Origin: Haloglomus litoreum
Lineage (GTDB): Archaea > Halobacteriota > Halobacteria > Halobacteriales > Haloarculaceae
NCBI RefSeq assembly: GCF_029338515.1
Contig: NZ_CP119988.1
Coordinates: 744,001-808,000, forward strand
Direction of reading: 5' to 3'
DNA length: 64,000 nucleotides
Positions 1 through 64,000 of the stretch are shown in pieces (position 1 is the stretch's first letter; every line of letters starts with the position of its first letter). A program made the position numbers and the translations under genes. The notes beneath the pieces were generated by a model, which made no database searches, was not told the DNA's origin, and worked only from the letters and a program-made list of their open reading frames with translations.

Positions 1-560
1 CCGGGACGGCTCGCCACGCTCCCTTCGGTCGCGGGCTCGCCGGCTGAGGCGCGAGCGCGCTTCCTGACCCCGGAACCAGCCGGCCGATCCAGCCGCTCGT
101 TCGGTGCGTGCCAGCCTCGTCAGTCGAACTGGCGTGCGCTGGCGGCTGTGCCGGGGGCCAGCCGCCTCTAAGCGCACGAGGGCCGAAGCGCGCAGCGGTA
201 GCGAGCACTGCAGGCGGTTGGGGAGGCACGAGGCCTACGGCTACCGACTGACCCACGTGCGGTCCTGGTGACTTCCGAAGGTGAGCCGAGCGAAGCGAGG
301 CGAACGCCGGAAGACTCCGTCTTCCGGAAGGCGAACCCGCTCGACCCAGCCCGGGCGACGTAAGCACTGGACTGCATGCCCGGAACGGCGCGAGCGAAGC
401 GAGGGCCGCATGCCCGGAACAGGAAGCGCGCAGCGAGCCCCGGATGGTCGAGCGGGTGAGGGCTTCGGGAGCAGTCTCGCTGTCGTCGCACGCACCTGAA
501 CCAGAGAGCGGGTGAGGGCTTCGGGAGCAGTCTCATCGGAATCGTGATAGGAGCCAACAC
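1..560. repeat. GC-rich intergenic repeat module (copy A)
   Basis: No convincing gene is present; all open frames here are Arg/Pro/Ser-rich and typical of GC-rich shadow frames. Positions 139-166 match 54982-55009 exactly in inverted orientation (28 bases), and 60-90 resembles 39965-39995 inverted. Two clear stem-loops are visible: 141-148 with 159-166 (8 bp) and 307-315 with 319-327 (9 bp, 3-base loop). The stretch belongs to a dispersed family also seen near 17.4, 23.0, 39.7 and 54.7 kb. The left limit of the copy may lie outside the window. Confidence 0.6.
450..534. repeat. 29-bp direct repeat pair
   Basis: Positions 450-478 and 506-534 are identical (core GGGCTTCGGGAGCAGTCTC), 56 bases apart start to start. 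The same kind of terminus, with GAGGGCTTCG followed by a GTCTC-like end, closes the module copy near 55318, so this looks like a duplicated module end. Confidence 0.75.
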
Positions 561-662
561 TGCATTCTGAAAAGATGTTCGTGGGCTAAGGAACGAAAAT
601 CAGGTATTGAATGTTAAATAGGCACATAAAAGATGAAGTCCAGATATTCAGATATAACCTAT
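561..662. other. AT-rich tract between module A and the esterase 3' end
   Basis: About 100 bases with A/T runs far above the window average, for example TGTTAAATAGGCACATAAAA near 610-629. It lies directly downstream of the minus-strand esterase stop. No gene seen. Similar AT-rich tracts flank module copies at 17356-17450, 40266-40344 and 55321-55448. Confidence 0.5.
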
Positions 663-1667
663 CTAGTCATAGATGCCGAACCCGCGCTGCAGGTTCTCGC
701 AGATGTCCTGAATCGCCTCGTGGGCCCGGTCCAGTTCCACGGGCTCGGCGAGCATCGTGATGAAGCCGTGGATGACGTCGTCGTAGTTGCGGTGTTCGAC
801 CTCGATGCCGGCCTGGCCCAGTTTCTCGGCGTAGGCGAGGCCCTCGTCGCGCAGCGGGTCGAAACCGGCCGTCACGACCGTCCCCGGTGGCAGGTCGTGG
901 AGGTCGCCCTCCAGCGGGAACGCGTACGGGTTCTTCTGGTGGAGATCGCTGCCGAAGTAGCAGTCGAAGAACCAGAGCATGTCCTCCTCGACGAGGAAGT
1001 AGCCCTCCTTGTTCTGCTCCCAGGAGGGGCGGTCCTGCCGGGCGTCGACCGCGGGGTAGATGAGTACCTGGCGGTCGATGTCGGGGATAGGCATCGCGGG
1101 GTCGCGCCGGTCTGCCTCCTCCCGGCGGTCGCGGGCCATCTGGCAGACCGCGGCCGAGAGGTTGCCGCCGGCGCTGTCACCCATGACGGCGAGCTGGCCG
1201 TTGCCGTCGACCTCCTCGGGGTTGTCGTGGACGAAGCTCGCGGCGGCGTATGAGTCCTCCACCGCGGCGGGGAACGGGTCCTCGGGCGCCAGCCGGTAGT
1301 CGACGGAGACGACGTTGACACCGGCCTCGTTGCAGATGTGCCGGCAGGTCACGTCGTGACTGTCCAGGCTCCCGATGACGAAGCCGCCGCCGTGGTAGTA
1401 GACGACGGTCGGTGCGGTGGTGTTGGCCTTGCCGGGGCGGTAGTGACGCACCGGGACGGGGTCGCGCTGGTCACCCTCCTGTGGCTGGTAGCCGGGGACG
1501 GTGAAGTCGTGGACGCGCCCGACCTCCGGCTCGTCGACGTCGGCGGCGAACTGCGAGAACAGGTCGCGGGCGCCGCGCGCCCCGTACTGGTTGAGCGGGA
1601 GCGCGTTCAGCGCCGCGAGCTGTTCGAGAACGAGTTCGACCTCCGGATGTAGTTCGTCGGCTCGCAT
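663..1667 (-). CDS. alpha/beta hydrolase, HSL-type esterase/lipase
   Basis: A 334-residue carboxylester hydrolase of the hormone-sensitive-lipase (esterase family IV) group, probably cytoplasmic since no signal is seen. The oxyanion-hole motif HGGGF is at residues 92-96, the nucleophile elbow GDSAG at 163-167 (Ser165), the likely acid Asp at 270 or 274 (FDPLRDEG) and the His at 300 (VIHGF), a complete triad in the usual order. The ATG at 1667 is preferred over a GTG at 1688 because a TATA-like CGTTTATG (minus strand) lies 28 bases upstream. Natural substrate cannot be read from sequence. It is transcribed alone, ending beside the AT-rich tract. Confidence 0.9.
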   Translation of the reverse strand: MRADELHPEVELVLEQLAALNALPLNQYGARGARDLFSQFAADVDEPEVGRVHDFTVPGYQPQEGDQRDPVPVRHYRPGKANTTAPTVVYYHGGGFVIGSLDSHDVTCRHICNEAGVNVVSVDYRLAPEDPFPAAVEDSYAAASFVHDNPEEVDGNGQLAVMGDSAGGNLSAAVCQMARDRREEADRRDPAMPIPDIDRQVLIYPAVDARQDRPSWEQNKEGYFLVEEDMLWFFDCYFGSDLHQKNPYAFPLEGDLHDLPPGTVVTAGFDPLRDEGLAYAEKLGQAGIEVEHRNYDDVIHGFITMLAEPVELDRAHEAIQDICENLQRGFGIYD

Positions 1668-1690
1668 ACCCGGCCCACTCGCCCCCACAG

Positions 1691-1698
1691 CATAAACG
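1691..1698 (-). promoter_or_regulatory. TATA box of the esterase gene
   Basis: Minus-strand CGTTTATG centred about 28 bases upstream of the ATG at 1667, the spacing expected for a leaderless haloarchaeal transcript. Confidence 0.5.
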
Positions 1699-1803
1699 CG
1701 GTGCGACCATCTCGGGGCTCGTTTAACCGGCTCCCGCGCGGCGGCGGGCGCCTCCCCCCGGCCCGGGGCTCCGGTCGCCGTCCCTTCGGTCTCTCGGCCG
1801 CCG

Positions 1804-2958
1804 TCACTCGTCGCCCGTCACCCCGTACGCCTCGGTCTCGGGGTGGAACGCCCGCCACGCGTGCCAGAACAGCGGTGCGATCTCGTTCGCCCGCCGGAGC
1901 CGCTGCCCGGCGTGTGGACCGCCCGTGGCACGGCCGCTCTCGCGGCTCCAGCGCGACCCGCCGGCCCGCAGCGCCTCGCCATCGGGCCCGTCCACGGCCG
2001 CGAAGTGGAGCGTCGTTCCGTCCACGTGCCGGTCGTACGCCGCCAGCCCGCCGCCGGGCGTCGTCGCCACGGCCACCGGCAGGTCGCCGACGCGGTCCTC
2101 GACCAGCCCGCCCGCTTCGTGAACCACGAAGTGCGGATAGGCTCGGGTGACGCCGTCGCTGACGATGCCGACGACCAGGGTCGACCGGCCCAGCACGCCG
2201 GGTCCGCTCCCGCCACTCCCCCCGCTCCCATCGAAGCCGACGAGCTGGCGCTCGTCCGCGTACGGGTACTTGTCGTCGTACTCGTAGGGGCGGCTCCCGT
2301 CGATGGTTCCCGAGTGGGGTGGCGGGAGCAGGACGGTCGTGTCGGGGTGGGCGTCGCGCCAGGCGCCCCAGCTCGTCAGGCGCGACGGAACGAGCCGCAA
2401 CTGGTCGCCGGTCCGGGGCCCGCGGATGGCGGTCGCCAGGAGCTGGCTCCAGAGGCTCCCCGTCGCCTCGTCGTAGAGGACCAGGTCACTGCGCCACAGC
2501 GAGCCGGAGACGCCGAAGCGGGTCGGCCACCCCCCGACGCGGCGCTCGGCGGCGATGGCGCTCCCGCAGAGCGGGCAGTAAGTGACGAGCAGCGGCCCCC
2601 CGAGAGAGTCGTTGACGACCTCGTGGCGGTCCAGCACCGCGAGCGGGTAGGCTCGTGCCTCGCCGTCGCGCTCGACGCCGACGACGGCCGCGCCAGCTCC
2701 CAGGCCGTCCCGCCCGACCACCGCGGGGTCGAGGCCGGACCAGTCGGCCGCGAACGCCGGCTCGACGATGGCCGGAATCGCATCACGGGGCAGGGGGTGC
2801 CTCATGGCCTCCCAGGGGACGGGGAGGCGCACGGGTGCGCCACCGGTCGGCGGGCGGACGCGGTCACGGCCGACACCCCCACGGTAGCCGGCGGTACAGC
2901 CCGCGATTCCCGCCGCGGTGGCTGCACCGAGCGCGCCCAGCAGTCGCCGTCGTCGCAT
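1804..2958 (-). CDS. DUF3179-family lipoprotein
   Basis: A 384-residue exported protein. The N-terminus has a twin-arginine type signal (MRRRRLLGALG) ending in an Ala-Gly-Cys lipobox (IAGCTAG), so it should be lipid-anchored outside the membrane. The body matches the DUF3179 family: DRHEVVND followed by the characteristic TYCPLCGS segment, then a WSQL block and a DERQLVGF block. The biochemical role of the family is unknown. An upstream in-frame extension to 3246 is open but the signal peptide fixes the start at 2958. It is divergent from the sugar dehydrogenase gene, whose start is 159 bases away, so the two may share a control region. Confidence 0.85.
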   Translation of the reverse strand: MRRRRLLGALGAATAAGIAGCTAGYRGGVGRDRVRPPTGGAPVRLPVPWEAMRHPLPRDAIPAIVEPAFAADWSGLDPAVVGRDGLGAGAAVVGVERDGEARAYPLAVLDRHEVVNDSLGGPLLVTYCPLCGSAIAAERRVGGWPTRFGVSGSLWRSDLVLYDEATGSLWSQLLATAIRGPRTGDQLRLVPSRLTSWGAWRDAHPDTTVLLPPPHSGTIDGSRPYEYDDKYPYADERQLVGFDGSGGSGGSGPGVLGRSTLVVGIVSDGVTRAYPHFVVHEAGGLVEDRVGDLPVAVATTPGGGLAAYDRHVDGTTLHFAAVDGPDGEALRAGGSRWSRESGRATGGPHAGQRLRRANEIAPLFWHAWRAFHPETEAYGVTGDE

Positions 2959-3116
2959 ATCCCGGGTTACGCGAGGGGTGGGCAAGAGCGACGCGCCGTC
3001 TGGCAGCCACGGCGCACGAGGGGCCGGCCCGCCACCGGCCCGCCACCGGCCCGCGGTCGGGTACCGCGCCCACTCGTTGGCGGGTGTATTTGTGACTCCG
3101 ACCCCTCCGGGGCGGT

Positions 3117-4460
3117 ATGGACCCATCCACGAGCCGTCGTCGCCTCCTCCGAGCGGCGGCCGCCGGCACCGCGGCCGGGCTCGCAGGCTGTACGCTCTCG
3201 GGCGACGGCAGCGACGGTGGGAGCGACGGCGGACCCAGCACTCCAACCGACGAGCTCCCGACCGAGACGGACCTCCCGGATGCGGTCGGACTCGAACCGC
3301 TCGTCACGGGCCTCCGCGCCCCGCTCGATATCCAGTTCGCGCCCGACGCGGACCGCTCGTACGTCGCCGAGCAGCAGGGTATCGTCCACACGGTCGAGGG
3401 GGGGAGTCGCCGCGAGGCGCCGTTCCTCGATCTGCAGGACACCGTCGAGGCGGGGGGTGAGAAGGGCCTACTCGGCATCGCGCTCCACCCCGACTTCGCC
3501 GAGAACCGTCGGGTGTTCGTCCGGTACAGCGCCCCCCGCCGCGAGGGAACGCCCTCGAACTACTCGCACACGTTCGTCCTCGCCGAGTTCGAGGCGACCA
3601 GCGACGGCCGGCAGGTTGACCGGGACAGCGAGCGGACGCTGCTGGAGGTGCCCCAGCCACAGGGCAACCACAACGCCGGCGACCTCGCGTTCGGCCCGGA
3701 CGGCCTGCTGTACGTCGCGGTCGGGGACGGCGGCGCGGGCGGCGACCAGGGGACGGGTCACGTCGCGGACTGGTACGACGCGGTCGGCGGCGGCAACGGC
3801 CAGGACGTGACCGAGAACCTGCTCGGGTCCATCCTCCGCATCGACGTGGACCGCGAGGGCGACGACACGCCGTACGCCATCCCCGAGGACAACCCGCTCG
3901 TCGGCCGCGAGGGCCTCGACGAGCACTACGCCTGGGGGCTTCGCAACCCCTACCGGATGGCGTTCGACGACGGCCGGCTGTTCGTCGGCGACGTGGGCCA
4001 GAGCCGCTTCGAGGAGGTCAGCATCGTCGAACGGGGCGGTAACTACGGCTGGAACGTGAAGGAGGGACGGCACTGCTACGGGGCGAGCGACTGCCCGGAT
4101 TCGACACCCGACGAGGTGCGTGGCGGCGAGCCGCTGGTCGACCCCATCGTCGAGTACCCCCACTCCGGCGGCGGCGTGAGCGGCATCTCCGTCATCGGCG
4201 GGCAGGTGTACCGCGGCGACGCCATCCCGGGGCTCGCCGGCACCTACGTCTTCGGCGACCTGCAGGTCGACGGGCGGCTGTTCGTCGGGACCCCGCCCGA
4301 GAGCGGTGACCGGTGGCCGACCCGGACGCTCGACCTCGGGGACGACGGTGGCCGACTCGGTCGGCTGCTCTCGGTCGGCCGCGACGCCGACGGCGAGGTG
4401 TACGCGCTCGGGACGGGGTCGGACGGTGGCGGTGTGTATCGGCTCGTGCCCGCCGGGTAG
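3117..4460 (+). CDS. PQQ-type glucose/sorbosone dehydrogenase family lipoprotein
   Basis: A 447-residue protein of the soluble aldose sugar dehydrogenase (GSDH) beta-propeller family, which oxidises aldoses with PQQ in characterised members. It has a Tat lipoprotein signal (SRRRLLRAAAAG, lipobox AGC at about residue 24). Family blocks are visible: GLRAPLDIQFAPD, GLLGIALHPDF, NHNAGDLAFGPDGLLYVAVGDGG, WGLRNPYRMAFD and GGNYGWN. These fit the family's active site, but PQQ dependence is inferred only and no PQQ biosynthesis gene is in the window. A short gap separates it from another Tat lipoprotein on the same strand. Confidence 0.88.
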   Translation: MDPSTSRRRLLRAAAAGTAAGLAGCTLSGDGSDGGSDGGPSTPTDELPTETDLPDAVGLEPLVTGLRAPLDIQFAPDADRSYVAEQQGIVHTVEGGSRREAPFLDLQDTVEAGGEKGLLGIALHPDFAENRRVFVRYSAPRREGTPSNYSHTFVLAEFEATSDGRQVDRDSERTLLEVPQPQGNHNAGDLAFGPDGLLYVAVGDGGAGGDQGTGHVADWYDAVGGGNGQDVTENLLGSILRIDVDREGDDTPYAIPEDNPLVGREGLDEHYAWGLRNPYRMAFDDGRLFVGDVGQSRFEEVSIVERGGNYGWNVKEGRHCYGASDCPDSTPDEVRGGEPLVDPIVEYPHSGGGVSGISVIGGQVYRGDAIPGLAGTYVFGDLQVDGRLFVGTPPESGDRWPTRTLDLGDDGGRLGRLLSVGRDADGEVYALGTGSDGGGVYRLVPAG

Positions 4461-4523
4461 CCGCGTCGGCGTGGGCGGGCGCCCCGCCGGTGGTTTTTCG
4501 GGCCGGTCCGCCGAACGCCGACC

Positions 4524-5672
4524 ATGCGATACCGTCCCACTCGTCGCCGGCTCCTCGCGACCGCGGGCACGGCGCTGACGACCGGGCTGGCGGGCTGCCC
4601 CGCGAGGTCGAGCGACGGGGACGGCGACGGCGCCCCGGACCCGACGGTGTCGGGCGGATCACCCGCCTCCCCGACCGCCCGCACCGCCGCGTCGGGGAGC
4701 GTCCGCTTCACCAGCGTCCCGGACCTGTTCAACGCCGACATCCCCTATCCGATGGCCGGCTGGGAATCGGCGCTGGACTGGTTCCTCGGCCGGCTCAAGC
4801 GCGAGGGCCCCGCCTTCACCCTCGTCGCCGGCGACATCATGGACGCGCGGTGGTGGGAGTCCCGCAAGCAGGTCCGGCTGTACGCGAACGCCTACTGGGG
4901 CGGCTACGTCCGCCGGATGCGTGACCACGACATCACCCTCTACCCCGCGGTCGGCGATCACGAACTCGGCGACGACGAGTGGGAGAACCAGGACACCTAC
5001 GGCCTGACGCCGACGTTCGAGCGCCAGTTCGTCCGCCAGTTCGACACCCCGCGGAACGGCCCCGAGGGGTACGAGGGCCTGGCCTACACGGTCCGGCGGG
5101 GCGACCTCCTCGTGGTCACCGTCGACACGTTCGAGCGCCGCGACGGCGAGGTCCACGTCTCGGTCACGGGCGCGCAACTGGAGTGGCTCCGGTCGGTCCT
5201 CTCGGCGACGGACGCCGACCACGTCGTCGTCCAGGGGCACGTCCCGGTCCTGCGGCCGGTGAAGTCGCGCCACTCCAGCGCGCTCTACCTCGACGGCGGC
5301 CGCGAGTCGGGGTTCTGGCGCACGCTCCGCGAGTTCGGCGTCGATGCCTACCTCTGTGGCGAGCACCACGCCATCACCGTCGACCGCGCCGACGGCGTCT
5401 GGCAGGTGACCCACGGCGCGCTCTGGGGGGCCCACTCGCCGGTCAACTACCTCGTCGGCGCCGTCCGCCCCGACGGGCTCCGGCTCGAACTGAAGCGGTT
5501 CCCCCTGGCGTACGGCGGCCCGACCATCTACCAGCTGAACCGCCCGAAGCCGTTCGTGAAGACCGACGTGACGGTGCCGGAGCGGGTCCGCGAGAACGGG
5601 CCGCGGTCGGTCGGCCGGGTGCACATCGACGCCGACGGGACGAGCCGGGACCGGACCGGTGTGTTCGCGTGA
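4524..5672 (+). CDS. Tat-exported metallophosphoesterase-like lipoprotein
   Basis: A 382-residue exported protein with a Tat signal (MRYRPTRRRLLATAGTA) and lipobox LAGC near residue 25. Calcineurin-like phosphoesterase blocks are seen: LVAGDIMDARWW (the usual GD..D), YPAVGDHELGDDEW (a variant of the GNHD/E motif), VVQGHVPV and CGEHHAITV (His-rich metal-binding positions). Substrate unknown. It lies 63 bases downstream of the sugar dehydrogenase and may be co-transcribed. Confidence 0.8.
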   Translation: MRYRPTRRRLLATAGTALTTGLAGCPARSSDGDGDGAPDPTVSGGSPASPTARTAASGSVRFTSVPDLFNADIPYPMAGWESALDWFLGRLKREGPAFTLVAGDIMDARWWESRKQVRLYANAYWGGYVRRMRDHDITLYPAVGDHELGDDEWENQDTYGLTPTFERQFVRQFDTPRNGPEGYEGLAYTVRRGDLLVVTVDTFERRDGEVHVSVTGAQLEWLRSVLSATDADHVVVQGHVPVLRPVKSRHSSALYLDGGRESGFWRTLREFGVDAYLCGEHHAITVDRADGVWQVTHGALWGAHSPVNYLVGAVRPDGLRLELKRFPLAYGGPTIYQLNRPKPFVKTDVTVPERVRENGPRSVGRVHIDADGTSRDRTGVFA

Positions 5673-5716
5673 CGGCCACCGCTCGTCGCGCCGCCGCACC
5701 CCCCACCCACCGCGAA

Positions 5717-5724
5717 CGTTTAAC
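5717..5724 (+). promoter_or_regulatory. TATA box of the UspA-PiT operon
   Basis: CGTTTAAC centred 29 bases before the ATG at 5750. This supports that start over the much longer open frame that continues upstream to 4979. Confidence 0.6.
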
Positions 5725-5749
5725 ATGGGTGTCGCCCGAACCTCTAGCG

Positions 5750-6631
5750 ATGGACGACGAGCCGTTCGAACGACCGGTGCTGGTCGGGGTCGGGAACCCG
5801 GAGGCCGCTCAGCAACTGGTCCGGACCGCGGGTGACCTGGCGGCCCTGGGCGGGGGAACGGTCCGGCTCGTCACCGTCGCGGTGAAGCCCCACGACTCCC
5901 CGTTCGGCGTGTTCGCCGACGAGACCATCGTCGACGAGTTCGCCGGCGAGAGCCACGCGCTGCTCGAATCGGTGACGGCGCCGCCGGGCGTCACGCTCGA
6001 ACGGGAGGTGGTCACCGCGCGGTCGGTCGCGAAGGGGCTGCTCGCGGCCGTCGAGGAGACGGACCCGACCGCGCTCGTCGTCGGCTGGCACGGCCGCCGG
6101 CGCCGGAGCGACGCGGTCCTCGGGAGCACCATCGACACGCTCGTCGAGCGGGCGCCCTGTGACCTCCACGTCGAGCGCGTCGGCCGCGAGGCGAACGGTG
6201 TCGCGTCGGTCCTGCTCGCGGTCGCGGGCGGCCCCCACGTCGACGCGGCGGCGAACGTCGCGCGAGCCATCGCCGCCCGGAACGACGCTCCCGTCCTCGT
6301 GCTCTCGGTCGCCACCGACGGGACGGACACGGACACCGCCGCGGCCTTCGTCGACGAGGGTCGGGCCGCGCTGACCGACCGCGGTCCCGAGGTGGCGGTG
6401 ACGACGGCGGTCGGGGCGGCCGACGACGTGGCCGACGCCATCGTCGCCGAGGCCAGCGACCACGACGTGGTCGTCATGGGAGCGACCCGACAGGGGGCCA
6501 TCCGCCGGACGCTCGCCGGGTCGGTCCCGCGGCGGGTCGTCGACCGAACGGCACAGACGGTCATCCTCGCGCGCGACGGCGACACCGTCGGCGGCCCGCT
6601 CCACAGGCTCGGGGGGCTGCTCCGACGGTGA
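5750..6631 (+). CDS. double universal stress protein (UspA) domain protein
   Basis: A 293-residue cytoplasmic protein with two tandem Usp domains (about 6-145 and 150-285). The second ends with the nucleotide-binding pattern MGATRQGAIRRTLAGSVPRRVV; the first has GWHGRRRRSDAVLGSTIDTLV. Usp proteins bind ATP or AMP and tune stress responses or partner transporters. The stop overlaps the GTG start of the phosphate transporter gene (GTGA), so the two are translationally coupled. Fused or linked Usp domains are common for haloarchaeal transporters, suggesting a regulatory partner; that is inference. Confidence 0.88.
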   Translation: MDDEPFERPVLVGVGNPEAAQQLVRTAGDLAALGGGTVRLVTVAVKPHDSPFGVFADETIVDEFAGESHALLESVTAPPGVTLEREVVTARSVAKGLLAAVEETDPTALVVGWHGRRRRSDAVLGSTIDTLVERAPCDLHVERVGREANGVASVLLAVAGGPHVDAAANVARAIAARNDAPVLVLSVATDGTDTDTAAAFVDEGRAALTDRGPEVAVTTAVGAADDVADAIVAEASDHDVVVMGATRQGAIRRTLAGSVPRRVVDRTAQTVILARDGDTVGGPLHRLGGLLRR

Positions 6632-7833
6632 CCGAGGTCGTCTTCTGGGGGCTGGTCGCGCTCGCGACGGTCACCAGCCTCGGCACGGCCTGGGCGCTCG
6701 GCGCGAACAGCAACTCCCCCCCGTTCGCCCCGGCCATCGGCGCCAACGCGATCTCGACGATGCGGGCGGCCTTCCTCATCGGCATCCTCGCGGCGCTCGG
6801 GGCGCTCACGCAGGGCGGGAGCATCTCAGAGACCGTCGGCGCGGGCCTCATCGACGGCGTCGCCATCTCCTCGCTGGCGGCGACCGCCGGCCTGCTCACC
6901 GCGACGGCGTTCATGGCCTTCGGCATCTACTCCGGGTATCCGGTTCCGGCGGCGTTCGCCACGACGGGTGCGATGGTCGGCGTCGGCCTCTCGCTGGGCG
7001 GTGACCCCGCCATCGACACCTACCGCCGCATCGCGACGTTCTGGGTGCTCGTCCCCCCGGTCTCCGGCGGTCTCGCCTACCTCACGGCCACGCTCCTGCG
7101 GCGCGACGACGTCCCCGAGACGGTGAGCATCCCGTTGTTGGCGGCGGTCGTCGGCGGCATCGTCGCGAACGTCGAGTTGAGCGTCATCCCCGCAGCCGGG
7201 GACGCCACGCAGAACTCCATCGCGGGGTTCGTCGCCGGCCGCGTCGGCCTCGGGCCGGTCGCGGGGGTCGACCCCGTCCTCGTCGCCACGACGCTGCTCG
7301 CGGCGGTCGCGAGTGCCCTGTTCATCCGCCGACGGACCCAGGAGTCCGTCGACCGGGGCATCAAGACCTTCCTCGTCGCGCTCGGGAGCGTCGTCGCCTT
7401 CTCCAGTGGCGGGAGCCAGGTCGGCCTGGCGACGGGCCCCCTGGAGAACCTCTACGTCTCCGAACTCGGCCTGCCGGGCCTCCTGTTGCTCTCGGTCGGC
7501 GCGGTCGGCATCCTCGGCGGCGCCTGGATGGGCGCCCCACGCCTCCTGCAGGCCACCTCCCGGGAGTACGCACAGCTGGGCATCCGGCGCTCGATCGCCG
7601 CGCTCGTCCCGGGCTTCATCATCGCCCAGCTCGCCATCGCCCTGGGCATCCCCATCTCGTTCAACAACATCATCATCTCGGGCGTCATCGGCGGTGGGCT
7701 GGCCGGCGGCTCGGCGGGCGTCTCCCGTCGGAAGATCGGGGTCACGCTCACCTTCTGGGTGCTGACGCTGGGCTGCTCGGTCGGCGTCGGGTTCGGCGTC
7801 TACCGGGCCTTCGCGACCGTGCTCGGGCAGTGA
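6628..7833 (+). CDS. pit: inorganic phosphate transporter, PiT family
   Basis: A 401-residue integral membrane protein with about ten hydrophobic helices. The two inverted PiT signature blocks are visible: GANSNSPPFAPAIGANAIS near residues 25-45 and FSSGGSQVGLATGPLENLY near 255-275. PiT carriers are cation-coupled phosphate permeases. The second block is less canonical (GGSQVGLATGP instead of GANDVANAIGP), so a related anion cannot be excluded. Start is the GTG in the overlap with the Usp stop. A separate Usp gene converges from the other side. Confidence 0.85.
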   Translation: MTEVVFWGLVALATVTSLGTAWALGANSNSPPFAPAIGANAISTMRAAFLIGILAALGALTQGGSISETVGAGLIDGVAISSLAATAGLLTATAFMAFGIYSGYPVPAAFATTGAMVGVGLSLGGDPAIDTYRRIATFWVLVPPVSGGLAYLTATLLRRDDVPETVSIPLLAAVVGGIVANVELSVIPAAGDATQNSIAGFVAGRVGLGPVAGVDPVLVATTLLAAVASALFIRRRTQESVDRGIKTFLVALGSVVAFSSGGSQVGLATGPLENLYVSELGLPGLLLLSVGAVGILGGAWMGAPRLLQATSREYAQLGIRRSIAALVPGFIIAQLAIALGIPISFNNIIISGVIGGGLAGGSAGVSRRKIGVTLTFWVLTLGCSVGVGFGVYRAFATVLGQ

Positions 7834-8265
7834 CTACCGCACGACCGTCACGGTCACGGCCGCCTCGCCGACGACGCGCGTGGCGACGGTCCCGAGGAGG
7901 CGCGGCGCGAGGTCGGTCCGCGACCCGCCGTGCCCGCCCATCACGACGTGGTCGACGTCGTGGTCCTCGACGTACGCGAGGATGGTGTCGGCGGGGTCGC
8001 CCGTCTCGACGGCGGTGTCGACCTCGCGGCCGGCCTCGGCGGCCCGCTGTTTCGCGTCCGCGACGAGACCGTCCGCCCGCTCGCGCGCGGCCGCCTGCCG
8101 GTCGTCGTCGGCCTCGATGATGCCGCCCTCGCTCATCGAGCTCCCGATCGGCGTGACGACGTTCAGTACCGTCACCGGACAGTCGAACGTGGCGAGCGCG
8201 TGTGCCAGCGCGTCGTCCGCGAGCGGCGACCCGTCCAGCGGGACGAGGACGTGGGACGGCTGCAT
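7834..8265 (-). CDS. universal stress protein (UspA), single domain
   Basis: A 143-residue single Usp domain: N-terminal HVLVPLDGSPLADDALAHAL and C-terminal MGGHGGSRTDLAPRLLGTVA then VTVTVVR, the standard ATP-binding pattern G-2x-G-9x-G(S/T). It sits end to end with the phosphate transporter stop (7833/7834) on the opposite strand. The chosen ATG at 8265 is the family-typical start; the frame stays open upstream but adds no conserved sequence. Partner unknown. Confidence 0.9.
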   Translation of the reverse strand: MQPSHVLVPLDGSPLADDALAHALATFDCPVTVLNVVTPIGSSMSEGGIIEADDDRQAAARERADGLVADAKQRAAEAGREVDTAVETGDPADTILAYVEDHDVDHVVMGGHGGSRTDLAPRLLGTVATRVVGEAAVTVTVVR

Positions 8266-8351
8266 GGTGGGGCTCGGAGGCCGAGGTACAAGTATGTCCG
8301 GCGGACGATTGGTGTACACGTTGAAGACCGGTGGCACCGAACGCCGAACCG

Positions 8352-10136
8352 ATGGTGGGGTCGGGACTCTGGAGTCGGTTCTCGGCGCGGGTGGGTGGTC
8401 TCGGACTGGACGCTGTGCCGATCCTCGCAGGCAACAGCATCGCGTGGCGGCTCCTCCCCGACGCCGCCGGCCACCGACTCGCGGGACTGCTCGAGGTGGC
8501 GCTCGACGGACTGGTGGGCACACTCGTCGGTATCACGCTGACGCTCACGCTCGCCGACCTCCGGCTCCTCGGCGTGGCGTTCGACGCCCTGCTGTACTTC
8601 TACCTGGTCTCGCGGACGCTTCCCCGGTTCCTGCCGGACGGACCGCCGGCCGGCGACACCCTCGGTTCCCGCCGGTTCGTCTACGCCGCCAGCGGTGCCG
8701 TCCTCTGCCTGGGCTTTCCCCTCTCGATGTTCCTGCCGGTCCTGTTCGCTGCCTCGCCGGTCGCGCTGCTGGCCGACGCCACTGGTCTCTCGCTCGCGGC
8801 ACCCTCGGCGCCCGTAGCGGTCGGGTTCTTCTTCGGGTGGAACCTCCTCCTCTGGGTCGGTATCTCGTGGTACGTCCACCGCTCGTGGTGGTCCACCGCC
8901 GACCTCGACGAGCGGGTCGCCTTCTACGACCAGGTGCTCGCGAAGGACGTCGACCGCGCGGAGGTGCGGCGGATGGTCACCAGGGATGGCTGGCTCGGAA
9001 GCCTGTTCCGACGGCTGGCGCTGCTGGTGCCCGTGATACTGGTCGTGACCATGCTCGCCTTCTTCGCGGTCCTCTCCGGGTTCGTTATCATCCTCTTCCC
9101 GCTCCCGGAACTGGTCCTCCTGACGGCGGCGGTCGGCAGCGTCGTCGCGAACCGATGGCCGGGCGGTCGACTGTCGGGCCTCGCCGACCGCCGTATCGAC
9201 ATCGAGGAGCGCTTCTTCCGGATGTTCCGGTATGCCCGCGCGAGCCGGAAGGGAATCGTCATCGTCCCGTACCTCACGCTGGGACTGGTGTTCTCGATGC
9301 TGCTGGCGCTTCTCTCCAACGTGGGGCTGTTCGCCATCGGCTACCTGTTCGTCGTCCGCTCCGGCGAGGCGGCCCGGCTGACCCTCCAGTCGCCGCTCCG
9401 GATGTGGGGGGCGCTCGCCATCCTGTGCTGCACCGCCGTCCCCGGCCTGTACTCGCTCTGGTTCTGGTACCGTGAGGCCCGCCGGATCCCCCACTACCTC
9501 CTCCACTGGGAGGAGACACACGCCGGCAGCGCGGCCATCCAGTCCGCGGAGGACCTGCCGCCACTCCCGACCCGCCCGGTCGGGAACCTGCTCGTCCCGT
9601 CGCTCCTGTTCGCACCGATATACGTGGGCTACAAGCTCGCACCCGACCAGGGCGACCCGCCGCTCGTGTTCGTCGCCGCCCTCGCAGTCGGCGCCACGGC
9701 ACTCCTGGTGTTCGCCGGCCTGTCTATCCGCCGGACGTTCCACCGCCCGCCACAGCACCCGCGAACCGACGCCTGGGCCATCCCGCTGGCCTTCCTCGTT
9801 CAGGTCGGCTGGTTCTGGTGGCTCTTCGGTGACGGGGGGATGATAGTCGACTCCTCGTTCGGCCTCAGACAGGTCGCCATGGTCGCGCTGCTGTCGATGA
9901 TGTTGTTCTTCATGGAAGACCTGTGGCAGTGGCTCGAGGACCGCATCGGCGACTACGCCAGTGCGGTCGCGATGGCACTGCTCGGTACCGGCTTCCTCGC
10001 CCTCGCCGTCTTCGAGGGCGTCCGAACTTCGGGGACGACGGTGGTCTTCCTGGTTCTCGCCGGCGGTGCGCTCGTCACCCTGTTCCTGGGTGGCTTCGCC
10101 GGACTGGTCACGTGGCGACTGGCCGACGAGGAGTGA
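8352..10136 (+). CDS. large polytopic membrane protein, unknown function
   Basis: A 594-residue protein with roughly 12-14 hydrophobic segments spread from residue 40 to the end. Hydrophilic stretches occur near 195-230 (HRSWWSTADLDERVAFYDQV), 275-305 (LADRRIDIEERFFRMFRYAR) and 370-405 (YREARRIPHYLLHWEETHAG). I do not recognise a transporter signature, ATP-binding motif or catalytic pattern. ATG 8352 is chosen over GTG 8331. The gene stands alone between usp (opposite strand) and tRNA-Gln. Codon use is like the neighbours. Confidence 0.75.
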   Translation: MVGSGLWSRFSARVGGLGLDAVPILAGNSIAWRLLPDAAGHRLAGLLEVALDGLVGTLVGITLTLTLADLRLLGVAFDALLYFYLVSRTLPRFLPDGPPAGDTLGSRRFVYAASGAVLCLGFPLSMFLPVLFAASPVALLADATGLSLAAPSAPVAVGFFFGWNLLLWVGISWYVHRSWWSTADLDERVAFYDQVLAKDVDRAEVRRMVTRDGWLGSLFRRLALLVPVILVVTMLAFFAVLSGFVIILFPLPELVLLTAAVGSVVANRWPGGRLSGLADRRIDIEERFFRMFRYARASRKGIVIVPYLTLGLVFSMLLALLSNVGLFAIGYLFVVRSGEAARLTLQSPLRMWGALAILCCTAVPGLYSLWFWYREARRIPHYLLHWEETHAGSAAIQSAEDLPPLPTRPVGNLLVPSLLFAPIYVGYKLAPDQGDPPLVFVAALAVGATALLVFAGLSIRRTFHRPPQHPRTDAWAIPLAFLVQVGWFWWLFGDGGMIVDSSFGLRQVAMVALLSMMLFFMEDLWQWLEDRIGDYASAVAMALLGTGFLALAVFEGVRTSGTTVVFLVLAGGALVTLFLGGFAGLVTWRLADEE

Positions 10137-10213
10137 CCGGAGTGGCGCTTGGGTGTGGGACCGACCCGATGGACGACAGTGATAACTCTCGAAGTTCGAG
10201 AGTTGAAGGAATA

Positions 10214-10286
10214 TAGTTCCACCAGGATTCGAACCTGGGTCGTTGCCCCCAGAAGGCAACAGGATTGGCCACTACCCCATGGAACT
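10214..10286 (-). tRNA. tRNA-Gln (CTG)
   Basis: Read on the minus strand: acceptor AGUUCCA pairs perfectly with UGGAACU, discriminator A, anticodon arm UUGCC-UUCUGGG-GGCAA gives anticodon CUG, T-arm CCAGG-UUCGAAU-CCUGG. Length 73 without CCA, which is not encoded. It lies just downstream of the aIF2-beta gene on the same strand. Confidence 0.95.
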
Positions 10287-10383
10287 TCGCGGATATACGT
10301 ATGCCGCGGAGGGATATGAGTGTTGCGGATTCGCGGGACTCCGCCCCCAGGTCCCCCGTTCACGGCGGTCCCGCCCGGGGGTC

Positions 10384-10989
10384 CTACTCCGTCCGCGCGA
10401 ACGCGAGCTGGCCGGAGACGTTCTCGATGTAGACGTCCACGACGTCACCTTCCTGCGTGCCGGGGACGAAGATGGTGTAGCCGCCGCGCTTGGCGACGCC
10501 GTCGCCCTTGCGGCCGGTGTCGGTGATCTCGACGGTGTAGCGGCCGCCCTTCTCGACGGCGTCGGCCTGCTGCTGGCTGGTCGAGCGGCGCTTCGAGACG
10601 GGTCGGAAGGCACCGCAGGCGTCACAGCGGAGCATCTGCGTGCCGTTCTCGGTGACGAGGCGGGTGTCGGGCAGGCCACACTCCGAGCAGCGGACGTACT
10701 CCTCGACGTAGTCGCTGATGGCGGCGTCGAAGTCGGTACCGTCGAAGCGGCCGTTGTAGCGGCCGACGCCCTCGCTGAGCTGGCCGGCCGTCGCGAGCGC
10801 GCGCTGGACGAACGAGTGGACGTGGTCGACCTCGCGGTTGAGCGCGTCGGCGACCGCGTCGAGGTTCGTGAACCGGGTGAACGCACCGTCGGCCTGGGCC
10901 TCGGGGTCGGGGACCGAGAGGCGGGAGGCCTCCGCGCTCCGCTCCGGGAGCGCGTCGAGCGCCCGCGTGAGTGAGGATTCGTAGTCCAT
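10384..10989 (-). CDS. translation initiation factor aIF2 beta subunit with C-terminal TRAM domain
   Basis: A 201-residue protein. Residues about 1-135 are the eIF2-beta/eIF5 domain, with the zinc-binding pair CSECG and CDACG (about 101-125) and the GRYNGRFDG core; residues about 140-200 are a TRAM RNA-binding domain (YTVEITDTGRKGDGVAKRGG, VYIENVSGQLAFA). It is part of the aIF2 heterotrimer that brings initiator Met-tRNA to the ribosome. The TRAM fusion is characteristic of haloarchaeal homologues. The start at 10989 is preferred to the longer frame because it begins with the family N-terminus; a TATA-like GCGTATAC lies shortly upstream. Confidence 0.92.
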   Translation of the reverse strand: MDYESSLTRALDALPERSAEASRLSVPDPEAQADGAFTRFTNLDAVADALNREVDHVHSFVQRALATAGQLSEGVGRYNGRFDGTDFDAAISDYVEEYVRCSECGLPDTRLVTENGTQMLRCDACGAFRPVSKRRSTSQQQADAVEKGGRYTVEITDTGRKGDGVAKRGGYTIFVPGTQEGDVVDVYIENVSGQLAFARTE

Positions 10990-11151
10990 ACGCGAGTGAG
11001 TCCGTGCGGACGTATACGCGTTCCGTGTCGCCGTCTGGGGGGTTCCGTGTGTCCCGGAGGCACGGTCCCGACCGGCTCGATGGCCGCCCGACCGGCCGCG
11101 TGGCGGTCGCTCCGCACGAACGATTATGCGACACCCGGCCGACGCGCCGGT

Positions 11152-11547
11152 ATGACCGACGACCTGCCGGCCGACGGCTCGGCGCCACGGGCCGCCGACG
11201 AACCGACCGACCGCGAGGTCGCGTGCTTCGAGGCGGGCGTGAAGTTCGGGTCGCTGTACCACCAGTTCGCCGGGACGCCGCTCTCGCCGGACAGCGCCGA
11301 CGCGCTGGCGACCGCGATGGAGCGGAGCATCGAGAACCAGCCACACTGCGAGGACGTGGCCGTCGAGATGCGGGACGAGGAACTGGCCGACGCCCTCGCG
11401 GAGGGGAGCGCCGACTACACGGAGTGGACCGGCCGGTTCTCCGAGGTCCGGATGCGTATCGAGTACGAGAACGTGGTCGTCCACACGGGGATGGCGATGG
11501 ACGAGGGCTACCCGCTGATGCAGGTCGAGTCCGTCGAGGAGGACTGA
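11152..11547 (+). CDS. mptD: archaeal dihydroneopterin aldolase (MptD) family protein
   Basis: A 131-residue protein resembling archaeal MptD (PF04038), which cleaves 7,8-dihydroneopterin in pterin/methanopterin-type biosynthesis. The family block FEAGVKFGSLYHQFAGTP (about residues 24-41) and RIEYENVVVHTGMAMDEGYPLM near the C-terminus are visible. In haloarchaea it would feed folate synthesis; that role is inferred. The first 20 residues are acidic and low-complexity. Transcribed alone, stop abutting the convergent small acidic gene. Confidence 0.82.
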   Translation: MTDDLPADGSAPRAADEPTDREVACFEAGVKFGSLYHQFAGTPLSPDSADALATAMERSIENQPHCEDVAVEMRDEELADALAEGSADYTEWTGRFSEVRMRIEYENVVVHTGMAMDEGYPLMQVESVEED

Positions 11548-11808
11548 CTACCTGTCGCCGTCCGTGTCGTCGCCCTCCGCGTCGTTGCTCTCCGTCTCGT
11601 CCCCCTCCCTGTCATCGCCCTCCGCGTCGGTCTCCGTATCGTCGTCACGTTCCTCGGAGACGTACTCCCAGACCTCGGCACAGCCACTCCCATCGGGCAG
11701 GTCGTCGAGGTGTGCGGTGTCGTCGTCCCCCTCGGTTGCGTCCGCGCCGTCCCCGTCGGGACGGGGGGTGTCGACGGGCATCGGCCCGGATTCATCGTCG
11801 GCTCCCAT
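11548..11808 (-). CDS. small acidic protein, unknown function
   Basis: An 86-residue protein, strongly Asp/Glu-rich, with a low-complexity tail (DDTETDAEGDDREGDETESN). The middle block LDDLPDGSGCAEVWEYVSE looks like the only folded or conserved part. No signal or membrane segment. The ATG at 11808 is chosen because residues upstream of it in the open frame are basic and unlike halophilic coding sequence. It is convergent with and adjacent to mptD. Confidence 0.6.
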   Translation of the reverse strand: MGADDESGPMPVDTPRPDGDGADATEGDDDTAHLDDLPDGSGCAEVWEYVSEERDDDTETDAEGDDREGDETESNDAEGDDTDGDR

Positions 11809-11924
11809 CGGTACTGTCCGGCGTTGGGACGGGACGGGGATAAACTCGCGCCGGGCGCGGCCCCTCCGGCGCGTCGACGGGTGTCCCGTGGTCCCACACC
11901 TGATGGGGGCGAGCGTCACGAAAG

Positions 11925-11932
11925 GGTTTAGT
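11925..11932 (+). promoter_or_regulatory. TATA box ahead of the arg leader ORF
   Basis: GGTTTAGT centred 31 bases before the ATG at 11960. The transcript should begin at or within a few bases of that ATG, so the short leader ORF, not argG, would be the first translated unit. Confidence 0.5.
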
Positions 11933-11959
11933 AGAGTCCTGCTCCCACGTTCATCCACG

Positions 11960-12049
11960 ATGACGACGGAGTCCCACGCGCTGTCGGCTCCCTCGCCCAG
12001 CCACGGGTTCCGTCACCTCGCCCCCCGACGACCGCGACGGGCCCTCTAG
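11960..12049 (+). CDS. putative 29-residue arginine-rich leader peptide of the arg operon
   Basis: Predicted peptide of 29 residues whose last 12 are RHLAPRRPRRAL, with five arginines (one CGT, three CGA, one CGG). The promoter spacing upstream suggests leaderless transcription from this ATG, and argG starts 115 bases after the stop. The stop codon lies inside the loop of a GC stem at 12038-12054. The layout is that of a leader peptide for arginine-responsive attenuation, but no expression or conservation evidence is available. The peptide could also be chance, because Arg/Pro-rich short frames are frequent in GC-rich DNA. Confidence 0.4.
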   Translation: MTTESHALSAPSPSHGFRHLAPRRPRRAL

Positions 12050-12054
12050 GCCCG
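12038..12054 (+). promoter_or_regulatory. stem-loop at the leader ORF stop codon
   Basis: CGGGCC (12038-12043) pairs with GGCCCG (12049-12054) around loop CTCTA; the leader stop TAG is at 12047-12049. It is followed by a pyrimidine-rich tract (CCTCTTCTCACTTCCCCC). Ribosome occupancy at the Arg codons would control whether the stem can form. Confidence 0.4.
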
Positions 12055-12164
12055 CCTCTTCTCACTTCCCCCGACGACCGTCCCGCTCCCTGGCCGCGCC
12101 ACTCGCTCGTGACGCGGCGGGGGATATCGAACGACCCATCACACATCACACGCACCACACATCC

Positions 12165-13394
12165 ATGACACACGAGAAGGTCGCGCTCGCGTTCTCTGGC
12201 GGGCTCGACACCACCGTCTGCGTCCCGCTGCTGGAGGAGGAGTACGGCTACGACGAGGTCATCGGCGTCACCGTCGACGTCGGCCAGCCGAGCGAGGAGT
12301 TCGACGAGGCCCACGAGACCGCCGAGGCGCTCGGGCTCGAACACTACGTCGTCGACGCACAGGAGGAGTTCGCCGACCTCTGTATGGACGCGGTCCGCGC
12401 GAACGCCACCTACCAGGGCTACCCCCTGGGGACGGCGCTCGCGCGCCCGGTCATCGCGAAGGCCATCCTCGCGGTCGCCGAGGAGAACGACTGCACCGGC
12501 ATCGCCCACGGCTGTACCGGGAAGGGGAACGACCAGCTCCGGTTCGAGGCCGTCTGGCGCGACTCCGACCTCGAGGTCATCGCGCCCGTGCGCGAACTCG
12601 GCCTGACCCGCGAGTGGGAGCAGGAGTACGCCGCCGAGCGCGACCTGCCCGTCGAGGGCGGCGACGGCGGCGCCTACTCCATCGACACGAACCTGTGGAG
12701 CCGTTCGGTCGAGGGCAGCGAACTGGAGGAGCCGAGCCACGTCCCCAGCGAGGACATCTACGCCTGGACCTCGGCACCCGGCAGCGAGACGCAGGAGCTC
12801 ACCATCGAGTTCGAGGACGGCTACCCCGTCGCGCTCGACGGCGAGGAACTCGATTCCGTCACGCTCATCGAGACGCTGAACGACCTCGCCGGCGACTACG
12901 GCGTCGGCCGTACCGACGTGATGGAGGACCGCATGCTGGGCCTGAAGGTGCGCGAGAACTACGAGCACCCGGCCGCCACCACCCTCCTGAACGCCCACGA
13001 GGCCCTGGAGTCGCTCGTCCTCACGCAGGAGGAGCGCCAGTTCAAGAACTACATCGACCAGGAGTGGGCCGAGAAGGGGTACCAGGGCCTCGTCGACGCG
13101 CCGCTCGTCCGCGCGCTGGAGGGGTTCATCGACGAGACCCAGGAGCGCGTCACCGGCAGCGTCACCATCCGGCTCGAGGGTGGGCAGGCGCGCCCGGTCG
13201 GGCGCGAGAGCCCGTACGCCGTCTACTCCGCGGAGGCGGCCTCGTTCAACACCGAGGACGTCATCGGCGGCATCGAGCAGAACGACGCCACCGGCGTCGC
13301 GAAGTACCACGGCTTCCAGCAGCGCCTCTCGAACAAGGTGACCGAGGCCGCCAACGAGGGCCGCACGGACTGGGGCGGCGACGACGCCGAGTGA
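12165..13394 (+). CDS. argG: argininosuccinate synthase
   Basis: Joins citrulline and aspartate using ATP, the penultimate step of arginine synthesis, in the cytoplasm. Length 409 is normal. The N-terminal PP-loop AFSGGLDTTVC (residues 9-19), the AHGCTGKGNDQLRFE block (near 110) and IDTNLWSRSVEG (near 170) are all intact. argH follows after a single base, so the two are co-transcribed. A second weak TATA-like GGATATCG lies near 12122-12129, so argG might also be expressed without the leader. Confidence 0.97.
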   Translation: MTHEKVALAFSGGLDTTVCVPLLEEEYGYDEVIGVTVDVGQPSEEFDEAHETAEALGLEHYVVDAQEEFADLCMDAVRANATYQGYPLGTALARPVIAKAILAVAEENDCTGIAHGCTGKGNDQLRFEAVWRDSDLEVIAPVRELGLTREWEQEYAAERDLPVEGGDGGAYSIDTNLWSRSVEGSELEEPSHVPSEDIYAWTSAPGSETQELTIEFEDGYPVALDGEELDSVTLIETLNDLAGDYGVGRTDVMEDRMLGLKVRENYEHPAATTLLNAHEALESLVLTQEERQFKNYIDQEWAEKGYQGLVDAPLVRALEGFIDETQERVTGSVTIRLEGGQARPVGRESPYAVYSAEAASFNTEDVIGGIEQNDATGVAKYHGFQQRLSNKVTEAANEGRTDWGGDDAE

Positions 13395-13395
13395 G

Positions 13396-14961
13396 ATGAC
13401 CGGGCGCGAGCACGAGGCCACGGACGCGGGCGCGCCCCCGAACGGGGGCACCGACGAGGTCGCCACCGACGGGAGCGGCGAAAGCGACAGCGCCGGTGAC
13501 GGCGACGTCGTCCGTCGCGAGCGGTTCAGCGGCGGCCCCGCCCGCGAGTTCCTCTCCTCGCTCGCGCAGGACGAGCGCATCTTCGCGGCCGACCTCGCCG
13601 TGGACCGCGCGCACACCGTGATGCTCGCCGAGCAGGGCATCATCGGGGACGACGAGGCCGGCGAGATCCTCGGCGCGCTCGACGATGTCGAGGCGGCGGG
13701 CCACGCCGCGCTCGACGGTGGCGAGGACGTCCACGCGGCCATCGAGACGGCCGTCATCGAGCGTATCGGCCCCGTCGGCGGGAAGATGCACACCGCGCGC
13801 TCGCGCAACGACGAGGTCGCGACGTGCATCCGGTACCGCCTCCGCGCGGACCTGCTCGACACCGTCGATGCCGTGCTCGCCGCGCGTGACGTGTTGCTGG
13901 GGACGATGGCCGCGGAGCGCGAGACCCTCGCGCCCGGCTACACGCATCTCCAGCCCGCACAGCCGACGACCGTCGCGCACTGGCTGGGCTCCTACGAGGG
14001 CGCGCTGGCCCGCGATACGGGTCGGCTGTTCGACGCGTTCGACCGCACCAACCGCTCGCCGCTGGGTGGCGCCGCCTTCGGCGGCACCCCGTTCGACATC
14101 GACCGCGAGCGCACGGCGGCCCTGCTAGGGTTCGACGGCCTCGTCGAGAACAGCATGGATGCCTCGTCCGCGCGGGACTTCCTGCTGGAGGCCACGAGCG
14201 CGCTCGCGACGCTCGCGACGCACTGCTCGGGGCTGGCCGAGGACCTCGTCCTGTTCGCCAATCGCGGGTTCGTGGAACTGGACGACGACTACGCCTCCAC
14301 GTCGTCGATCATGCCCCAGAAGAAGAACCCGGACACGCTGGAACTCGTCCGGGCGGTCGCGGGCGACGCGGCGGGCGACCTGCAGGCCGTGCTGACGAGT
14401 CTGAAGGGGCTCCCCCGGGCGTACAACCGCGACCTCCAACGCGTCCACCCGCACGCGTTCGACGCAGCGGACGCCGTGCTCGACGCCGTCGAGGTCACGG
14501 CGGGCGCGGTCGCCACGGCCGACTGGAACGAGGCTGCGCTGGCCGAGGCGGCCGACGAGGGCTTCTCGACGGCCACGGGCGTCGCGGACCTGCTGGCGAT
14601 GGCCGGGGTGCCGTTCCGGACCGCGCACGAACTCGTGGCGCGGGCCGCGGAGGCGGGCGACGACAGGTCGGCGCTACGGGCCGACGAACGATACGAGGCC
14701 GTCACGGCGGCTGCCGAGGACGTGCTGGACGCGCCCCTCGCGGAGTACGTCGACCCCGAGGAGGTGCGCCGAGCACTGGACCCGGTCGAGAGCGTGGCGA
14801 TGCGCGACTCGCGCGGCGGGCCCGCACCCGAGGCGATGGCGGCACACCACGAGCGCGCGACGGACGCCCGCTCGGCCGACCAGGAGGCGCTGGCGGCTCG
14901 CCGCGAGGGACTGACCGAGGCGGCCGACCGCCTCGCTACCGAGGTGGACCGCCATGTCTGA
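13396..14961 (+). CDS. argH: argininosuccinate lyase
   Basis: Splits argininosuccinate into arginine and fumarate. 521 residues, fumarase/aspartase superfamily, with the signature SSIMPQKKNPD at about 297-307, HTARSRNDEV near 131 and THLQPAQPTTVAHW near 176. The first 40 residues are an acidic Gly/Asp-rich extension that lacks family similarity. The start is 1 base after the argG stop. About 180 bases of non-coding DNA with a separate promoter follow before lysW. Confidence 0.97.
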   Translation: MTGREHEATDAGAPPNGGTDEVATDGSGESDSAGDGDVVRRERFSGGPAREFLSSLAQDERIFAADLAVDRAHTVMLAEQGIIGDDEAGEILGALDDVEAAGHAALDGGEDVHAAIETAVIERIGPVGGKMHTARSRNDEVATCIRYRLRADLLDTVDAVLAARDVLLGTMAAERETLAPGYTHLQPAQPTTVAHWLGSYEGALARDTGRLFDAFDRTNRSPLGGAAFGGTPFDIDRERTAALLGFDGLVENSMDASSARDFLLEATSALATLATHCSGLAEDLVLFANRGFVELDDDYASTSSIMPQKKNPDTLELVRAVAGDAAGDLQAVLTSLKGLPRAYNRDLQRVHPHAFDAADAVLDAVEVTAGAVATADWNEAALAEAADEGFSTATGVADLLAMAGVPFRTAHELVARAAEAGDDRSALRADERYEAVTAAAEDVLDAPLAEYVDPEEVRRALDPVESVAMRDSRGGPAPEAMAAHHERATDARSADQEALAARREGLTEAADRLATEVDRHV

Positions 14962-15090
14962 GCGACCGGCCCCGGTAGCCCGGCCGCCCGCACCCCCCCG
15001 ACGACCATTGACAGGTATCTGATACCGGCTCCCCAAGTTCGGTTCTGGGCGCCCTGAATGCCGTTAGCCGACGGTGCGATTCTACCAGTT

Positions 15091-15116
15091 GTTCGACAGG
15101 TTCGACAGCCTTAAGT
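15091..15116 (+). promoter_or_regulatory. lysW promoter with tandem 9-bp repeat
   Basis: GTTCGACAG occurs twice back to back at 15091-15099 and 15100-15108, directly followed by a TATA-like CCTTAAGT (15109-15116) centred 31 bases before the lysW ATG. This is a second promoter for the lysW-argXC segment, and the tandem repeat at the BRE position is a candidate operator. Confidence 0.55.
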
Positions 15117-15142
15117 TGCCGAAGCGGCCACGTAGGGGTACA

Positions 15143-15307
15143 ATGGTAGACTGTCCCGAGTGCGGGGCCGACGTGGACCTGCACGACGACCTCGAGGTCG
15201 GAGAGATCGTCGACTGCGCGACCTGCGGTGCCGAGCTCGAAGTGGTCGGTGACGACCCCGTCGAGCTGGACACGGCACCCGAACTCGAGGAGGACTGGGG
15301 GGAGTAA
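15143..15307 (+). CDS. lysW: LysW-type amino-group carrier protein
   Basis: A 54-residue zinc-ribbon carrier: CPECG and CATCG pairs at residues 4-8 and 25-29, then the invariant C-terminal EDWGE, whose terminal glutamate carries the substrate by isopeptide bond. It protects the alpha-amino group of glutamate (or alpha-aminoadipate) through the following steps. The ATG at 15143 fits the promoter spacing. Its place directly before argX, argC, argB, argD, argE and argF indicates arginine rather than lysine synthesis here. Confidence 0.96.
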   Translation: MVDCPECGADVDLHDDLEVGEIVDCATCGAELEVVGDDPVELDTAPELEEDWGE

Positions 15308-15451
15308 GATGCCCGTGCCCGGCGTGGTTCGTGCCACACTGCTCGCGGCTCCGCCGCTCGCAAGGGGCGGCGGTGCCGCCCCGCAGACCCGGCGCGAGCA
15401 CGCCGGGCGACCGGCGCCCCCCACCTCGGCGGCCACCGGAGGTGCCCGCTG

Positions 15452-16321
15452 ATGCAGGTCGGCATGCTGTACTCGCGCATCAGGCGCGACGAGAAGCTCC
15501 TCCTCTCGGAGCTGCGCGACCGCGACCACGAGGTCACGAAGATCGACGTCCGCAAGGAGCACTTCGACGTCCACGAGACGCCCGAGGCGTTCGAGGGGCT
15601 CGACCTCGTCCTCGACCGGTGTCTCGCGACCAGCCGGTCGCGCTACGCCACGGATTTCGTGGCCCACTACGACGTGCCCGTCGTCAACGACCCGCGGACG
15701 GCGGCCATCTGCGCCGACAAGGCCCGGAACAGCCTCGTCCTCGCCGACGCGGGCGTCCCGACGCCGCGTACGACGGTCGCGTTCACGAAGGAGTCCGCGA
15801 TGGAGGCCATCGAGGAGTTCGGCTACCCCTGCGTCCTGAAGCCTGTCGTGGGCAGCTGGGGTCGACTGATGGCGAAGATCGACTCCCGGAACGCCGCCGA
15901 GGCCATCCTGGAGCACAAGGAGACGCTCGGCCACTACGAGCACAAGGTGTTCTACATCCAGGAGTTCGTCGAGAAGCCGGGCCGTGACATCCGCGTCCTG
16001 GCGACGGACGGCGAGCCGGTCGCCGCGATGGCGCGCGCCTCGGACCACTGGCTCACCAACGCCGCGAAGGGCGCCACCACCGAGGCCATCGAGGTGACCG
16101 ACGAGATGCGCGACCTCGTCGAGCGCGCCTCCGACGCCGTCGGCGGCGGCCTCCTCGGCGTCGACCTCATGGAGACGGGCGACGAGTTCACCGTCCACGA
16201 GGTCAACCACACGGTCGAGTTCAAGGCGCTGAACGAGGTGGCCGACGTGGACGTGCCCGGCACGGTCGTCGACTGGCTCGAGGGGAAGGCCGACACCGAG
16301 GCCGCGGAGGTCACGACATGA
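15452..16321 (+). CDS. argX: glutamate--LysW ligase (ArgX/LysX family)
   Basis: A 289-residue ATP-grasp ligase that attaches the alpha-amino group of glutamate to the C-terminal Glu of LysW. Visible blocks: PRTTVAFTKESAMEAIEEFGYPCVLKPVVGSWGRLM (ATP grip, spanning roughly 108-140) and EFTVHEVNHTVEFKALNEV near 250-268. The EFK in that last block resembles LysX (alpha-aminoadipate) enzymes more than classical ArgX, so a dual or shifted specificity is possible; the operon context favours glutamate. A spacer of 144 bases precedes it. It overlaps argC by 4 bases. Confidence 0.92.
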   Translation: MQVGMLYSRIRRDEKLLLSELRDRDHEVTKIDVRKEHFDVHETPEAFEGLDLVLDRCLATSRSRYATDFVAHYDVPVVNDPRTAAICADKARNSLVLADAGVPTPRTTVAFTKESAMEAIEEFGYPCVLKPVVGSWGRLMAKIDSRNAAEAILEHKETLGHYEHKVFYIQEFVEKPGRDIRVLATDGEPVAAMARASDHWLTNAAKGATTEAIEVTDEMRDLVERASDAVGGGLLGVDLMETGDEFTVHEVNHTVEFKALNEVADVDVPGTVVDWLEGKADTEAAEVTT

Positions 16322-17355
16322 CCACCACTGCCAGCGTGGTCGGCGGCACCGGCTTCACGGGTGGCGAACTGCTGCGCCTGCTCGACGGCCACCCCGAGTT
16401 CGAGGTCGTGCAGGCGACCTCCCGCTCGGAGGCGAACAAGACCGTCGGCGGCATCCACCCGAACCTGCGTCACATGGACCTGCGGTTCTCCGACCCGGCG
16501 GACCTCGAATCCGTGGACACGCTGTTCGCGTGTACGCCCCACGGCGTCTCGATGGGCCAGATCGACGAGTTCCGCGACGCCGCCGGCACGGTCGTCGACC
16601 TCTCGGCGGACTTCCGTCTGCCCGAGACGACGTACTACGACGAGTACTACGACGGCCACGAGCGACCCGGGCTGCTCGAGGAGGCCGAGTACGCCCTGCC
16701 CGAGTTGAACCGCGAGAACCTGCCGGGCGCCGACCTCATCGCCGCCGGAGGCTGCAACGCCACCGCCAGCATCCTCGGCCTGCTCCCGCTGTTCGAGGCG
16801 GGCATCCTCGACGGCGACGAGCAGATCGTCATCGACATCAAGGTCGGCTCCAGCGAGGGGGGCGCCGGCGGCGGTGCCGCGTCGTCGCACGCCGAGCGCT
16901 CGGGCGTCGTCCGCCCGTACGCGCCGACCGGCCATCGCCACGAGGCCGAGATCGAGGCGTACCTCGGCACGAGCGTCTCGTTCACGGTCCACGCCGTCGA
17001 CATGATCCGCGGCGCGAGCGCGACCTGTCACATCTTCCCGAACGGGCCCGTCTCGAAGGGCGATATGTGGCAGGCCTACCGCGGCCAGTACGAGGACGAG
17101 CCGTTCGTCCGCATGGCGTCGGGCGGCGGTGGCGTGTATCGGTATCCGGAGCCGAAGGCGGTCGCGGGCTCGAACTTCGCGGAGGTCGGCTTCGAGGTCG
17201 ACCCCACGAACAAGCGCCTCGTCGTCTTCTCGGCCATCGACAACATGATGAAGGGCTCGGCGGGCCAGGCGGTCCACGCGGCGAACATCGCGCTGGGCTT
17301 CGAGGAGACCGCCGGGCTGGAGCACACGGGCTTCCACCCCATCGGCGCGCCCTGA
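16318..17355 (+). CDS. argC: LysW-gamma-glutamyl-phosphate reductase
   Basis: A 345-residue NADPH-dependent reductase converting LysW-bound glutamyl phosphate to the semialdehyde. The Rossmann start TASVVGGTGFTGGELLRLL (residues 3-21) and the catalytic Cys block AAGGCNATASILGLLP (near 141) are intact, with HRHEAEIE near 204. It starts within the argX stop (ATGA overlap). The operon is interrupted after it by about 345 bases of repeat DNA before argB. Confidence 0.95.
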   Translation: MTTTASVVGGTGFTGGELLRLLDGHPEFEVVQATSRSEANKTVGGIHPNLRHMDLRFSDPADLESVDTLFACTPHGVSMGQIDEFRDAAGTVVDLSADFRLPETTYYDEYYDGHERPGLLEEAEYALPELNRENLPGADLIAAGGCNATASILGLLPLFEAGILDGDEQIVIDIKVGSSEGGAGGGAASSHAERSGVVRPYAPTGHRHEAEIEAYLGTSVSFTVHAVDMIRGASATCHIFPNGPVSKGDMWQAYRGQYEDEPFVRMASGGGGVYRYPEPKAVAGSNFAEVGFEVDPTNKRLVVFSAIDNMMKGSAGQAVHAANIALGFEETAGLEHTGFHPIGAP

Positions 17356-17701
17356 GCATAGAAGCAGCGAATCAGCGAAATTTTTCGATAATGATGCATA
17401 TAAACGACGCAAGTCAGATGTTTTCGATGAAAGAGCAGATTAAAAGCTGTAGGAAGCCCCGGGCGGCTCGACCCTCCGGGGCTCGCTGCGCGCTTCCCTC
17501 GCGCCTCGCAGAGCGAGGCGCTCGGTCCAGTGCTTGCGTCGTCCTCAGAATCGAAGATTCTGATGGGCTGCGGGAGAGCCCTGCTCTCCCGAACGCCCGG
17601 GAGGGGTCGAGCCCCCCGCCCCTTCCATTCCCGCCCGTTCCGGGAGGTCGGTCGAGCGACGCCCCCGCCAGCGCGGTGCGTACTCGTGGAGGTGCGGCAG
17701 C
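17356..17701. repeat. repeat module (copy B) inserted between argC and argB
   Basis: The first about 90 bases are AT-rich (AATTTTTCGATAATGATGCA region). The rest is GC-rich and hairpin-laden: TCAGAATC/GATTCTGA (17545-17552 with 17556-17563) and CGGGAGAGC/GCTCTCCCG (17571-17579 with 17583-17591), both perfect. The flanks (GTAGGAAGCCCC, GTGCTTGCGTCG, CCGCCCCTTCCATTCCCGCC) resemble those of copies near 39.7 and 54.7 kb. No gene is evident. It separates genes that elsewhere in this operon overlap or nearly touch. Confidence 0.6.
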
Positions 17702-18556
17702 ATGAGCGATATCTCCGACTACGACCGCGTCGTCGTGAAGATCGGCGGCGCGAAGGCCGTCGAGCCGGAGGGCGCGCTGGCGGACATCGCCGATCTGGTC
17801 GACGAGGGCGTCGAGATGGCCGTCGTCCACGGCGGCTCGACGGCGGTCGACGACACGTTAGAGCGGATGGGGATGGAGCCCGAGTACGTCGAGACGCCGG
17901 GCGGCGTCGTCGGTCGGTTCACCGACGAGGAGACGATGGACGTGTTCAAGATGGCGATGGCCGGGCTGGTGAACACCGACCTCGTGACGGGCCTGCGCAA
18001 CGCGGGCGCAGACGCCGTCGGCCTCTCCGGGGTGGACGGTGGCCTCCTCACGGGCTCCCGGAAGGACGCGGTGCGGGTCGTCGAGGACGGGAAGAAGAAG
18101 ATCCGCCGCGGCGACCACTCGGGCACCATCAAGCAGATCAACGCCGACCTGCTGGAGTCGCTGCTCGCCGATGGGTACACCCCGGTCGCCTCGCCGCCGA
18201 TGCTGGCCGACGACGGGGTGGCGGTGAACACGGACGCCGACCGCGCGAGCGCGGCGGTGGCGGGCGCGCTGGGCGCGACGCTCGTCTCGCTGACCGACGT
18301 CGAGGGCGTCTACCGGGACCCCGACGACCCGTCGACCCGTATCGAGCGCGTCGAGACCGCCGACGACTTCGCGGCACTCGAGTCGGCGGCCGAGGGGTTC
18401 ATGAGCCGGAAGGTGATGGCCGCGACGGAGGCGCTGGAGGGCGGCGCGCCCGAGGTCGTCGTCGCCTCCGCGAACGCCGACCGGCCGGTCCGGACGGCGC
18501 TGGAGGGTGGCGGTACGCACGTCCTGCAGTCGGCCCTGCCGGAGGGGGACGAGTGA
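17702..18556 (+). CDS. argB: LysW-glutamate kinase (acetylglutamate kinase family)
   Basis: Phosphorylates the gamma-carboxyl of LysW-bound glutamate. 284 residues, amino-acid-kinase fold: VVKIGGAKAVEPEG at 11-24, AVVHGGSTAVDDTLERMG near 40-57, and the ATP-side block NTDADRASAAVAGALGATLVSLTDVEGVYRDP near 177-209. It is the first gene after the repeat module; about 60 bases separate it from argD. Confidence 0.95.
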   Translation: MSDISDYDRVVVKIGGAKAVEPEGALADIADLVDEGVEMAVVHGGSTAVDDTLERMGMEPEYVETPGGVVGRFTDEETMDVFKMAMAGLVNTDLVTGLRNAGADAVGLSGVDGGLLTGSRKDAVRVVEDGKKKIRRGDHSGTIKQINADLLESLLADGYTPVASPPMLADDGVAVNTDADRASAAVAGALGATLVSLTDVEGVYRDPDDPSTRIERVETADDFAALESAAEGFMSRKVMAATEALEGGAPEVVVASANADRPVRTALEGGGTHVLQSALPEGDE

Positions 18557-18614
18557 CGATGCAGCACTGGCACGGACCGACAGGTTCGATAGCGCAGGAC
18601 CGCACAGCGTACGC

Positions 18615-19742
18615 ATGACCGGATTCGTCTTCTCCGAGAAGCCCATCCGCATCGAACGCGGTGAGGGCGTCCACCTCTACGACACGAACGGGACCGAGTA
18701 CCTCGATTTCGGCGCCAGCTACGCCTGTACGCCGGTCGGCCACTGCCACCCCGAGGTGGTCGACGCGGCGACGAGCCAGCTGGAGCGGCTCATGTACGTC
18801 CAGGCCTCCTACCCGAACGACGCCCGCGACGCGCTGTACGGCGCACTCGCGGACTGTGCGCCCGGGGACATCGACCGGGTATGGCTCTGTAACTCCGGGA
18901 CGGAGGCCAACGAGGCCGCGCTGAAGTTCGCCCGGCACGCCACCGGCCGCTCGAAGATCGTCGCCACGACGCGGGGCTTCCACGGCCGCACGATGGGGGC
19001 GCTCTCGGCGACCTGGAAGGACGAGTACCGGGAGGGCTTCGAGCCGCTGGCCGGCGGCTTCGAGTTCGTCGAGTACGGCGACGCCGACGCGATGGCCGCG
19101 GCGGTCGACGACGAGACTGCGGCGGTCATCCTCGAACCGCTCCAGGGCGAGGGCGGCATCAACCCCGCCGACACCGACTACCTGCAGGCCGTCCGCGAGA
19201 CGACCGCCGACCACGGGGCCGCGATGATACTGGACGAGATCCAGACGGGACTCGGCCGCACGGGCCACCTGTGGGCCAGCGAGCGCCACGATGTCGTTCC
19301 GGACGTCCTGACGACGGCGAAGGGGCTCGGCAGCGGCCTCCCGGTCGGCGCGACCCTGGTGAAGGAGTGGGTGGCCGAGGACTGCGGCAACCACGGCTCG
19401 ACGTTCTCCGGTGGCCCGGTCGTCTCGGCCGCCGCCGGCGCCACGCTGGACGTGCTCCAGCGCGAGGATCTCCCCGCACACGCCGGAGAGATGGGTGACT
19501 ACCTGATGGGCGAGGTTCGGGACCTGCTCGGCGACGAGGTCCGCGACGTGCGCGGCCACGGGCTGATGATCGGTGTCGAGGTGAAGCGGGGGGCCAACCG
19601 CCTGCTGCGCGACCTCGCCATCGAGCACGGGATCCTCGCACTGCCCGCGGGCCGGACAGTCCTGCGCCTGCTCCCGCCGCTCACCATCGAGCGCGAGCAC
19701 GCCGACGAGGTCGTCGACGCGCTGGAGGCGGTCATCGCGTGA
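18615..19742 (+). CDS. argD: LysW-glutamate-semialdehyde (ornithine-type) aminotransferase
   Basis: A 375-residue class-III PLP aminotransferase that converts LysW-bound glutamate semialdehyde to LysW-ornithine. The PLP-phosphate block CNSGTEANEAALKFAR is near 95-110, GFHGRTMGALSAT near 125, the Asp of ILDEIQTGLGRTG near 208-220 and the Schiff-base Lys in LTTAKGLGSGLPVG near 232-245. The ATG at 18615 gives the usual N-terminus (MTGFVFSEKPIRIERG). The stop overlaps the GTG of argE. Confidence 0.95.
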   Translation: MTGFVFSEKPIRIERGEGVHLYDTNGTEYLDFGASYACTPVGHCHPEVVDAATSQLERLMYVQASYPNDARDALYGALADCAPGDIDRVWLCNSGTEANEAALKFARHATGRSKIVATTRGFHGRTMGALSATWKDEYREGFEPLAGGFEFVEYGDADAMAAAVDDETAAVILEPLQGEGGINPADTDYLQAVRETTADHGAAMILDEIQTGLGRTGHLWASERHDVVPDVLTTAKGLGSGLPVGATLVKEWVAEDCGNHGSTFSGGPVVSAAAGATLDVLQREDLPAHAGEMGDYLMGEVRDLLGDEVRDVRGHGLMIGVEVKRGANRLLRDLAIEHGILALPAGRTVLRLLPPLTIEREHADEVVDALEAVIA

Positions 19743-20830
19743 GCGACGCCGCCGAGGCACCGGCCGACAGCCAGGTTCCCGTCGACCAGGAGGCCCGCGA
19801 CCTGCTCGAGCGCGTGGTCGCCACGCCCTCGCCGTCCGGCGAGGAGGGGGCCGCGGCCGCTGAACTCGTCGAGTTCTTCGAGTCCCACGGGCGGGAGGCC
19901 TGGACCGACGCGGTCGGCAACGTCCGCGCGCCCGCCGACGACTCGCTCCTGCTCACCTCGCACGTCGACACCGTCCCCGGCGACATCCCGGTCCGTGTCG
20001 AGGAACACGACGACGGGAGCGACGTGCTGTGGGGCCGCGGCAGCGTCGACGCGAAGGGGCCGCTGTGTGCGATGGCCGTCGTCGCGGTCCGCACGGGCGT
20101 CTCGTTCGCCGGCGTCGTCGGCGAGGAGGTCGACTCCCGGGGCGCCCACCACCTCGTGGCCGAGCGCGACGCGCCCGACGCCGTCGTGAACGGCGAACCA
20201 TCCGGCTGGGACGGCATCACGCTGGGCTACCGCGGGCTCACGGCCGGCCGGTACGTCCACACCTCGGAGTCGGGTCACACCTCCCGCGAGGAGGCAAACG
20301 CCATCCAGTCGGCCATCCGCTGGTGGGCTCGGGTGGAGGACCGCTACGAGACCGACGAGTACGAGCCGGTCTTCGAGCAGGTGACGACCAAGCCGGTCGC
20401 GATGGACGGCGGCCTCACCGAGGACGGCCTCTCGGTGGAGGCGACGATGGACGTCCAGCTGCGCGTCCCGCCCGCGCTGACGGTCGACGACGTACAGGAG
20501 ACCGTCGTCTCCGAGCTCGCGGGCGGGACCGTCAACTGGTACGACGAGGTGCCGCCGGTGATGGTCTCGCCCCGTACCGAGGTGGCGCGGGCGTTCCGCG
20601 TCGCCATCCGCGACGTGGGCGGTGACCCCCGCCTGCTCCGCAAGACCGGCACCAGCGACATGAACGTCTTCGCCGGCGCCTGGGACTGCCCGATGGCGAC
20701 CTACGGCCCCGGCGATTCCGACCTGGACCACGCGCCGAACGAGCACCTGCCGCTTCGCGACCTCGACCGCGCCGTCGCGGTGCTCGAGCGCGTCGCGAGC
20801 GACTTCACCGAGGACGAGAACGATGACTGA
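19739..20830 (+). CDS. argE: [LysW]-ornithine hydrolase (M20 family)
   Basis: A 363-residue M20-type metallohydrolase that releases ornithine from LysW. Metal-ligand blocks: LLTSHVDTVPG (near 72-82), WGRGSVDAKGPLCAM (near 99-113), GVVGEEVDSRGA (near 123-134), and a final His region DHAPNEHLPL (near 331). It starts at GTG overlapping argD (GTGA) and overlaps argF by 8 bases. The order fits the LysK/ArgE of LysW-type clusters. Confidence 0.94.
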   Translation: MSDAAEAPADSQVPVDQEARDLLERVVATPSPSGEEGAAAAELVEFFESHGREAWTDAVGNVRAPADDSLLLTSHVDTVPGDIPVRVEEHDDGSDVLWGRGSVDAKGPLCAMAVVAVRTGVSFAGVVGEEVDSRGAHHLVAERDAPDAVVNGEPSGWDGITLGYRGLTAGRYVHTSESGHTSREEANAIQSAIRWWARVEDRYETDEYEPVFEQVTTKPVAMDGGLTEDGLSVEATMDVQLRVPPALTVDDVQETVVSELAGGTVNWYDEVPPVMVSPRTEVARAFRVAIRDVGGDPRLLRKTGTSDMNVFAGAWDCPMATYGPGDSDLDHAPNEHLPLRDLDRAVAVLERVASDFTEDENDD

Positions 20831-21734
20831 CGACCACCCACGCAACTTCGTCGACATCGACGACCTGACGACCGAGGAACTGCACGCGGTCCTGACCCGC
20901 GCGACCGACCTGAAGGAGCGCGAGCACCGGGGGAAACACCACCCGCTGCTCTCGGGCCAGACCCTCGGGATGATCTTCGAGAAACCCTCCACCCGGACCC
21001 GCGTCTCCTTCGAGACCGGGATGACCCAGCTCGGCGGCCACGCCATCTTCCTCGGCCCGGACGACATCCACCTCGGCCACGGCGAGCCCGTCAAGGACAC
21101 CGCCCGGGCACTGTCCCGGTACGTGGACCTGTTGATGGCCCGCGTCTTCGACCACGCCGACGTGCAGGAACTCGCCGAGTACGCCACCGTTCCGGTCATC
21201 AACGGCCTGACCGACGACGCCCACCCCTGCCAGACGCTGGCCGACCTGCTGACCATCCGTGAGCGGTTCGGGGACTTCGAGGCCGACGTGGCGTGGGTCG
21301 GCGACGGCAACAACGTCGCGCAGTCGTTCGTTCTGGGGGCGGCGATGGTCGACCTCGACCTGACCGTCGCCACGCCGCCCGAGTACGCCATCGACGACGC
21401 GGTGCTGGACCGCGCGGCCGAACTCGGGACGCCGCCCGAGACCACGACCGACCCCGAGGCCGCGGTCGAGGGCGCCGACATCGTCTACACGGACGTCTGG
21501 GTCAGCATGGGCGAGGAGGACCAGCGTGCCGAGAAACTGGAGCGGTTCCAGCGCGGCGGCTTCCAGGTCGACGACGACCTGCTCGGCCCGGATACCGAGG
21601 TGATGCACTGCCTTCCGGCCCACCGCGGCGAGGAGATCACCGACGAGGTGATGGAGTCCGACCGGGCCCTGGTGTGGGATCAGGCCGAGAACCGGCTCCA
21701 CGCCCAGAAGGGGCTGATGACCTGGCTGGACTGA
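20823..21734 (+). CDS. argF: ornithine carbamoyltransferase
   Basis: Makes citrulline from ornithine and carbamoyl phosphate. 303 residues. The carbamoyl-phosphate motif FEKPSTRTRVSFE is at about 54-66, HPCQTLADLLT near 134-144 and the ornithine loop HCLPAHRGEE near 262-271; all catalytic residues are present. It closes the arg gene block. The overlap with argE implies translational coupling. Confidence 0.97.
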   Translation: MTDDHPRNFVDIDDLTTEELHAVLTRATDLKEREHRGKHHPLLSGQTLGMIFEKPSTRTRVSFETGMTQLGGHAIFLGPDDIHLGHGEPVKDTARALSRYVDLLMARVFDHADVQELAEYATVPVINGLTDDAHPCQTLADLLTIRERFGDFEADVAWVGDGNNVAQSFVLGAAMVDLDLTVATPPEYAIDDAVLDRAAELGTPPETTTDPEAAVEGADIVYTDVWVSMGEEDQRAEKLERFQRGGFQVDDDLLGPDTEVMHCLPAHRGEEITDEVMESDRALVWDQAENRLHAQKGLMTWLD

Positions 21735-21784
21735 GCCGGGACGGAACCCGACACTTTTGGCCGCCTGCCCGGAGCGTTCGGGTG

Positions 21785-22042
21785 ATGCCCTCCGACCCGC
21801 CGTTCTTCGATTCCGCCGACCGCAGTCTCGACACCGACCAGCTGCTGTACGAGGCGGTTCCCGTCGCCAAACTCGTCGCGCTGGTCGTCGTCATCGCGTT
21901 CGTCCCGTTCGCGCTCCGGTTCGGCGTCGGCCGGAACGAGGCCCTCAGCGTCCTGTTCGGCGTCCTCGGACAGTTCGTCCTCGCGGTCGGGGCCGGCGTC
22001 GTCCTGCTGTACGTCCTCGCCCGTGCGGAGCAACTGGCTTGA
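21785..22042 (+). CDS. small two-helix membrane protein, unknown function
   Basis: An 85-residue protein with two hydrophobic helices (about 29-46 and 60-80), separated by GVGRNEALSV, and a charged N-terminus (PPFFDSADRSLDTDQLL). The ATG at 21785 gives this complete small protein although the frame is open further upstream over argF. It lies 50 bases after argF and could be read through from it, but no link to arginine metabolism is visible. It is convergent with thiL. Confidence 0.65.
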   Translation: MPSDPPFFDSADRSLDTDQLLYEAVPVAKLVALVVVIAFVPFALRFGVGRNEALSVLFGVLGQFVLAVGAGVVLLYVLARAEQLA

Positions 22043-22051
22043 CGCGGCCCG

Positions 22052-22978
22052 CTACGCCCCGTGCGTGTAGCCGCGGTCCGGCAGCGGGTCGCCGTCCATC
22101 GTGAGCCCCGCGTCTGCCTCGACGACCGTGCCGACGCGCGTCAGGTCCACGGGACACGCCTCCCGCGCGGTCGCGAGCGCGGCCTCGGGGACCGTCACGA
22201 CGAGTTCGAAGTCCTCGCCGAAGAACGCGGCCAGTTCGCGTTCGTCCTTGGGGCCGTCGGCCACCTCGGCCACGGCGTCGTGGACCGGGAGCGCGTCGCC
22301 GTCGAGTTCGATACCGCACTCGGAGGTCTCGGCCAGCTGGTGGCACGAGCGCGCGAGCCCGTCGCTGGAGTCCATCATCGCCGTCGCTCGGGGTGCGAGC
22401 GCGCGGCCCGCGGCCACGCGCGGGACGAACCGGAAGAGGTCGTTGGCGCGCTCCGGCTCGTCCGGGAACAGCCGGAGGGCGGCGGCCGACCGCCCGAGTT
22501 CGCCCGTGACGCAGAGCGCGTCGCCGACCTGCGCGCCGGAGCGTCGTATCGGTCCTTCGTCGCCGAGTCGGCCGAGCGCCGTCGTGGCGACGGTGAACTC
22601 GTCGTGGCCGTCGAGGTCGCCGCCGACGTACTCGGCGCCGACCGCCTCGCAGACCTCGCGCGCGCCCCGGACGAAGTCGCGCACCTCGTCGGGTCGGAAG
22701 TCGGGCGCGCCGTACACCGCGACGGCGGCGGTCGCGGCCGCCCCCATCGCCGCCACGTCCGAGAGCGATGCCGCGACAGCGCGCCAGCCCGCCGTGTAGC
22801 GGGTCGTGCCGTCAGGGAAGTCCGTCGTCTCGTGGAGCATGTCCGTCGTGAGGACCTGCCCGTCGACGACGGCGGCGTCGTCGCCCGCGGCCGGGAGGCT
22901 TTCGGCGATGAGCGCGAGGGCGGCGCGCTCGTCGATGGGGGCGTCGGGGTCCTCGGGGTCGCTCCCGGACTCGGTCAT
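22052..22978 (-). CDS. thiL: thiamine-monophosphate kinase
   Basis: Phosphorylates thiamine monophosphate to the active diphosphate with ATP. 308 residues, PurM/ThiL fold: GDDAAVVDG near 32, TTDMLHETTDFP near 44-55, ASLSDVAAMGA near 70-80, GGDLDGHDEFTVATTALG near 119-136 and MDSSDGLARSC near 200-210. The start at 22978 is chosen over a long upstream frame that runs through the repeat region. An AT-poor TATA-like CTTTACC lies about 25 bases upstream. Confidence 0.95.
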   Translation of the reverse strand: MTESGSDPEDPDAPIDERAALALIAESLPAAGDDAAVVDGQVLTTDMLHETTDFPDGTTRYTAGWRAVAASLSDVAAMGAAATAAVAVYGAPDFRPDEVRDFVRGAREVCEAVGAEYVGGDLDGHDEFTVATTALGRLGDEGPIRRSGAQVGDALCVTGELGRSAAALRLFPDEPERANDLFRFVPRVAAGRALAPRATAMMDSSDGLARSCHQLAETSECGIELDGDALPVHDAVAEVADGPKDERELAAFFGEDFELVVTVPEAALATAREACPVDLTRVGTVVEADAGLTMDGDPLPDRGYTHGA

Positions 22979-23042
22979 CGTCGGAGGAGGGGGCGCGCGG
23001 GGTAAAGAGATGCTGGGACTCGCGACCACCTGGATAACCAAT

Positions 23043-23180
23043 GGGCCGGGAGCGCGTGGTGAGCGGCTTGCCCGCGAACCCGCGCGACCCGGGGAAGGGT
23101 AGGGGCGCCACGAGCCGTCACCAGCCACGTCGGGCGGGACTGAAAGGGGCCGGGCGCTTTCGACAGCCGGTCGTCGCTGT
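23043..23180. repeat. short repeat-module copy C between thiL and the PPC gene
   Basis: Positions 23043-23064 are identical to 55057-55078 (22 bases) and 23074-23106 nearly match 55125-55157. The distal part has the GGACTGAAAGGGGC...CTTTCGACAG pattern found at 40131-40262 but with the long internal part missing. No gene seen in the 280-base gap. Confidence 0.6.
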
Positions 23181-23227
23181 TGGTTGCTACACCTCCATCC
23201 CACCACTTCCACTCCGCCACCGAACAC

Positions 23228-23235
23228 CTTTAGCC
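23228..23235 (+). promoter_or_regulatory. TATA box of the PPC-domain gene
   Basis: CCTTTAGC centred about 27 bases before the ATG at 23258, indicating a leaderless transcript. Confidence 0.5.
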
Positions 23236-23257
23236 GGGCCCCGCCCACCGGCCGGAC

Positions 23258-23683
23258 ATGGATTACCGACAGGTCGAGGGCGCCCGGGAGTTCGTCGCCC
23301 GACTCGACCACGGCCGGGACTGGCGCGCGCAGATCGAGGCCTTCGCCGCCGCAGAGGACATCGACGCGGCCTTCTTCGTCGGTCTCGGCGCGGTGCAGGA
23401 CGCGGAGATCTACTTCTACGACCAGGACGAGCAGGAGTACTACCCGGAACGGTTCGACGAGCCGTTCGAGGTCGCCTCCTGTACGGGCAACGTCTCGTGG
23501 CTCGACGGAGAGCGCTTCGCGCACACCCACATGGTCCTCTCGCGCGAGGACGGCTCCTGCGTCGCGGGCCACCTGAACGAGGCCACCACGTTCGCCGGGG
23601 AGCTGTACGTCCGCGAGTTCGACGCCGAACTCGTCCGCGAGCACGACGAGACGACGGACCTCGACCTCTGGGGGAACCTCTGA
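23258..23683 (+). CDS. PPC/DUF296-domain protein
   Basis: A 141-residue protein made of one PPC (PCC, DUF296) domain: ARLDHGRDWRAQIEAFA at about 14-30, AAFFVGLGAVQDAEIYFYD near 38-56, THMVLSREDGSCVAGHLNEA near 90-109. These domains form trimers; plant and some bacterial members bind AT-rich DNA, but the function of free-standing archaeal members is unknown. The His residues in HTHM and GHL could bind a metal. Transcribed alone between a repeat copy and the polymerase gene. Confidence 0.85.
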   Translation: MDYRQVEGAREFVARLDHGRDWRAQIEAFAAAEDIDAAFFVGLGAVQDAEIYFYDQDEQEYYPERFDEPFEVASCTGNVSWLDGERFAHTHMVLSREDGSCVAGHLNEATTFAGELYVREFDAELVREHDETTDLDLWGNL

Positions 23684-23805
23684 ACCGAGCGACCAGTCGC
23701 CGAGGTATCGGAACAAGCGCTGGATGGGGAATAGAACGAACGAGATGGCGGCACAATCGACAAAATCGTGACACAGACCGATAATCGCTGTCGGTGGTGG
23801 TCGTA

Positions 23806-26800
23806 GTGCGCGAGGCCGACGAGCGCTACTTCGAGCGCATCGAGGGCCAGCTGGACGAGGCGTTCGACGCCGCACGCGAGGCCAAGGAGCGTGGCGGCGA
23901 CCCCTCCACCGAGATCGAGATCCCGGTCGCGAAGGACATGGCCGACCGTGTCGAGAACATCCTCGGCATCGACGGCGTCGCCGAGCGCGTCCGGGAACTG
24001 GAGGGCGAGATGTCCCGCGAGGAGGCTGCGCTCGAACTGGTGAACGACTTCGTCGACGGCAACGTCGGGGACTACGACGGACGCGCGGGCAAGGTCGAGG
24101 GCGCGGTCCGGACGGCGGTCGCCCTGCTGACGGAGGGTGTCGTCGCGGCGCCCATCGAGGGCATCGACCGCGTCGAGTTGCTGGAGAACGACGACGGGAC
24201 GGAGTTCGTGAACGTCTACTACGCCGGCCCCATCCGCTCTGCGGGCGGGACGGCACAGGCGCTGTCGGTGCTCGTCGCCGACTACGCCCGGTCGCTGCTG
24301 GGCATCGAGGAGTACAAGGCGCGCGACGCGGAGGTCGAGCGCTACGCCGAGGAGATCGGTCTCTACGACAAGGAGACCGGTCTGCAATACACCCCGAAGG
24401 ACCCCGAGACGAAGTTCATCGCCGAGCACATGCCCATCATGCTGGACGGGGAGGCCACGGGCGACGAGGAGGTCTCCGGCTTCCGCGACCTCGACCGCGT
24501 CGACACCAACAACGCCCGCGGGGGGATGTGTCTGGTCCTCGCCGAGGGTATCGCGCTGAAGGCGCCGAAGATCCAGCGCTACACGCGCGGGCTGGACGAG
24601 GTCGACTGGCCGTGGCTCCAGGACCTCATCGACGGGAACTACAAGGACGACAAGGGCGGGGACGAAGCGGCCGAGGACGACGACGGTGACGAGGAGGACG
24701 CGGCCGACGAGAGCGACGAGGACGATGCCGAGGCGGGCGACGAACCCGCGGGTCCGCCCCGCGTCGAGAAATCGAAGAAGTTCCTGCGCGACCTCATCGC
24801 CGGGCGGCCCGTGTTCGGCCACCCCTCGGAGGCGGGTGGCTTCCGCCTGCGCTACGGCCGCGCGCGCAACCACGGCTTCGCGACCGCGGGCGTCCACCCC
24901 GCGACGATGCACCTCGTGGACGACTTCCTCGCGACCGGCACGCAGATCAAGACGGAGCGTCCCGGCAAGGCCGCGGGTGTCGTCCCCGTCGACTCCATCG
25001 AGGGGCCGACGGTGAAACTCGCGAACGGCGAGGTCCGGCAGGTCGACGACCCCGCCGAGGCCCTCGAGATACGGAACGGCGTCGACGCCATCCTCGATCT
25101 GGGCGAGTACCTCGTCAACTACGGCGAGTTCGTCGAGAACAACCACCCGCTCGCGCCCGCCTCCTACACGGTCGAGTGGTGGGTCCACGAGATGCGCGCC
25201 GCCGACGCCGACGTGCAGGCGCTGGAGGACGACCCCCACGTCGACCTCGCGCACCCGTCGGCCGAGCAGGCGCTGGCGTGGGCCGAGACCTACGACGCGC
25301 CGCTGCACCCCACGTACACCCCATGTTGGCACGACATCTCCGTCGAGGCGTTCGACGCCCTCGCGAGCGCCGCCAGCGAGGGGTCGTGGGCCGAGGCCGA
25401 CGGCCTCGCGATGCCCGAGGACTCGGGGACGGGCGGCCGCGACGCGCCCGACGGCGAGGGCCGGACGCTGGTCCTCCCGCGCTCGGACCTCGTCACGGAC
25501 GCGCTGGAGGCCCTGCTGGTCGAACACACCCAGGGTGAGGACACGCTGACGGTCCCGGACGCGCTCCCGTTCGTGCGCTCGCTCGGGCTCACCGAGACTC
25601 TCGAGCGCACCTGGACCCTGGACGACCTCCCGCGCGAGGCCCGCCAGTACGACGACGGGAACAACGCCATCGAGGCTGCCAACGCCGTCGCGCCGTTCGC
25701 GCTCCGCGAGCGCGCGCCCACCCGCATCGGCGCGCGGATGGGCCGCCCGGAGAAGTCAGAGAGCCGCGACCTCTCGCCGGCGGTCCACACGCTGTTCCCC
25801 ATCGGCGAGGCCGGCGGCAGTCAGCGCTCGTTCGCCGACGCCGCGAAGTACGCACCCACGATGGACCACCCGCAGGGCCGCGTCGACGTGGAACTCGCAC
25901 GCCGGGAGTGCCCGGACTGTGCGACCGAGACCTTCCGCGCGCGCTGCACGGACTGCAACGCCGTCACCGAGGCCGTCTACGTCTGTCCCGACTGCGACAG
26001 CGAGGTCGAACCCGACGAGTCCGGGCGCGCGGAGTGCCCGCGCTGCGAGACGCTCGCCTCGCCCACACAGTACGTCACGCTCGACGCGAACAGCGAGTAC
26101 CGCGGCGCGATGGAGAGCGTGAAAGAGCGCGAGAACGCCTTCGGGACGCTGAAAGCCGTCAAGGGACTCACCTCCGAGGAGAAGGTTCCGGAGCCGGTCG
26201 AGAAGGGCGTCCTCCGCGCGAAGAACGGCGTCTCGGTGTTCAAGGACGGCACCGTCCGCTACGACATGACCGACCTCCCCGTCACCTCCGTGCGGCCGGA
26301 GGAACTCGACGTGACGGCCGACGACTTCCGCGAACTCGGCTACCACGAGGACATCGAGGGCCAGCCGCTCCGTCACGACGACCAGCTGGTCGAACTGAAG
26401 GTGCAGGACATCGTCCTCTCGGACGGCGCCGCCGAGCATATGCTCCGCACGGCGGATTTCGTCGACGACCTGCTGACCCAGTACTACGGCACGGAACCGT
26501 TCTACGATGTCGAGGAGCGGCAGGATCTGGTCGGGGAACTCGTGTTCGGGATGGCGCCGCACACGTCGGCGGCGGTCGTGGGTCGGGTTGTCGGGTTCAC
26601 GAGTGCTGCGGTCGGTTATGCCCACCCATATTTCCACGCAGCGAAGAGGCGCAACTGTGACGGCGATGAAGATTGCGTTATGTTACTTATGGACGGGCTT
26701 CTAAACTTCTCTCGGAAATATCTACCGAACCAGCGCGGTGGTCGGATGGACGCGCCCCTCGTCATGTCCTCGCGCATCGACCCCTCGGAGATCGACGACG

Positions 26801-27402
26801 AGGCCCACAACATGGACATCGTGACCTCGTACCCCCACGAGTTCTACGAGGCCACGCGCGAGATGGCCGACCCCGAGGACGTGGACGTCCAGATCGCCGA
26901 GTCCACGCTCGGCACGGACGACGAGTACCACGGCTTCCAGCACACCCACGACACCACCGACATCGCGCTGGGTCCGGACCTGTCGGCGTACAAGACGCTC
27001 GACGACATGGACAAGAAGATGGACGGGCAGCTGGAGCTGGCCCGGAAGCTCCACGCCGTCGACGAGACGGACGTGGCCGAACGCATCATCGAGTACCACT
27101 TCCTGCCCGACCTCATCGGGAACCTGCGCGCCTTCTCGCGGCAGGAGACGCGCTGTCGGGACTGCGGCGAGAAGTACCGGCGGATGCCGCTCTCGGGCGA
27201 CTGCCGGGAGTGTGGTGGCGAGGTCTCGCTCACGGTCTACCAGGGCTCGGTGAACAAGTACATGGACACGGCCCGCCGGGTCGCCGAGGAGTACGGCGCC
27301 CGGCCGTACACGAAACAGCGCCTCGAGATCCTGAACAAGGCGCTGGAGTCCATCTTCGAGAACGACCACAACAAGCAGTCCGGCATCGCGGACTTCATGT
27401 GA
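23806..27402 (+). CDS. polC: DNA polymerase D large (catalytic) subunit DP2
   Basis: About 1198 residues; the replicative polymerase subunit of most archaea outside the Crenarchaeota. N-terminal block READERYFERIEGQLDEAF, YYAGPIRSAGGTAQALSVL near 143-161, an acidic insert (about 285-315), zinc-type Cys pairs (CPDCATETFRARCTDC, CPDCDSE, CPRC, and near the C-terminus CRDCGEKYRR with CRECGG), and the catalytic NCDGDEDC. A GTG at 23806 is preferred; GTG at 23794 would add four valines. No intein is present, yet codons 26581-26724 around the catalytic motif are unlike the rest (see findings). The DP1 exonuclease subunit is not in the window. Confidence 0.95.
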   Translation: MREADERYFERIEGQLDEAFDAAREAKERGGDPSTEIEIPVAKDMADRVENILGIDGVAERVRELEGEMSREEAALELVNDFVDGNVGDYDGRAGKVEGAVRTAVALLTEGVVAAPIEGIDRVELLENDDGTEFVNVYYAGPIRSAGGTAQALSVLVADYARSLLGIEEYKARDAEVERYAEEIGLYDKETGLQYTPKDPETKFIAEHMPIMLDGEATGDEEVSGFRDLDRVDTNNARGGMCLVLAEGIALKAPKIQRYTRGLDEVDWPWLQDLIDGNYKDDKGGDEAAEDDDGDEEDAADESDEDDAEAGDEPAGPPRVEKSKKFLRDLIAGRPVFGHPSEAGGFRLRYGRARNHGFATAGVHPATMHLVDDFLATGTQIKTERPGKAAGVVPVDSIEGPTVKLANGEVRQVDDPAEALEIRNGVDAILDLGEYLVNYGEFVENNHPLAPASYTVEWWVHEMRAADADVQALEDDPHVDLAHPSAEQALAWAETYDAPLHPTYTPCWHDISVEAFDALASAASEGSWAEADGLAMPEDSGTGGRDAPDGEGRTLVLPRSDLVTDALEALLVEHTQGEDTLTVPDALPFVRSLGLTETLERTWTLDDLPREARQYDDGNNAIEAANAVAPFALRERAPTRIGARMGRPEKSESRDLSPAVHTLFPIGEAGGSQRSFADAAKYAPTMDHPQGRVDVELARRECPDCATETFRARCTDCNAVTEAVYVCPDCDSEVEPDESGRAECPRCETLASPTQYVTLDANSEYRGAMESVKERENAFGTLKAVKGLTSEEKVPEPVEKGVLRAKNGVSVFKDGTVRYDMTDLPVTSVRPEELDVTADDFRELGYHEDIEGQPLRHDDQLVELKVQDIVLSDGAAEHMLRTADFVDDLLTQYYGTEPFYDVEERQDLVGELVFGMAPHTSAAVVGRVVGFTSAAVGYAHPYFHAAKRRNCDGDEDCVMLLMDGLLNFSRKYLPNQRGGRMDAPLVMSSRIDPSEIDDEAHNMDIVTSYPHEFYEATREMADPEDVDVQIAESTLGTDDEYHGFQHTHDTTDIALGPDLSAYKTLDDMDKKMDGQLELARKLHAVDETDVAERIIEYHFLPDLIGNLRAFSRQETRCRDCGEKYRRMPLSGDCRECGGEVSLTVYQGSVNKYMDTARRVAEEYGARPYTKQRLEILNKALESIFENDHNKQSGIADFM
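26581..26724 (+). other. codon-anomalous segment of polC over the intein-prone motif
   Basis: By my count 22 of 48 codons end in A or T (for example GTT, AGT, TAT, CCA, TTA, CTT, CTA, AAA), against 2 of the next 48 codons. The reading frame and the protein (HPYFHAAKRRN / CDGDEDC / LLMDGLLNFSRKYLP) stay fully conserved. The N-C junction at 26655/26656 lies in the middle. Confidence 0.75.
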
Positions 27403-27465
27403 CCCACGGGCGCCTCCGGTGGGGGGCAGCGCGGGGGTTATGCCCCCACGTGCCGAACCGTGTGT

Positions 27466-28443
27466 ATGCGTACCACAGCCGTCGCGCTGGTCGTCGCACT
27501 GGTCGTCACGGGGGCGGGGGCCCTCGCGCTGGGGGGCGCGCCGGCGGTGGGGGCACAGACCGACGGGACGGTCCTCGGAAGTCCGTCGCTCTCGGTGTCG
27601 GCAGCCGACAACCGACTCGGCGCCGGCGAGGAGCGCTCGCTGGAGGTGACGGTGGCGAACGCCGGGACGCTGGTCCAGGGGGGCCCCGCGCAGTTCGAGG
27701 ACCGGGTGACGACGGCCCGCAGCGTCCGCATCGAGGTGGCTCGCGACCGACTACAGGCGCCGCTCGCCCGTGGGCTCCACGTCGACACCGGGACGGTACT
27801 GCTGGGTGAGATTCCCGGTGCCACCACCCGGGCGGTCGACCTGTCCCTCGGTGTTCGACGCTCGGTTCCGCCGGGGACCTACCAGCTCCCGCTCCGCATC
27901 TCGTACGAGTACACCTCGTTCGTCCGGTACGGCGAGGGCGCGCCGGAGTACAACGACGCCGAGCGGACGGTGGTCCTCAGGGTGCCGGTCGTCGTCGAGG
28001 AGCGGCCGCGACTGGAACTCACCAGCACCGGGAGCGACCCCATCACCCCCGGGAACACCGGACGGTACCGCTTCACCGTGACCAACACCGGGTCCGAGCG
28101 GGCGACCGATGTCGGCCTCCGGATCCGGGCCGACAACGTCGCAGTCCACCTCGGCGGCAGGGCCTCGGCCGGAGAGACGACCGGCGTCTTCGTCGGCGAC
28201 CTCGACCCCGGTGCCTCTCGGACGGTGGCGGTGACGCTCGGGGCGTACGAGTCGACGGCGCCGGGGACGTATCTGCTCGAGATGGCGGCGATCTACCGCA
28301 CGCCCGGTGGGTTCGAGCGGAGGGACGACTCCCTGCGGGCAGGGGTACGGGTGGTCGAGCAGGCCGACAGCGGCAACCGGACGCGCCAGGTGGTCGGGAG
28401 TACCTCGTTCCCCCCGCCGGACAACGGGACCGTATCGCCGTAG
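27466..28443 (+). CDS. secreted protein with COG1361-like beta domains
   Basis: A 325-residue exported protein: Sec-type signal (MRTTAVALVVALVVTGAGAL, cleavage near AVGAQ) and two Ig-like/NEW3-type modules, the first near 40-170, the second starting PRLELTSTGSDPITPGNTGRYRFTVTNTGSERA (about 185-217). Related haloarchaeal proteins usually end in a transmembrane helix; this one stops at NGTVSP without one, so it may be released or attached otherwise. ATG 27466 is preferred to GTG 27460. It precedes the S-layer gene by 478 bases. Confidence 0.72.
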   Translation: MRTTAVALVVALVVTGAGALALGGAPAVGAQTDGTVLGSPSLSVSAADNRLGAGEERSLEVTVANAGTLVQGGPAQFEDRVTTARSVRIEVARDRLQAPLARGLHVDTGTVLLGEIPGATTRAVDLSLGVRRSVPPGTYQLPLRISYEYTSFVRYGEGAPEYNDAERTVVLRVPVVVEERPRLELTSTGSDPITPGNTGRYRFTVTNTGSERATDVGLRIRADNVAVHLGGRASAGETTGVFVGDLDPGASRTVAVTLGAYESTAPGTYLLEMAAIYRTPGGFERRDDSLRAGVRVVEQADSGNRTRQVVGSTSFPPPDNGTVSP

Positions 28444-28451
28444 TGGTCGCG

Positions 28452-28502
28452 CCTATCGCTCTACAGGCCCCGGCCTATCGCTCTACAGGCCCCGGCCTAT
28501 CG
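28452..28502. repeat. 22-bp tandem repeat, 2.3 units
   Basis: The unit CCTATCGCTCTACAGGCCCC plus GG occurs at 28452-28473 and 28474-28495, with a third partial CCTATCG at 28496-28502. It starts 9 bases after the stop of the secreted protein gene. Confidence 0.85.
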
Positions 28503-28921
28503 CGACGTATCGGGCCCCCGTGACGAGATAGGGCGAGCGAAGTCGACCGGTACGTGCTACCTTTCCCGACGGACAGGCGGTGAGCCCCGGTCTCCGGTAC
28601 GGGAGCGTACCGGTGGGCGGCTCCCCCCACCGGGACACCGGGCGACTCGTGCCGATGGTTCGGATTCCCGAGGGATCGGCGGCAAGGAGCACCAACTCCT
28701 GCCGGAATCCCCGGTAGGTGCGGGTTTGGAAATCGCCGCGGATTCCGTCCCGAGCGTAATCCGGTGTTTCCTCGAGTATCGTGGGAAATAACAAACACGG
28801 GACATGGCCTACTGACTTCCCCGGATAGAGGTGGAAATAGGCCAGAGATTCCCTCAAGTCCGAGATAATGGAGTAATATCGTACAACTGAAACGAAATAT
28901 GAATCCAGACATTACAACACA
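28503..28921 (+). promoter_or_regulatory. structured upstream region of the S-layer gene
   Basis: About 420 bases without a convincing gene. It holds mutually exclusive stems: CCGGTAC/GTACCGG (28594-28600 with 28607-28613) and CCGGTGGG/CCCACCGG (28610-28617 with 28626-28633) share bases 28610-28613. CGGAATCC/GGATTCCG pair at 28703-28710 and 28740-28747. The last 120 bases become AT-rich and should contain the promoter; I could not fix one TATA box. It probably drives the S-layer gene. Confidence 0.45.
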
Positions 28922-31402
28922 ATGATACGAAAAACGAACGGATCAGGCAGCCGGATCGGTGTCATCCTCATGGTCGTGACACTGGTCCTCTCGTCGACAC
29001 TGGCGGGTGTCGCCTTCGGCGCGACCGTCCAGCGTGGCGGCGGGAACTTCAACCCGGGTGTCGGCGGCCCGAGCGACGTACAGATAACGGCGGACAAGCC
29101 CGTCGTCTTCCAGGGCGAGGAGAACATCGACCTCCTCGGGACGGACGGCCAGCCCATCGACGCCGCGCAGCTCGTCGGCGTGGCCGGGGACGCCGAGGGC
29201 GTCCCGCTGGAACTCCCGGTCCCCCAGGACCAGGAGCGCGGCCAGTACGCCATCAACGGCCAGGCCGACCAGGCAGGCGTGACGGTCCAGACGCCGCGCG
29301 TGACGGAGCTGGAGCTCCTGAACGAGCGTGGCATCGACGTCGAGGGCGCCTCCGTCCAGGAGGACGAGGTCATCCTCGTGCGCGCCGAATGGAACTACGA
29401 GGAGGCGGAGGACCTCGAACTGATCGTGCGCGACGAGAACGGCAACGAGATCACCGGTGACGTCCTGGCCGACGCCGACCAGCTGTCGGCGTCCCAGCGC
29501 GAGGAGCTGACCGGTGCCTACGCACAGAACCCCGCGAAGGTCGCGAACCCCGGCCAGCGTGGCACCGGAACCGGCGTCGTCTACCTGCAGGGCGTCGGTC
29601 AGTTCGAGCCGGGGGAGCTGAACGGGAGCCAGGTCGACGCGGCCTACTGGGCACTCGACCTGAGCGACATCGACTCCGGTGACGTCTCCGTCACCGTCGA
29701 GGGCTGGGACGACCTCGACTTCGGGGCCGCGACCCGGTCGACCTCGCTCTCGGTGCAGACCGAGGACGACGTGACGCTGGACCTCGACCGCGACGACGCG
29801 ACGCGGGGCCAGAACGTCCGGTACACCATCCGCGGCTCGACCGCGGGCGCGAACCACTACGTCGTCATCGAGGACGACGACTTCCGGAACAACCGCGTCG
29901 ACGCGCGCGTCTTCCGCGACATCCAGGACGTCGTCGACCGCGGCACCTTCGACACGGACGACGACGGGACGCCGGAGTTCGCGTGGGCGCAGGTCGAGAT
30001 CGACGAGGACACCGGCCTCGGTGTCGGCCAGATCGACACCTCGTTCCTCGACGACGCGTCGGTCACCGTCGACCTCTTCGCAGCGGACCAGTCGCTCGAC
30101 GAGGTCGCGGCGGACCTCGGGAACCCCGAGGACGACCGGACGCTCAACGTCGAGCAGGGTGACCTCGAGTTCGACAGCCCGGTCGGCACCTACGTCGCCG
30201 GGTCCGAGGTCGACGTGCGTGGCTTCGCCGCGCCCGGTGTCGACGACGTTGCCATCTACGCCCGCGACCAGGGTGACTGGGAGCTCGTCGACGTCAACGA
30301 GGACGGCACGGCCGACGGCGACGACACCATCAGCGTCGACTCCACCGGCGAGTGGGAGCGCGAGGACGTGGTCCTGTCGCAGGCTAGCGACATCTTCTCC
30401 ATCCCCGGCCGCTACCGCATCGGCGTCGTGGAGGCGGAGGACGCCGTCGACGGCCAGGGTGAGCTCCGGACCACGCTGACCACCTCGCAGTTCAGCAGTG
30501 CGACCAGTAGCCAGTCCTCGCTCATCGTCCAGGAGCCCGGACTGGAGGAGACCCGGTCCTTCCAGGCCATCAACGGTCAGGTCGCCGTCGAGGACGGCAC
30601 CGTCGACGTGGTCGGCGTGGCGCCGGGCCTCGACGAGGTGCTGGCCGTCATGGTCGACTCGCGCGGTCGTATCGCCACCGAGCGGATCTCGGTCGACGAC
30701 GACGACACGTTCGAGGAGGACGACATCCCGCTGGTGACCCAGGACGGCCGGACGCTCAACGAGGGCACCGTCCGTGCGCTCCTGCTCGGTCTCGGCCGCG
30801 ACGGCGTCGCCGGCGACGGCATCCTGCCGGGGCAGACGTCCGCCAACCTGGCGGCCCTGGAGAACTACGTCGTCGGCCTCGGGCCGGGACTGACCCAGGA
30901 ACAGACCATCGAACGCATCCGTGACGAGACCACGGACGAGGTCGCTAGCGACGACCTCTCGATCAGCGAGTCGTTCCGGTTCACGGACGGCGCGACCAGT
31001 ATCGAGACGGTCGCCCCCGCTGACGGGAACGTCAGTCAGGGCCAGATCCAGACCATCGAGGTCGGCGAGACCATGCTGGTCCAGGGTCTCACCAACCGCA
31101 AGCCCGACGACAACACCATCTCGGTGGAGGTCATCGACGGGCCCAGCGCCGACCAGTTCGACATCAACTCGACCGACGAGTGGGGGCTCGACGGTGTCTG
31201 GTCCGTGACGCTCGGCACCGACGGTGTCGAACCCGGCACCTACGTCCTGGAGGCCGACGACGGTGACAACACGGACACGGTGCAGGTCCGCATCGTCGAG
31301 GCACAGGCCGAACCGGAGCCGACGGCCACGCCGGAGCCGGAGCCGACGGCCACGCCCGGGAACGTGACCGCGCTACGCGGTCCGCTCCCCGGCGTCCGGT
31401 GA
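28922..31402 (+). CDS. S-layer glycoprotein (csg family) lacking the C-terminal anchor
   Basis: An 826-residue exported surface protein homologous to the haloarchaeal S-layer glycoprotein (Haloferax HVO_2072 type). Signal peptide at 1-33 (hydrophobic VILMVVTLVLSSTLAG). Family blocks: GDAEGVPLELPVPQ near 96, WDDLDFGAATRSTSL near 261, VGTYVAGSEVDVRGFAAPGVDDVAIYARDQGDWEL near 420-455, GRYRIGVVEAEDA near 496, LKPDDNTISVEVIDGPS near 729. The end has a Thr/Pro/Glu linker (EPTATPEPEPTATPG), where homologues continue with a PGF motif and a transmembrane helix for archaeosortase processing; here it ends VTALRGPLPGVR. Few N-glycosylation sequons are obvious. Confidence 0.88.
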   Translation: MIRKTNGSGSRIGVILMVVTLVLSSTLAGVAFGATVQRGGGNFNPGVGGPSDVQITADKPVVFQGEENIDLLGTDGQPIDAAQLVGVAGDAEGVPLELPVPQDQERGQYAINGQADQAGVTVQTPRVTELELLNERGIDVEGASVQEDEVILVRAEWNYEEAEDLELIVRDENGNEITGDVLADADQLSASQREELTGAYAQNPAKVANPGQRGTGTGVVYLQGVGQFEPGELNGSQVDAAYWALDLSDIDSGDVSVTVEGWDDLDFGAATRSTSLSVQTEDDVTLDLDRDDATRGQNVRYTIRGSTAGANHYVVIEDDDFRNNRVDARVFRDIQDVVDRGTFDTDDDGTPEFAWAQVEIDEDTGLGVGQIDTSFLDDASVTVDLFAADQSLDEVAADLGNPEDDRTLNVEQGDLEFDSPVGTYVAGSEVDVRGFAAPGVDDVAIYARDQGDWELVDVNEDGTADGDDTISVDSTGEWEREDVVLSQASDIFSIPGRYRIGVVEAEDAVDGQGELRTTLTTSQFSSATSSQSSLIVQEPGLEETRSFQAINGQVAVEDGTVDVVGVAPGLDEVLAVMVDSRGRIATERISVDDDDTFEEDDIPLVTQDGRTLNEGTVRALLLGLGRDGVAGDGILPGQTSANLAALENYVVGLGPGLTQEQTIERIRDETTDEVASDDLSISESFRFTDGATSIETVAPADGNVSQGQIQTIEVGETMLVQGLTNRKPDDNTISVEVIDGPSADQFDINSTDEWGLDGVWSVTLGTDGVEPGTYVLEADDGDNTDTVQVRIVEAQAEPEPTATPEPEPTATPGNVTALRGPLPGVR

Positions 31403-31580
31403 CGGGACTTCGAGCAGTATCGCCAGTCGAGTGAGGCGCGCCGGCCGGGGACGCGCCCTGCGGCTTCTTTATCGACGGTCGGAAGCGCCGAAGTCGTGCC
31501 GCCGACCTGGATGACTCGCGACAACATACCACACGACGAGTGTGGAACCTTTTGAAGGAGGCGGCTGCAACCCGCGGTAT

Positions 31581-32579
31581 ATGGCCGCCATCGAGCTGGA
31601 CGGGGTCACCAAGCGGTACGGGACCCTCACGGCCCTGGACGACCTGTCGCTGACGGTCGAGGAGGGCGAAGTGTTCGGGTTCCTCGGGCCGAACGGGGCG
31701 GGCAAATCGACGACGATCAACGTTCTGCTGGACTTCGTCCGGCCGGACGAGGGTGAGGTGGAGCTCCTGGGCGAGCCCGTCAGGCGCGAGCAGAGCGCCG
31801 AGGTACGCGAGCGCGTGGGCGTCCTCCCCGAGGGGTTCGGCGTCTACGACCGCCTCTCCGGGCGCAAGCACCTCGCGTTCGCCATCGACTCGAAGGACGC
31901 GGCGGACGACCCCGACGAACTGCTCCAGCGGGTCGGTCTCGACGGCGACGGCGACCGGCCGGCGGGGGACTACTCCCGCGGGATGAAACAGCGCCTCGTC
32001 CTCGCGATGGCGCTCGTCGGCGAGCCCGAGCTGCTCGTGCTGGACGAGCCATCGACGGGGCTGGACCCCAACGGCGCGCGCCGGATGCGCGAGGTGGTCC
32101 GCGAGGAGGCCGCCCGCGGCGCGACCGTCTTCTTCTCCTCGCACATCCTCGGGCAGGTCGAGGCGGTCTGCGACCGCGTCGGCATCATCCGCGACGGCGA
32201 GATGATCGCCGTCGACTCCGTGGAGGGACTACGGGAGGCCAGCGGTGCCGAGAGCGCCCTCGAGGTCTCGACCGGATCGGCGGCCTCCGAAGCGGCGCTC
32301 GACGACGTGCGGGCCCTGACCGGCGTCTCCGAGGTCCGGGCGGCTGGCACGCAGGTCACGGTCACGCTGGGGGACGAGGTCCGGAAGACCGAGATACTGG
32401 ACGCCCTCGAGTCGGCCGGCGTCGAGGTGGTCGACTTCGAGACCCGCGAGACCTCGCTGGAGGACCTGTTCGCGGCCTACACGGAGGGCGACGAGGCCGA
32501 GAGTCCGGCCGGTGACGGGGAGGCGGGGAGCGACGGCGACCCCGACGGGACCGGGGACGAGGGGGGTGAGTCCGCGTGA
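31581..32579 (+). CDS. ABC transporter ATP-binding protein (ABC-2 export type)
   Basis: A 332-residue ATPase: Walker A GPNGAGKST at 36-44, signature region DYSRGMKQRLVLAMAL near 131-146, Walker B LLVLDEPSTGLDPNG near 150-164, switch His in FFSSHIL near 191. A C-terminal domain of about 100 residues follows, ending in an acidic tail. It couples to the permease encoded next, with which it shares a GTGA overlap. TATA-like CTTTTGAA (about 31551) supports the ATG at 31581. Substrate unknown; drug or NosFY-like export are possible. Confidence 0.9.
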   Translation: MAAIELDGVTKRYGTLTALDDLSLTVEEGEVFGFLGPNGAGKSTTINVLLDFVRPDEGEVELLGEPVRREQSAEVRERVGVLPEGFGVYDRLSGRKHLAFAIDSKDAADDPDELLQRVGLDGDGDRPAGDYSRGMKQRLVLAMALVGEPELLVLDEPSTGLDPNGARRMREVVREEAARGATVFFSSHILGQVEAVCDRVGIIRDGEMIAVDSVEGLREASGAESALEVSTGSAASEAALDDVRALTGVSEVRAAGTQVTVTLGDEVRKTEILDALESAGVEVVDFETRETSLEDLFAAYTEGDEAESPAGDGEAGSDGDPDGTGDEGGESA

Positions 32580-33523
32580 AGTCCGTCCTCGCCATCGCGC
32601 GCAAGGACTTCGAGGACGCCATCCGGTCGCGGGGGGTGTTGCTGGTCTCCGTGCTGTTCGTCGGGCTGTTCGTGTTCGGTGCGTACTTCTTCGCCGACAC
32701 GGTCTCGCAGGCGGCCCAGCAGGCCGGGAACGCGCCCGCACAGGGGGGCAGTGGCGGCGGTCCGGACTCGAACACGTTCCTCCGGGTCCTCTCCTCGGGC
32801 GTGACGCTGCTCGTGCCCGTCGTCGCGCTCGTCGCCTCGTACAGCGCCATCGTCGGCGAGCGGACGGACGGGACCCTGAAGCTCCTGCTCTCGCTGCCCC
32901 ACTCCCGCCGGGACGTGGTCCTCGGGAAGCTCCTGGGTCGTGGGGCGGTGGTCTGTCTGCCGGCGGTCGGCGGCCTGCTCCTGGCGATGCTGGTGTTCCC
33001 GTTCACCGGGGTCGCGCTCAAGCCGGTCGCGTTCCTGGGGTTCATCCTCCTGACCGGGCTGCTGGCGGTGACGTTCGTCTCGCTCTCGGTCGGGATCTCG
33101 GCGGCCGCCTCGACCGACCGCCGGGCCGTCGTCGGGACCGTCGGCGCCTACCTCGGTCTGCTGGTGTTCTGGAACCAGGCAGTCGACCCGGCGGTGACCC
33201 GGCTGGCGAACGTCCTCGACTGGGGCCAGGCGACCGTGCTGAAGGCCTCGATCACTGCGAAGCTGCTCAACCCGCTCGGGGCGTACAACTCGCTCGTCGC
33301 CTCGCTGGTCACCGACTCGACCGCCTCGGCCCGGGCCGCCGTCACGGGGGGGATCCAGCTCTCCCGCCAGGCGGGGCTCCTCCAGCGCGTCTACGCCCAG
33401 CAGCTCGGCCAGGGGGGTATCCCGTTCTACCTCACCGACGCCGCCGTGGTCGTCTACCTGCTGCTGTGGCTGGTCCTGCCCCTCCTCGCCGGATACGCCC
33501 TGTTCCGGTCGGCGGACCTCTGA
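32576..33523 (+). CDS. ABC-2 type permease
   Basis: A 315-residue membrane protein with about six helices. N-terminal block SVLAIARKDFEDAIRSRGVLL and the conserved VGERTDGTLKLLLSLPHSRRDVVLGKLLGR near 97-126 are typical of ABC-2 (NosY-like) permeases. A Gly/Gln-rich outer loop is near 45-65. It starts at GTG inside the ATPase stop, so it is its direct partner. No substrate-specific feature seen. Confidence 0.88.
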   Translation: MKSVLAIARKDFEDAIRSRGVLLVSVLFVGLFVFGAYFFADTVSQAAQQAGNAPAQGGSGGGPDSNTFLRVLSSGVTLLVPVVALVASYSAIVGERTDGTLKLLLSLPHSRRDVVLGKLLGRGAVVCLPAVGGLLLAMLVFPFTGVALKPVAFLGFILLTGLLAVTFVSLSVGISAAASTDRRAVVGTVGAYLGLLVFWNQAVDPAVTRLANVLDWGQATVLKASITAKLLNPLGAYNSLVASLVTDSTASARAAVTGGIQLSRQAGLLQRVYAQQLGQGGIPFYLTDAAVVVYLLLWLVLPLLAGYALFRSADL

Positions 33524-33661
33524 GTGGGGGAACCACGGACAATCGGTGAACGTCCGGGATATTCTCGTTCTGCCACAACCCACCGCGATATACTGCATAT
33601 GATCCGACAGTTCTCTCGATGGTCGGTAGACATCGAGGTTGGTTGCGCGCCGCGGCCACGC

Positions 33662-33669
33662 GGTTTATC
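33662..33669 (+). promoter_or_regulatory. TATA box of htpX
   Basis: GGTTTATC centred 30 bases before the ATG at 33696; supports that start against the open frame further upstream. Confidence 0.55.
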
Positions 33670-33695
33670 ACCCTCCGCGGCCTACCCCGGGGTAC

Positions 33696-34526
33696 ATGAC
33701 AGATTTCGGACTGCGACTGCGGATGGTCGTCGTCGGGACGATCCTGTTCGCGTTCTACCTCGCGGCGGGCACCTTCGTGGCGGCGGCGACCGGGCTGCCG
33801 CTCCTGCCCGTCCTCGCGGTGGGTATCCTCGTCGTCCCGGCGCTCCAGTACAAGCTCGGCAAGTGGCTCGCCACGCGGAAGGCCGAGGAGATACCGGCGG
33901 GCGCCACCGGCCGGTACGGCGACATCCGGCAGATGACGCTGGACCTGGCCGACGAGATGGACGTCCCCGAGCCGACGGTGATGAAGATGCGGATGGGCGT
34001 CCCCAACGCCTTCGCCGTCGGGCGGAAGGGTGCCGGCGTGGTCGTCGTCAGCGAGGAGCTCGTCGCCCTGCTCGACCGTGACGAACTCGAGGGGGTCATC
34101 GCCCACGAACTGGCCCACATCAAGAACCGCGACGTGGTGACGATGGTCGTCGGGCAGTCCATCGGGATGATCGTCGGCTACGTCGCCTACTTCGCGGTGC
34201 TGATGATGGGCGAGGACAACATCGGCTCGTTCATCCTGGCGATGGTGGTCTCCTCCATCGCGAACGCGCTGGTGATGATCTTCGTGCTCGCCATCTCGCG
34301 CTACCGGGAGTACGTCGCCGACTCGGACGCGAAGGACGCCATCGGCACCGGCGACCCGCTGGCGCGGGCGCTGGAGAAGATCTCCCGCGGCTCCGAGGGG
34401 CGCGAGATGGAGATGAACGAGTCGATGAGCGCGCTCTGCATCTTCAACTCGGAGCGCGGGCTGCTGGAGAAGATCTTCTCCACGCACCCGCCAACGGAGA
34501 AGCGTATCGAGCGGCTTCGGGCCTGA
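33696..34526 (+). CDS. htpX: HtpX-like membrane zinc metalloprotease (M48)
   Basis: A 276-residue integral membrane protease for quality control of membrane proteins. Two helices lie near the N-terminus (about 10-60), then the zinc motif HELAH at about 137-141, two helices near 155-210, and the third-ligand region SRYREYVADSDA near 205-216 (Glu). The C-terminal STHPPTEKRIERL is typical of HtpX. It is convergent with the E2 gene across a 140-base gap with T-tracts. Confidence 0.93.
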   Translation: MTDFGLRLRMVVVGTILFAFYLAAGTFVAAATGLPLLPVLAVGILVVPALQYKLGKWLATRKAEEIPAGATGRYGDIRQMTLDLADEMDVPEPTVMKMRMGVPNAFAVGRKGAGVVVVSEELVALLDRDELEGVIAHELAHIKNRDVVTMVVGQSIGMIVGYVAYFAVLMMGEDNIGSFILAMVVSSIANALVMIFVLAISRYREYVADSDAKDAIGTGDPLARALEKISRGSEGREMEMNESMSALCIFNSERGLLEKIFSTHPPTEKRIERLRA

Positions 34527-34666
34527 GCTTTCTTCTCGCCGCGGTTCTCCGGCCGGAGCGCCCGCAGGGCGCGGAGGCCGGCAGAGTTTTTCTGAACGTT
34601 TTTGCGAGGAGTGGTGCCCAGAGCGCCGCCGAAGGCGGCGTGAGGGCACCCGACGAGTAAAAAGCT
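34527..34666. terminator. bidirectional terminator region between htpX and the E2 gene
   Basis: A GC-rich inverted repeat (about 34551-34584) is followed by two T5 tracts at 34587-34591 and 34599-34603 (core TTTTTCTGAACGTTTTT), then a GCCGCCGAAGGCGGC hairpin near 34625-34639, with AAAAAGC close to the E2 stop for the other strand. A related CTGAACGTTT with T-run occurs at 60863-60878. Confidence 0.5.
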
Positions 34667-36304
34667 CTACTCCAGCAGCAGCAACTCGGGGTTCTGCAGG
34701 TACTCCATCAGTGTGTTCGCGAACTGCGCCGCGTCCGCGCCGTCGATGACGCGGTGGTCGATGGTCAGCGAGATGGGGATGGTGTGCTTCGCCACCACCT
34801 CCCCGTCCTCCACGACGGGGCGCTCCTTCAGTTCCCCCAGCCCGAGGATGGCGGTCTCGGGGTAGTTGATGATGGGCGTGGCGTACTCGCCGCCGATAGC
34901 ACCGAAGTTGGTGATGGAGAAGGTGCCGCCCTGCATCTCCTCGCGGCTGATGGACCGGTCGCGGGCCTTGCTCGCCAGCTCGTTCACCTCGCTGGCGATG
35001 GTGAGCATGTCCTTCTCGCCGGCCGACTTCACGACCGGGACCATCAGGCCCGCCTCGGTGGCGACGGCGATGCCGATGTTGTGGTAGTGCTTGACGAGTA
35101 TCTCCTCCTCGTCCTCGTCGAGTTGCGAGTTGAGGATGGGGAACTCCTTCAGCGCCGCCACGATGGCCTTCACGATGAAGGGCATGTAGGTCAGCTTGAT
35201 GCCGCGTTCCTCGGCCTTCGGCTTCAGCCGGGCCCGCGTGTCCACGAGGTCGTCGACGACGACGGTGTCGTGGTGGGTGACGTGGGGCGCGGTGTACTTC
35301 GAGTTCTCCATCGCCTTCCCGATGGTCCGGCGGATGCCCCGGTAGGGGACCCGCTCGACCTGGCCCTCGGGTGTCGTCTCGGTGTCGGCGGCGGTCGCAC
35401 CGGCGGCGGTCGTGGCCGTCTCGCCGCCGGTCGCCTGCGTGACGGCCTGCGTGTCGGCCTGCTGGGCGGCGCGCTGGGCCTCGGCGTACGCCCGGACCTG
35501 CTCGGCGTCGACGAACGGCTCGCCGTCGCGGATCTCGTCGGTCGGCACGTCGTCGATGTCGATGCCCTCCTCCGCGGCCACCTGTCGTGTGGCGGGGGCG
35601 GCCAGGGTTCGGTCGCGGCCGGCCGCCTCGGGCGCGCCGCCGGGGTGCGCGTCGGCGGGCGCGGAGCCGTCGTCGCTTCCGGCCGCCGGTTCGTCGGTCA
35701 CCTTCCGCGTGGCCGACCGCACGGCGGGTTCGGCCGCCGTCCCGTCCTCGCTCGCGGCCGACGCGGAGGCGCCGCCCGATTCGGCCGCCGCACGCACGTC
35801 GCCCTCGGTGACCCGGCCGCCGGGGCCGCTGCCGGCGACGGTCTCGATGTCGACGCCGAGTTCGCGGGCCAGGCGGCGGGCTGAGGGCGCCGCGAACACG
35901 CGGCCGCCCTTCGCCGACACCTCGCCGCCGGACTCGCCATCCGTGCTGGCCACTGAGTCGGCCTCTTCGACCGCCGAGACGGCGGATTCGACGTCGGCGG
36001 TGTCGGCCGATCTGGACTCGGCACCTCCCTCGTCGGCTGCATCCTCCATCGGCTCGACGGGCTCGCCTTCCACATCGAACGTGATGATGACCTCGCCGAC
36101 GGGGACCATCTCGCCTTCCTCGGCGAGGATCTCGCGAACGGTCCCGTTGACGGGCGCGGGCACCTCGACGACGGCCTTGTCGGTCTCGACCTCGGCGACG
36201 GGCTGGTCCTCGGTGACCGTGTCGCCGACCTTGACCAGCCAGGTGACGATCTCCGCCTCCGTCAGCCCCTCGCCCACGTCGGGGAGTTTGAACTCGCGGA
36301 CCAT
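34667..36304 (-). CDS. pdhC: 2-oxoacid dehydrogenase E2 (dihydrolipoyl acyltransferase)
   Basis: A 545-residue core of a pyruvate or branched-chain 2-oxoacid dehydrogenase complex. Lipoyl domain 1-80 with lipoyl-lysine in ETDKAVVE (about Lys43); acidic linkers; two peripheral-subunit-binding-like segments, AAPSARRLARELGVD near 145 and AAPATRQVAAEEGID near 225; catalytic acyltransferase domain about 310-545 with ITNFGAIGG and the active-site DHRVIDGADAAQF near 515. It is the last gene of the E1-alpha, E1-beta, E2 run. The E3 gene (lpd) that commonly follows in haloarchaea is absent here. Confidence 0.93.
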   Translation of the reverse strand: MVREFKLPDVGEGLTEAEIVTWLVKVGDTVTEDQPVAEVETDKAVVEVPAPVNGTVREILAEEGEMVPVGEVIITFDVEGEPVEPMEDAADEGGAESRSADTADVESAVSAVEEADSVASTDGESGGEVSAKGGRVFAAPSARRLARELGVDIETVAGSGPGGRVTEGDVRAAAESGGASASAASEDGTAAEPAVRSATRKVTDEPAAGSDDGSAPADAHPGGAPEAAGRDRTLAAPATRQVAAEEGIDIDDVPTDEIRDGEPFVDAEQVRAYAEAQRAAQQADTQAVTQATGGETATTAAGATAADTETTPEGQVERVPYRGIRRTIGKAMENSKYTAPHVTHHDTVVVDDLVDTRARLKPKAEERGIKLTYMPFIVKAIVAALKEFPILNSQLDEDEEEILVKHYHNIGIAVATEAGLMVPVVKSAGEKDMLTIASEVNELASKARDRSISREEMQGGTFSITNFGAIGGEYATPIINYPETAILGLGELKERPVVEDGEVVAKHTIPISLTIDHRVIDGADAAQFANTLMEYLQNPELLLLE

Positions 36305-36306
36305 GC

Positions 36307-37326
36307 TCAGAACTCCACCGTCTCCCGGATACCGTCTGCGATGCGCGCGGCCTCCGGGAGGTAGTAGTCCTCCAGCGCGTACAGCGGGAACGGCACGTCG
36401 AACCCGGTGACGCGGTTGACCGGCGCCTCCTGGTAGAGCAGCGCCTCCTCCTGGATGGTCGCGGTTATCTCGCCCGCGAGGCCGCCCGTCTTGGGTGCCT
36501 CGTGGACCACCACCGCGCGCCCGGTCTTCTTGAACGACTTGAGGATGGTGTCGGTGTCCATCGGCGACAGCGTCCGGAGGTCGACCACCTCGCAGTCGAT
36601 GCCCTCGTTCTCGGCGAGCTCCTCGGCGGCCTCCATCGTGGGCCGGGTCATCGCGCCCCAGGTGTAGACCGACACGTCGGCGCCCTCGCGCCGGACCGCG
36701 GCCTCCCCGAGCGGGACGGTGTAGGTCTCGTCGGGCACCTCCTCGCGGAAGGCCCGGTAGATGAGCTTGGGTTCGAGGAAGACGACGGGGTCCGGGTCGC
36801 GGATGGCCGACGCCAGCAGCCCCTTCGTGTCGTACGGGGTCGAGGGGATGACGACCTTCAGGCCGGGTTCGTGGACGAAGAACGCCTCCTTCGACTCGGA
36901 GTGGTGTTCCGGGGCGCGGATGCCGCCGCCGTAGGGGGCGCGCACCACCATCGGACAGGTGTAGCGCCCGCGCGAGCGGGTGCGCATCCGTGCGGCGTGG
37001 GAGATGATCTGGTCGAACGCGGGATAGATGAACCCCATGAACTGGATCTCGGGGACGGGCCGCATCCCGTAGGCCGCCATCCCGACCGCGGTGCCGACGA
37101 TGCCGGCCTCCGCGAGCGGCGTGTCGACGACGCGGTCGCCGCCGAACTCGTCGTAGAGGCCCTGCGTGGCGCGGAAGACGCCGCCGTTCTGGCCGACGTC
37201 CTCGCCCATCACCAGCACCGAGTCGTCCCGCTCCATCTCGCCGTACAGCCCGTCCCGGACGGCCTGTACGAGGGTCAGGTTCTGCGTGCTACCGCTGCCG
37301 GCCGTGTCCGCGTCTTGCGTGCTCAT
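36307..37326 (-). CDS. pdhB: 2-oxoacid dehydrogenase E1 beta subunit
   Basis: A 339-residue transketolase-type subunit of the E1 heterotetramer. Blocks: [17 protein letters not shown] near 41, [20 protein letters not shown] near 69-88, [13 protein letters not shown] near 95, [19 protein letters not shown] near 140-158 and the C-terminal [15 protein letters not shown]. The start at 37326 overlaps the E1-alpha stop by 4 bases, and 2 bases separate its stop from the E2 start. The Thr/Ser/Gly-rich first 15 residues are variable. Confidence 0.94.
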
Positions 37327-38426
37327 TCCAGGAGTACCTCGTCGCCGTGCGTTTCGCGTAGCCGCTGGAGGTACGCGAGCTGTTCCTGCAGCCGCTTCGG
37401 CTGGTCGGCGTAGACGTGCTCGAAGATCTCCTCGGGCTCCGGTCGCTCGACCGTCTCGGCCGTCTCGATGGCGTCCGCGACGGCCTCCTCGACCTCGCGC
37501 TGGAGTTCGGCCTCGCGCTCGTCGTCGAGGAGGTCCCGGTCCCGGAGGAACGCCTCCAGCCGGGGGATGGGGTCCTTGGCCTTCCAGCGCTCGACCTCGT
37601 CCTCGTCGCGGTAGACGGACGGGTCGTCGGCCGTGGTGTGTGCGCCGAAGCGGTACTGGACCGCCTCGATGAGGGTCGGACGCAACTCGTCCTCGTCGGG
37701 GTCCTTGGCCTTCTCGACGGCCTCGCGGGTCACCTTGTAGACGGCGAGCGGGTCCATCCCGTCGACCTGGACGCCCTCGAAGCCGTAGCCGACGGCCTTC
37801 TGCGCCAGCGTCTCCGCCGCGGTCTGGCGCTCGCGCGGGACGGAGATGGCCCACTGGTTGTTGTTGCAGAAGAAGATCGCGGGGGCGTCGAACACGCCCG
37901 CGAAGTTCAGCCCCTCGTGGAAGTCGCCCTCGCTCGTGGCGCCGTCGCCGAAGTAGCAGATGAACGCCTCGTCGTTGCCCTGCAGCCGGGAGGCCCACGC
38001 CATCCCGGTCGCGTGGGGGATCTGCGTGGCGATGGGGACCGCGACGGGGAAGATGTTCAGGTCGTCCAGCTTGTTCCCGCGCTCGTCACCCATCCAGTAG
38101 CGCAGCGTCCCGCTGAGGCTCTGGCCCCGGACGAGCGCGACGCCGTGCTCGCGGTAGGAGGGGACGACCCAGTCGGTCTCGTCGAGGGCGTACGCGGAGC
38201 CGACCTGGGCGCCCTCCTGCCCGGAGAGGGGTGGGTAGGTGCCCATCCGACCCTGCCGCTGGAGGCTCACCGCGCGCTGGTCGAAGTGACGCGCCAGTTT
38301 CATGTCGCGGTACATCCCGAGGAGGTCGTCGTCGGGGATATCGGGGACCTCGGCCCCGTCGAGGACACGCCCGTCCTCGTCGAGGATCTGGACCTGCTCT
38401 CGCGGGTCCTGCTGTAACGTGCTCAT
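37323..38426 (-). CDS. pdhA: 2-oxoacid dehydrogenase E1 alpha subunit
   Basis: A 367-residue thiamine-diphosphate enzyme. ThDP motif [20 protein letters not shown] near 160-179 ending in [22 protein letters not shown] near 69. It decarboxylates the 2-oxoacid and passes the acyl group to E2 lipoate. Haloarchaeal complexes of this kind act on branched-chain or unknown oxoacids rather than on pyruvate in some tested species, so the substrate is uncertain. It is first of the three-gene operon; a TATA-like AAACTATA lies near 38480 (minus strand). Confidence 0.94.
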
Positions 38427-38651
38427 GGGAGTCTCACCCTACGATACGACATACACCCGACTGCCGCCGCCGGTGCCGTATAGTTTACGTAAGATTTGCC
38501 CGAAACGCACGGACGTTCGGCTCCGACCGGTGGAACTGTCGGACGTTACGGGAGCTATCTGAATGGTCGGTGAACGTTCGGGCTGCACCGTCGGCCGAGG
38601 ACGACCCGGCGGTCGGCCGGCACTGGGTGGCCTGCTCCGGCGCCGTGTGGC

Positions 38652-39584
38652 TCAGTCTCCCCGCGCCCGTGCCTCCGCACGCGCCTCCGCGACGCTCTTG
38701 CCCTCCCGGTGGACGGCCTCGACGAAGAACTCACCCGCCTTGAACGACGACCGGACCATCGGGCCCGAGGCGCAGTACGAGAAGTCGAACTCGCCCTCAG
38801 CCACGTCACGCCACGTCTCGAACTTGTCCGGGTGGACGTAGTCGAACACCTCCAGGTGCGACCGCGAGGGCTGGAGGTACTGGCCGAACGTGACGATGTC
38901 CGTCCCGACCTCCCGTAGGTCGCCCAGCGTCCGGTAGACCTCGTGGTCGTACTCGCCGACGCCGAGCATCAGGCTCGTCTTGACGTAGGCGTCCGAGTCG
39001 CGGGCGTACTGTTCGAGGACCGCGAGCGACTGCTCGTAGCCCGCGCGCCGGTCCCGGACGGGCCACTGGAGCCGCTCGACCGTCTCGACGTTGTGCGCCA
39101 ACACGTCCGCGCCCGCCGCGGCGACCTCCGCGACGAGGTCGGCCTCGCCCTGGAAATCGGGCGTGAGCGCCTCGACGAGGATGGACGGGTCACGGTCCTT
39201 GATGGCCCGGATGGTGTCGGCGAAGTGGCCTGCGCCCTGGTCGGGCAGGTCGTCGCGGTCGACCGACGTGAGGACGACGTAGTCGAGGCCGATCTCCGCG
39301 ACGGCGTCCGCGACGTTGGCGGGTTCCTCGGGGTCCGGCAGCTCCATCCCCCCGGTCTCGACGTCACAGAAGTTACAGCCCCGCGAGCAGCGGTCCCCCA
39401 GCAGCATGAACGTCGCCGTGCCGGGGCCGTTCCGCCCGGACCAGCAGTCCCCCAGGTTCGGGCAGGACGCCTCCTCGCAGACGGTGTGAAGGTCGTGCTC
39501 CCGGAGGGTCGACTTGATCTCCGTGAACCGCTCGCCCGACGGTGGCCGCATCTTCAACCAGTCGGGCTTGCGCGTGCCGCTCAT
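38652..39584 (-). CDS. lipA: lipoyl synthase
   Basis: A 310-residue radical-SAM enzyme that inserts two sulfurs into octanoyl groups on E2. The auxiliary cluster motif CEEASCPNLGDCW is at about 36-48 and the radical-SAM motif CSRGCNFC near 67-74. The C-terminal RSS motif is present as GPMVRSSFKAGE near 283-294. It lies upstream of, and on the same strand as, the E1/E2 operon, the complex whose lipoate it makes. A repeat module follows its start on the other side. Confidence 0.95.
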   Translation of the reverse strand: MSGTRKPDWLKMRPPSGERFTEIKSTLREHDLHTVCEEASCPNLGDCWSGRNGPGTATFMLLGDRCSRGCNFCDVETGGMELPDPEEPANVADAVAEIGLDYVVLTSVDRDDLPDQGAGHFADTIRAIKDRDPSILVEALTPDFQGEADLVAEVAAAGADVLAHNVETVERLQWPVRDRRAGYEQSLAVLEQYARDSDAYVKTSLMLGVGEYDHEVYRTLGDLREVGTDIVTFGQYLQPSRSHLEVFDYVHPDKFETWRDVAEGEFDFSYCASGPMVRSSFKAGEFFVEAVHREGKSVAEARAEARARGD

Positions 39585-39599
39585 TGTGTCGGGTGTTGG

Positions 39600-40265
39600 G
39601 GGGTGACGGTGAAAGGTCTATGGTTGGATGGAGGGCCTGGCGAGTCCAGATGTGCGGTGGCACGTGGTGACGGTGAGGTCGCCGATGACACCGGCTACGA
39701 AGCCCTCGCGCTCTCGACCAGCCGGGAGTCGCTGCGCTCCTCGCTCGCGTTGCTCGCTGCGGTGCTTGCTTCCTCCGGGCTGGGTCGAGAGCGCTCGCCC
39801 TTCGAGTCCACCAGGATTCAGTTGTGTCATGGGCGCCGTGGCCCTGCCCTTCCCCAGGTCGCGCGGGTTCGCGGGCGAGCCGCGAACCACGCGGCTCGCG
39901 GTGGCTCCGCCACCGCTCGCTCGGGGCGCCGGAGGCGCCCCGCTCTCCCGGCCGGGTGGCAGTTGGTCGGCTGGTTCCGAGACCAGGAAGCGCGCGGGCG
40001 CCATCCCCGTGGAGGCCGCGAGCGAGAGCGAGCGTCCCGGAACACTCCGGCGCCCGCGCGGGGAGGTGTGGGGACACCCTGCTAGGCGGGAACCACCACG
40101 CGCACACGCTCGACCGAACCAGCAACAGGGTGGGACTGAAAGGGGCCGCCCGCTCGACGAAGCACGGCGACGTAAGCACCGCAACGGAGCGAACGAAGTG
40201 AGCGGAGCGAGGAGCGCACCGAGCCGCGCGAGTCGAGCGGGCGGGGGCTTTCGACAGGGTACTGC
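39600..40265. repeat. long repeat module (copy D) between lipA and rps7
   Basis: The largest gap with copy E. 39840-39872 equals 55125-55157 inverted (33 bases exact). Further family pieces: ACGAAGCCCTCG near 39698, CCCTTCGAGTCC near 39799, GGCTGGTTCC near 39970, GGGACTGAAAGGGGC near 40132 and GGGGGCTTTCGACAGGG near 40245. All open frames are Arg/Ser/Pro-rich shadows. Much of it can fold into long GC stems. Confidence 0.65.
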
Positions 40266-40344
40266 CGTCGCACTCTCGGAACAATAATAGAAAAATAAGC
40301 GGAGCTAACAAGCAGTTAAGATAACAGAAAAGATATGCTCCAGA
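40266..40344. other. AT-rich tract after module D
   Basis: About 80 bases of A/T-rich DNA (AATAATAGAAAAATAAGCGG, AAGATAACAGAAAAGATATG) directly after the module and before the rps7 stop codon. It is downstream of the minus-strand ribosomal genes and could act in 3' end formation. Confidence 0.45.
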
Positions 40345-40956
40345 TTACCGAGCTGCAGCGGCGACGCGCTCCTTCTCTTCCTTCTGGGAGATGGCGTACG
40401 TCTGCAGGTCGTAGTCGGCGGCGCCGATGAGCTGCTGGGCGAGCGCCTCGGCGGCCGTGGTCTTCGTCTTGTAGGAGTTCTGCTTGACGCCCCGGGCGAT
40501 GAACTTCAGGGCCTGGTCGACGCGGCGCTGCGGGGCCACGTCGACCGCCTTCGGGACCGAGATACCGCCGTACTTCAGGCGGACGGTCTCCTCGCGCGGG
40601 CCGCTGTTCTCGACAGCGGTGACGAGGACCTGGACCGGGTTCTCCTCGGTCCGGCTCTCGATGGTGGCGAACGCGTCGCGGACGATCTGGGTCGCCTGCT
40701 GCTTCTTGCCCGTGTTCTCCTCGGTCTGCATCAGGCGGTTGATGAGCCGCTCGACGATGGAGATCTCGGACTTCTTGAACTGCTTGTTCGCGTGGCGACC
40801 CATCGTGTGCGCGACCGGCGTGACGGTGATGTACCGTCGCGTCGAGGGGTCGTCGTACTCGATGTCGTCGACCGAGTACTGCTCGAACAGTTTCGCGGAG
40901 ATGCGCTCGTCCTCCGTGTCGGCGGGTGCGTCGGGGTCAGGCTGTTCCGTGCTCAT
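40345..40956 (-). CDS. rps7: 30S ribosomal protein uS7
   Basis: A 203-residue archaeal S7: an acidic N-terminal extension (about 1-20), then the S7 core with RRYITVTPVAHTMGRHANKQF near 40-60, VERLINRLMQTEENTGKKQQA near 69-89 and the helical YKTKTTAAEALAQQLIGA near 162-179. It binds the 3' domain of 16S rRNA. It starts at the rps12 stop (overlap of 1 base). EF-2, which often follows in archaea, is absent. Confidence 0.97.
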   Translation of the reverse strand: MSTEQPDPDAPADTEDERISAKLFEQYSVDDIEYDDPSTRRYITVTPVAHTMGRHANKQFKKSEISIVERLINRLMQTEENTGKKQQATQIVRDAFATIESRTEENPVQVLVTAVENSGPREETVRLKYGGISVPKAVDVAPQRRVDQALKFIARGVKQNSYKTKTTAAEALAQQLIGAADYDLQTYAISQKEEKERVAAAAR

Positions 40957-41384
40957 TATCGGACGGGCTTCTCCGCGTTCCCGCGGACGAGTTCGATCAG
41001 GGAGACGCCGTTCACCTTCTCGACCTTGTAGTTGACACCGGAGAGGTCACCCATCGCGCGGCCCTTCGCGCCGCCGATGCCGGCGATGGTGACCTCGTCG
41101 TGCTCGTCGATGAACGAGATGGCACCGTCACCGGGACAGAACGCGGTGACCTGCTTCCCGTTCTTGATGAGCTGGACCCGGACACACTTCCGGATCGCGG
41201 AGTTGGGCTGCTTGGCCTCGATGCCCACCTTCTCCAGTACGATACCTCGGCCCTGCGGGGCGCCTTCGAGCGGGTCGGACTTCTTGCCCAGCCCGCGTGC
41301 CCGCCGTGCGTAATCCGAGTCGGACCACCGCTGCTTCTGGCGGTCCTTCTTCAGCTTACGCGCGGCGTACTTGCCGTTCGCCAT
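40956..41384 (-). CDS. rps12: 30S ribosomal protein uS12
   Basis: A 142-residue archaeal S12 (S23e type). The decoding-centre block [21 protein letters not shown] is near 54-74; [16 protein letters not shown] near the N-terminus is basic. The ATG at 41384 ([11 protein letters not shown]) is the family start; the upstream open extension is discarded. It is directly followed by rps7. It is usually preceded by nusA in archaea, but here two unrelated genes lie between. Confidence 0.97.
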
Positions 41385-41501
41385 AGTGCAAGTGCGTTTC
41401 CGGTGGAGGGACTTAAACGTCCCTTTTCGTTCGCCGGCGCGTGAGCCCCTCACGTGGTGTCGGGCCGGACGAACACGGCCGCCGCTGCCCCCTCGAGGCG
41501 G

Positions 41502-42410
41502 TCACTCCTCCAGCGTCAGCTCGTTCTCCGTCGAGATGTAGGTGTCCGGGTCCTGCGGGCGCGCGACGAGCCGCCGGAGTTCGAGTTGCTCCATCGCCTC
41601 GTCGGCCAGCGCCGAGAGCCGCCACTCCTCGCCGTCCGACAGCGGCGCCGACCGGGCGTTGTCGTAGACGGCGAGGGTGCCGATGGGGTGCCCGTCCGGC
41701 GCGACCAGTCGGGCGCTGGCGTACCAGCGGAACTCCCCGTCGGGGGCGAGGTCGGCCCACTCGTGGTCCTGCAGGTCCGGGATGCAGGTCACGCCGGGGT
41801 CGAGGAACGCGCGGGCACAGAGGCTCTCGCGCCGCGGCTGCGTCACGTCCGGGGTCCCGTAGGCCGCGAGCGCCTGGTAGCGGGTGCGGTCGACGAGGCC
41901 GACCAGCGCCGCCGAGACGCCGAGGGTCTCGGCCGTCAGCCGGCAGAGCCGCTCCAGACTGGGCCGCGCCAGCAGCGGCGCCATCCCGTACTGGTCGGCC
42001 GTGACCGCGCGGGCCTCCTCGTCGTCGGCCAGCGGGTAGTCGGCCTCGTCGGGCCGGATCGCTTCGAGCACCCGGTCGGCCAGCCGCTCGAACTGGTCCG
42101 GCTGTGACTTGTCGACGTGGCCGGCGACCTCCGGCCGGTCGGCGAGCGGCGAGCGCCCCGCCGTGAACGTGAGGACCGTCACGTTCCGGTCGGCCGCCGT
42201 CCGCAGCGCCTCGTCCCACTCGTCGTCCTGCCCCACCCCCGGCTCGAACACGAGGACGTCGATGTCCTCGCGCTCCAGCGTCGCGGTCGCCACCCGCGGG
42301 TTCGAGGCATCCAGTACGTCCACCCCATCGGCGCGCATCTCCAGCGCCAACCCCGTCGCCTCGGCGGTCGGCCCGGCGTCGACGCAGAGCACCGTGATAC
42401 CCGTCTCCAT
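41502..42410 (-). CDS. GAF-domain sensory protein with receiver-like N-terminus
   Basis: A 302-residue cytoplasmic protein. Residues 1-115 resemble a response-regulator fold (TVLCVDAGPTAEATGLALEM, DIDVLVFEPG, GHVDKSQPDQFERLADRVLEA), and 140-285 a GAF domain with an SLCARAFLDPG...LVAPDGHPIGTLAVYDN core. Such combinations occur in haloarchaeal sensor and bacterio-opsin-activator relatives, but no kinase or HTH domain follows. It lies 82 bases downstream of the NarK-type gene on the same strand and might sense a related signal; that is inference. Confidence 0.75.
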   Translation of the reverse strand: METGITVLCVDAGPTAEATGLALEMRADGVDVLDASNPRVATATLEREDIDVLVFEPGVGQDDEWDEALRTAADRNVTVLTFTAGRSPLADRPEVAGHVDKSQPDQFERLADRVLEAIRPDEADYPLADDEEARAVTADQYGMAPLLARPSLERLCRLTAETLGVSAALVGLVDRTRYQALAAYGTPDVTQPRRESLCARAFLDPGVTCIPDLQDHEWADLAPDGEFRWYASARLVAPDGHPIGTLAVYDNARSAPLSDGEEWRLSALADEAMEQLELRRLVARPQDPDTYISTENELTLEE

Positions 42411-42492
42411 TACCCATCCAGGGCGGCCGCTCCTACTTCAGCGTTCCGTGAAAACGGGTCGGCTGCCTGCTGGTGTGCCGCGCCGGGAGTCG

Positions 42493-43806
42493 TCAGTCGT
42501 CGGCCGAGACCGCCGCCGGCTCGTCGCCGACGAAGCCGGCCTCGTTGGCCACGCTCGCGATGCGGGGCTGGAACACCCACGCCGTCAGCAGGACGATGGG
42601 GATCATCGACGCGCCGACGATGGCGTAGCCGACGTGCAGGTTCGCCAGGAACGGCGCCGCGTACACGAGCGGGTAGATGATGCCGCCGATGGTGCCGACG
42701 CCGCCGACGACGCCCGCGACCGCGCCCGAACTGTTCGGAAACATCGCCGGCACCTGCGCGAAGATGGCGCCCTCCGCGAACGCACAGCCCATCCCGACCA
42801 GGAAGCCGGCGCCGACCGCCAGCAGCACCTGCCCGGACAGGCCGGCGAGCGTCATCCCGAACATCGTCAGGACGACGAAGCACAGCGAGACGAACGTCCA
42901 CTGCTCACGGTAGCGGCCCGTGAAGATGGGAAGGATGTTCGTCTCGTTGCGGGCCAGCCGGTCGCTCACGTACCCGCCGATGGGCCGCAGCAGGCCCGCC
43001 GCGACCGAGAACGTCGCTGCGAACGTCGCCGCCAGCGTGAGGTTCTGCGTGTTGAACCCCTCGCGGTAGTAGGTCGCCAGCCAGCCGTTCATCGACAGCT
43101 CCAGGCCGAACGTCATCACGTACGCCAGCGCGAGCACGACCGTCCCGTAGCGCGTGGCGGTGTGGAGCCAGTCCGTGAAGCCGGCCTGCTCGGCGGTCGC
43201 CTGCCGCTTCTCCTCGCTCTTTGCGGCCTCGCCCAGCAGGTAGTACGTGACCGCGAGCCCGATGGAGATGACGCCCGTGTAGAAGAACGCGGCCCGCCAG
43301 TTCGTCGAGAACAGCGGCCCGTTCCAGCTCGCGGGGAACACCCGGGGCAGGATGAGCGCGCCGCCCGCGGCGCCCGCGTTCCCGATGCCGGCGTAGATAC
43401 CCTCCGCCGTCCCGAGTTCCTCCTCCTCGAACCACTCGGAGACGTGCTGGATGCCGATGACGAACGTGATGCCTGCCGTCGCCACGACGAGGCGTTCGAC
43501 GAAGAACACGGTGTAGTCCTGGGCGAACGCCGACGCAATCGAGAACACCCCGACGTAGCCCAGCACGATGGCGAATACCGTCGGCGCCCCGAACTTGTCT
43601 GAGAGCCAGCCCGTCAGGATGCGGCCGAACGGCGCGAGCCAGATGGCCGCGCTCGCCAGGATGCCGATTTCGGTCAGCGAGAGCCCGAACTCCTCGGCCA
43701 TCGGCCCCGTGAACGGCGCGAACGAGAACCAGATCAGGAACGAGAAGTTGAACCCGATGGTGGCGAGCAACAGCGTCCGGTACTTCGTCATCCGGATCAG
43801 TCCCAT
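42493..43806 (-). CDS. MFS nitrate/nitrite transporter (NarK/NNP family)
   Basis: A 437-residue protein with 12 predicted helices. N-terminal [25 protein letters not shown] and the MFS loop 2-3 block [16 protein letters not shown] (about 55-70), plus [15 protein letters not shown] near 141 and [19 protein letters not shown] near 319, where NNP members have their nitrate-signature Gly/Ala-rich helices. It exchanges nitrate and nitrite in relatives. No nitrate reductase gene is in the window. It interrupts the nusA-rps12 neighbourhood. Confidence 0.88.
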
Positions 43807-43901
43807 GCCGCCACCTCCGCCTGGATACGGGCACGAATCGCGATGCTCGAAACCAACTCGTCCACTGATTCGCTATCGAGTTGGACGTTAGTCCATTCCA
43901 T
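43797..43901 (-). CDS. possible 34-residue ORF coupled to the NarK gene
   Basis: Minus-strand frame from ATG 43901: [20 protein letters not shown] then [14 protein letters not shown], acidic and helix-like, unlike shadow translations. Its stop overlaps the NarK start (ATGGGACTGA), so ribosomes could pass from one to the other. A TATA-like CTTATCAG lies about 28 bases upstream. No homologue is known to me; could be chance. Confidence 0.3.
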
Positions 43902-44177
43902 TACGGATAATCGCGATGTAGTTGTAGCTGATAAGGACTTCCGTTTACAAAACGGATATATTGGCGTTCGAGGTGGACGAGAGTCCGGAATAGGGACGGA
44001 TATTACGAATTTAAGGCCGTTTGGCGTGCAGAATTCGGCGGATGTTCTGGACATATCGCAAGAAGTCCGGCAGTTCGTGGTGGGCTCGCGGGGCGGGCGC
44101 CGTGGACACGCCACGGTCGGTCGCGCACCAGAACAGGCCGCTGGCCCCGATGGCGGTCGTCTTCGGGCGGTCCGCGC
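43902..44177. other. AT-rich control region upstream of the NarK gene
   Basis: The nearer part (43905-44030) is much richer in A/T than its surroundings. It contains a perfect inverted repeat CCGTTT-ACA-AAACGG at 43941-43955, a candidate operator. The part nearer nusA (about 44060-44177) is GC-rich with no clear gene; a minus frame ending HAKRP* and a plus frame from 43843 are open but unconvincing. Confidence 0.4.
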
Positions 44178-44603
44178 TCAGGTCAACTCGATCTCGTCGA
44201 TATCGAAGTGTCGCTGGGCCAGTTCCCGGGCCCGCTGGATGGTCCGCCCGTCGGTGCCGATGGCGACCCCGCGGTCGGCCGAGTCGACCTCCGCGTACGC
44301 GATACGGTCGCCGTTCTCGCTGACGGTCACGTTGTAGACCGCCGCGGGCGCGAGCGCGTTCGCGACGAAGTCGGCGGCCCGGTCGGCGCCCTCGACGAGT
44401 TCCACGTCGCGGTCGAGGCGGCGCTCCATCCGCTTGACGTGCTGGCCGTCCGGGCCGATGGCCTTCCCCATCTCACCGGGCGGCACGACGAACACCACGC
44501 GGTCGAACTCGTCGTCGACGAGGCAGTCCCGGGCCGCCACGTCGGTCTCGTCCTCGAACAGCGCGACCAGCCGGCGTGCCTCGTCCGACAGCGTGACCCG
44601 CAT
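44178..44603 (-). CDS. nusA: NusA-like transcription factor (KH domains)
   Basis: A 141-residue archaeal NusA-like protein made of two KH domains: VVFVVPPGEMGKAIGPDGQHVKRME (about 35-60) with the GxxG loop GKAIG, and VDSADRGVAIGTDGRTIQRAREL near 105-128. It lacks the bacterial S1 domain, as is normal in archaea. It usually sits between rpoA'' and rps12; here rpoA'' is missing upstream (sufS lies there on the other strand) and a 2.7-kb insert separates it from rps12. Confidence 0.93.
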   Translation of the reverse strand: MRVTLSDEARRLVALFEDETDVAARDCLVDDEFDRVVFVVPPGEMGKAIGPDGQHVKRMERRLDRDVELVEGADRAADFVANALAPAAVYNVTVSENGDRIAYAEVDSADRGVAIGTDGRTIQRARELAQRHFDIDEIELT

Positions 44604-44762
44604 GCCCTGCCGTTCGACCGGCGAGCGGATAAGTTTCGCCGTCCCGTCCCGGCCTCCTCACCCGGGGTGCGGTCCGGGCCGGCGGCTCGTGATGCCGGAT
44701 CCGGCTAGCAGCGGCCACCCCGCACCGAAGAAGTGACCTACGTCCGCCTCTAGGTTCCCCTA

Positions 44763-46004
44763 ATGGCAACGCAGGACGTCACGCCGCTGGACGTCGAGCG
44801 CGTCCGGGAGGACTTCCCCATCCTGGAGCGCGAGATCGACGGCCAGCAACTCGTCTACCTCGACAACGCGGCCACCTCCCAGACGCCCGAGCGCGTCATC
44901 GACGCCATCAGCGACTACTACCGCGAGTACAACGCCAACGTCCACCGCGGCATCCACCAGCTCTCCCAGGAGGCGAGCATCGCCTACGAGGAGGCCCACG
45001 ACCGCGTCGCGGAGTTCGTCGGCGCCGACGGCCGCAAGGAGCTCGTCTTCACCTCCGGGACGACGGAGTCGATGAACCTCGTCGCCTACGCCTGGGGCCT
45101 GAACGAACTCGGGCCCGGCGACGAGGTCGTGCTCACCGAGATGGAGCACCACGCCTCGCTGGTGACGTGGCAGCAGATCGCGAAGCGGACCGGCGCCGAG
45201 TGCAAGTACATCCCCATCACCGAGGACGGCTACCTCGACATGGAGGCCGCGCGTGAACTCGTCACCGACGACACCGAGATGGTGAGCGTCGTCCACGTCT
45301 CGAACACGCTCGGGACCGTCAACCCCGTCGCGGACCTCGTCGACCTCGCTCACGACCACGACGCCTACGCCTTCGTCGACGGCGCTCAGTCGGTCCCGCA
45401 CCAGCCCGTCGACGTGAAGGCGATGGACTGTGACTTCTTCGCGTTCTCCGGGCACAAGATGTGCGGCCCGACTGGTATCGGCGCGCTGTACGGCAAGCAG
45501 CACGTCCTCGAGGAGATGGAGCCGTACCGCTACGGCGGCGACATGATCCTGAAGGTCACCTTCGAGGACTCGCAGTGGAACGAGCTGCCCTGGAAGTTCG
45601 AGGCCGGCACGCCCAACATCGCCGACGGTATCGCGTTCGCGGAGGCGTGTGACTACCTCGACGACATCGGGCTCGAACGGGTCCACCGCCACGAGCAGCA
45701 ACTGGCCGAGTACGCCTACGACCGCCTCACCGAACAGGACGACGTGGAGGTGTACGGGCCGCCGGGCGACGACCGCGCCGGTCTCGTCGCGTTCAACCTG
45801 GAGACGACCCACGCACACGACCTCTCCAGCATCCTCAACGACCACGCCGTCGCCATCCGTGCCGGCGACCACTGCACCCAGCCGCTCCACGACGTGCTCG
45901 GTGCGAGTGCCTCGGCCCGCGCGTCGTTCTACCTCTACAATACGCGCGAGGAGATCGACGCGCTGGTCGAGGCCGTCGACGACGCGCGACAGCTGTTCGC
46001 CTGA
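44763..46004 (+). CDS. sufS: cysteine desulfurase, SufS type
   Basis: A 413-residue PLP enzyme that takes sulfur from cysteine for Fe-S clusters. YLDNAATSQTPERVIDAI near 34-51, FTSGTTESMNLVA near 98-110, the PLP-Lys in FSGHKMCGPTG near 225-235, and the catalytic Cys in RAGDHCTQPLH near 366-376. Other suf genes are not in the window. It is divergent from nusA. Confidence 0.93.
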   Translation: MATQDVTPLDVERVREDFPILEREIDGQQLVYLDNAATSQTPERVIDAISDYYREYNANVHRGIHQLSQEASIAYEEAHDRVAEFVGADGRKELVFTSGTTESMNLVAYAWGLNELGPGDEVVLTEMEHHASLVTWQQIAKRTGAECKYIPITEDGYLDMEAARELVTDDTEMVSVVHVSNTLGTVNPVADLVDLAHDHDAYAFVDGAQSVPHQPVDVKAMDCDFFAFSGHKMCGPTGIGALYGKQHVLEEMEPYRYGGDMILKVTFEDSQWNELPWKFEAGTPNIADGIAFAEACDYLDDIGLERVHRHEQQLAEYAYDRLTEQDDVEVYGPPGDDRAGLVAFNLETTHAHDLSSILNDHAVAIRAGDHCTQPLHDVLGASASARASFYLYNTREEIDALVEAVDDARQLFA

Positions 46005-46038
46005 GTGACGGCCGGCGGCCGACCGACGGCCAGCGCGG

Positions 46039-46959
46039 TCACACGCTCTCCTCGATATCGACGACCGCCATGTCCTCGTCGACGGTCAGCGTCAGGGTAT
46101 CGCCGTCGGCCTCGTAGGTCACGCTCGCGCGGAACGGCTCCCGGCTCCGGACGACCTGGTGGTCGGGGTCCGCCTCCGCGAAGTCCCACACGTCGCGTTC
46201 CTCCAGGTCCACGCCGCGGGTGTAGTGGAAGCTGACGACGGCGGGGTGGCCGACGAACGCGAGGCTCAGCCCGACCGTCGGTTCGGCACCGCACTGCCGG
46301 CAGGTGTACCTGACCCACGGGATGTCCTCGGGGCGCTCGGAGAGTGCCTCGGCTGCGTGCTCGTGCTCGTCGCCCCCGTCCGCATCGGGGTCGATTTCCG
46401 GAACCGGCGTGACTGCCGGCGTGACGGGACCGTCACAGAACGGGCAGAAGCCGCTGGTGGTCCGATCGACCTTCGTCCGTAGGTGCCGGCTGGCGACGTC
46501 CGGGATCGCCTCGCGGTCGTGACCGGCGAAGGCGGCGGGCGGGACCCCGAACCGGTAGCTGACGGGACAGGCGTCGCACTCGACCCGGACCGTCTCGTCC
46601 TCGTAGCGGAAGGTCCGGGCGCCGCCGCAGGTCGGACACGGCTCCTCGAGTTCGAGGGGGTCGATCGACCCCTCCGACGTGTACGCTCCGGCCTCGATCG
46701 CGCCGTTGATGAGCTTGCCAGCGCGGGTGAGCTCGTAGCCGTCCTCGGTCCTGGCGACGAACCGCCCGACGAGTTCGTCGAGGTGGTAGTTGAACTGCCC
46801 CGAGTCCTGCATCCCGACCGCCTCGCGCAACTCCGAGAACGTGGCCGTGCGGTCCTCGGCCTCCCACAGCGCCCGGAGGGTCCGGACCCGGGTGTCGTTC
46901 GACAGGAGCGCGAACACCTCGTCCGGGTCGGTCCGCTCGACGAATCGTGAGTCGGTCAT
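46039..46959 (-). CDS. ArsR-like winged-helix regulator with zinc ribbons
   Basis: A 306-residue predicted transcription regulator. Residues about 10-85 form a winged helix (FALLSNDTRVRTLRALWEAE, FSELREAVGMQDSGQFNYHL, YELTRAGKLINGAIEAG). Three Cys pairs follow: CPTCG with CDACP, CPFCD alone, and a later CRQCG, which should bind zinc. The C-terminal third is beta-rich, with FVGHPAVVSFHYTRGVD. Target genes unknown. The ATG at 46959 starts the HTH cleanly; the frame is open further. It is convergent with sufS. Confidence 0.82.
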   Translation of the reverse strand: MTDSRFVERTDPDEVFALLSNDTRVRTLRALWEAEDRTATFSELREAVGMQDSGQFNYHLDELVGRFVARTEDGYELTRAGKLINGAIEAGAYTSEGSIDPLELEEPCPTCGGARTFRYEDETVRVECDACPVSYRFGVPPAAFAGHDREAIPDVASRHLRTKVDRTTSGFCPFCDGPVTPAVTPVPEIDPDADGGDEHEHAAEALSERPEDIPWVRYTCRQCGAEPTVGLSLAFVGHPAVVSFHYTRGVDLEERDVWDFAEADPDHQVVRSREPFRASVTYEADGDTLTLTVDEDMAVVDIEESV

Positions 46960-47074
46960 GGTCGGGGGCACGTTCCCGGCCGATAAAGAGGTGGTGAGGC
47001 GACCGGGTCCCGCCGCCGTCGGGTCGCTCCCGACCCGCACCGCTTTTGCGAGAGGCGGCCGTCCGTCGGCCCGA

Positions 47075-47150
47075 GGGCGCGTAGCTCAGCCAGGATTAGA
47101 GCGTCGGACTTCTAATCCGATGGTCGTGGGTTCGAATCCCACCGCGCTCG
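47075..47150 (+). tRNA. tRNA-Arg (TCT)
   Basis: Acceptor GGGCGCG pairs with CGCGCUC (one G-U), discriminator G; anticodon arm UCGGA-CUUCUAA-UCCGA gives anticodon UCU; T-arm GUGGG-UUCGAAU-CCCAC. 76 bases, CCA not encoded. Its 3' end is repeated downstream. Confidence 0.95.
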
Positions 47151-47372
47151 TCATCTGCGAACGAAGTGAGCAGTGACGACGCCCGTGGGATTCGAATCAG
47201 GGAGGTCGCGCGCAGCGACCAGCGGGAGCGAGCACGTCCGACCGTGGTTCGAATCCCACCGCGCTCGTTCATTCGTCGCTTCGCTCCTCGTTCACTCGCG
47301 CGGTGACCCTCGCGAACGCAGGGCGTTCGTTCGGTCCCACACGCGCTCGTCGGCTGCGAACGAAGCGAGCAG
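47129..47372. repeat. tRNA-Arg 3'-end duplications (att-like)
   Basis: The tRNA 3' end 47129-47151 is repeated exactly at 47246-47268 (23 bases). A third, diverged copy runs 47335-47372 and matches 47137-47173 including the flank TGCGAACGAAG.GAGCAG. No integrase or cargo remains between copies. This is the footprint left by elements that integrate at tRNA genes, or by slipped duplication. Confidence 0.7.
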
Positions 47373-47435
47373 CGCCGCAATCGCGAGAACTACCGCGGGG
47401 GAAGACACTTGCCGGCCCGAAGCGCACGCGCGACC

Positions 47436-47831
47436 ATGTCCCCACCCTCCCGTCGGTCCCTCCTCGGTGGCCTCGCTACGGCCGGACTCGCCGCGTCCGC
47501 CGGCTGTTCCGTCCTCGGAACGGGTACCTCTCGCGGTGCCACCGACATCGTCCTCCACAACGAGGCGACGGACTCGCGGACCGCCACGGTGCTGGTCACG
47601 CAGGCCGGTGCCGACGAGCCACGGATCGAAACCAGCGTCGAGCTGGCGCCGAACACGCGTCACACCATCAACAACGAGGTGCTGATGAACGCAGACTACG
47701 ACGTCGCGGTCACGATGACCGGTGCGTTCGCGGACTCGCCCTACAGCGAGACCCACACCTGGACGGATGCCGGCCAGCCCCTCCACGTCATCCTCCACGA
47801 GCAGATCGTCTTCGCGGTTCAGGTCGGTTGA
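47436..47831 (+). CDS. small Tat lipoprotein, unknown function
   Basis: A 131-residue exported protein: SRRSLLGGLATAGLAASAGC is a twin-arginine-like signal with lipobox SAGC at about residue 24. The mature part (DIVLHNEATDSRTATVLVTQ, TIVELAPNTRHTINNEVL-like strands) looks like a small beta-sandwich of about 95 residues. No family recognised with confidence. ATG 47436 is chosen to place the signal at the start; ATG 47409 is in frame. Confidence 0.7.
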   Translation: MSPPSRRSLLGGLATAGLAASAGCSVLGTGTSRGATDIVLHNEATDSRTATVLVTQAGADEPRIETSVELAPNTRHTINNEVLMNADYDVAVTMTGAFADSPYSETHTWTDAGQPLHVILHEQIVFAVQVG

Positions 47832-47994
47832 CGGCAGGGGTCGAGGCGGACCGGGGGCCGACTCCGCCACCGGAACGGCGTCCTGGCAGGTGTTCCGCCA
47901 TAACTATGGTAAGAGTTAACGTGCCACGGTGGCTACTGCTGACTGCGGTGGGAGGCACCATCGACGGTCATGGGTTCCTGTCATGTCGTGTGTG

Positions 47995-48015
47995 CCCGCC
48001 GGTTCCTCCGGCGGG
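47995..48015. terminator. GC hairpin between convergent genes
   Basis: CCCGCCGG (47995-48002) and CCGGCGGG (48008-48015) with loop TTCCT, between the lipoprotein gene and convergent cdd. No T-tract follows, so the terminator role is tentative. The rest of the 215-base gap shows nothing else. Confidence 0.4.
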
Positions 48016-48046
48016 TCGTTCCACCGTTCCAGCGGCGGGGCCGGTC

Positions 48047-48451
48047 TCAGCGCTGGTGCTCGACCTCGTCGCCGGACATCGCGCCCGGCAGCAGTTCGCC
48101 GAGCGTCCACTCCTTGATGCCGTCGCCCACGTCACAGAGCACCCGGAGGTCGTCGTCGCAGAGTTCGGCCAGCGTCTGGCGGCAGAGCCCGCAGGGCGTG
48201 ACCCCGTCGCGCTCGCCCGAGGCGACGGCGACGGCGTCGAACTCGCGGTGGCCGGCGGCGACCGCGGCCCCGAGCGCGCCGCTCTCGGCGTGGATGGTGT
48301 TGGTGAAGGTGATCATCTCCACGTTGCAGCCCCGGAAGACGGTGCCGTCGCGCGCCAGGAGGGCGGCCCCCACGTCGTAGCCCGAGTAGGGGGCGTAGGC
48401 CCGTTCGCACGCTTCGCGCGCCGCCGCGACGAGTTCCTCGTCGGTGACCAT
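48047..48451 (-). CDS. cdd: cytidine deaminase
   Basis: A 134-residue zinc deaminase that converts cytidine to uridine. N-terminal APYSGYDVGAALL near 20-32; zinc motifs NTIHAESGAL (His and catalytic Glu near 54-55) and PCGLCRQTL near 85-93. It has HAE rather than the CAE of the common tetrameric form, with the short length of that form. The ATG at 48451 is family-typical. It is convergent with the lipoprotein. Confidence 0.93.
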   Translation of the reverse strand: MVTDEELVAAAREACERAYAPYSGYDVGAALLARDGTVFRGCNVEMITFTNTIHAESGALGAAVAAGHREFDAVAVASGERDGVTPCGLCRQTLAELCDDDLRVLCDVGDGIKEWTLGELLPGAMSGDEVEHQR

Positions 48452-48638
48452 ACCGGCGTGTCGTCGGGGGAGCGCTTCAACTGCACGGCAGGGCCGAGCG
48501 AGCCCCGGTGAGCGGTGCTGGTTCGGGCGGTCCCTCGCCGGTTCTCGAATGGTTCGGGCACAGAACGGGACCACCGCTGCCCGGCGTCACCGGGACCAGT
48601 CCGTAGGTATTACCCCTTCCGGCCCCAAAGGGGTTGTA

Positions 48639-49166
48639 GTGCCAGTCTCCCGAACGTACCGGTGTCTGAACTGCATGGAGGGCACCGTCACCCGGTCGTA
48701 CGACGTCTCGCACCTCACGCGGACCTGCGAGGGCTGCGGCGAGTTCGAGCGACACGTCAACCAGCGGGTGATCGACCAGTACGAGGCGTTCGAAGCCGAC
48801 CCCCCAGAGGGTCTCGACTGGGCGGGCCTCGACCGGACCCGGAAGTTCGTCGTCGCCGAGCGGGTCGTCCGCCACGGCCGGTCCGTCGAATCGCTCGCGG
48901 GCGACAGACGGGAACCAGAGATCGAGTCGGACGCCGAGCCGGACACCGAGGACCGGACGGCCCAGGAGGGTTCCCCGGCCGACGCGGCGGTCTCCGGCGA
49001 GCCGGACGCCGGGGAGTCCGGAGACGGGAACGAGGGCGACGATGCGGACGCCGATGGGGACGCGTCCCGGGAGGTCGACCCCGGCGGAACGGGCACGGAT
49101 TCGGAGACGGAGGCCGACAGCGACGGGCCGGCGAGCCACGACTCGACGCCGAGCGGGAGCGACTGA
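48639..49166 (+). CDS. zinc-ribbon protein with acidic tail, upstream of srp54
   Basis: 175 residues from a GTG start (VPVSRTYRCLNCMEGTV). The N-terminal 45 residues hold two Cys pairs (CLNC and CEGC) forming a zinc ribbon, followed by a helical VIDQYEAFEADPP segment and, from about residue 85, a disordered Asp/Glu/Ser/Gly-rich tail. An ATG at 48549 would add 30 residues without zinc-ribbon similarity. Function unknown. It lies 63 bases before srp54 but srp54 has its own promoter. Confidence 0.65.
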   Translation: MPVSRTYRCLNCMEGTVTRSYDVSHLTRTCEGCGEFERHVNQRVIDQYEAFEADPPEGLDWAGLDRTRKFVVAERVVRHGRSVESLAGDRREPEIESDAEPDTEDRTAQEGSPADAAVSGEPDAGESGDGNEGDDADADGDASREVDPGGTGTDSETEADSDGPASHDSTPSGSD

Positions 49167-49197
49167 CCGGCCGGGGCGGGTCGGAGTCCACGGAAAG

Positions 49198-49205
49198 CGT
49201 TTAGC
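49198..49205 (+). promoter_or_regulatory. TATA box of srp54
   Basis: CGTTTAGC centred 28 bases before the ATG at 49230. Confidence 0.6.
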
Positions 49206-49229
49206 GTCCCGACCGTCTACCCCGCGTAA

Positions 49230-50621
49230 ATGGTACTCGACAATCTCGGCTCCTCGCTGCGCGGCTCCCTCGAGAAGCTCCGGGGGCAGTCCCGCCTGAG
49301 CGAGGAGGACGTCGAGGAGATCGTCAAGGAGATCCAGCGCGCGCTCATCCAGGCCGACGTCGACATCGCGCTGGTCCAGGCGCTGTCCGACGACATCAAG
49401 GAGCGCGCCCTGGACGAGGAGCCACCAGCCGGGACGACTGCCCGCGACCACATCCTCCGCATCGTCTACGAGGAACTCGTCGCGCTGGTCGGCGACTCCA
49501 CCGAAATCCCCCTCGAACCACAGACCATCGTCCTCGCCGGCCTGCAGGGGTCGGGGAAGACGACGACGGCGGCGAAGATGGCCTGGTGGTTCTCGAAGAA
49601 GGGGCTCCGTCCCGCGGTCATCCAGACGGACACCTTCCGCCCGGGCGCGTACGACCAGGCCAAGCAGATGACCGAGCGGGCCGAGGTGGACTTCTACGGC
49701 GACCCCGACGAGGAGGACCCCGTGAAGATCGCCCGCGACGGCCTCGAGAAGACGAAGGACGCCGACGTCCGCATCGTCGACACCTCGGGTCGCTCCGGCC
49801 TGAACGAGGAACTCGTCGACGAACTCGAGGAGATCGAGGCCGAGGTGAACCCGGACCACAACCTGCTCGTCCTCGACGCGGCCATCGGCCAGGGGGCGAA
49901 GGACCAGGCGAAGGCGTTCGGCGACGCGGTCGGCATCGACGGCGTCGTCATCACGAAGCTGGACGGGACGGCGAAGGGTGGTGGCGCCCTCGCGGCCGTC
50001 GACCAGACCAACTCGACCATCGCCTTCCTCGGGACCGGCGAGGAGGTACAGGACATCGAGCGGTTCGAGCCGTCGGGGTTCATCTCCCGCCTGCTCGGGA
50101 TGGGCGATCTGAAGCAGCTGACCGAGCGCGTCGAGCGCGCGATGGAGGAGACCCAGGCCGAGGACGACGACTGGGACCCCGAGGACCTGATGGAGGGGGA
50201 GTTCACCCTCCACGACATGCGCAAGCAGATGAACGCGATGAACAAGATGGGGCCGCTCGACCAGGTCATGGACATGATCCCGGGGCTGGGTGGCGGGTTG
50301 ATGGACCAGCTCCCGGACGACGCGATGGACGTCACCCAGGACCGGATGCGCAACTTCGAGGTCGTGATGGACTCGATGACCGAGGAGGAACTGCAGCAGC
50401 CCCGCTCCATCGGCAAGTCACAGGTCGAGCGCATCGCCCGCGGCTCCGGGCAGGGCGAGGAGGTCGTCCGGGAACTGCTGGAACAGCACAAGATGATGGC
50501 CCGGATGCTCAAGCAGTTCCAGGGGATGGGCGACGGCGACATGCAGCGGATGATGAAGCAGATGCAGGGCGGCGGTGGCGGCGGTGGCGGCATGGGCGGC
50601 ATGGGGCCGTTCGGGGACTGA
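49230..50621 (+). CDS. srp54: signal recognition particle protein SRP54
   Basis: A 463-residue GTPase that binds 7S RNA and signal peptides at the ribosome. N domain about 1-90, G domain about 95-290 with [15 protein letters not shown] near 106-120, [12 protein letters not shown] near 183-194 and [11 protein letters not shown] near 245-255; the Met-rich M domain follows ([38 protein letters not shown]). The end is Gly/Met-rich. Partner FtsY and the 7S RNA are not in the window. Confidence 0.97.
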
Positions 50622-50662
50622 CCGGCCGCGTCAGCCTGGTTCGCCGCGGTTCGTCCGTTCGC

Positions 50663-51982
50663 TCAGTCGGCTTCGATATCGTTCTCGTCGGACCGCAGGT
50701 CCGCCAGCCATGCGTCCAGCCAGCCGGGCAGTTCCACCTGTTCGGCGACCCGTGCGGCGGCCAGCCCGACGAGGACGAGGCTCCCCCACAGGCCGGGCTG
50801 GAGCAGGAAGTACGCGGGGCGCAGCGCCGTGAACGCCGGAATCGCGTCCGGGACGTTGTCGACGAGGAACTTCAGCCCGTAGCTGTGGAACTGGAGCAGG
50901 AGCAACCCGACCAGCGGGATCGTCGGCCGTCCCGAGGGGTGGTCGAACTCGACCGCGAGCAGGACGACGACCGCCGGGAGGACGGCCGTGAAGTAGTACG
51001 TGTACACGAGCGGCGCGAGCAGCGGGATGCTCGCGACGCCCAGTGCGAACACCTCGCGGTCGGCGTCCGCGGCGAGGACGGCGTAGGCCACGACGATGGC
51101 GCTGCCGACCAGGCGGAGGGCGATGCTCCCGGAGAGCCACGCCAGCGGCTTGAAGTACGGCGGCAGCCAGAGCGCCGGGTTCCGCGCGCCGCCGCCCGAC
51201 TCGACGCCCCACGCCAGCACGTCGAGGTAGAGCCGGTGGCTGTCGATGCCGAAGACGGCGACCGAGAGGGCGAGCAGGACCAGACCGGTGCCGACGGCCG
51301 CGGCGAACCGGCGCTTGCTCCGGAGCAGGTGGGCACCCGCGGGGGCGAACGGGAGCTTCAGGAGGCCGACGAGGGCGGTCGTGACGCCGGCGAGCGTCGC
51401 CCAGACGCCCCGGAGCCGTCGGCCGGCGGTGTCGTTCACCACGCCGGCGCCGGCCAGGGCGAGCAGCCCGCCCGTGACGCCGACGGTCTGGCCCATCTTG
51501 ATTCCCAGCAGGAACGGCTGGAAGCCCAGCAGGGCGAGCAGGCCCAGCAGTCGCTCGGGCACGGAGAGCGACCGGCCCAGCGACGCGACCAGCGCCTGCA
51601 GCCCGACCCACATGAACAGGACTGTGGCGGCGCTCCAGACGAGTCGCGTCATGTCGGGTTCGAACAGCGCCACGAACGGGTAGAACAGCAGCACCGAGAA
51701 CGGCGGGTAGAGGTAGCTGCCGTGGAAGCCACCGTTGTCGTTCCGGACGTAGAGCGCCTCGCCGGCCTGCCAGCGGTCGACGGCATTGCCGTACGCTCCG
51801 AAGTCCCAGAAGCGGAACTGCGGCGCGACCTCGATGCCGCGGAGCCACCAGTCGACGACGGGCCACGCCAGCAGGATCGCGAGCGTGGCGACGGCGACAG
51901 CGGTCCAGCGCGGCCGTTCCCGGCGGCAGCGCTGGAGGGCCTGGAGGGCGGACATGCGCGAGGGGTCGGTATAGCTCGCCAT
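50663..51982 (-). CDS. GT87/DUF2029-type membrane glycosyltransferase
   Basis: A 439-residue polytopic protein with about 11 helices. The N-terminal extracellular loop WDFGAYGNAVDRWQAGEALY followed by GSYLYPPFSVLLFYPF resembles the GT87 (polyprenyl-phosphate mannosyltransferase, DUF2029) family, including the Asp that is catalytic there. It probably adds sugar from a lipid-linked donor on the outer side, for example to surface glycoproteins; the substrate is unknown. ATGs at 52021 and 51955 are alternatives. The C-terminus is acidic. Confidence 0.8.
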   Translation of the reverse strand: MASYTDPSRMSALQALQRCRRERPRWTAVAVATLAILLAWPVVDWWLRGIEVAPQFRFWDFGAYGNAVDRWQAGEALYVRNDNGGFHGSYLYPPFSVLLFYPFVALFEPDMTRLVWSAATVLFMWVGLQALVASLGRSLSVPERLLGLLALLGFQPFLLGIKMGQTVGVTGGLLALAGAGVVNDTAGRRLRGVWATLAGVTTALVGLLKLPFAPAGAHLLRSKRRFAAAVGTGLVLLALSVAVFGIDSHRLYLDVLAWGVESGGGARNPALWLPPYFKPLAWLSGSIALRLVGSAIVVAYAVLAADADREVFALGVASIPLLAPLVYTYYFTAVLPAVVVLLAVEFDHPSGRPTIPLVGLLLLQFHSYGLKFLVDNVPDAIPAFTALRPAYFLLQPGLWGSLVLVGLAAARVAEQVELPGWLDAWLADLRSDENDIEAD

Positions 51983-52056
51983 AGGTCTTGGGTCCTCGGT
52001 CAGGACGCCGTCACGTGTCACGGTAGCCTTTTCTCCGCGCTCGGCGTGGTGAGATC

Positions 52057-52551
52057 ATGGATTCCCGTATCGCGGTCCTCCTCGTCGGCCTGGTGGTTGG
52101 CGCCCTCGCCGGCGGCCTGGCCGTCGGCCTGGTCCAGCCCACCCAGTCCGGCGTCAGCGTCCCCTCGATGACGACGACCGCCGCGACCGGCTGTCTCGCC
52201 GGCGACGAGCCACGTGCCTGGGTCGGCCAGGCGGGCGGCGGCGCGGGCGAGTACCGCGCCGTCTACCTCGAGAACTACTCGTTCAGTCACGACGACCCGA
52301 ACCTAGCCGTCCGCGGCGACATCACCGAGGCCGGGGACGGACGGTGGGAACTCGCGCTGACGACGGAGTCCGAGACGCCGACGAAGGCGCCCGCCGAGGA
52401 CTGCCAGCCCAGGACCACGGTGAGCGCCTCCGTCGCGCTGCCGTCGGAGTTCGAGACGCTACGAGTCACGCTCGACGGCGAGGTGATCGCCGTAATCGAG
52501 CACTCCGGGAACAGCCCAGCGTTCCGCTACCTGAACGAGTCCGGAAACTGA
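52057..52551 (+). CDS. secreted/anchored small protein, unknown function
   Basis: A 164-residue protein with one N-terminal hydrophobic helix (IAVLLVGLVVGALAGGLAVGL, about 5-25) that is a signal peptide or anchor. The outer part has two Cys (CLAGDE near 46, CQPRTT near 117) that might pair, and beta-like AVRGDITEAGDGRWELALTT. No family recognised. It is divergent from the glycosyltransferase gene, with 74 bases between starts. Confidence 0.68.
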   Translation: MDSRIAVLLVGLVVGALAGGLAVGLVQPTQSGVSVPSMTTTAATGCLAGDEPRAWVGQAGGGAGEYRAVYLENYSFSHDDPNLAVRGDITEAGDGRWELALTTESETPTKAPAEDCQPRTTVSASVALPSEFETLRVTLDGEVIAVIEHSGNSPAFRYLNESGN

Positions 52552-52599
52552 CTGGCTCGCCGGGCGTTCTCCGCCGACCGAGCGGTCGCTTCGGTCATC

Positions 52600-53943
52600 T
52601 CACCGCGTCGTCACCTTCCGCCAGGCCGCGCGGTAGTCGCCGTCGCCGTCGAAGTGGGCCAGCGGCCCGTCGAGCTGGATCCAGAAGAGGAAGAGCTCGT
52701 CGTCCCGGTCGGGGTCGCGGCCGTCGAGGGAGGCCCGCGCGGCGTCCAGCCCAGCGGCTTCGCCCGCGTCACTCCCGAAGCCGCAGTGGTCCGGGCCGGG
52801 GCATATCCCCTCGGCCTCGCCGTCGAGGTACACCTGGCCGTCGGTCGGCGTGTCGACGGCGATGCCGGTCGCGTTCTCGACCTCCTCCAGTGCCTCCCCG
52901 TTGCCCCGTCCGGCCCGGAGGCCCAGCATCGGCGTCCGGCCGGTGGCCGACAGGACGGTCGTGGCGTTGGTGAACAGGCGCGACTCGTCGAGCACCCAGC
53001 CCGCCACGAAGACGTGGTCGCCGCCGTGGATCAGCCGCTGGGCGAAGACGAGCACCGGGAGCCTGACGCCACCGTCGAGCGTGGCGACGGCCCGCCCGAC
53101 GGCGAACCCGCTCTGGGAGTCGGCCTCGCTCTCGCCCGCGAACCGGAGCGAGGGGTCCGCCACCCGGAACGGCTCGTCGTCGTCCCCGGCGGTGCTGGTG
53201 AACAGCAGCGGGGAGGCCTTGTCTACCTCCTTCGGGGGCCGGAGCGGCTTGTGCGGGTGGCCGCGGACGAGCGTCGGCGTCGTCAGGTCCCGGAGGACGG
53301 TCTCCTCGCTCGTCGGCGAGGCGGCGCGGGCGCCCGTGACCATGTTCTTCACGTAGTCGGCGTGGTCGGCGGCCGCGGCCGGGTCCGAGACGCCCGGGAG
53401 GTCGACCACCGGGGCCGTGACGACGAACGTCTCGCCGACGACTGGGGCGTCCGCGGTCGGGACCCCGTCGCCGTCGTCGTCCGGGTCGAGGTAGGCCAGC
53501 GCCCGGTCGATGTCGATGGTCTCGTCGCTGCCGTCGCCCTCCCCACGAACGGGATTGATGCGGTTGCTCCGGGTCGTGTTGTGGTTGTTAGCCCGCTCGG
53601 TCCCGTCGTCGCCATCGCCATCCGAGTCGTCGTCCGTGGACCGGACGCCCGAGCGGTTGCTTCGGGTGTTGTTGTAGTTGGCTGTTCGCAACTGGCTCCC
53701 GGTGAGCCAGCCTCGGACCCGGACGGTCCCGAGCGCGGGGTTCCCCGAGTCGATCTCGGAGTCCAGCGCACGGAGGAGGTGCGCGGAGCGGCGAACCGGG
53801 GCGTCCTTCTCACCCGGCGGCGCCAGCAGGAACGCGGGCGTCGCCGCCGTCCGGGTCACCCGCCCCGCGACGGCGTCGAGGCACCCCGCGAGCGCGACCA
53901 GCCCCGCGCCCGCACAGCTACCCAGATACGTACGTCGATTCAT
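52600..53943 (-). CDS. large Tat lipoprotein, unknown function
   Basis: A 447-residue exported lipoprotein: MNRRTYLGSCAGAGLVALAGC signal, lipobox Cys about residue 21. Near residues 85-130 two similar segments, NYNNTRSNRSG and NHNTTRSNRIN, flank an acidic run (DDDSDGDGDDG), giving four N-glycosylation-like sequons. The body has GETFVVTAPVVDLPGVSDP and a Cys pair (CPGPDHCGF) near 385. I recognise no enzyme motif. The promoter is the very AT-rich 53944-53980. It is convergent with the small secreted protein. Confidence 0.68.
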   Translation of the reverse strand: MNRRTYLGSCAGAGLVALAGCLDAVAGRVTRTAATPAFLLAPPGEKDAPVRRSAHLLRALDSEIDSGNPALGTVRVRGWLTGSQLRTANYNNTRSNRSGVRSTDDDSDGDGDDGTERANNHNTTRSNRINPVRGEGDGSDETIDIDRALAYLDPDDDGDGVPTADAPVVGETFVVTAPVVDLPGVSDPAAAADHADYVKNMVTGARAASPTSEETVLRDLTTPTLVRGHPHKPLRPPKEVDKASPLLFTSTAGDDDEPFRVADPSLRFAGESEADSQSGFAVGRAVATLDGGVRLPVLVFAQRLIHGGDHVFVAGWVLDESRLFTNATTVLSATGRTPMLGLRAGRGNGEALEEVENATGIAVDTPTDGQVYLDGEAEGICPGPDHCGFGSDAGEAAGLDAARASLDGRDPDRDDELFLFWIQLDGPLAHFDGDGDYRAAWRKVTTR

Positions 53944-54040
53944 GCTATTATAAGACTATAAGATATATTAAACTTATCTGCTGGACGGCGAATCTTCGTC
54001 ACAGAACGGCCAGAGCATCCGATCAGGGGCCGGAGAACAC

Positions 54041-54640
54041 CTACCGGAACAGTCGTCGCACGCGGTCGGCCAGTGACTCGCTCGACGCCTCCGGAACGCC
54101 CCCGTCCGCCCGCACCTTCGCGGAGAACTTCTCGCGGACCTTCTCGACCTTCGGCCGGACCTGCGCGGCGCAGTAGGGCTGATCTGGGTTCTTCTCGAAG
54201 TAGTCCTGGTGCTTCTCCTCGGCGCGATACCACTCGCCCAGCGGTTCGACCTCCGTGACGATGTCCTCGTAGACACCCTCGTCCTCCAGCGCCTCGATGA
54301 ACCCCTCGACGAGCGCTTTCTGCTCGTCGTCGTGGTAGTAGACGGCCGAGCGGTACTGCGAGCCCACGTCCGGGCCCTGGCGGTCCTCGGTCGTCGGGTC
54401 GTGGATGGAGAAGAACACCTCCAGTAGCTCCTCGTACGTGATGACGGAGGGGTCGAACGCCACCTGCACGGCCTCGGCGTGGCCCGTGCTCCCCGAGCAG
54501 ACCTCGCGGTAGCTGGGGTCCTCGGTGTGGCCGCCGGTGTAGCCCGACTCGGCCGCGTGGACGCCGTCGAGTTCCTTCATCGCCGCCTCGATGCACCAGA
54601 AGCACCCGCCCGCGAACGTCGCCGTCTCGGTGTCTGTCAT
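54041..54640 (-). CDS. msrA: peptide methionine sulfoxide reductase MsrA
   Basis: A 199-residue enzyme that repairs methionine-S-sulfoxide. Active-site FAGGCFWCIEAAM at about 9-21 with catalytic Cys13; GYTGGHTEDPSYREVCSGSTGHAEAVQVAFD near 34-64; FFSIHDPTTEDRQGPDVGSQYRSAVYYHD near 76-104. There is no clear recycling Cys near the C-terminus; a Cys at about 161 (YCAAQV) might serve. Upstream is a large repeat module. Confidence 0.95.
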   Translation of the reverse strand: MTDTETATFAGGCFWCIEAAMKELDGVHAAESGYTGGHTEDPSYREVCSGSTGHAEAVQVAFDPSVITYEELLEVFFSIHDPTTEDRQGPDVGSQYRSAVYYHDDEQKALVEGFIEALEDEGVYEDIVTEVEPLGEWYRAEEKHQDYFEKNPDQPYCAAQVRPKVEKVREKFSAKVRADGGVPEASSESLADRVRRLFR

Positions 54641-54689
54641 GTGGGTGTCTAGGTGTCGGGGAGGTATAAGGGTCCGCTCGGTGGGTCGG

Positions 54690-55320
54690 GCGTTGACAGC
54701 TCCGGACTCGGCAACGATGGCGCCTCAGATGCTACCGCCGTCCCTTGCGACGACGATACGGCCACCTACGAAGCCCTCGGCCGCTCCGGGGCCGCGGCTC
54801 GCTGTGCGCGCTCGCTCCGCTCGCGTGCTTGCGTCGCCGAGGCACCACGGAGCGGCCTCGCCCTTCGAATCCGGCAGGACCGCGTATTCGTCAGTCAGAT
54901 AGCGTGGGCCTCACGCCTCCCCAGCCGACTGCGCTTCTCGCTCCCTGCGGTCGCTGTGATGCCCGTCCCTCACGCGTGCTCGGCGGCTGGCCCCCGGCAC
55001 AGCCGCCAGCGCGCGCCGCTTCGACTGACGGGATACACGCCCCGCCACAATCCAACGGGCCGGGAGCGCGTGGTGAGCACTGCGGGGCGCTCCGCGCCCC
55101 CGCGAGCGGCGTCAGCCGCGAGCAGCGAACCCGCGCGACCTGGGGAAGGGCAGGGCCGCCGCGCCCGTGACACGTTCCACGTCCCTGGGGGAATCGAAGG
55201 GCGAGCGTGCTCCGGGTCATCTGACGACGCAAGCACCGCAACGAGCGACCGCAGGGAGCGAGTGAGGAGCGCAGCAAGTCAGGGACCCGGAGCGCGCGAG
55301 GGCTTCGCAGTTGTCTCATG
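54690..55320. repeat. long repeat module (copy E) between msrA and the amidohydrolase
   Basis: Holds two inverted sub-copies: one starting ACGAAGCCCTCGG near 54764 and one ending GAGGGCTTCGCAGTTGTCTC near 55318. Exact matches: 54982-55009 with 139-166 (inverted, 28), 55057-55078 with 23043-23064 (direct, 22), 55125-55157 with 39840-39872 (inverted, 33). No gene seen. Confidence 0.7.
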
Positions 55321-55448
55321 AAATACTTGAATTTCACATATAAAATCGCGGTAGGTGGGTAATGGGGGTGTTTGAAGTCGGAAATATCTTTTTTGACGAT
55401 TATCTACATCCGCCACATTCACGCGGGCCACCCGAGAAGCGGGTAGCA
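55321..55448. other. AT-rich tract between module E and the amidohydrolase
   Basis: ATGAAATACTTGAATTTCAC and GGAAATATCTTTTTTGACGA mark an AT-rich tract that probably contains the amidohydrolase promoter. The frame is open from 55362 but lacks family similarity before 55449. Confidence 0.45.
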
Positions 55449-56768
55449 ATGAACGAAGAGACGGGAACCTACCGGATCGCCGGCGGGCACGTCCTCCGAC
55501 CGGATATGACCGTCGAGCGCGCGGACGTCCTCGTCGACCGTGAGGCGGGCGTCACCGAGGCCGTCGGGGACCCCGACGACCTCCCCGGCGCCGAGGCGAC
55601 GCTCGACGCCGAAGACTCGCTCGTCATGCCGGGGCTCGTCAACGCCCACACGCACGTCGCGATGACGCTGCTCCGGGGGTACGCCGACGACAAGCCGCTG
55701 GATGCCTGGCTGCAGGAGGACATCTGGCCGGTCGAGGGCGTCCTCGAGCCGGCGGACGTGCGTGCCGGGGCGCGACTCGGCGTCCTGGAGATGATACAGT
55801 CCGGGACGACGGCGTTCGCGGATATGTACTTCCACGTCGGGCAGGTCGCGGACGTGGTGGCGGAGGCGGGGCTGCGCGCGCGACTGGGTCACGGCGTCGT
55901 GACCGTCGGGAAGGACGACGACGCGGCGCGTGCGGACTTCCAGGAGTCGCTGGAGGTTGCGCGCGAGTTCGACGGCGCGGCGGACGGGCGCGTCCGGACC
56001 GCGCTGATGCCCCACTCGTTGACCACCGTCGACGCCGACCTGCTCGACGAGTACGTCGCCGCGGCGCGCGAGGCCGGCGTCCCGGTCCACCTGCACGCCA
56101 ACGAGACGCGCGACGAGGTCGCACCCATCGTCGACGAGCACGGCCAGCGGCCGCTCGCGTTCGCCCGCGAGCGCGGACTGTTGCAGTCCGAGGACTTCCT
56201 CGCACACGGTGTCCACCTCGACGAGAGCGAGATAGAGGTCCTCGCGGAGACGGGCACCGGCGTCGTCCACTGCCCGGCGTCGAACATGAAGCTCGCGAGC
56301 GGGATGGCGCCGGTGCAGGAGCTGCTGGACGCCGGGGTCCCGGTCGCGCTCGGGACCGACGGCGCGGCCTCGAACAACGACCTCTCGATGTTCGACGAGC
56401 TGCGTGACGCCGCGATGCTGGGCAAACTGGCCGCGGACGACGCGAGTGCGGTACCCGCCGAGGCCGCCGTCGAGATGGCGACCGCGGACGGCGCCGAGGT
56501 GCTGGGGCTGCCCGGCGGCCGGGTGGAGGCCGGTGCGGCCGCCGACCTCGCGGTTCTCGACCTCGATGCCGCGCACCTCACGCCCCGGCACGACCTCGTG
56601 AGCCACCTCGCGTACGCCGCGAGCGCGGCCGACGTGCGCCACACGGTCTGTGATGGCCACGTGCTGATGCGCGACCGCGAGGTGCTGACGCTGGACGCCG
56701 CAGCGACGAAGCGCGAGGCCGGCCGCCGGGCACGGGCGGCGGTCGACCGGGCCGAGGACGGGGACTGA
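55449..56768 (+). CDS. amidohydrolase, 5'-deoxyadenosine/SAH deaminase type
   Basis: A 439-residue metal-dependent deaminase of the MtaD/SsnA/DadD group, which acts on S-adenosylhomocysteine, 5'-methylthioadenosine or 5'-deoxyadenosine. Metal ligands: PGLVNAHTHVAMTLLRGYADD near 58-78, VHLHANETRDEV near 214-225, HGVHLDE near 252, and ALGTDGAASNNDLSMFDELR near 298-317. It lies about 1.3 kb from ahcY, which handles the same metabolite, suggesting a salvage neighbourhood; exact substrate is uncertain. Confidence 0.88.
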   Translation: MNEETGTYRIAGGHVLRPDMTVERADVLVDREAGVTEAVGDPDDLPGAEATLDAEDSLVMPGLVNAHTHVAMTLLRGYADDKPLDAWLQEDIWPVEGVLEPADVRAGARLGVLEMIQSGTTAFADMYFHVGQVADVVAEAGLRARLGHGVVTVGKDDDAARADFQESLEVAREFDGAADGRVRTALMPHSLTTVDADLLDEYVAAAREAGVPVHLHANETRDEVAPIVDEHGQRPLAFARERGLLQSEDFLAHGVHLDESEIEVLAETGTGVVHCPASNMKLASGMAPVQELLDAGVPVALGTDGAASNNDLSMFDELRDAAMLGKLAADDASAVPAEAAVEMATADGAEVLGLPGGRVEAGAAADLAVLDLDAAHLTPRHDLVSHLAYAASAADVRHTVCDGHVLMRDREVLTLDAAATKREAGRRARAAVDRAEDGD

Positions 56769-56976
56769 CCGGTACTAAAGCGTTCGCGCCATCGCCCCGC
56801 GAGACGGTCCGTTTCGGGCCGCGTCCACGGCCCTATTCCCGGCATGCGTTCCGACGAGTGAGGGTTCGACGAGAGTGGCTCAGAACTGCTTCTAAACTTT
56901 ATCGAATGGTCTGAGTCCGTCTCGGGGGAGTCGCCAGCTGGTGTTGAACGGGGTGAACGGAACGAACGTCGACCCC

Positions 56977-56984
56977 GGTTTATG
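56977..56984 (+). promoter_or_regulatory. TATA box of the acidic surface protein gene
   Basis: GGTTTATG centred about 32 bases before the ATG at 57013. A second TATA-like AAACTTTATC lies near 56894. The remaining gap from 56769 shows nothing else. Confidence 0.45.
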
Positions 56985-57012
56985 GGAGGGCAACGGCTAC
57001 GAGCAGGTGACG

Positions 57013-57966
57013 ATGACCCGCACCCGACACAAGCTGTTCGCGGTCGCCATGGTGGTGGCGATGGTCCTGACGGCCTTCGCCCCGGCGGCAGCCGCCGCGA
57101 CCGCACAAACAGGCAACGACGGCGGCAACACGGTGGACGACGGCGGCAACACCGCCGTCGAGGACGATGACGACTCGGACAGCAACGAGACCGAGAACGA
57201 GACCGACGCCGAGGAGGAGCTGAACGAGACCGAAGACGGCGATGATATCAACGAGACGGATACCGACGACAACGAGACGGATACCGACGACAACGAGACG
57301 GATACCGACGACAACGAGACCGAGACCGAGACCGACGCCGAGGAGGAGCTGAACGAGACCGAAGACGGCGACGATATCAACGAGACGGACACCGACGACA
57401 ACGAGACCGAGAACGAGACCGACCTCAACGAGACCAACACCACGGACTCGGATGATGAGGGTCCGTTCGGTCAGACCGTCGCCTCGTTCGTCGGTGAGCT
57501 CGTCCAGCAGCGCACGGACGCGAACGAGAGCCAGTCCCGGAACATCGGACTGCAGGTGGCCGCGTTCGTGACCGCGAACAATCCCGGTCAGGGTAACGGC
57601 CCGCCGGCCTTCGTCTTCGGCGACGGGGGCAACGAGACCGACGACCGTGGTCCGCCGGCCTTCGTGACGGGGGACGACGACGGCAACGAGACCGACCGCG
57701 AGCGCGGCCCGCCGGAGAACCGTGGCCCCGACAAGGACAGGGAGCGCGGCCCGCCGGAGGACCGCGGTGACGACGATGAGGAAGAGGAGACGGAAGAGGA
57801 AGAGGAGACGGAAGAGGATGCGGAGGATGAGGAGACGGAAGAGGACGCGGAGACGGACGAGGAAGCGGACGATGAGGAGACCGAGACGGAGGACGACGAC
57901 ACCGATTCCGAGGACGACGATGACGACGCCGCGCCCGGCAACAGCGGTGGCGCCCCCGGTCGATAG
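57013..57966 (+). CDS. secreted acidic repeat protein
   Basis: A 317-residue exported protein: signal peptide at about 1-33 (HKLFAVAMVVAMVLTAFAP). The mature chain is extremely acidic and low-complexity: NET-rich blocks with many N-x-T sequons (about 55-150), a short hydrophobic-patterned segment FGQTVASFVGELVQQRTDAN (about 155-175) that may be the only folded part, Pro/Gly repeats GPPAFV and ERGPPE, then a long Glu/Asp/Thr tail ending APGNSGGAPGR. Probably a glycosylated surface or sheath protein; role unknown. Internal DNA repeats show recent expansion. Confidence 0.7.
   Translation: MTRTRHKLFAVAMVVAMVLTAFAPAAAAATAQTGNDGGNTVDDGGNTAVEDDDDSDSNETENETDAEEELNETEDGDDINETDTDDNETDTDDNETDTDDNETETETDAEEELNETEDGDDINETDTDDNETENETDLNETNTTDSDDEGPFGQTVASFVGELVQQRTDANESQSRNIGLQVAAFVTANNPGQGNGPPAFVFGDGGNETDDRGPPAFVTGDDDGNETDRERGPPENRGPDKDRERGPPEDRGDDDEEEETEEEEETEEDAEDEETEEDAETDEEADDEETETEDDDTDSEDDDDDAAPGNSGGAPGR
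57202..57389 (+). repeat. tandem and long direct repeats inside the acidic protein gene
   Basis: A 21-bp unit (AACGAGACGGATACCGACGA plus C) is repeated three times at 57250-57312. A 59-bp block at 57202-57260 recurs at 57331-57389 with one mismatch that I can see. All units keep the reading frame. Confidence 0.8.
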
Positions 57967-58087
57967 GCGCTGAGTCGACTCTCCCTGCGGTCCGCTCTAC
58001 TCCATCATCTCCCGTTCTCGATTCGGTAGCGGCAGCACCGCGCGGGCGTTCGGTAGCGTTTTCCGGCCGCTCTTCCTCCGCTCGGGC

Positions 58088-59365
58088 ATGACCGAGTCCA
58101 TCACCGCGCGGGTCGACGACCCCGACGCGGCCCGCGAATCCGGCCGACAGAAGATGGCGTGGGCACGCCAGCACATGCCCATCCTGGAGTCGCTGCGCGA
58201 GGAGTTCCGCGACGAGCAGCCCCTCGACGGCGAGGTCGTCGGGATGGCGATGCACGTCGAGGCGAAGACGGCCGTCCTGACCGAGACGCTGGCCGAGGCC
58301 GGCGCCGAGGTCGCCATCACGGGCTGCAACCCGCTCTCGACGCACGACGACGTGAGTGTCGCCCTCGACGCCCACGAGTCCATCACCTCCTACGCCGAGC
58401 GCGGCGTCGACGACGAGGCCTACTACGAGGCGATGGAGGCCGTCATCGGCCACGAGCCGACCATCACGGTCGACGACGGCGGCGACCTCGTCTTCCGCAT
58501 CCACGAGGAGCACCCAGACCTCATCGACTCCATCGTCGGCGGCTGCGAGGAGACCACGACGGGCGTCCACCGGCTCCGCGCGATGGCCGAGGACGGCGCC
58601 CTCGACTACCCGATGTTCGCCGTCAACGACACGCCGATGAAGCGCCTGTTCGACAACGTCCACGGCACGGGCGAGGCCTCGCTGTCGAACATCTCGATGA
58701 CGACGAACCTCTCGTTCGCCGGCAAGACGGTCGTCGTCGCGGGCTACGGCTACTGCGGCCGCGGCGTCGCGAAGAAGGCCGCCGGCCAGAACGCCCACGT
58801 CGTCGTCACCGAGGTCGACCCCCGGCGCGCGCTGGAGGCACACATGGAGGGGTACGAGGTTCTCCCCATGAACGAGGCTGCCGCCGAGGGCGACATCTTC
58901 GTCACGACCACGGGCAACCGCGACGTCATCACGCGCGAGGACTTCGAGGTCATGGGGGACGGCGTCGTCCTCGCCAACGCGGGCCACTTCGACGTGGAGA
59001 TCAACCTCGACCAGCTCGGCGACATGGCAGACTCGCGCGAGGAGGTCCGTGACGGCGTCGAGGCCTACCAGCTCCCCGATGGCCGGCGCATCAACGTCCT
59101 CGCGGAGGGCCGACTCGTCAACCTCGCCTCGCCCATCGCCCTGGGCCACCCGGTCGAGGTGATGGACCAGTCGTTCGGCGTGCAGGCCGTCGCCGTCCGC
59201 GAACTCGTCGAGAACCCCGACGCGTACGACGCCGGCGTCCACGAGGTGCCCGACGATCTGGACCGCGAGGTCGCCGAGGTGAAACTCGATGCTGAGGGCA
59301 TCGACATCGACGCGCTGAGCGCCGAACAGGAGGAGTACATGGGCTCCTGGGACCACGGGACCTGA
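58088..59365 (+). CDS. ahcY: adenosylhomocysteinase
   Basis: Cleaves S-adenosylhomocysteine to adenosine and homocysteine, an NAD enzyme. 425 residues: MHVEAKTAVLTETLAEAGAEV near 55-75, GCNPLSTHDDVSVAL near 79-93, GGCEETTTGVHRL near 151, NAD motif VVVAGYGYCGRGVAKKA near 215-231, GHFDVEINLDQL near 299. The C-terminus (residues about 405-425) lacks the KPxxYRY motif typical of eukaryotic and bacterial enzymes, which is usual in archaeal forms. It has its own start spacing and no overlap with neighbours. Confidence 0.95.
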   Translation: MTESITARVDDPDAARESGRQKMAWARQHMPILESLREEFRDEQPLDGEVVGMAMHVEAKTAVLTETLAEAGAEVAITGCNPLSTHDDVSVALDAHESITSYAERGVDDEAYYEAMEAVIGHEPTITVDDGGDLVFRIHEEHPDLIDSIVGGCEETTTGVHRLRAMAEDGALDYPMFAVNDTPMKRLFDNVHGTGEASLSNISMTTNLSFAGKTVVVAGYGYCGRGVAKKAAGQNAHVVVTEVDPRRALEAHMEGYEVLPMNEAAAEGDIFVTTTGNRDVITREDFEVMGDGVVLANAGHFDVEINLDQLGDMADSREEVRDGVEAYQLPDGRRINVLAEGRLVNLASPIALGHPVEVMDQSFGVQAVAVRELVENPDAYDAGVHEVPDDLDREVAEVKLDAEGIDIDALSAEQEEYMGSWDHGT

Positions 59366-59428
59366 GTCGGGCTGGACGAACCGCTCGGGGCCCGTCGCTC
59401 CGGGTTTCACTTCCGGTTTCCGGCGTTT

Positions 59429-59436
59429 CTTTAAAC
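59429..59436 (+). promoter_or_regulatory. TATA box of the small acidic gene
   Basis: CTTTAAAC centred 27 bases before the ATG at 59460, a near-ideal haloarchaeal TATA element. Confidence 0.7.
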
Positions 59437-59459
59437 CCTATCCGGGCCAACGCGGGCCC

Positions 59460-59891
59460 ATGAGTCAGTCCACCTTCGACGACGACGAACTGTTCGACGA
59501 GGCGACGATGGAGATGCGCGAGGAGGTCGAGGGCGCCCTGCAGGAGGCGCGCGCCGCGCTCCCGGAGCCTGACAGCATCTGGGACGTGGAGGCCGACAAC
59601 ACGCTGGGCGTGTTGAACGCGCTGAAGGGCGCACTCGACCTCGGCGACGCCGAGGAGCACCTCCGCGAGGCGAAAAAGCAGTTCGTCCTCGGCCAGCGCG
59701 CCGACGCGTTCGAGGACGCCGACGACCTCGAGGCGGAGATCGGCGAGCTGGAGGAGCTGTTCGGCGACATCGAGACCGCCCACGAGGAGGTCTCGGACCT
59801 CGCCTCGACGATTCCGGGCGTCCGCTCGGCGCTGGAGGAGGCCCACGAGGCCGCCGACGCCGACGAGGAAGCGGAGGACGAGGCGGAATAA
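59460..59891 (+). CDS. haloarchaeal conserved acidic protein (DUF5790-like)
   Basis: A 143-residue soluble, mostly helical acidic protein. The order ELFDEATMEMREEVEGALQEARAALP, then WDVEADNTLGVLNALKGALDLGDAEEHLREAKKQFVLGQRADAF, is what I recall of the haloarchaeal DUF5790 family. Coiled-coil character is strong from residue 85 to the end. Function unknown. The strong promoter suggests steady expression. Confidence 0.72.
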   Translation: MSQSTFDDDELFDEATMEMREEVEGALQEARAALPEPDSIWDVEADNTLGVLNALKGALDLGDAEEHLREAKKQFVLGQRADAFEDADDLEAEIGELEELFGDIETAHEEVSDLASTIPGVRSALEEAHEAADADEEAEDEAE

Positions 59892-59954
59892 CGACGTATC
59901 CGGCGGAGCTTCTCGATGCTTTCGCGATAGCGACAGTGTGGCTCAGGGTAGAAG

Positions 59955-60695
59955 CTACCTCTCCGGCTTCCACTCCCGCTCGTCGATGGCCGCCAGCACG
60001 TTCACGCAGGCGTCCGCCGCCGACGCGAGCAGGCGCTCGCCCTCCGCGGCCGTCGCGGGTGAGGGGTCCGCGAGGTTGCCGCTCTCGGAGAACTCGTCGA
60101 AGTCGTAGGCGAGGTTGGTGCCGTCGACGAAGACGCCGAACCCGTGGCCCGCGCCAGCGGCGGCCTCCTCGTAGCGCTCTTCGCGAACGAGGTCCGGCGC
60201 GAGGTGCAACATCAGGCTCGTCTCCGTGGGGCCGCCGTGGCCGAGTTCGAACTCCGGGGTGACCACGTCGAACCACGTGAACGGGACCGCGTAGCAGTCG
60301 CCGTCGCGGGTGAGTCGGCCGCAGACCTCCCGTAGCGCGCCCGTGTTCCCGCCGTGTCCGTTCACGACGACCACGCGGTCGAAGCCGTGGTGGGCCAGCG
60401 ACCGGCAGACGTCGGCGACGTAGTCGCGGAAGGTGTCCTCGGTGACCCAGAGGGTCCCGTCGAACGCGCGGTGTTCCTCGGCGACGCCGACCGGGACGGC
60501 GGGGGCGACGACCGGGTCTGCGTCGTGTTCGTCGGCGTAGCACTCGGCGGCTTCCGCGGCGATGGCCTCGGCGGCGAGGTGGTCGACCCCGAGCGGGGCG
60601 TGGGGGCCGTGCTGTTCGGTGGAGCCGACGGGGAGGATGGCGAGGTCGGTCTCCGCGTCCCGGGCGTCGGTCCAGGTGTGGTTCGAGAGGTTCAT
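59955..60695 (-). CDS. creatininase-family amidohydrolase
   Basis: A 246-residue metal-dependent hydrolase. Family motif PVGSTEQHGPHAPLGVDHL near 22-40 supplies Glu, His and Asp metal ligands; VVVNGHGGNTGALREV near 109-124; GHGGPTETSLML near 152-163. Archaeal members include the formamide hydrolase ArfB of riboflavin/F420 synthesis and creatininase-like mycofactocin proteins; which activity applies cannot be told. It is last before the hairpin array and runs minus. Confidence 0.88.
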   Translation of the reverse strand: MNLSNHTWTDARDAETDLAILPVGSTEQHGPHAPLGVDHLAAEAIAAEAAECYADEHDADPVVAPAVPVGVAEEHRAFDGTLWVTEDTFRDYVADVCRSLAHHGFDRVVVVNGHGGNTGALREVCGRLTRDGDCYAVPFTWFDVVTPEFELGHGGPTETSLMLHLAPDLVREERYEEAAAGAGHGFGVFVDGTNLAYDFDEFSESGNLADPSPATAAEGERLLASAADACVNVLAAIDEREWKPER

Positions 60696-61008
60696 ACCCG
60701 GGCGTGCGGCCCCAGCGGGCTAATAGGCGGGGGTCGAGAAGCGGGTGGACGACTGCAGTCTTGCAAACCGCGCCGACGGCGCGGTTTCACTTCCGTCGGA
60801 GCTCGCTCCGACGACGTTCGGGCTGTTGCCCCCACCGCTGGCTCGCTCCGCTCGCCAGCGGCTTTTCTCTGAACGTTTGTTGCCGTCATCAGAACGCTCC
60901 ACGTTCTGATTGCCCGTGGAATCGCAGCGCGATTCCACGACGACGAGTGGTTCCGCAGCGCTCGTCGTAGGCGAGCGCGAGAGAACCCGAGTCGGAACAA
61001 CGCTCGAG
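60696..61008. repeat. array of six perfect stem-loops
   Basis: Perfect stems: 60765-60774/60778-60787 (10 bp), 60794-60801/60806-60813 (8), 60836-60842/60854-60860 (7, then TTTTCTCTGAACGTTTG), 60888-60896/60902-60910 (9), 60916-60925/60929-60938 (10) and 60940-60947/60961-60968 (8). No gene fits in the gap. The two flanking genes are both minus-strand. Short loops of 3-5 bases in four of them suggest real folding or cruciform potential. Confidence 0.7.
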
Positions 61009-62937
<1,929 letters not shown>

Positions 62938-63034
62938 CGACCACGTATTCGGGACTGAATCGGAAAAGGATTCGCTAAAACCGCTTTCAGTAACCCTCCT
63001 GATAGGGCGTCACGCTACCACGGTCCACGGGGGC

Positions 63035-63646
63035 TCAGCCGTCGCCGTACCCCTCGATGCGGACCTCGTCGCCGACCGTCACGTTGTGCCGGGTCGTCCA
63101 GTCGTAGTTCACCTCGAGGACGTACTGGCCGTAGCCGGGGTACTCGTAGTCGTTCCCGTCGGCCCCCTCGGGCGGCTCCTCGGCGTGGTGGATGCGCGTG
63201 ATGGTGCCGTTGGCGGCGACGTAGACGATGTCGATACCGAAGCTCATCTTCCGCATTACGTACGTGTGGTCGTCGTTCCCGTCGTAGGGGAACAGCATCC
63301 CGCGGTCCTTGGGCAGGAACTCGGTCTCGGAGAGGCCGGTGTACTTCTGGCGGTAGCTCTCGGCGACGGCCGCCCGGACCCGTCCGAGTTCGTCGCCCGT
63401 CTCCGCGTCCACGGCGACGACCGTCGCGTGCTGGTAGTCGGAGTTGACCGGCGTCGAGGTGTCCTGTGCGCCGCCGGACCCGCTCCCGGCCGTCCCGTTC
63501 CCCGACGCGGGCGCGGCGGTCGAGTTCGGCGGGTGGTAGCCGTCCGTCGTCAGCAGCGGCGCCAGCAGCCCCTGTGTGCCGACGGTCAGCACCGCTGCCA
63601 CCAGGCCGACGAGCACGACCGCCATCGCCACGCGACGGGTGTCCAT
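63035..63646 (-). CDS. DUF192-domain protein with N-terminal membrane anchor
   Basis: A 203-residue protein: one helix at about 7-28 (VAMAVVLVGLVAAVLTVG), a Ser/Gly-rich linker to about 70, then a DUF192 domain (RVRAAVAESYRQKYTGLSETEFLPKDRGMLFPYDG, MRKMSFGIDIVYVAANGTITRIHHAEEPP, YVLEVNYDWTTRHNVTVGDEV). DUF192 domains face outside in many prokaryotes; function is unknown. It is followed on the other side by a 214-base AT-rich gap before tRNA-Val. Confidence 0.85.
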   Translation of the reverse strand: MDTRRVAMAVVLVGLVAAVLTVGTQGLLAPLLTTDGYHPPNSTAAPASGNGTAGSGSGGAQDTSTPVNSDYQHATVVAVDAETGDELGRVRAAVAESYRQKYTGLSETEFLPKDRGMLFPYDGNDDHTYVMRKMSFGIDIVYVAANGTITRIHHAEEPPEGADGNDYEYPGYGQYVLEVNYDWTTRHNVTVGDEVRIEGYGDG

Positions 63647-63860
63647 CGCCGACAGCTACGGGCGAGAGCGGACTAAGCGTTGTGGGAGAGCACGGTCGAG
63701 CGCGAACGGGTCAGAACCACTATTATGGAATAATGGGTGCTTTTTAATTCCAAAAGCCGTCATAAATTCCGAAATTTTCGAATAAATCTGGAAGTGGTAG
63801 GTTAGTCGGCTCCCTATGGAAGGCAAGCGTTATTCCGGTCGCCCGTTGACTCGCGGATGC

Positions 63861-63933
63861 GGGGCCGTGGTCTAGTGGTTATGACGCTTCCCTTACAAGG
63901 AAGAGGTCGGTGGTTCAAATCCGCCCGGCCCCA
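63861..63933 (+). tRNA. tRNA-Val (TAC)
   Basis: Acceptor GGGGCCG pairs with CGGCCCC, discriminator A; anticodon arm UUCCC-UUACAAG-style loop with anticodon UAC; T-arm GGUGG-UUCAAAU-CCGCC. 73 bases, CCA not encoded. The upstream 63715-63800 is AT-rich and should hold its promoter. Confidence 0.94.
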
Positions 63934-64000
63934 CTGAGAACCGCCGAGCACCGCGAGGCGTGTTCGATGCGTCCGGCGGTTTGAATCCCGTCACGAGCGA
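63934..64000 (+). other. tRNA T-arm-like fragment after tRNA-Val
   Basis: The last 30 bases include GGCGGTTTGAATCCCGTCAC, shaped like a T-arm and acceptor 3' strand but not paired with a 5' half in the window. It may be an att-like remnant or part of a tRNA that continues beyond the window. Confidence 0.3.

Follow-up and report, generated by a model that had tools for sequence, protein, structure and literature searches.

A conserved arginine-codon leader ORF and GC hairpin ahead of argG in haloarchaea: a probable ribosome-sensing leader peptide

The window analysed here is a 64-kb stretch of a Haloglomus genome (Halobacteriales), whose closest named relative in the argG search was Haloglomus halophilum, with 97% ArgG identity. 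The window contained an arginine biosynthetic operon in the order argG-argH-argW-argX-argC-argB-argD-argE-argF, representing the full LysW-type arginine pathway (12165..21734), and a short ORF with a hairpin lay directly ahead of it. The features of the locus were as follows.

11927..11934, + strand: TATA-like box TTTAGTAG, assigned from sequence as the leader promoter
11960..12049, + strand: arg leader peptide ORF of 29 aa, MTTESHALSAPSPSHGFRHLAPRRPRRAL followed by the stop (from sequence; the uORF is kept in 144 distinct argG upstream regions)
12026..12040, + strand: Arg sensor codons CGA CGA CCG CGA CGG (from sequence and the CGA bias among relatives)
12038..12054, + strand: GC hairpin CGGGCC-CTCTA-GGCCCG (from sequence and compensatory variants in relatives)
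12055..12072, + strand: G-poor, pyrimidine-rich tract 3' of the hairpin (from sequence; G is also low in relatives)
12085..12124, + strand: predicted further stem-loop GCCGCG...CGCGGC, situated in Haloglomus between the leader and argG, role unassigned
12165..13394, + strand: argG, argininosuccinate synthase, first gene of the operon (profiles NF010392 and TIGR00032)
13396-14961, + strand: argH
15143-15307, + strand: lysW/argW (named from sequence only, no profile)
15452-16321, + strand: argX
16318-17355, + strand: argC
17702-18556, + strand: argB
about 18615-19742, + strand: argD
19739-20830, + strand: argE
20823-21734, + strand: argF-like OTCase (named from sequence only, no profile)

The five Arg codons of the leader ORF were CGT, CGA, CGA, CGA, and CGG. 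The hairpin was formed by the arms CGGGCC (12038-12043) and GGCCCG (12049-12054) with the loop CTCTA (12044-12048), and the leader stop codon TAG (12047-12049) began in the loop and ended on the first base of the 3' arm. The ATG of argG at 12165 lay 115 nt past this stop. An earlier note on this DNA had described a leaderless 29-codon ORF at 11960 with five Arg codons, three of them CGA, a stop in the loop of the GC stem, a pyrimidine tract behind the stem, and argG 115 bases further on; all of these were borne out, with the stop straddling the loop and the 3' arm and the leaderless state being a prediction from the position of the TATA box. The box and the ATG named in that note also stood, but the spacing of 31 between them did not, since the distance from the first T of TTTAGTAG to the ATG was 33 nt. 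Transcription is predicted, in the absence of transcript data, to start at or adjoining this ATG. Neither strand of the window held a second TATA-anchored short ORF of this class. The second stem-loop (12085..12124) did not align to other genera, and the Rfam search of the leader region returned no match. The folding energy of the leader in the window was unremarkable against shuffled sequences (z of -1.07 and -0.43), so that the hairpin was not unusually stable and its stability was not used as evidence; the evidence for the leader is comparative, not thermodynamic.

Comparison among haloarchaea showed that the leader was broadly conserved, as the earlier note would have required, and made the case stronger than that note had supposed. 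The argG sample, drawn from 138 of the 146 genomes of the family and 80 named records, gave 146 distinct upstream regions, and the core of Arg codons and GC hairpin was present in 144 of them. The order of the module was a TATA box, about 31 nt, a start codon, 18-72 variable codons, an in-frame Arg run, a GC hairpin of 4-6 bp holding the stop, and a G-poor tract. Among the 16 GTDB families in which argG was read, the module was found in 13 (f1, f3, f4, f5, f6, f7, f10, f12, f13, f14, f15, f16, and f17) and was absent from the three basal families f2, f9, and f11. The strict test, which demanded at least four Arg in the last 12 aa and a hairpin of at least five GC pairs at the stop, was passed by 82 of the 144 real argG upstream regions and by none of 2880 order-1 Markov random sequences. 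The 144 sequences share ancestry, and these counts are not independent events. The covariance model of the core gave one strong match per genome, at argG, and its matches elsewhere in the genomes were only weak and at noise level. Both regions lacking the module belonged to second copies of argG, which served as a natural control. The arg leader is thus a real, conserved, and specific element. These two second copies (L059 and L077) were found in genomes G011 and G019 of one genus, which is Haloarcula as judged by L168, and had a different gene neighbourhood.

The signs of translation were observed in the reading frame and in the choice of codons. A TATA box with an ATG 29-35 nt downstream could be fixed mechanically in 118 regions; the spacing range held in 118/118, and all 118 of the ORFs anchored in this way remained open as far as the hairpin even though the distance from ATG to hairpin spanned 58-140 nt. 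In 111/118, CGN codons were densest in the ATG frame. In the full set, the uORF reached the hairpin in 144/144 and carried at least three Arg in its last 10 codons in 139/144. Across the relatives, CGA accounted for 346 of the 595 Arg codons (58%) in the sensor stretch, compared with 2.5% in argG of named relatives. The codon changes in close pairs (70, 82, and 106 at positions 1, 2, and 3, a third-position excess; 128 changed codons nonsynonymous and 65 synonymous) give no more than a mild coding signal and show no constraint on the N-terminal peptide. The Arg run was retained while the N-terminal peptide varied, and a free N-terminus together with kept sensor codons is the pattern that would be expected of a leader peptide.

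The hairpin at the end of the leader ORF was supported by covariation. Most stems were GGGCC/GGCCC, the stop being placed within the loop or on its border; the stop lay inside the hairpin in 123/144. Within the ungapped set of 67 sequences, a double change at one pair was observed in four sequences, and the wider set contained the compensatory arm variants GGCCC/GGGCC, GGGGC/GCCCC, GGGGTC/GACCCC, and ACCCC/GGGGT. The 25 nt past the hairpin contained on average 11% G across relatives (compared with 35% in the window) and 69% pyrimidine. No U-tract intrinsic terminator was present after the hairpin, the longest T run within 50 nt being mostly 2-3 and rarely more than 3; a scan for a sigma-70 promoter and a U-tract terminator was likewise empty, which is unsurprising for an archaeon. 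A universal antiterminator formed by the Arg codons and sequence further downstream was also considered and was unsupported overall (mean z of -0.6, with p<=0.05 in 16%); such pairing was significant in some clades only.

An independent second case was observed upstream of ilvB, where the layout was that of the arg leader but the hairpin and the cognate peptide differed. The leader was found in 29 of 32 ilvB loci (L234-L243 and L266-L285 among them), with Ile, Val, and Leu codons at its end and the stop in a GGGGC/GCCCC hairpin. One of these leaders was located as follows.

G000:C1, about 3352467-3352562: ilvB leader L242, ahead of ilvB at 3352804

The ilvB leader of this genome, MTRRVAVGRTPQTSDATVRRLLAILGIVGAA, ended in LLAILGIVGAA before the stop, and the tails of the set included IIVGA and, elsewhere, TIIVGAV, ELIIVGV, and SIRIVGAL, each followed by the stop. 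As with CGA at argG, a rare codon was preferred: in the last nine codons of the ilvB leaders, Val was encoded by GTA in 36 of 53 cases (GTC in 13, GTG in 4) and Ile by ATT in 36 of 49, whereas GTA made up 2.4% and ATT 6.6% in argG. In both leaders the cognate codons directly preceded the 5' arm of the hairpin or, for GTA in ilvB, sat inside it.

The module was specific to these two operons in the sequences searched. A scan by architecture only, which required a TATA-ATG short ORF, at least five GC pairs at the stop, and a G-poor tract and ignored amino-acid content, covered about 2.0 of the 4.7 Mb of the Haloglomus genome and returned exactly two matches, the argG and ilvB leaders (two in 1.6 Mb, none in 0.4 Mb). 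The scanned 2.0 Mb had been picked to include argG and ilvB, and the thresholds were derived from known examples, so that the scan gives a background rate and is not a discovery. None of the 76 upstream regions of trpC, trpD, hisG, thrC, hom, and two types of leuA carried the module.

Taken on these grounds, the element very probably belongs to the ribosome-sensing leader peptides. Its probable role, proposed here without expression data, is that of a cis-acting leader peptide that gauges charged arginyl-tRNA through ribosome stalling and switches the argG-H-W-X-C-B-D-E-F operon, most likely by transcription attenuation. RNA polymerase would start at or beside the ATG at 11960, and a ribosome would load directly onto the leaderless 5' end, the translation of the leader being inferred. 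With abundant Arg-tRNA, above all the species that reads CGA, the ribosome would pass the Arg codons, reach the stop in the hairpin loop, and depart, whereupon the GC hairpin would form and shut off expression into argG; the most probable means is premature transcription termination within the G-poor tract, perhaps via FttA/aCPSF1. When arginine is short, the ribosome would stall on the Arg codons beside the 5' arm, the hairpin would be blocked, and the operon would be transcribed. The stalling, the response to cognate tRNA charging, and the direction of that response are inferred; because the cognate codons lie at or in the 5' arm, a stalled ribosome must block the hairpin, and a departed one lets it form. 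The ilvB operon would use the same device with Ile, Val, and Leu codons.

Transcription attenuation as the exact output is less certain than the class assignment; it is the best-supported output and has not been demonstrated. Since neither a U-tract terminator nor a general antiterminator was found, the output step rests on inference. FttA is the likely cause of polarity in archaea (PMC12548453), and the action of FttA at the arg leader is a guess. Alternatively, the leader ribosome and the hairpin could control the initiation of argG, by unmasking of the start site or by reinitiation, with no effect on transcript length. The lack of a U-tract terminator would suit such translational control, as would the 5'UTR of Haloarculaceae, which is long, with structure that extends to the argG start and, in part of the family, a covarying pseudoknot there. 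Three lines of evidence favoured an output at the level of transcription instead. The distance from hairpin to argG spanned 71-193 nt, and no downstream partner was conserved; in H. volcanii, termination-reinitiation depends on overlaps or very small spacings, and a gap of about 20 nt all but eliminates it (PMC10666635); and the module persisted in clades with a promoter between it and argG, in which a proximal TATA belonging to argG itself lies about 30 nt ahead of the ATG (48/144, in Natrialbaceae- and Haloferacales-type genomes). We therefore regard control of argG initiation as unlikely, although it retains some chance of being correct. In the genomes with a proximal argG TATA, some transcripts are inferred from that TATA, with no transcript data, to bypass the leader.

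Leader-peptide attenuation is a textbook bacterial mechanism that needs the ribosome and RNA polymerase in step. Like the bacterial trp, his, leu, and ilv attenuators, the haloarchaeal leader is a short ORF directly before a biosynthetic operon, with a run of cognate codons near its end, its stop at a GC hairpin, and a peptide otherwise free to vary; two operons, argG and ilvB, each have their own cognate codons. Unlike them, it is archaeal, leaderless, and placed behind a TATA promoter, and only one hairpin is conserved, with its loop holding the stop; a U-tract terminator is lacking, and no antiterminator is conserved in general. The criteria for a bacterial attenuator are thus not fully met: the ORF with its promoter, the codon run, and the covarying hairpin meet them, and the U-tract does not. 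The attenuation logic that the earlier note had read into this layout is accordingly supported by the conservation and by the ilvB case, while the output step remains unproven without a U-tract terminator and with a pairing confined to some clades. It appears likely that these leaders form a haloarchaeal class of their own, namely ribosome-stalling leader peptides whose ORFs end inside a GC hairpin and lack a U-tract, and which sense charged tRNA for Arg (argG) and for branched-chain amino acids (ilvB).

The peptide itself might instead sense free arginine and arrest the ribosome when arginine is high, as in the fungal arginine attenuator peptide (AAP). The AAP, encoded by the arg-2/CPA1 uORF, is a conserved peptide that senses free arginine, and the haloarchaeal leader resembles it in being a uORF before an arginine-biosynthetic gene, for which an arginine-responsive regulation is proposed here. 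The Arg-rich C-terminus beside the stop was indeed the best-conserved part of the leader peptides, with the tails RPGR in 58/144 and RPGL in 20/144. Everything but the Arg run was free, however, and the Pro, Gly, and Ala residues and the last residue varied with the hairpin sequence, so that conservation of the peptide beyond the Arg residues, as in AAP, was not met; in the haloarchaeal leader it was the codons that were conserved. The strong bias to one rare synonymous codon pointed to tRNA rather than to the peptide, and the ilvB leader had the same architecture with an unrelated peptide. Sensing by the nascent peptide is therefore very doubtful.

It is still more improbable that the ORF is a stand-alone gene for a small protein or small RNA with argG merely as its neighbour. 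In the genomes with a proximal argG TATA, the leader might form a transcription unit by itself, but it was always directly upstream of argG and in a single copy per genome, its N-terminal peptide was not conserved, and no separate argG TATA was found in 96/144. A DNA operator, in which the palindrome GGGCCNNNNGGCCC would bind an arginine-responsive repressor or roadblock with the ORF being incidental, is hardly credible: the palindrome was nearly invariant in most sequences (67/67 at three of five pairs), but the frame and Arg codons were kept despite varying distances, the arms changed in compensation to quite different sequences, the ilvB palindrome differed and had its own cognate codons, and transcription is predicted to start about 80 nt upstream of the site.

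To our knowledge, leader-peptide attenuation has been known only from bacteria and not from Archaea; no description of it in haloarchaea or other archaea was found in Rfam or in the literature searched, and subscription literature lay largely outside that search. If the preferred reading, leader-peptide attenuation driven by charged tRNA, is true, this would be the first such case described in Archaea as far as we know and a read-out of archaeal transcription-translation coupling, and archaea would use the same logic as bacteria, probably separately evolved, without the bacterial terminator. Because the arg leader occurred in almost all haloarchaea examined and a branched-chain version preceded their ilvB genes, these archaea probably sense amino-acid shortage via a stalled ribosome. 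One codon run and one hairpin would provide a simple genetic handle on how translation controls archaeal transcription termination, and the presence of the arg module in Haloferax species makes it testable in a tractable model genus; among the close relatives of H. volcanii, H. prahovense, H. denitrificans, and H. marisrubri (loci L173, L177, and L171) have the leader MATRST...VRPRRRAL before the stop.

Other conserved elements were observed around argG. Upstream of the proximal argG TATA by 40-60 nt, an operator-like element was conserved in Natrialbaceae (GGTTAGCA..CGCTCTA-N4-TAATTT) and another in Haloferax (GTGCCTATAGGCATCTCTAC..TTAATTT), as seen in L103-L148 and L155-L177; judged by their sequence alone and with no binding data, these are probably the binding site of a regulator of the second argG promoter. 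Just ahead of the argG start, many Haloarculaceae had a covarying H-type pseudoknot (CCGCCC/GGGCGG with GTCGGGT/ACCCGAC, and the variants CCGTCC/GGACGG with GCTGGGT/ACCCGGC), which was found at loci including L082-L088, L046, L050, L063, L176, and L043 and was absent in Haloglomus. A pseudoknot score of at least 34 was reached in 26% compared with 1% of random sequences.

The nearest catalogued haloarchaeal relative of these leaders was the leuA-Halobacteria RNA (Rfam RF03001), which is likewise a candidate cis-regulatory RNA of haloarchaea located ahead of a gene for amino-acid biosynthesis, of the leuA type, and is present at a leuA locus in this genome. Unlike the arg and ilvB leaders, it has another sequence and structure (53 positions). 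Its covariance model had no match at argG (11000-13500, E<=1) or ilvB and matched only at leuA loci, and the architecture scan found no leader module at the RF03001 leuA locus. RF03001 preceded the second leuA-type gene (L288, L287, L293, and L305; the G000:C1:3777351 region), where it overlapped a leaderless ATG ORF, MSDSDNPEDRGSRREAAGCEIRGLF followed by a stop, that was out of frame with leuA; it is possible that RF03001 itself belongs to a translated leader. A different feature was observed in the leuA paralogue beside ilvB (L303 at G000:C1:3351163-3352278, L301, L304, L296-L300, L294, and L302), which in 10/10 genomes lacked an in-frame ATG start close to the conserved N-terminus, although a distant one was present in two of them. 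A leaderless ATG opened the frame one base off, as in MTGNTEGSSTESAGRVLPGHA followed by a stop, across the conserved CGAGTTCTTCCAGGGCACGCT, which suggests that a conserved programmed +1 frameshift may be required to make LeuA.
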